Shown piece by piece: positions 1 through 10,356 of a stretch of DNA of 10,356 nucleotides (positions within the stretch are counted from its first letter, which is position 1; each line of letters starts with the position of its first letter). The stretch is taken from NCBI GenBank assembly GCA_002868985.1, contig PKTV01000158.1, forward strand, positions 1 to 10,356, given 5' to 3'. The DNA is from Desulfobacteraceae bacterium. GTDB taxonomy: Bacteria; Desulfobacterota; Desulfobacteria; Desulfobacterales; UBA11574. A program made the position numbers and the translations under genes. The notes beneath the pieces are model-generated. The model did no database searches, was not told the origin of the DNA, and saw only the letters and a list, made by a program, of their open reading frames with translations.

Positions 1-14
1 AAAGGGTATATTAA

Positions 15-836
15 GTGGAACCTATATTTCTTGTTGTCATTATATTTTACATGTTGAGCACCATCGGATATCTTATTTATCTTTTTCTTCAGAAAGATTA
101 CCTTCAGAAAACCGGTTTTTACCTCCTGGCAGCCGGATTTTTATGCCATACGGTGGAAATGGGTTATCGATTTGTTCAGTCAGGACACTTTCCTGTCAGC
201 AACCTTCATGAAACACTTTCATTGGCAGGCTGGACCCTCGCCGGTGTTTTTCTGCTATTTCAAGACAGATATCGTCTCAAGATTCTGGGAATTTATGCCG
301 CTCCCCTAATTACGATCGTGATGGTCATTGCAGCCCGTTTGCCGAACGTACCGAGCAAGACCCATACGATCTTAAACAGCTTTTGGCTTATTGTGCACGT
401 GGTTGCGATTTTTATCGGTGAAGCGTCATTGGCGCTGGCCTGCGGCGCCGGGCTCTTGTATCTTTTACAGGAGAATGCCATTAAATCCAAACAACGCGGT
501 TTCTTTTTCAAACGACTTCCATCTTTGGAACTGCTCGACAATACGGGTTATGCATGTATCGTCACCGGTTTTGCCATGCTGACGTTTGGGCTGATCACCG
601 GGTTGATATATGCTAAATCGGTCTGGGGAAGATTCTGGAGCTGGGACCCCAAAGAAGTATGGTCCGGCATTACCTGGATCTTGTATGCCGTCCTTCTTCA
701 CCAGCGTCTGACGGTTGGATGGCGGGGACGCCGAGCGGCAATTATGGCCATCATCGGTTTTGCTGTCATCTTATTTACGTTTTTAGGGGTTAACTTTTTC
801 TTAAAGGGTCATCACGGAGAATTTACCCGAATGTAA
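15..836 (+). CDS. ccsA: CcsA-type cytochrome c assembly / haem-handling membrane protein
   Basis: Predicted polytopic inner-membrane protein of 273 aa in the CcsA/ResC/CcmC haem-handling superfamily, which delivers haem for covalent attachment to periplasmic c-type apocytochromes (System II maturation, with a CcsB/ResB partner not seen here). The tryptophan-rich WWD-type motif is complete at residues 204-217 (WGRFWSWDPKEVWS). Candidate haem-ligand histidines lie at about 45, 65 (SNLHETL), 128 (WLIVHVV) and 266-267 near the C-terminus. Hydrophobic segments cover roughly residues 4-25, 34-52, 68-83, 88-107, 122-150, 178-200, 216-230 and 242-262. The start is GTG: an in-frame TAA lies directly before it (12-14), so no longer form exists, and AAGGG at 2-6 is a fitting ribosome site. 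hemA follows after 136 bp; ccsA-like genes next to hemA are common in deltaproteobacteria. HemX of Bacillus hem operons is a relative, but the intact WWD motif favours a cytochrome c assembly role. Confidence 0.85.
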   Translation: MEPIFLVVIIFYMLSTIGYLIYLFLQKDYLQKTGFYLLAAGFLCHTVEMGYRFVQSGHFPVSNLHETLSLAGWTLAGVFLLFQDRYRLKILGIYAAPLITIVMVIAARLPNVPSKTHTILNSFWLIVHVVAIFIGEASLALACGAGLLYLLQENAIKSKQRGFFFKRLPSLELLDNTGYACIVTGFAMLTFGLITGLIYAKSVWGRFWSWDPKEVWSGITWILYAVLLHQRLTVGWRGRRAAIMAIIGFAVILFTFLGVNFFLKGHHGEFTRM

Positions 837-858
837 ATGGGGAGCGAAGCGACTCCAT

Positions 859-899
859 AACTTTAGTCACTTTAGCTCACTTCAAACTTTAGTCACTTT
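859..899. repeat. 15-bp perfect direct repeat in the ccsA-hemA gap
   Basis: The 15-mer AACTTTAGTCACTTT occurs at 859-873 and again at 885-899, a period of 26 bp. Just before it, 841-856 (GGAGCGAAGCGACTCC) can fold into a short GGAGCG/CGCTCC-like stem with one bulged A and a 3-nt loop. The copies lie between the ccsA stop and the hemA start, so they could be paired protein-binding sites or a small duplication. Nothing in the sequence decides which. Confidence 0.55.
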
Positions 900-972
900 T
901 ACGGTTTATTCGGGTTGGACATTTTAAACTTAAATAATGCAATCATATTTATAAATTTACGAATCAAGAAAT

Positions 973-2241
973 ATGTTAGACATCGTATTACTGGGATTGA
1001 ATCATAAAACAGCGCCGGTGGCGCTGAGAGAATGCCTTGCCATCTCAAAGGATGAGACATCCGTTGCCCTCAAAGCGTTTAAGGAACTTCTGTCTATCCG
1101 TGAAGTGATGCTTTTTTCCACCTGTAATCGTGTGGAAGTTCTCATGATTGTTCAGGACAAAACGAACGCGGTGGATGCCGTTAAAGATTTTCTTTCTGAA
1201 TTAAAACATCTTCCGGTTTCCGAATTTGAAAAATCCCTCTATATTCATGAAGGTGATGATGCCGTCCGGCATGTATTCAGGGTTGCCGCCAGTCTTGATT
1301 CCATGGTGGTGGGAGAGCCACAGATCCTGGGACAGATAAAAGAAGCCTATCAAATGGCCACAACAACGAAGACTTCCGGTGTTCTTTTGAACAAATTACT
1401 CCATCGTACTTTTTTCGTGGCCAAACGGATTCGGACGGAAACCGGGATCGGAGATCATGCAGTGTCCATCAGTTATGCGGCCATTGAACTGGGTCGAAAA
1501 ATTTTCGGAACCTTTGAAGGAAAAAAAGTGCTGCTTATCGGTGCCGGTGAAATGGCGGAGCTGGCGGTGGAACACCTGATCCGAAACAGGGCAGAGGATA
1601 TCCTGGTTGCCAATAGAACGTTTGAGAGCGGTGTTGACCTGGCCAAGAAATTTAGAGGACAGGCGATCCGGTTCGATGAAATCGAGGACGCTTTACAACA
1701 GGTAGATATCATCATCAGCTCGACCGGTTCTCCCGATTACGTGGTGACTCGAGATCATGTCAAAGGAATCGTACGCCGGCGTCGCAATCGCCCCCTTTTC
1801 TTTATCGACATTGCTGTCCCTCGTGATATCGATCCGGAAATCAACCGGCTTGCCAATTCATATGTTTATGATATTGATGATCTCAAGGGAATTGTTGATG
1901 AAAATGTCAAGGATCGCAACAAGGAAGCGATAAAAGGAGAAAGAATCGTTGATGAGGCCGTGATCAGCTTCCGGCACTGGTGCGAAAGCCTGGAGGTAGT
2001 ACCGACAATTGTTGAATTGAGAAAAAAGATTGAGGAAATAGCAAAAGGAGAATTAAAAAAAACGCTTCATACAGCAAAGCATCTCTCGGCTGACGACATC
2101 ATGGCCATCAACAGAATGACGGATGCAATGGTCAATAAAATACTTCATGATCCTACGATGCTGCTAAAAGGCAACGGACACCACCAGGACAAATCCGTTT
2201 ATCTCGACGTTACCCGAAAGCTGTTTAAGCTTGATGAATAG
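973..2241 (+). CDS. hemA: Glutamyl-tRNA reductase (HemA)
   Basis: Catalyses NADPH-dependent reduction of glutamyl-tRNA(Glu) to glutamate-1-semialdehyde, the first committed step of the C5 route to 5-aminolevulinate, haem and other tetrapyrroles, in the cytosol. The 422-aa length is normal for the family. The N-terminal catalytic domain shows GLNHKTAPVALRE at residues 8-20 and the nucleophile Cys51 in STCNRVE (49-55). GEPQILGQIKEAY at 114-126 is another family signature. The NADPH-binding domain has the Rossmann motif GAGEMAE at 190-196, followed by ANRT (213-216). The C-terminal dimerisation helices follow from about 315. The ATG is preceded only by a weak purine stretch (AAGAA), but the family motifs begin immediately after it, so the start is credible. 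The upstream ccsA-like gene links haem supply to cytochrome c maturation. hemC, the usual downstream neighbour, is absent; an olefin-pathway hydrolase follows instead. Confidence 0.97.
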   Translation: MLDIVLLGLNHKTAPVALRECLAISKDETSVALKAFKELLSIREVMLFSTCNRVEVLMIVQDKTNAVDAVKDFLSELKHLPVSEFEKSLYIHEGDDAVRHVFRVAASLDSMVVGEPQILGQIKEAYQMATTTKTSGVLLNKLLHRTFFVAKRIRTETGIGDHAVSISYAAIELGRKIFGTFEGKKVLLIGAGEMAELAVEHLIRNRAEDILVANRTFESGVDLAKKFRGQAIRFDEIEDALQQVDIIISSTGSPDYVVTRDHVKGIVRRRRNRPLFFIDIAVPRDIDPEINRLANSYVYDIDDLKGIVDENVKDRNKEAIKGERIVDEAVISFRHWCESLEVVPTIVELRKKIEEIAKGELKKTLHTAKHLSADDIMAINRMTDAMVNKILHDPTMLLKGNGHHQDKSVYLDVTRKLFKLDE

Positions 2242-2368
2242 TGTCCTGAAATATGCACAAGCCGGAGGCTTTCATATGCTGCGTTATTAAGGGCTCGCAA
2301 TAGCTAACTATGGCTTCGCCCTGAAGTGCCTTGCATATAAAAGCCTCCAACTCGTGCAAATTCCAGGA
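2241..2368. repeat. Long imperfect palindrome between hemA and oleB
   Basis: Two 36-nt arms, 2244-2279 and 2333-2368, are reverse complements at about 30 of 36 positions by eye, with no gaps. The left arm starts TCCTGAAATATGCAC and the right arm ends GTGCAAATTCCAGGA. The 53-nt interior contains smaller pairings: AGGGC at 2290-2294 with GCCCT at 2318-2322, and ATAG with CTAT inside that. The element begins at the last base of the hemA stop codon (TAG followed by TGTCC). In RNA it would form one long branched hairpin, so it could end hemA transcription, although no clean T-run follows. It shares the GTGTCC start with the 9041-9182 element and ATGGCTTCG with the 7151-7290 element. Confidence 0.75.
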
Positions 2369-2422
2369 GTATCGATATCTTGTTTCGAACAACAGATCTA
2401 CGCGGCATATCTAAAAGATTAT

Positions 2423-3334
2423 ATGCTACATAAAACCAAACATATTGACATCTCCGAAATACGTCATCTTTACCCGTTTAAATCCAATTACATAAAAATA
2501 AACGGCCTGAATTATCACTTCCTTGACCAAGGTTCGGGGGACCCGGTGGTCATGCTTCACGGAAATCCTACCTGGTCGTTTTATTTTCGTAACCTGGTTA
2601 AAGGCTTGTCATCACAATTTCGCACCATTGTGCCGGATCACATCGGGTGCGGCCTGTCGGACAAACCGGGTGTCGATCAATATGACTATCGTCTGAAGAG
2701 CCGTGTCGACGACCTGGAGAATCTTCTCGACACCTTAGGGATAAACCAAAAGATAACACTGATACTCCACGACTGGGGGGGGATGATCGGTATGGCGTAC
2801 GCTTTGAGACATCCGGAAAGGATTCGCCGATTTGTCATCATGAATACCGCGGCCTTTCTTTTGCCGGAGGGTAAGGCACTCCCTGTAAGACTTCGGCTGA
2901 TACGAAATATCAAGCCGTTTGCTTCATTGGCGGTACTCGGCTTTAATATTTTTGCCTATGGTGCGCTTTTCATGGCTTCTTACAAAGGCCTTGAAAAAGA
3001 TGTAAAATCGGGCCTCATTGCTCCGTACAATAGCTGGAACAACAGGATAGCAACATTAAAGTTTGTTCAGGATATTCCTGTCAAAAAAAAGGATCCGAGT
3101 TACCGTCTTGCAAAATATGTGGATGACAACCTGCATCGATTGAATCACATTCCCATGCTCATTTTATGGGGTGAACACGATTTCGTGTTTGATATGGATT
3201 ATCTTTTGGAATGGCAGTGCCGTTTCCCTGATGCAAAAGTAAAGACATTCAAAGGTGCGGGCCATTATGTTCTTGAAGATGCAGCAGACAGAATTATTCC
3301 GATGGTTAAGAATTTTATGAAATATCATATTTGA
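2423..3334 (+). CDS. oleB: OleB-type alpha/beta-hydrolase (beta-lactone decarboxylase)
   Basis: Predicted cytosolic alpha/beta-hydrolase, 303 aa from this start, of the haloalkane-dehalogenase-like branch that contains OleB. OleB decarboxylates a cis-beta-lactone to a cis-olefin, the last step of head-to-head olefin synthesis. Numbered from this ATG, HGNPTWSF lies at 46-53 (oxyanion region), PDHIGCGLSDKP at 71-82, the nucleophile Asp117 in LHDWGG (115-120), a candidate acid Asp253 in LWGEHD, and the base His281 in GAGHYVLED. An aspartate nucleophile fits OleB and haloalkane dehalogenases, not ordinary esterases. An in-frame GTG at 2354 would add 23 residues, but those codons run through the right arm of the upstream palindrome and the added peptide is unlike the family, so I chose ATG 2423; its ribosome site is weak. 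The OleB assignment, rather than a dehalogenase, rests on the OleC and OleD genes nearby in the same orientation. The convergent CBS gene ends 67 bp downstream. Confidence 0.86.
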   Translation: MLHKTKHIDISEIRHLYPFKSNYIKINGLNYHFLDQGSGDPVVMLHGNPTWSFYFRNLVKGLSSQFRTIVPDHIGCGLSDKPGVDQYDYRLKSRVDDLENLLDTLGINQKITLILHDWGGMIGMAYALRHPERIRRFVIMNTAAFLLPEGKALPVRLRLIRNIKPFASLAVLGFNIFAYGALFMASYKGLEKDVKSGLIAPYNSWNNRIATLKFVQDIPVKKKDPSYRLAKYVDDNLHRLNHIPMLILWGEHDFVFDMDYLLEWQCRFPDAKVKTFKGAGHYVLEDAADRIIPMVKNFMKYHI

Positions 3335-3401
3335 TTCTTCTTCCTACCGGTAATTTTCCGGCAGTTATCTATCCTCACATGGTTTTTCACATAACGGAAT
3401 T

Positions 3402-3803
3402 TCAGGAGAGGTCTTCGGCCAGTTTTACGAAGATGTTGGCGTTACTGAGAATACCGATCAATTTGGTTCCATCGACCACGGGCAATCTTCTTACACCCAC
3501 CATTCGCATCATCTGATGACAGTTTGAAATGGACAAGCCGGTATTAACAGTAATCGCAGGCTTGGTCATCACATCATCGACCAAAAGTGATGTCCCTCCG
3601 ACTGGATTAATGACAATCGCTTCAACGACATCCTTGCGAGTAATAATGCCGAATGCATCCCCATCGCTTTCAGGTTCAATGATAAGACTCGAAACGCTGA
3701 AATCGCGCATTATTTTAATGGCCGTCAACAGCGTTACATCTTTATGGACTGTTTTGACGTCAGTCTTCATAAGATCTTTGACTCTGATTTTATCTGCATC
3801 CAT
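3402..3803 (-). CDS. Two-CBS-domain protein
   Basis: A stand-alone cytosolic CBS-pair protein of 133 aa. CBS pairs (Bateman modules) usually bind adenosyl ligands such as AMP, ATP or SAM and act as energy or ligand sensors; the ligand here cannot be read from sequence. The first CBS domain covers about residues 7-65 (VKDLMKTDVKTV, then GIITRKDVVEAI). The second covers about 74-130 (VDDVMTKPAITV, then GVRRLPVVDGTKLIGILS). The DLM/DVM openings and the G-I-I/L-(T/S)-x-x-(D/N) closings are typical. No other domain is fused to it. The start is well supported: GGAGGG (complement of 3813-3818) sits 9 nt before the ATG and is the clearest ribosome site in the window. It lies 48 bp downstream of the FapA-like gene on the same strand, so the two are probably cotranscribed. 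Its partner is unknown. Confidence 0.9.
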   Translation of the reverse strand: MDADKIRVKDLMKTDVKTVHKDVTLLTAIKIMRDFSVSSLIIEPESDGDAFGIITRKDVVEAIVINPVGGTSLLVDDVMTKPAITVNTGLSISNCHQMMRMVGVRRLPVVDGTKLIGILSNANIFVKLAEDLS

Positions 3804-3851
3804 ATCTCTTTGCCCTCCATATAAAACACCATATACCTTAAATCTGAATAG

Positions 3852-6458
3852 TTAGGTTGCAAGTTCCACAGCCTGTCGTTCTTCATTCAAAACAAACAGA
3901 GCTTTACCTCTGATATCTTCTTTGACATGATAGACGCACCCGTTTATGATTATGGTCGTCCCTAAATATACGGCCTTGTTAACCTTCACTTCCACAGGTT
4001 CGGTCTCTGTTTCAGAGATTTCTTGTGCCAGTTTTTGCCTGTATTTGACCATCATGGTTTCTTTACGCACGACTTCACGCCTAAATTTAACCAGTTTATC
4101 AAGTCTACGGATTATTTCTCCAGGAAGCGTTTTGCTTTTATATTTTTTAACGAATCGGGCTAAAACCTTGTCCGTCTTAGCCCTTTTTCGCTTAAAACTT
4201 TCAAGCTGTTTTTTAGCATCAGCCAAAAGCTTCCGAGTCTTTGAATCCGTTCCGACACTCACATATGTTTTTATTCCGGCATCGGATCCAATTTCGTTAG
4301 CTTCCACACCCTTGGCAGCCTCAACTGAACCGCCTCTTATACGACCTTTTCCTTTAGTTACCATTATAATGCCATTGGCTGATACAGTGCTGCGCAATAT
4401 GTCATCACGGACAAATATGTCGCCATCGGCATGGACTCGGGCACCTTCAAGAAAACGGGCCGTGATATTTCCGCCGGCCTGGACTCTTCCTTCAGCCGAA
4501 CCGATGACTCCGCCGTCTATGTAAATGTCGACACCGGCTTCAACAATAGCGTCTTCAACACCGCCTCCGATTTTTATTTCATCGCTGGCGCGTACTTCGA
4601 ATCCCGAATGAATCCAACCTTTGATATCCAGCGACCCTTCCATTGACAGGTTGCCAATTGAATAATCCACATTACCGGGGACTTCGTACTGTTTGGAAAT
4701 CCATATTTTGTTTTCCGGCGAAAGAAAAATTATGCCATCGATTTCGGATGTAAAACTAAGCCCATCTTCTGAAACTTTAACGTTGCCTGCCGTCTTGAGG
4801 TCTTTTTCACTTCCGGGTTTGGTAGGAAGAATATTGCCAAATACGTCCACCCCTTCTATTCCGGGTGTCGGCGGAATCTTGACTGCCAGCAGCATTCCCG
4901 CCTTGGCGCTTTGTATTGATTTGCGTTCTTTATAATTAATGTTTCCGGAGTGCTCATCAATAGTTCCCGCAATCATCTCCGGTTGAAATTTAAGTTCGAT
5001 TTGCGCGTCCTCTCCTCGCTGGGCTGCTTTCCCCTCTGCAATCACTACATCATGAACCGGCATGTTTTTTGAGGCAGCCTCGTTCAGCGCCTGTTCAATG
5101 GCGCTGCCATCGATACCCTGGACTATTCCGCGGCCGGCCAGTAATTTCCCAACCAACTCCATAGTAAGCATCCTGCCCGACTCCGACGGAGGATGAACAG
5201 ACAGATAGACGCTTAATTTGTCCTCAGCCACAATCAGTGGGTCGTTGACACACAATTGGCCATTGATGTAATCTGCATAGCCTGCCAAAACGCCCTCGGC
5301 AACGACAAAAGTCACGCCGTCATAGAGAACAGCAACGTTCGCGCCGGGAGTTATCTGTTTGTCCTTGGGTTCGGCACCGGTCAGGGGTTTTCCGGTTATG
5401 GTGCTGCCATGCAAGGGTTTTTCCAGCAAAGTTTTTATGGCAAGCACATCGCCGGCTGAAAACATCTCCTTGATAACGGAAGATTCAGGCAGTCTGCTGT
5501 TTTGTCTTTCAGCATCGACGGTTTCGGGATCATCGCCATTAAGACGGAATTTGAATTCTATCCGGGCATCAACACCGTCTTTGGCCGGAGCAGCTTCGGC
5601 GACCATGAGATCCCGAATCGGTTCGCCCGCTTCAATGGCCTTTATAACCGAATCTTCTTTAATACCGCTGATTACGCCTGCCTGTTCCAGCGCTGTAAAT
5701 ACATCTTTATATGTAAGCTTGCTGTTGTCGGCAAGTGTAGGGAATATGGACATTTTAGCCCACATCCCTGATTTGTCGACCTTGATCGGATTTTCTGCCG
5801 ACACTTTCTTGGGGGTTAATCGCGCCGTACCATATATGGCAGCCAGTAATGTATTACCATCCTTGGTGACGGTAACATTCTCTCCGGAAGAAAAATCGAC
5901 CTCATTGCCCATCCTTGCAGGAACTTCTTCACCAAAAATGTTTCTGCCCGGCGTTCCTTTTGCGGCGGGAATTCGAACAGCGACGATCTGATCCGGTTTG
6001 ACCATCATATTGGCACTAGGATCTTTATTGACAGCATCCTGCCCGATTTTCAGATCGATTCGGCCGTCCTGGCCGCTTTCGGCAGGATCGCCGACGGCAA
6101 CCTGGATATTGTTACACGGAGTGCCGGTATTTATTACTTCGGAAACAATATTTTTGATGACTTCTTTGTTGATGCCGAAAACAATTTTGAGATCGGCGAG
6201 GGCGTGTTCGATGTCTTCAACGGTTACCGGCTTGCCCTTGCCCAAAGGCGGCGTTATCGTCCCGATGGCGGCACCCATCTTATCTTCCGATATGGTAATA
6301 TCGAATTGGCCGGGCATGTTCTTTATCGAAACAGCATACGTTTGTTCATCGACCGGTACGACGTTGACATCGTCGGGCTGAACGCCGAGCTGCCGGGCGC
6401 CTTCAATACGAGCGCTTTTGTCGGTTTTCACGGAAACGGTAACAGTGGTATGCTGCAT
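3852..6458 (-). CDS. Long FapA/DUF342 protein with three repeated N-terminal modules
   Basis: An 868-aa FapA-family (DUF342) protein; many relatives are roughly 450-700 aa. FapA in Vibrio vulnificus influences flagellar assembly, but most family members have no proven role. Three copies of one module are visible, centred on about residues 85-137, 256-304 and 438-491. Each has an I-x-x-G-I stretch, then a helix, G/N-x-P, V-A/I-A, a G-(E/Q/V)-D-(A/G)-(Q/R)-I core and (L/F)-K-(F/I). Longer linkers with P-G-x-(N/D)-(I/V)-F-G signatures follow the first and third (169-176, 533-541). Residues about 592-735 are a glycine-rich right-handed beta-helix (SMEGSLDIKG, EIKIGGGVEDA, IYIDGGVIG, VQAGGNI, VHADGDIFV). 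Residues 738-815 are a basic, charged helix, likely coiled coil, before a small beta cap. No signal peptide or membrane segment is seen, so it is probably cytosolic. The ribosome site is weak. No flagellar gene is nearby, so a flagellar role is unsupported here. Confidence 0.88.
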   Translation of the reverse strand: MQHTTVTVSVKTDKSARIEGARQLGVQPDDVNVVPVDEQTYAVSIKNMPGQFDITISEDKMGAAIGTITPPLGKGKPVTVEDIEHALADLKIVFGINKEVIKNIVSEVINTGTPCNNIQVAVGDPAESGQDGRIDLKIGQDAVNKDPSANMMVKPDQIVAVRIPAAKGTPGRNIFGEEVPARMGNEVDFSSGENVTVTKDGNTLLAAIYGTARLTPKKVSAENPIKVDKSGMWAKMSIFPTLADNSKLTYKDVFTALEQAGVISGIKEDSVIKAIEAGEPIRDLMVAEAAPAKDGVDARIEFKFRLNGDDPETVDAERQNSRLPESSVIKEMFSAGDVLAIKTLLEKPLHGSTITGKPLTGAEPKDKQITPGANVAVLYDGVTFVVAEGVLAGYADYINGQLCVNDPLIVAEDKLSVYLSVHPPSESGRMLTMELVGKLLAGRGIVQGIDGSAIEQALNEAASKNMPVHDVVIAEGKAAQRGEDAQIELKFQPEMIAGTIDEHSGNINYKERKSIQSAKAGMLLAVKIPPTPGIEGVDVFGNILPTKPGSEKDLKTAGNVKVSEDGLSFTSEIDGIIFLSPENKIWISKQYEVPGNVDYSIGNLSMEGSLDIKGWIHSGFEVRASDEIKIGGGVEDAIVEAGVDIYIDGGVIGSAEGRVQAGGNITARFLEGARVHADGDIFVRDDILRSTVSANGIIMVTKGKGRIRGGSVEAAKGVEANEIGSDAGIKTYVSVGTDSKTRKLLADAKKQLESFKRKRAKTDKVLARFVKKYKSKTLPGEIIRRLDKLVKFRREVVRKETMMVKYRQKLAQEISETETEPVEVKVNKAVYLGTTIIINGCVYHVKEDIRGKALFVLNEERQAVELAT

Positions 6459-6526
6459 TTTTCAGCGGTCTCATGTCATTGAAGATTTATAAACACTATG
6501 ACAAAATCCTTACAAGTCTGTGCACG

Positions 6527-6578
6527 AACCGTAAGCTATAAGCGGGCAAGTGCATTTGCTGATTAACCCGTGACGGTT
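6527..6578 (-). other. Nested inverted repeat between the small gene and the FapA gene
   Basis: AACCGT at 6527-6532 pairs with ACGGTT at 6573-6578. Inside it CGGG (6543-6546) can pair with CCCG (6567-6570), and GCAA (6546-6549) competes to pair with TTGC (6556-6559). It fills most of the 122-bp gap between the two minus-strand genes, starting just after the small gene's stop codon. It may be a processing or attenuation structure in the shared transcript. No T-run follows on the minus strand, so I do not call it an intrinsic terminator. Confidence 0.35.
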
Positions 6579-6580
6579 TC

Positions 6581-6877
6581 CTATTCCTCGTCTTCGGGAT
6601 AAAACGTAAATCCTGTTGTTGATTTTTTGGCAAAGAATTTTAGAAAGCCGACTTCCTTTATTTCTTCCAAACTAATTGTCGGGCGATCAGCTTTTTCATT
6701 TAATATGGTATCCCTTAAATTAGGATTTTGATGAGTTAAGATGATGGCAATTTTTTCAGCCTCTTGTGGGCTCTCTGCCCTTACAAATCTCGTGGCATAA
6801 AACCCAAATTTATTGAGTTCACCGTCAAGATTGAGGAGGAAATTCTTCCCATGGAGTTTTACCTTGAATTTTTTCAT
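6581..6877 (-). CDS. Small conserved-looking protein of unknown function
   Basis: A 98-aa soluble protein that I cannot assign to a named family. It begins MKKFKVKLHGKNFLL, has a short beta-rich start, a helix about residues 34-45 (ESPQEAEKIAII), and ends with the aromatic stretch TTGFTFYPEDEE. The pattern of beta strands, a central helix and an acidic tail looks like a compact alpha-beta domain. It resembles small unnamed proteins I associate loosely with similar genomes, but I cannot confirm that. I start it at the internal ATG (residue 9 of the longest frame, which opens at 6901) because MKKFK is a typical beginning and GAG lies 6 nt upstream; the longer start has no ribosome site. It is the first gene of the minus-strand group with the FapA-like and CBS genes. 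There is no signal peptide and there are no cysteines, so a metal-binding or exported role is unlikely. Confidence 0.7.
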   Translation of the reverse strand: MKKFKVKLHGKNFLLNLDGELNKFGFYATRFVRAESPQEAEKIAIILTHQNPNLRDTILNEKADRPTISLEEIKEVGFLKFFAKKSTTGFTFYPEDEE

Positions 6878-6935
6878 CGAATTCTCTTTTTCGGCTAACA
6901 TTAGATATTAAATAGTCGGCGTTATAACTTGTACT

Positions 6936-6958
6936 CTTCCCAGTAGGCGAACTGGAAG
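6936..6958. promoter_or_regulatory. Dyad upstream of the minus-strand operon
   Basis: CTTCCCAGT (6936-6944) and ACTGGAAG (6951-6958) are inverted copies apart from one extra C, separated by 6 nt (AGGCGA). The site lies about 60-80 bp upstream of the small gene's start, a suitable place for an operator or a leader hairpin. No regulator is encoded in the window, so the role is a guess. Confidence 0.35.
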
Positions 6959-6994
6959 TCAATTGTTGCCTAATACATATATCATAAAAATGAA

Positions 6995-7026
6995 AAGGGC
7001 AAACTCCTAAAAAAAGATTTACCCTT
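6995..7026. other. AAGGGCAAA / TTTACCCTT hairpin
   Basis: AAGGGCAAA (6995-7003) and TTTACCCTT (7018-7026) form a 9-bp stem with one C-A mismatch (G-T on the other strand) and a 14-nt A-rich loop. It sits in the divergent intergenic region, about 120 bp from the minus-strand gene start and 340 bp from oleC. It may be a weak bidirectional terminator or a relic of a structured leader. Confidence 0.35.
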
Positions 7027-7150
7027 ATTGAAAAAGATATCACAAATATTTTATTTGTTTCACAATTTATCTTTCCGCATGTTTGGCATTATGATAATAA
7101 AGCATCTTTACAACCCTTGATAGTTATTGTAGCTTATACCTGAATACTGC

Positions 7151-7290
7151 ATCGAAAATCTCGATGGCTTCGTAAATCTCGCTTCAGCGGTACTGCGCTG
7201 TATTCCTCGTAATTGCAGCGTAGAATAAGTACGTCTCATTCCTCGGAATTTGCGCGCTTTTATATCCCGCTGTTTTTCTGCGGGGGGATT
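7151..7290. repeat. Repeat-rich structured element upstream of oleC
   Basis: This 140-bp stretch is dense in repeats. There is a hairpin ATCGA (7151-7155) / TCGAT (7161-7165), and AAATCTCG repeats directly at 7156-7163 and 7174-7181. An imperfect direct repeat opens ATTCCTCG at 7202-7220 and 7238-7256. At the right end CCCGC (7266-7270) pairs with GCGGG (7280-7284) around a T-rich loop. It shares the 11-mer AGTACGTCTCA (7228-7238) with the 9041-9182 element and ATGGCTTCG (7164-7172) with the 2241-2368 element, which suggests a dispersed intergenic repeat family. The borders are approximate. Confidence 0.55.
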
Positions 7291-7332
7291 TAAAGCTTTT
7301 TACTTTTTATGAATTCATCAATCTTGATAGAT

Positions 7333-7338
7333 TATAAT
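7333..7338 (+). promoter_or_regulatory. Possible -10 box for oleC
   Basis: A perfect TATAAT lies 30 bp before the oleC ATG, which would place transcription start near 7345 and leave a leader of about 20 nt. No recognisable -35 hexamer lies 16-18 bp upstream, and the region is AT-rich, so this may be chance. Confidence 0.35.
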
Positions 7339-7367
7339 AGCTTTAGATTTGGAATTGATTCGAACAA

Positions 7368-9041
7368 ATGAGCCCAAACAATCATGAAGAAGAGCGTCAT
7401 GTCGTAAATATCGCGTCCTACTTGAAAAGAGTGGCCGGAATTGAACCCTACAAACGGGCGGTTGTCTATCCCGCAGGCCGGGACAACTCCGGCCGGGTGA
7501 TGTATTCTCATTTGACGTTTTTGCAGCTGGATCGGGAATCCGATTGTCTGGCTCACGGGATGGAAAAAGCCGGGATCACCCGCGGGACCCGGACCATTTT
7601 AATGGTAAAACCGGGTCTGGAATTCTTTATGATTATTTTCGCCCTGTTCAAAATCGGGGCTGTTCCGGTTGTCGTGGATCCGGGGATGGGGATTCGCCGA
7701 ATGGCAGAATGCTTCAAAGAAGGCCGGCCGGAAGCGTTTATCGGTATTCCAGCGGCCCACGTGATTCGAACTTTTTATTCCAGATTTTTCAAAACCGTTC
7801 GGGTATGGGTAACGGTGGGAAGACGCTGGTTCTGGAGAGGTTTTACCCTGAATCAGACACGTCAGGTGCCATGGAAACCCTATGTTACGGCCAAAACCCG
7901 AGGAAACGATACCGCTGCGATATTGTTTACAACCGGTAGCACAGGCCCTGCCAAGGGTGCAGTGTACACTCACGGAAACTTTGACGCACAGTTGCGTCAC
8001 ATAAAAACCCATCTTGGACTGTCCATGGAAGAAATCGATCTTTCCACATTTCCGCTTTTTGCGCTGTTTTGGCCGCCGTTGGGGATTACTTCCGTCATTC
8101 CGGACATGGACCCCACCAAGCCTGCCCGTGTAAATTCTAAAAAGATTATCGAGGCCATTCTGGACCAGGGCGTTACCAACATGTTTGCTTCTCCCGCTCT
8201 TTTGAATCGCGTGGGTGAATACGGAAAAAAGAGAAATATTATACTGCCGTCCCTGAAACGGGTCATTTCCGCCGGTGCACCCGTATCTCCATCGATTGTC
8301 GAAAAGTTTGCGTCCATGTTGGGTGAAAATGCTCAGATTCATACACCCTACGGGGCTACCGAAGCGGTGCCCATTATATCCATCACCAGCAATGAAATCC
8401 TGACTGAAACCCGAAAATTCAGTGAAAAGGGCTACGGGATCTGCATCGGACGACCCATTAATGATCTAAAAATCCGCATCATAAAAATAAGTGATGATCC
8501 TATTCAGATGTGGTCGGACGATATTCTGGTAGAAGATGGTGAGATGGGTGAGATAACGGTAGCCGGTGATCTCGTGACCCGGAAATACTTTGAAAAGCCT
8601 GAAGCCGACGCAAAGGCCAAGATCGAAGACAAAGATTCCTTTTGGCATCGGATGGGAGACGTAGGATGGACGGATTCAAAGGGGAGAATATGGTTCTGCG
8701 GCCGAAAAAGCCATCGTGTGGTGACTAAAGAGAATACTCTTTTCACCATACCTTCTGAAGCCATCTTCAACAATCATCCACAGGTGTTTCGAAGTGCCCT
8801 TGTGGGAATCGGCCCCCACAATCAACAAAAACCGGTCATATGCATCGAACTAAAACGAAGCCGCCACAAAATAAACAAAAAGGATCTGAAAAAGGAGCTT
8901 CTTGAGCTTGCCGATCAGAACGAAATGACAAAGGACATCAAGACCATACTGTTTCACAAGTCTTTTCCCGTGGACATTCGACACAACTCAAAAATTTTTC
9001 GTGAAAAATTGGCAAGATGGGCTGAAAAGAAATTAAGTTAG
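7368..9041 (+). CDS. oleC: OleC-type AMP-forming beta-lactone synthetase
   Basis: Predicted 557-aa member of the ANL (acyl-CoA synthetase-like) superfamily. OleC uses ATP to convert a 2-alkyl-3-hydroxyalkanoic acid to a beta-lactone, the third step of olefin synthesis, with no CoA transfer. The phosphate-binding loop TTGSTGPAKG is at 188-197, the adenine-site motif YGATEA at 328-333, the ribose-binding aspartate in RMGDVGW at 428-434, the hinge region in CGRKSHRV at 444-451, and the C-terminal catalytic-lysine candidate Lys542 within VDIRHNSKIFREKL (535-548). That VDIRHN-x-KI ending is characteristic of OleC as I know the family, and the length is normal. The ATG is preceded by a weak site (GGAATT, 13 nt upstream); residues before it are not family-like. 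It runs in the same direction as oleD, 181 bp downstream. A general fatty-acyl ligase is the alternative, made less likely by the adjacent OleD and nearby OleB. Confidence 0.9.
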   Translation: MSPNNHEEERHVVNIASYLKRVAGIEPYKRAVVYPAGRDNSGRVMYSHLTFLQLDRESDCLAHGMEKAGITRGTRTILMVKPGLEFFMIIFALFKIGAVPVVVDPGMGIRRMAECFKEGRPEAFIGIPAAHVIRTFYSRFFKTVRVWVTVGRRWFWRGFTLNQTRQVPWKPYVTAKTRGNDTAAILFTTGSTGPAKGAVYTHGNFDAQLRHIKTHLGLSMEEIDLSTFPLFALFWPPLGITSVIPDMDPTKPARVNSKKIIEAILDQGVTNMFASPALLNRVGEYGKKRNIILPSLKRVISAGAPVSPSIVEKFASMLGENAQIHTPYGATEAVPIISITSNEILTETRKFSEKGYGICIGRPINDLKIRIIKISDDPIQMWSDDILVEDGEMGEITVAGDLVTRKYFEKPEADAKAKIEDKDSFWHRMGDVGWTDSKGRIWFCGRKSHRVVTKENTLFTIPSEAIFNNHPQVFRSALVGIGPHNQQKPVICIELKRSRHKINKKDLKKELLELADQNEMTKDIKTILFHKSFPVDIRHNSKIFREKLARWAEKKLS

Positions 9042-9182
9042 TGTCCACCCAGAAATGGCCCTTTTTCCGCCGAGCGTCGTTCTCCTCGGCTTTCCGGCTG
9101 CGACGTACGTTGAGTACGTCTCACCGCAAACCCTTGTGCGGCCTTGCTCGACGAAAAAATTGCTCATTTCTGCATTGGACAC
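9041..9182. repeat. Multi-hairpin palindromic element between oleC and oleD
   Basis: Outer arms 9041-9075 and 9146-9182 are reverse complements with small gaps; both ends read GTGTCCA in their own direction, and CAGAAATG is conserved in each. Enclosed are three clean hairpins: GCCGAG/CTCGGC (9069-9074 with 9085-9090), GACGTAC/GTACGTC (9102-9108 with 9114-9120) and CCGCA/TGCGG (9124-9128 with 9137-9141). The first overlaps the left outer arm, so not all pairings can coexist. The element starts at the last base of the oleC stop codon (TAG then TGTCC), exactly as the 2241-2368 element does after hemA. It fills nearly the whole oleC-oleD gap. Confidence 0.75.
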
Positions 9183-9222
9183 ATAATGGTACCTCCACGA
9201 TTCGCGGATGGGCACAAGTTAA

Positions 9223-10248
9223 ATGAAAAACAATGACTCCAATACAGCCAAGTCTTCCGATCAGGTTCTGGTCACTGGCGGCGGCGGATTTTTGGGCGGT
9301 GCCATTGTCAGACAACTGGTGGAAAGAGGCGACCGTGTCATCAGCTTTTCACGGCGCTTTTATCCGGAGCTTGCGGCAATGGGGGTTGAACAGATCCAGG
9401 GAGACATCAGCGATGCAACCGCTGTAGAACAGGCATGCCGGGAAGTTGATCTCGTATTTCACGTTGCGGCAAAACCCGGCGTATGGGGAGATTATGTAAC
9501 GTATTACCAAACCAATGTCATCGGGACTCAGAACGTGATCGTTGCCTGTAAACAGCATAATGTTTCACGGCTTGTTTATACCAGTTCCCCCAGTGTTGTT
9601 TTTGACGGTTTTGATATGGAAGGTGTTGATGAGTCTGTTCCCTATCCTGAGAAATATCATGCCCATTACCCGAAGACAAAGGCCATGGCCGAACAGTTTG
9701 TGATAGCGGCCGGTGATGAGGACTTGAAGACTATTATTTTGAGGCCCCATTTGATATGGGGTCCACAGGACAATCATCTGGTGCCGAGAATTATTGAACG
9801 GGCAAACCGCCTGGTCAGGGTGGGAAACGGCAGAAACCTGGTGGACACCATCTACATCGATAACGCAGCAGATGCTCATATTCAGGCTGCTGACAGATTG
9901 GAACAAAACCATAACCTTTCCGGCAGGGTTTATTTTATCAGCCAGGACGATCCCGTTCCTTTATGGGAGATGGTCAACAATATTTTAAGAAAAGCAGGTC
10001 TGGCCCCTGTTCAGCGTTCGATATCCCGCAACACAGCATGGATGATTGGCGCTGTCCTGGAAATTTTATATAAGATGCTTAAAATCAGGGGCGAACCGAG
10101 GATGACACGTTTTTTAGCCGATGAACTTTCGACAGCCCACTGGTTTGATATCAGCGCGGCAAAAAAAGACCTGGGATACGCACCCAAAATTTCGATGGAA
10201 GAGGGGCTTTCCAGACTTGAAAAATGGTTTAGCATAAGCTATAAATAG
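9223..10248 (+). CDS. oleD: OleD-type NAD(P)-dependent 2-alkyl-3-oxoalkanoate reductase
   Basis: Predicted 341-aa extended short-chain dehydrogenase/reductase, NAD-dependent epimerase/3-beta-HSD type. OleD reduces the beta-keto acid made by OleA to a 2-alkyl-3-hydroxyalkanoic acid, the substrate of OleC. The cofactor-binding motif is VTGGGGFLGGAIV at 17-29, with the following arginine-rich end SFSRR (41-45). The catalytic triad is visible as SSPSVVF (Ser121-Ser124 region) and Tyr149-x-x-x-Lys153 in HYPKTKAMAE. RPHLIWGPQDNHLVPRI (174-190) is the usual substrate-side motif of this subfamily. An in-frame TAA at 9220-9222 directly precedes the ATG, so there is no longer form; the ribosome site is poor (GGATGG, 11 nt upstream). 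It follows oleC in the same direction but behind a large palindromic element, so cotranscription is plausible and not certain. The alternative is a sterol or sugar epimerase-like SDR; context favours OleD. Confidence 0.88.
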   Translation: MKNNDSNTAKSSDQVLVTGGGGFLGGAIVRQLVERGDRVISFSRRFYPELAAMGVEQIQGDISDATAVEQACREVDLVFHVAAKPGVWGDYVTYYQTNVIGTQNVIVACKQHNVSRLVYTSSPSVVFDGFDMEGVDESVPYPEKYHAHYPKTKAMAEQFVIAAGDEDLKTIILRPHLIWGPQDNHLVPRIIERANRLVRVGNGRNLVDTIYIDNAADAHIQAADRLEQNHNLSGRVYFISQDDPVPLWEMVNNILRKAGLAPVQRSISRNTAWMIGAVLEILYKMLKIRGEPRMTRFLADELSTAHWFDISAAKKDLGYAPKISMEEGLSRLEKWFSISYK

Positions 10249-10256
10249 GAAATAGA

Positions 10257-10277
10257 AAAGAGGAAAGAGGAAAGAGG
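10257..10277. repeat. Tandem heptamer AAAGAGG, three copies
   Basis: AAAGAGG is repeated perfectly three times, followed by a near copy (AAAGAAGG), starting 8 bp after the oleD stop. The surrounding 45 bases (10249-10293) are almost all purines on the plus strand. It looks like a slippage-prone microsatellite in a non-coding tail. Confidence 0.8.
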
Positions 10278-10302
10278 AAAGAAGGTAAAGGAAACCACGG
10301 AT

Positions 10303-10356
10303 GAACACGAATAAACACAAATATTTTGAAAAATAATATTTATGTTTATTTGTGTC
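10303..10356. repeat. Long inverted repeat running to the window end
   Basis: The arm 10303-10325 (opens GAACACGAATAAACACAAAT) pairs with 10335-10356 with about 20 of 22 matches plus one unpaired base, around a 9-nt loop (TTGAAAAAT). The final arm is cut by the window edge and could extend outward. Upstream CCACGGATG (10295-10303) may be the outer part of the left arm. It could be a terminator-like hairpin after oleD, but is more likely a dispersed palindromic repeat. Confidence 0.75.

Follow-up and report, generated by a model that had tools for sequence, protein, structure and literature searches.

Probable two-step dismantling of an ole gene cluster in a genus of uncultured Desulfobacterales

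We propose that a clustered olefin pathway was probably dismantled in two steps in a genus of uncultured Desulfobacterales: a rearrangement parted oleA from oleB, and a FapA-CBS gene pair was then inserted between oleB and oleC. The window analysed here, a stretch of 10,356 nt, is the entire contig C355 of a MAG of 577 contigs with 5.17% contamination, in which a second hemA (91% identity) is also found; the genome size is about 3 Mb. We compared five members of the genus, G000 (the window's genome) to G004, and the searches covered 23 members of the family and 36 genomes from other families.

Gene content of the window and the Ole enzymes

The ORFs bear out the preliminary description, in which oleB, oleC and oleD point the same way and a 3.5-kb minus-strand block (3402-6901) separates oleB from oleC. 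The block comprises the CBS, FapA-like and small orphan genes, and 4,033 bp lie between the oleB stop and the oleC start (Table 1). The palindrome at 2244-2368 had no further copy among the 80 loci compared, and no tRNA that might serve as an insertion site was found in the window or in L090.

Table 1 Features of the window
Feature	Position	Strand	Evidence and remarks
ccsB	15..836	+	cytochrome c biogenesis; TIGR03144 228 bits (cut-off 187.6); left partner of the rearranged heme locus
hemA	973..2241	+	glutamyl-tRNA reductase; TIGR01035 474 bits; breakpoint just 3' of hemA
imperfect palindrome, 125 bp	2244..2368		between hemA and oleB; self inverse match 71% over 126 bp
oleB, putative beta-lactone decarboxylase	2423..3334	+	identity and place; longer frame begins at 2354
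old oleB 3' flank	3335..3376	+	probable left edge of insertion; 25 bp at 92% to G019 oleB flank
CBS-pair protein, 133 aa	3402..3803	-	two CBS domains, 80 bits
FapA-like protein, 868 aa	3852..6458	-	three FapA_N stretches and a beta-solenoid domain; PF20250 (FapA_N) 319.5 bits (gathering score 27), PF03961 (beta-solenoid) 208 bits (gathering score 31)
small orphan, 98 aa	6581..6877	-	106 aa from ATG at 6901; without Pfam or NCBIfam match
old oleC upstream element, promoter-like	7081..7145	+	probable right edge of insertion; 80-92% over 50-66 bp in relatives
interspersed repeat	7139..7325		between upstream element and oleC; 8 own-genome matches, itself included
oleC, putative olefin beta-lactone synthetase	7368..9041	+	NF045786 620 bits (cut-off 900), NF045785 599 bits (cut-off 850); cluster place
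interspersed palindromic repeat	9042..9200		between oleC and oleD; 45 own-genome matches including itself, many partial
oleD, putative 2-alkyl-3-oxoalkanoate reductase	9223..10248	+	NF042422 430 bits, NF042423 429 bits (cut-off 580); cluster place

OleC and OleD score high against the Ole-specific NCBIfam models (Xanthomonas- and Shewanella-type), two for each protein, but fall below every cut-off. OleC passes only one NCBIfam model, the general 'fatty acid CoA ligase family protein' (736 versus 478), and the putative assignment of both proteins rests on cluster place and identity. The best NCBIfam matches of OleB are three haloalkane dehalogenase models, none of which reaches its cut-off (best 164 versus 241). 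OleB is 48-70% identical to the gene immediately 5' of oleC in other families and 68-82% identical to other full-length copies in the family, and D117, D253 and H281 do not vary across 41 sequences. From knowledge of the fold family we take these residues to be the catalytic Asp-His-acid, which would accordingly be intact in the window. We call the gene oleB because of these identities and invariant residues. The alternative that it might encode a true haloalkane dehalogenase was rejected on the NCBIfam cut-offs and on gene order, relatives' oleB being 48-82% identical.

The candidate oleA lies on contig C90 of the same bin, 3' of a PfaDH gene, where a co-binned origin is possible. Its product passes PRK09258 (3-oxoacyl-ACP synthase III; 479 bits versus 285), and the name OleA is used because oleB comes after its 81-88% relatives in the family's other genera. 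All four OleABCD pathway genes are present in the genome when C90 is counted with the window. Judged from the sequences, the pathway most likely still works in the order OleA, OleD, OleC, OleB: OleA would condense acyl chains, probably those of the neighbouring Pfa-like synthase, OleD would reduce the product, OleC would form the beta-lactone and OleB would decarboxylate it to an olefin, the presumed hydrocarbon product. The window's oleB, oleC and oleD are under purifying selection, with dN/dS values of 0.13-0.19 for oleC, 0.14-0.17 for oleD and, for oleB, 0.15 to G003 (192 codons) and 0.07 to G004 (dS 1.8, near saturation).

Probable exchange between the ole and hemA loci

Clustering is a usual, although not strictly defining, trait of the OleABCD pathway. 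The statement in the preliminary description that ole genes usually lie close together holds within this order: oleB is at most 600 bp 5' of oleC in 25 of the 32 assessable loci outside the family, and 17 of the 34 loci from other families have the full pfa-oleA-oleB-oleC-oleD arrangement. The sister genus is varied. One genome (G014) has this order in a single run, the oleB-oleC spacer of which holds an unrelated insert; G017 has pfa-oleA-oleB-oleC as far as the contig end; the ole genes are split in G019 and absent from G010. The window's genome departs from the usual tight cluster, with oleA apart and 4.0 kb between oleB and oleC.

Of 16 hemA loci retrieved from outside the genus, 15 have ccsB 5' of hemA, and in all 14 that are assessable an acyl-transferase (fabD-like) gene follows hemA. 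Within the genus, oleB comes after hemA in three genomes (G000, G003 and G004), and fabD-PHP-rnc-rSAM comes after oleA in G001 and G004, the two genomes assessed. All 17 family loci with DNA past oleD have one or more of PocR, X259 and a cytochrome c3-like gene downstream of it; since these old downstream neighbours are kept, oleCD did not move. Against this picture, hemE is the gene after hemA in G002 and on a second contig of the window's bin, and G012 has an oleC without oleD or the PocR, X259 or cytochrome c3-like neighbours in 9 kb downstream. We suggest that, in the ancestor of the genus, a reciprocal rearrangement such as one inversion would have separated oleA from oleB and hemA from fabD, giving pfa-oleA-fabD at one site and ccsB-hemA-oleB-oleC-oleD at another.

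Probable insertion into the oleB-oleC spacer

The edges of the old spacer survive on both sides of the block, as judged by likeness to relatives. On the left, further likeness of 3335-3376 to G014 and G019 is visible by eye. On the right, the oleC upstream element is present in 7 of 17 family loci inspected (G001-G004, G006, G014 and G019), and by eye contains TTTACA (7107-7112) and TAGCTT (7130-7135) spaced by 17 bp, a putative promoter from which oleCD would be read. FapA-CBS lies beside oleC in three of the five genus members (G000, G002 and G003), and a relic of oleC lies beside FapA in G001, so the insertion is not confined to the window. Other sequence separates FapA from oleC in three of these four species (G000, G001 and G003); in G002 the two start codons are divergent and only ~250 bp apart. 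The fifth member, G004, has oleCD but no FapA match, and its oleB and oleCD are on separate contigs with other neighbours. We propose that a mobile two-gene FapA-CBS module would have entered the spacer on the opposite strand as the second step, and that the small orphan gene and palindromic repeats would also have come into the spacer.

The insertion into an ole cluster put forward in the preliminary description is supported by the kept edges, the sister-genus runs and the occurrence of FapA-CBS away from ole genes elsewhere; what that description overlooked is that oleA and oleB had already been parted through the exchange with the hemA-fabD locus, and that congeners share the insertion. We infer the contiguous intermediate and the order of events: hemA-oleB-oleC without the block was found in no genus member. 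Past CBS, the window diverges from G001 and G003 over ~56 bp in which those two still match each other; no oleB occurs beyond CBS for 2.3 kb in G001 and 0.6 kb in G003. The inserted piece may therefore have been longer, or oleB and CBS may have been joined later. In an earlier reading of our own, oleB and oleCD had been placed separately and met by chance in the window; comparison of flanks displaced it. Insertion into contiguous oleB-oleC is the better reading because oleCD is in its old place and the hemA-oleB/oleA-fabD exchange is reciprocal. It is unlikely that oleB and oleCD parted independently and that the window's lineage rejoined a hemA-oleB end to a FapA-CBS-oleCD end by chance. Although the CBS 3' flank that G001 and G003 share and the window lacks, and the separate G004 contigs, would fit such a history, two ole pieces would have to come back together, with their former order and strand, within a ~3 Mb genome, and the kept edges and reciprocal junctions better fit one contiguous ancestor.

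An assembly chimera between oleB and CBS, which the fragmentation and contamination of the MAG, its second hemA and the other DNA 3' of CBS in G001 and G003 might suggest, is very unlikely. The junction at 3335-3401 is unmatched in the 80 loci, save for the G019 oleB flank, and thus no repeat was seen that would join unrelated reads; moreover, across the join oleB still precedes oleC on the same strand, as in the old arrangement.

The preliminary description had also suggested that the block is kept for a function, such as a ligand-sensing CBS protein controlling lipid output, and had proposed that conservation of the FapA-CBS block across genera would favour this, and a contiguous oleBCD in close relatives recent insertion. 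FapA-CBS lies beside oleC only in the genus, and G017 of the sister genus has the run oleA-oleB-oleC. Retention for function, through a CBS sensor or a shared divergent control region, is highly improbable: the adjacency in G000, G002 and G003, the relic in G001 and the close divergent starts of G002 are consistent with it, but intervening sequence in three of the four linked species, oleCD without FapA in G004, the lack of an ole link outside those four and a conflict between the module and OleC trees leave control of lipid output unsupported.

The CBS partner is one protein with two CBS domains, not two proteins, and its gene is directly 3' of FapA in all eight genomes with an assembled FapA 3' end. 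Five genomes of other genera (g4 and g8) carry the pair with no ole gene nearby, three of them on contigs <6 kb. The FapA tree rejects g8 as a single clade (AU p 0.00036), whereas the OleC tree supports it (100/99). This conflict, together with the location away from ole genes, indicates that the pair moves horizontally. FapA dS (0.185 to G003, 0.173 to G001) is lower than that of oleC (0.287 and 0.316), with 95% intervals just apart, although some pairs show overlap of the FapA interval with the hemA, oleD and ccsB intervals; the low value does not fit plain descent in the four linked species. Among 291 genomes drawn from the order, all eight FapA matches (E <= 1e-100) were within the family. 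A protein search returned 112 FapA relatives, including some at 44-52% named Thermodesulfobacteriota, Desulfatiglandaceae and Desulfobulbaceae. The original site of the G001 FapA flanks was not found among 24 genomes at E <= 1e-100; of the flanking genes, the radical SAM gene occurred in 1 and the redox gene in 6 of the 24, and neither was found elsewhere in the genus. The small orphan protein has 169 homologues and lies beside FapA only in G000 and G001. An anti-phage defence role was rejected, since none of CBS, FapA and the 98-aa protein matches a PADLOC model. A literature search for the FapA-CBS gene pair found no description, and it is highly improbable that the pair is an undescribed mobile sensor module that came to control oleCD through a shared divergent promoter region of the kind that the compact G002 arrangement would offer.

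Relation to described systems and implications

OleB, OleC and OleD resemble their Shewanella and Xanthomonas orthologues in identity and order. Those oleABCD clusters differ from the window's genome, where a separate contig carries oleA (its neighbour is fabD in two congeners), oleB is 3' of hemA, and an opposite-strand block separates oleB from oleC. PUFA-linked clusters, in the part of PMC6463001 that concerns them, have OleA beside a Pfa-like gene, as in this bin. The portion of PMC3098273 on Deltaproteobacteria describes ole genes that are often linked to Pfa clusters but may lie elsewhere; the Pfa-like gene adjoining oleA is alike, whereas the break here is traceable to two junctions and an inserted module. 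Clusters with 0 to 3 intermediate genes appear in the section of PMC7064751 on oleABCD. The three genes between oleB and oleC are within that range, but all three are encoded on the opposite strand and include a pair that moves horizontally, and the cluster has lost oleA. The FapA-like protein has the domain make-up of FapA/DUF342 proteins (PF20250, PF03961), but it has three FapA_N stretches, and its gene is constantly accompanied by the CBS-pair gene. Borrelia fapA lies among flagellar genes, in the passage of PMC11607428 that treats it, whereas none of the window's eight genes is flagellar.

FapA-CBS is an unstudied gene pair travelling between genera. Since the Ole enzymes look intact, the split of the ole genes most likely reflects genome shuffling, not a new control system. 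The traceable junctions show how a clustered lipid pathway can be dismantled while selection on its genes remains purifying, suggesting that the OleBCD proteins do not need gene clustering here.

Genes of the window and identity of the ole genes

The preliminary description placed oleB, oleC and oleD in the same direction, with a minus-strand block separating oleB from oleC; open reading frames and domain matches bear out this layout. The window takes up the whole of contig C355 of a metagenome-assembled genome. Its "CBS pair" holds insofar as two CBS domains are present, although both belong to one protein rather than two.

Genes of the window, with strand
Gene	Position	Strand	Description
ccsB	15-836	+	
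hemA	973-2241	+	
oleB	2423-3334	+	
CBS-pair gene	3402-3803	-	133 aa, one polypeptide with two domains
FapA-like gene	3852-6458	-	three FapA_N stretches
small orphan	6581-6901	-	~98 aa, no family match, including no Pfam entry
oleC	7368-9041	+	
oleD	9223-10248	+	

The small orphan has 169 homologues; many of the 120 listed are 98 aa long, and both listed matches that carry an organism name are from Desulfobacterales. OleC and OleD score highly with Ole-specific NCBIfam models, yet below the cut-offs, and the only model passed by OleC, among those listed, is a general fatty acid CoA ligase. The best NCBIfam matches of OleB are haloalkane dehalogenase models, every one below its cut-off. OleB is 48-70% identical to the gene directly upstream of oleC in other families and 68-82% identical to the remaining full-length copies in its own family (one partial copy, 91%), and D117, D253 and H281 are invariant across 41 sequences. 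Its predicted orthology to oleB rests on this identity and on gene place. Relative to congeners, dN/dS for oleB, oleC and oleD is 0.07-0.19, the lowest value depending on near-saturated dS, and is similar to that of hemA (0.10-0.15). OleA of the same bin is encoded on contig C90, downstream of a Pfa-like gene. In the genus-mate G001 a longer copy of that gene resembles Pfa synthases in combining a ketosynthase with four FabA-like dehydratase stretches. PMC6463001 sets out the individual OleA-D reactions and their connection with Pfa.

The leader ATTGATTCGAA is found at 7354-7364, 3 bases before the oleC ATG. By eye, it is common, slightly varied, to loci of the family genera g1, g7 and g8 with differing oleC surroundings; the genus-mate G004 differs.

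Probable rearrangement at hemA-oleB and insertion into the oleB-oleC spacer

In G014, of the sister genus, pfa, oleA, oleB, oleC and oleD form a single run. At least one of three genes (a PocR-domain gene, a 259-aa gene and a cytochrome c3-like gene) follows oleD in 17/17 family loci with DNA past oleD, G014 included; this count omits G002, G017 and G021, which end inside the cluster, and G012, where the 9 kb past oleC contain no oleD and none of the three genes. The final 90 bp of the window match the post-oleD flank of G003 and G004. As judged from these flanks, oleCD stayed in its original place.

Outside the genus, hemA has a match in 18 genomes; 16 of these loci were compared, 2 of them with too little sequence downstream. 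A fabD-like acyl-transferase gene follows hemA in all 14 assessable loci, and beyond it, where the contig reaches, lie PHP, RNase III and radical SAM genes. In the window's own genus, oleB comes next after hemA in the window's genome (G000), G003 and G004; G002 and a second contig of the G000 bin have hemE at that place, and the G001 contig ends inside hemA. The reciprocal junction is present as well: in G001 and G004, the two genus genomes assessed, this acyl-transferase gene and its PHP, RNase III and radical SAM companions lie downstream of oleA. One inversion with breakpoints at oleA|oleB and hemA|fabD would yield both junctions, and would have left hemA-oleB-oleC-oleD as one run, which none of the genomes compared shows without the block.

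The preliminary description offered either insertion of the block into an ole cluster or a functional reason for its position. Given the contiguous cluster in G014 and the retention of spacer edges on both sides, we favour the former over a regulatory reason, and consider it likely that FapA-CBS was inserted into a once-contiguous oleB-oleC after the rearrangement. On the left, the 25 bp past the oleB stop match G019, also of the sister genus, at 92%, and by eye the likeness to G014 and G019 extends to ~3376. On the right, oleC is preceded by a 50-66 bp element (by eye, TTTACA-17-TAGCTT) that is common to 7 of the 17 family loci inspected (G001-G004, G006, G014 and G019), being absent from those of genera g4, g6, g8 and g9 and from G017. 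Because of this post-oleB likeness and shared element, both former edges of the oleB-oleC spacer survive, with the block in between. FapA also adjoins oleC in G003 and in G002 (~250 bp between start codons), and in G001 a 78-codon oleC relic, 93.5% identical to the full oleC on another G001 contig, lies beside FapA and the small orphan; the insertion is therefore probably older than the split of the four species G000-G003.

Some observations count against insertion at this site. Past the CBS gene, ~56 bp are common to G001 and G003 but not to the window, and no oleB is found there within 2.3 kb (G001) or 0.6 kb (G003). The FapA-CBS contig of G003 stops there in a repeated stretch and another G003 contig breaks off within oleB, which leaves room for a join between them. 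G004 has no FapA match; its oleB and oleCD sit on separate contigs, and where the missing partner would be expected each contig continues for 9 kb or more with other sequence. The G000 assembly has 577 contigs and 5.17% contamination, and contains a second hemA (contig C391, locus L105, 6798-8084), 91% identical to that of the window, with hemE downstream as in G002; this points either to congeners sharing the bin or to a genuine duplicate. That an assembly error at 3335-3401 joined oleB to CBS, where the window parts from G001 and G003, is nevertheless improbable; we prefer insertion.

Distribution and probable mobility of the FapA-CBS pair

FapA of the window type (at least 66% identity) is present in 9 of the 24 family genomes, and an order-wide draw at E <= 1e-100 recovered it in 8 of 291 genomes, all within the family; remoter relatives occur in other groups, as judged by protein search. 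The CBS gene directly follows FapA in all eight genomes with that FapA end assembled. No ole gene was seen near FapA in the 4.6-20 kb stretches examined in G007, G015, G016, G018 and G020, which belong to other genera, and where other-genus FapA genomes have strong ole matches, these are on separate contigs. The small orphan occurs in 12 of the 24 family genomes, apart from G000 and G001 on contigs without ole or FapA matches.

FapA of G015 is 75-76% identical to that of the window's genus and 65-66% identical to that of its own genus-mates G018 and G020, whereas its OleC is 90-93% identical to theirs. Grouping of these three as a clade is rejected by the FapA tree (AU p 0.00036) yet has 100/99 support in the OleC tree. 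Window FapA has a dS of 0.185 (0.147-0.222) to G003 and 0.173 (0.138-0.210) to G001, intervals that overlap those of hemA and oleD (G003) and ccsB (G001), as against 0.287 (0.229-0.355) and 0.316 (0.248-0.384) for oleC. Such lower FapA dS is unexpected under plain descent with the four species; later exchange among them would explain it. Since distribution, tree conflict and dS all fit, these comparisons are consistent with transfer of FapA-CBS as a module from lineage to lineage.

The suggestion that a CBS sensor sets lipid output found no support: no link between the pair and lipid output was found, oleCD occurs without FapA both in G004 and outside the genus, and in G000, G001 and G003 FapA and oleC are separated by other sequence. 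Among the papers listed in searches of an open-access library, none dealt with a FapA-CBS pair or with the hemA/oleB rearrangement; in Borrelia, fapA sits among flagellar genes (PMC11607428).

The ole cluster across the order and the family

PMC3098273 reports frequent linkage of ole genes to Pfa-like clusters, though in varying configurations and with other locations possible; the clusters described in PMC7064751 have 0 to 3 genes in between. We searched for OleC in 60 genomes (G000 and 59 relatives). G007, G010, G043 and G050 lacked a strong match, and oleC surroundings were compared for 55 of the 59 relatives at 56 loci, G008 contributing two. In G008, a single-contig genome, oleC matches fall in two pieces separated by ~690 kb (at 0.67 Mb and 1.36 Mb), with residues 12-179 downstream of oleB and residues 390-556 upstream of oleD. 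Its sole OleA match at E <= 1e-40 (42%) is located elsewhere; a large rearrangement seems to have broken the pathway.

The preliminary description had proposed comparing the oleB-to-oleC interval in relatives. Of 34 loci outside the family, 32 were assessable: oleB lies at most 600 bp upstream of oleC in 25 loci, at 0.8-2.0 kb in two, and is unseen in five, one of which (G036, a 41% match) is perhaps not OleC; 17 of the 34 carry all of pfa, oleA, oleB, oleC and oleD in that order. Within the family, excluding the window (18 of 22 assessable), oleB is adjacent to oleC in five loci, at 2.2 kb in one, and unseen in 12 (upstream DNA at least 3 kb in eight, 1-3 kb in four). Adjacency differs between the two sets (Fisher's exact p = 0.0008, same-genus genomes being non-independent).

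The oleB-oleC spacer of G014 was struck independently: it holds an unrelated, toxin-antitoxin-like insert of two ORFs (by eye, HigA/ImmA-type and HigB-type; locus L038, 5434-7072). In G019, oleAB and oleCD are on separate contigs. For OleA and OleB, G010 (97% complete, also of the sister genus) gives no match at E <= 1e-40, and for OleC nothing better than 2e-23; it seems to have lost the pathway although its genus-mates retain the genes. Breakage of the cluster is thus recurrent. The window's oleC-oleD spacer (9042-9200) contains a palindromic interspersed repeat with 45 matches in its own genome, many partial, absent in G003, where oleC and oleD abut; another palindromic repeat, in the spacer before oleC, has 8 matches. 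Such repeats may explain the frequent breakage of the region. From the adjacency counts and the full runs outside the family, we conclude that the ole genes are as a rule clustered across the order and that the cluster is disintegrating in the window's family.
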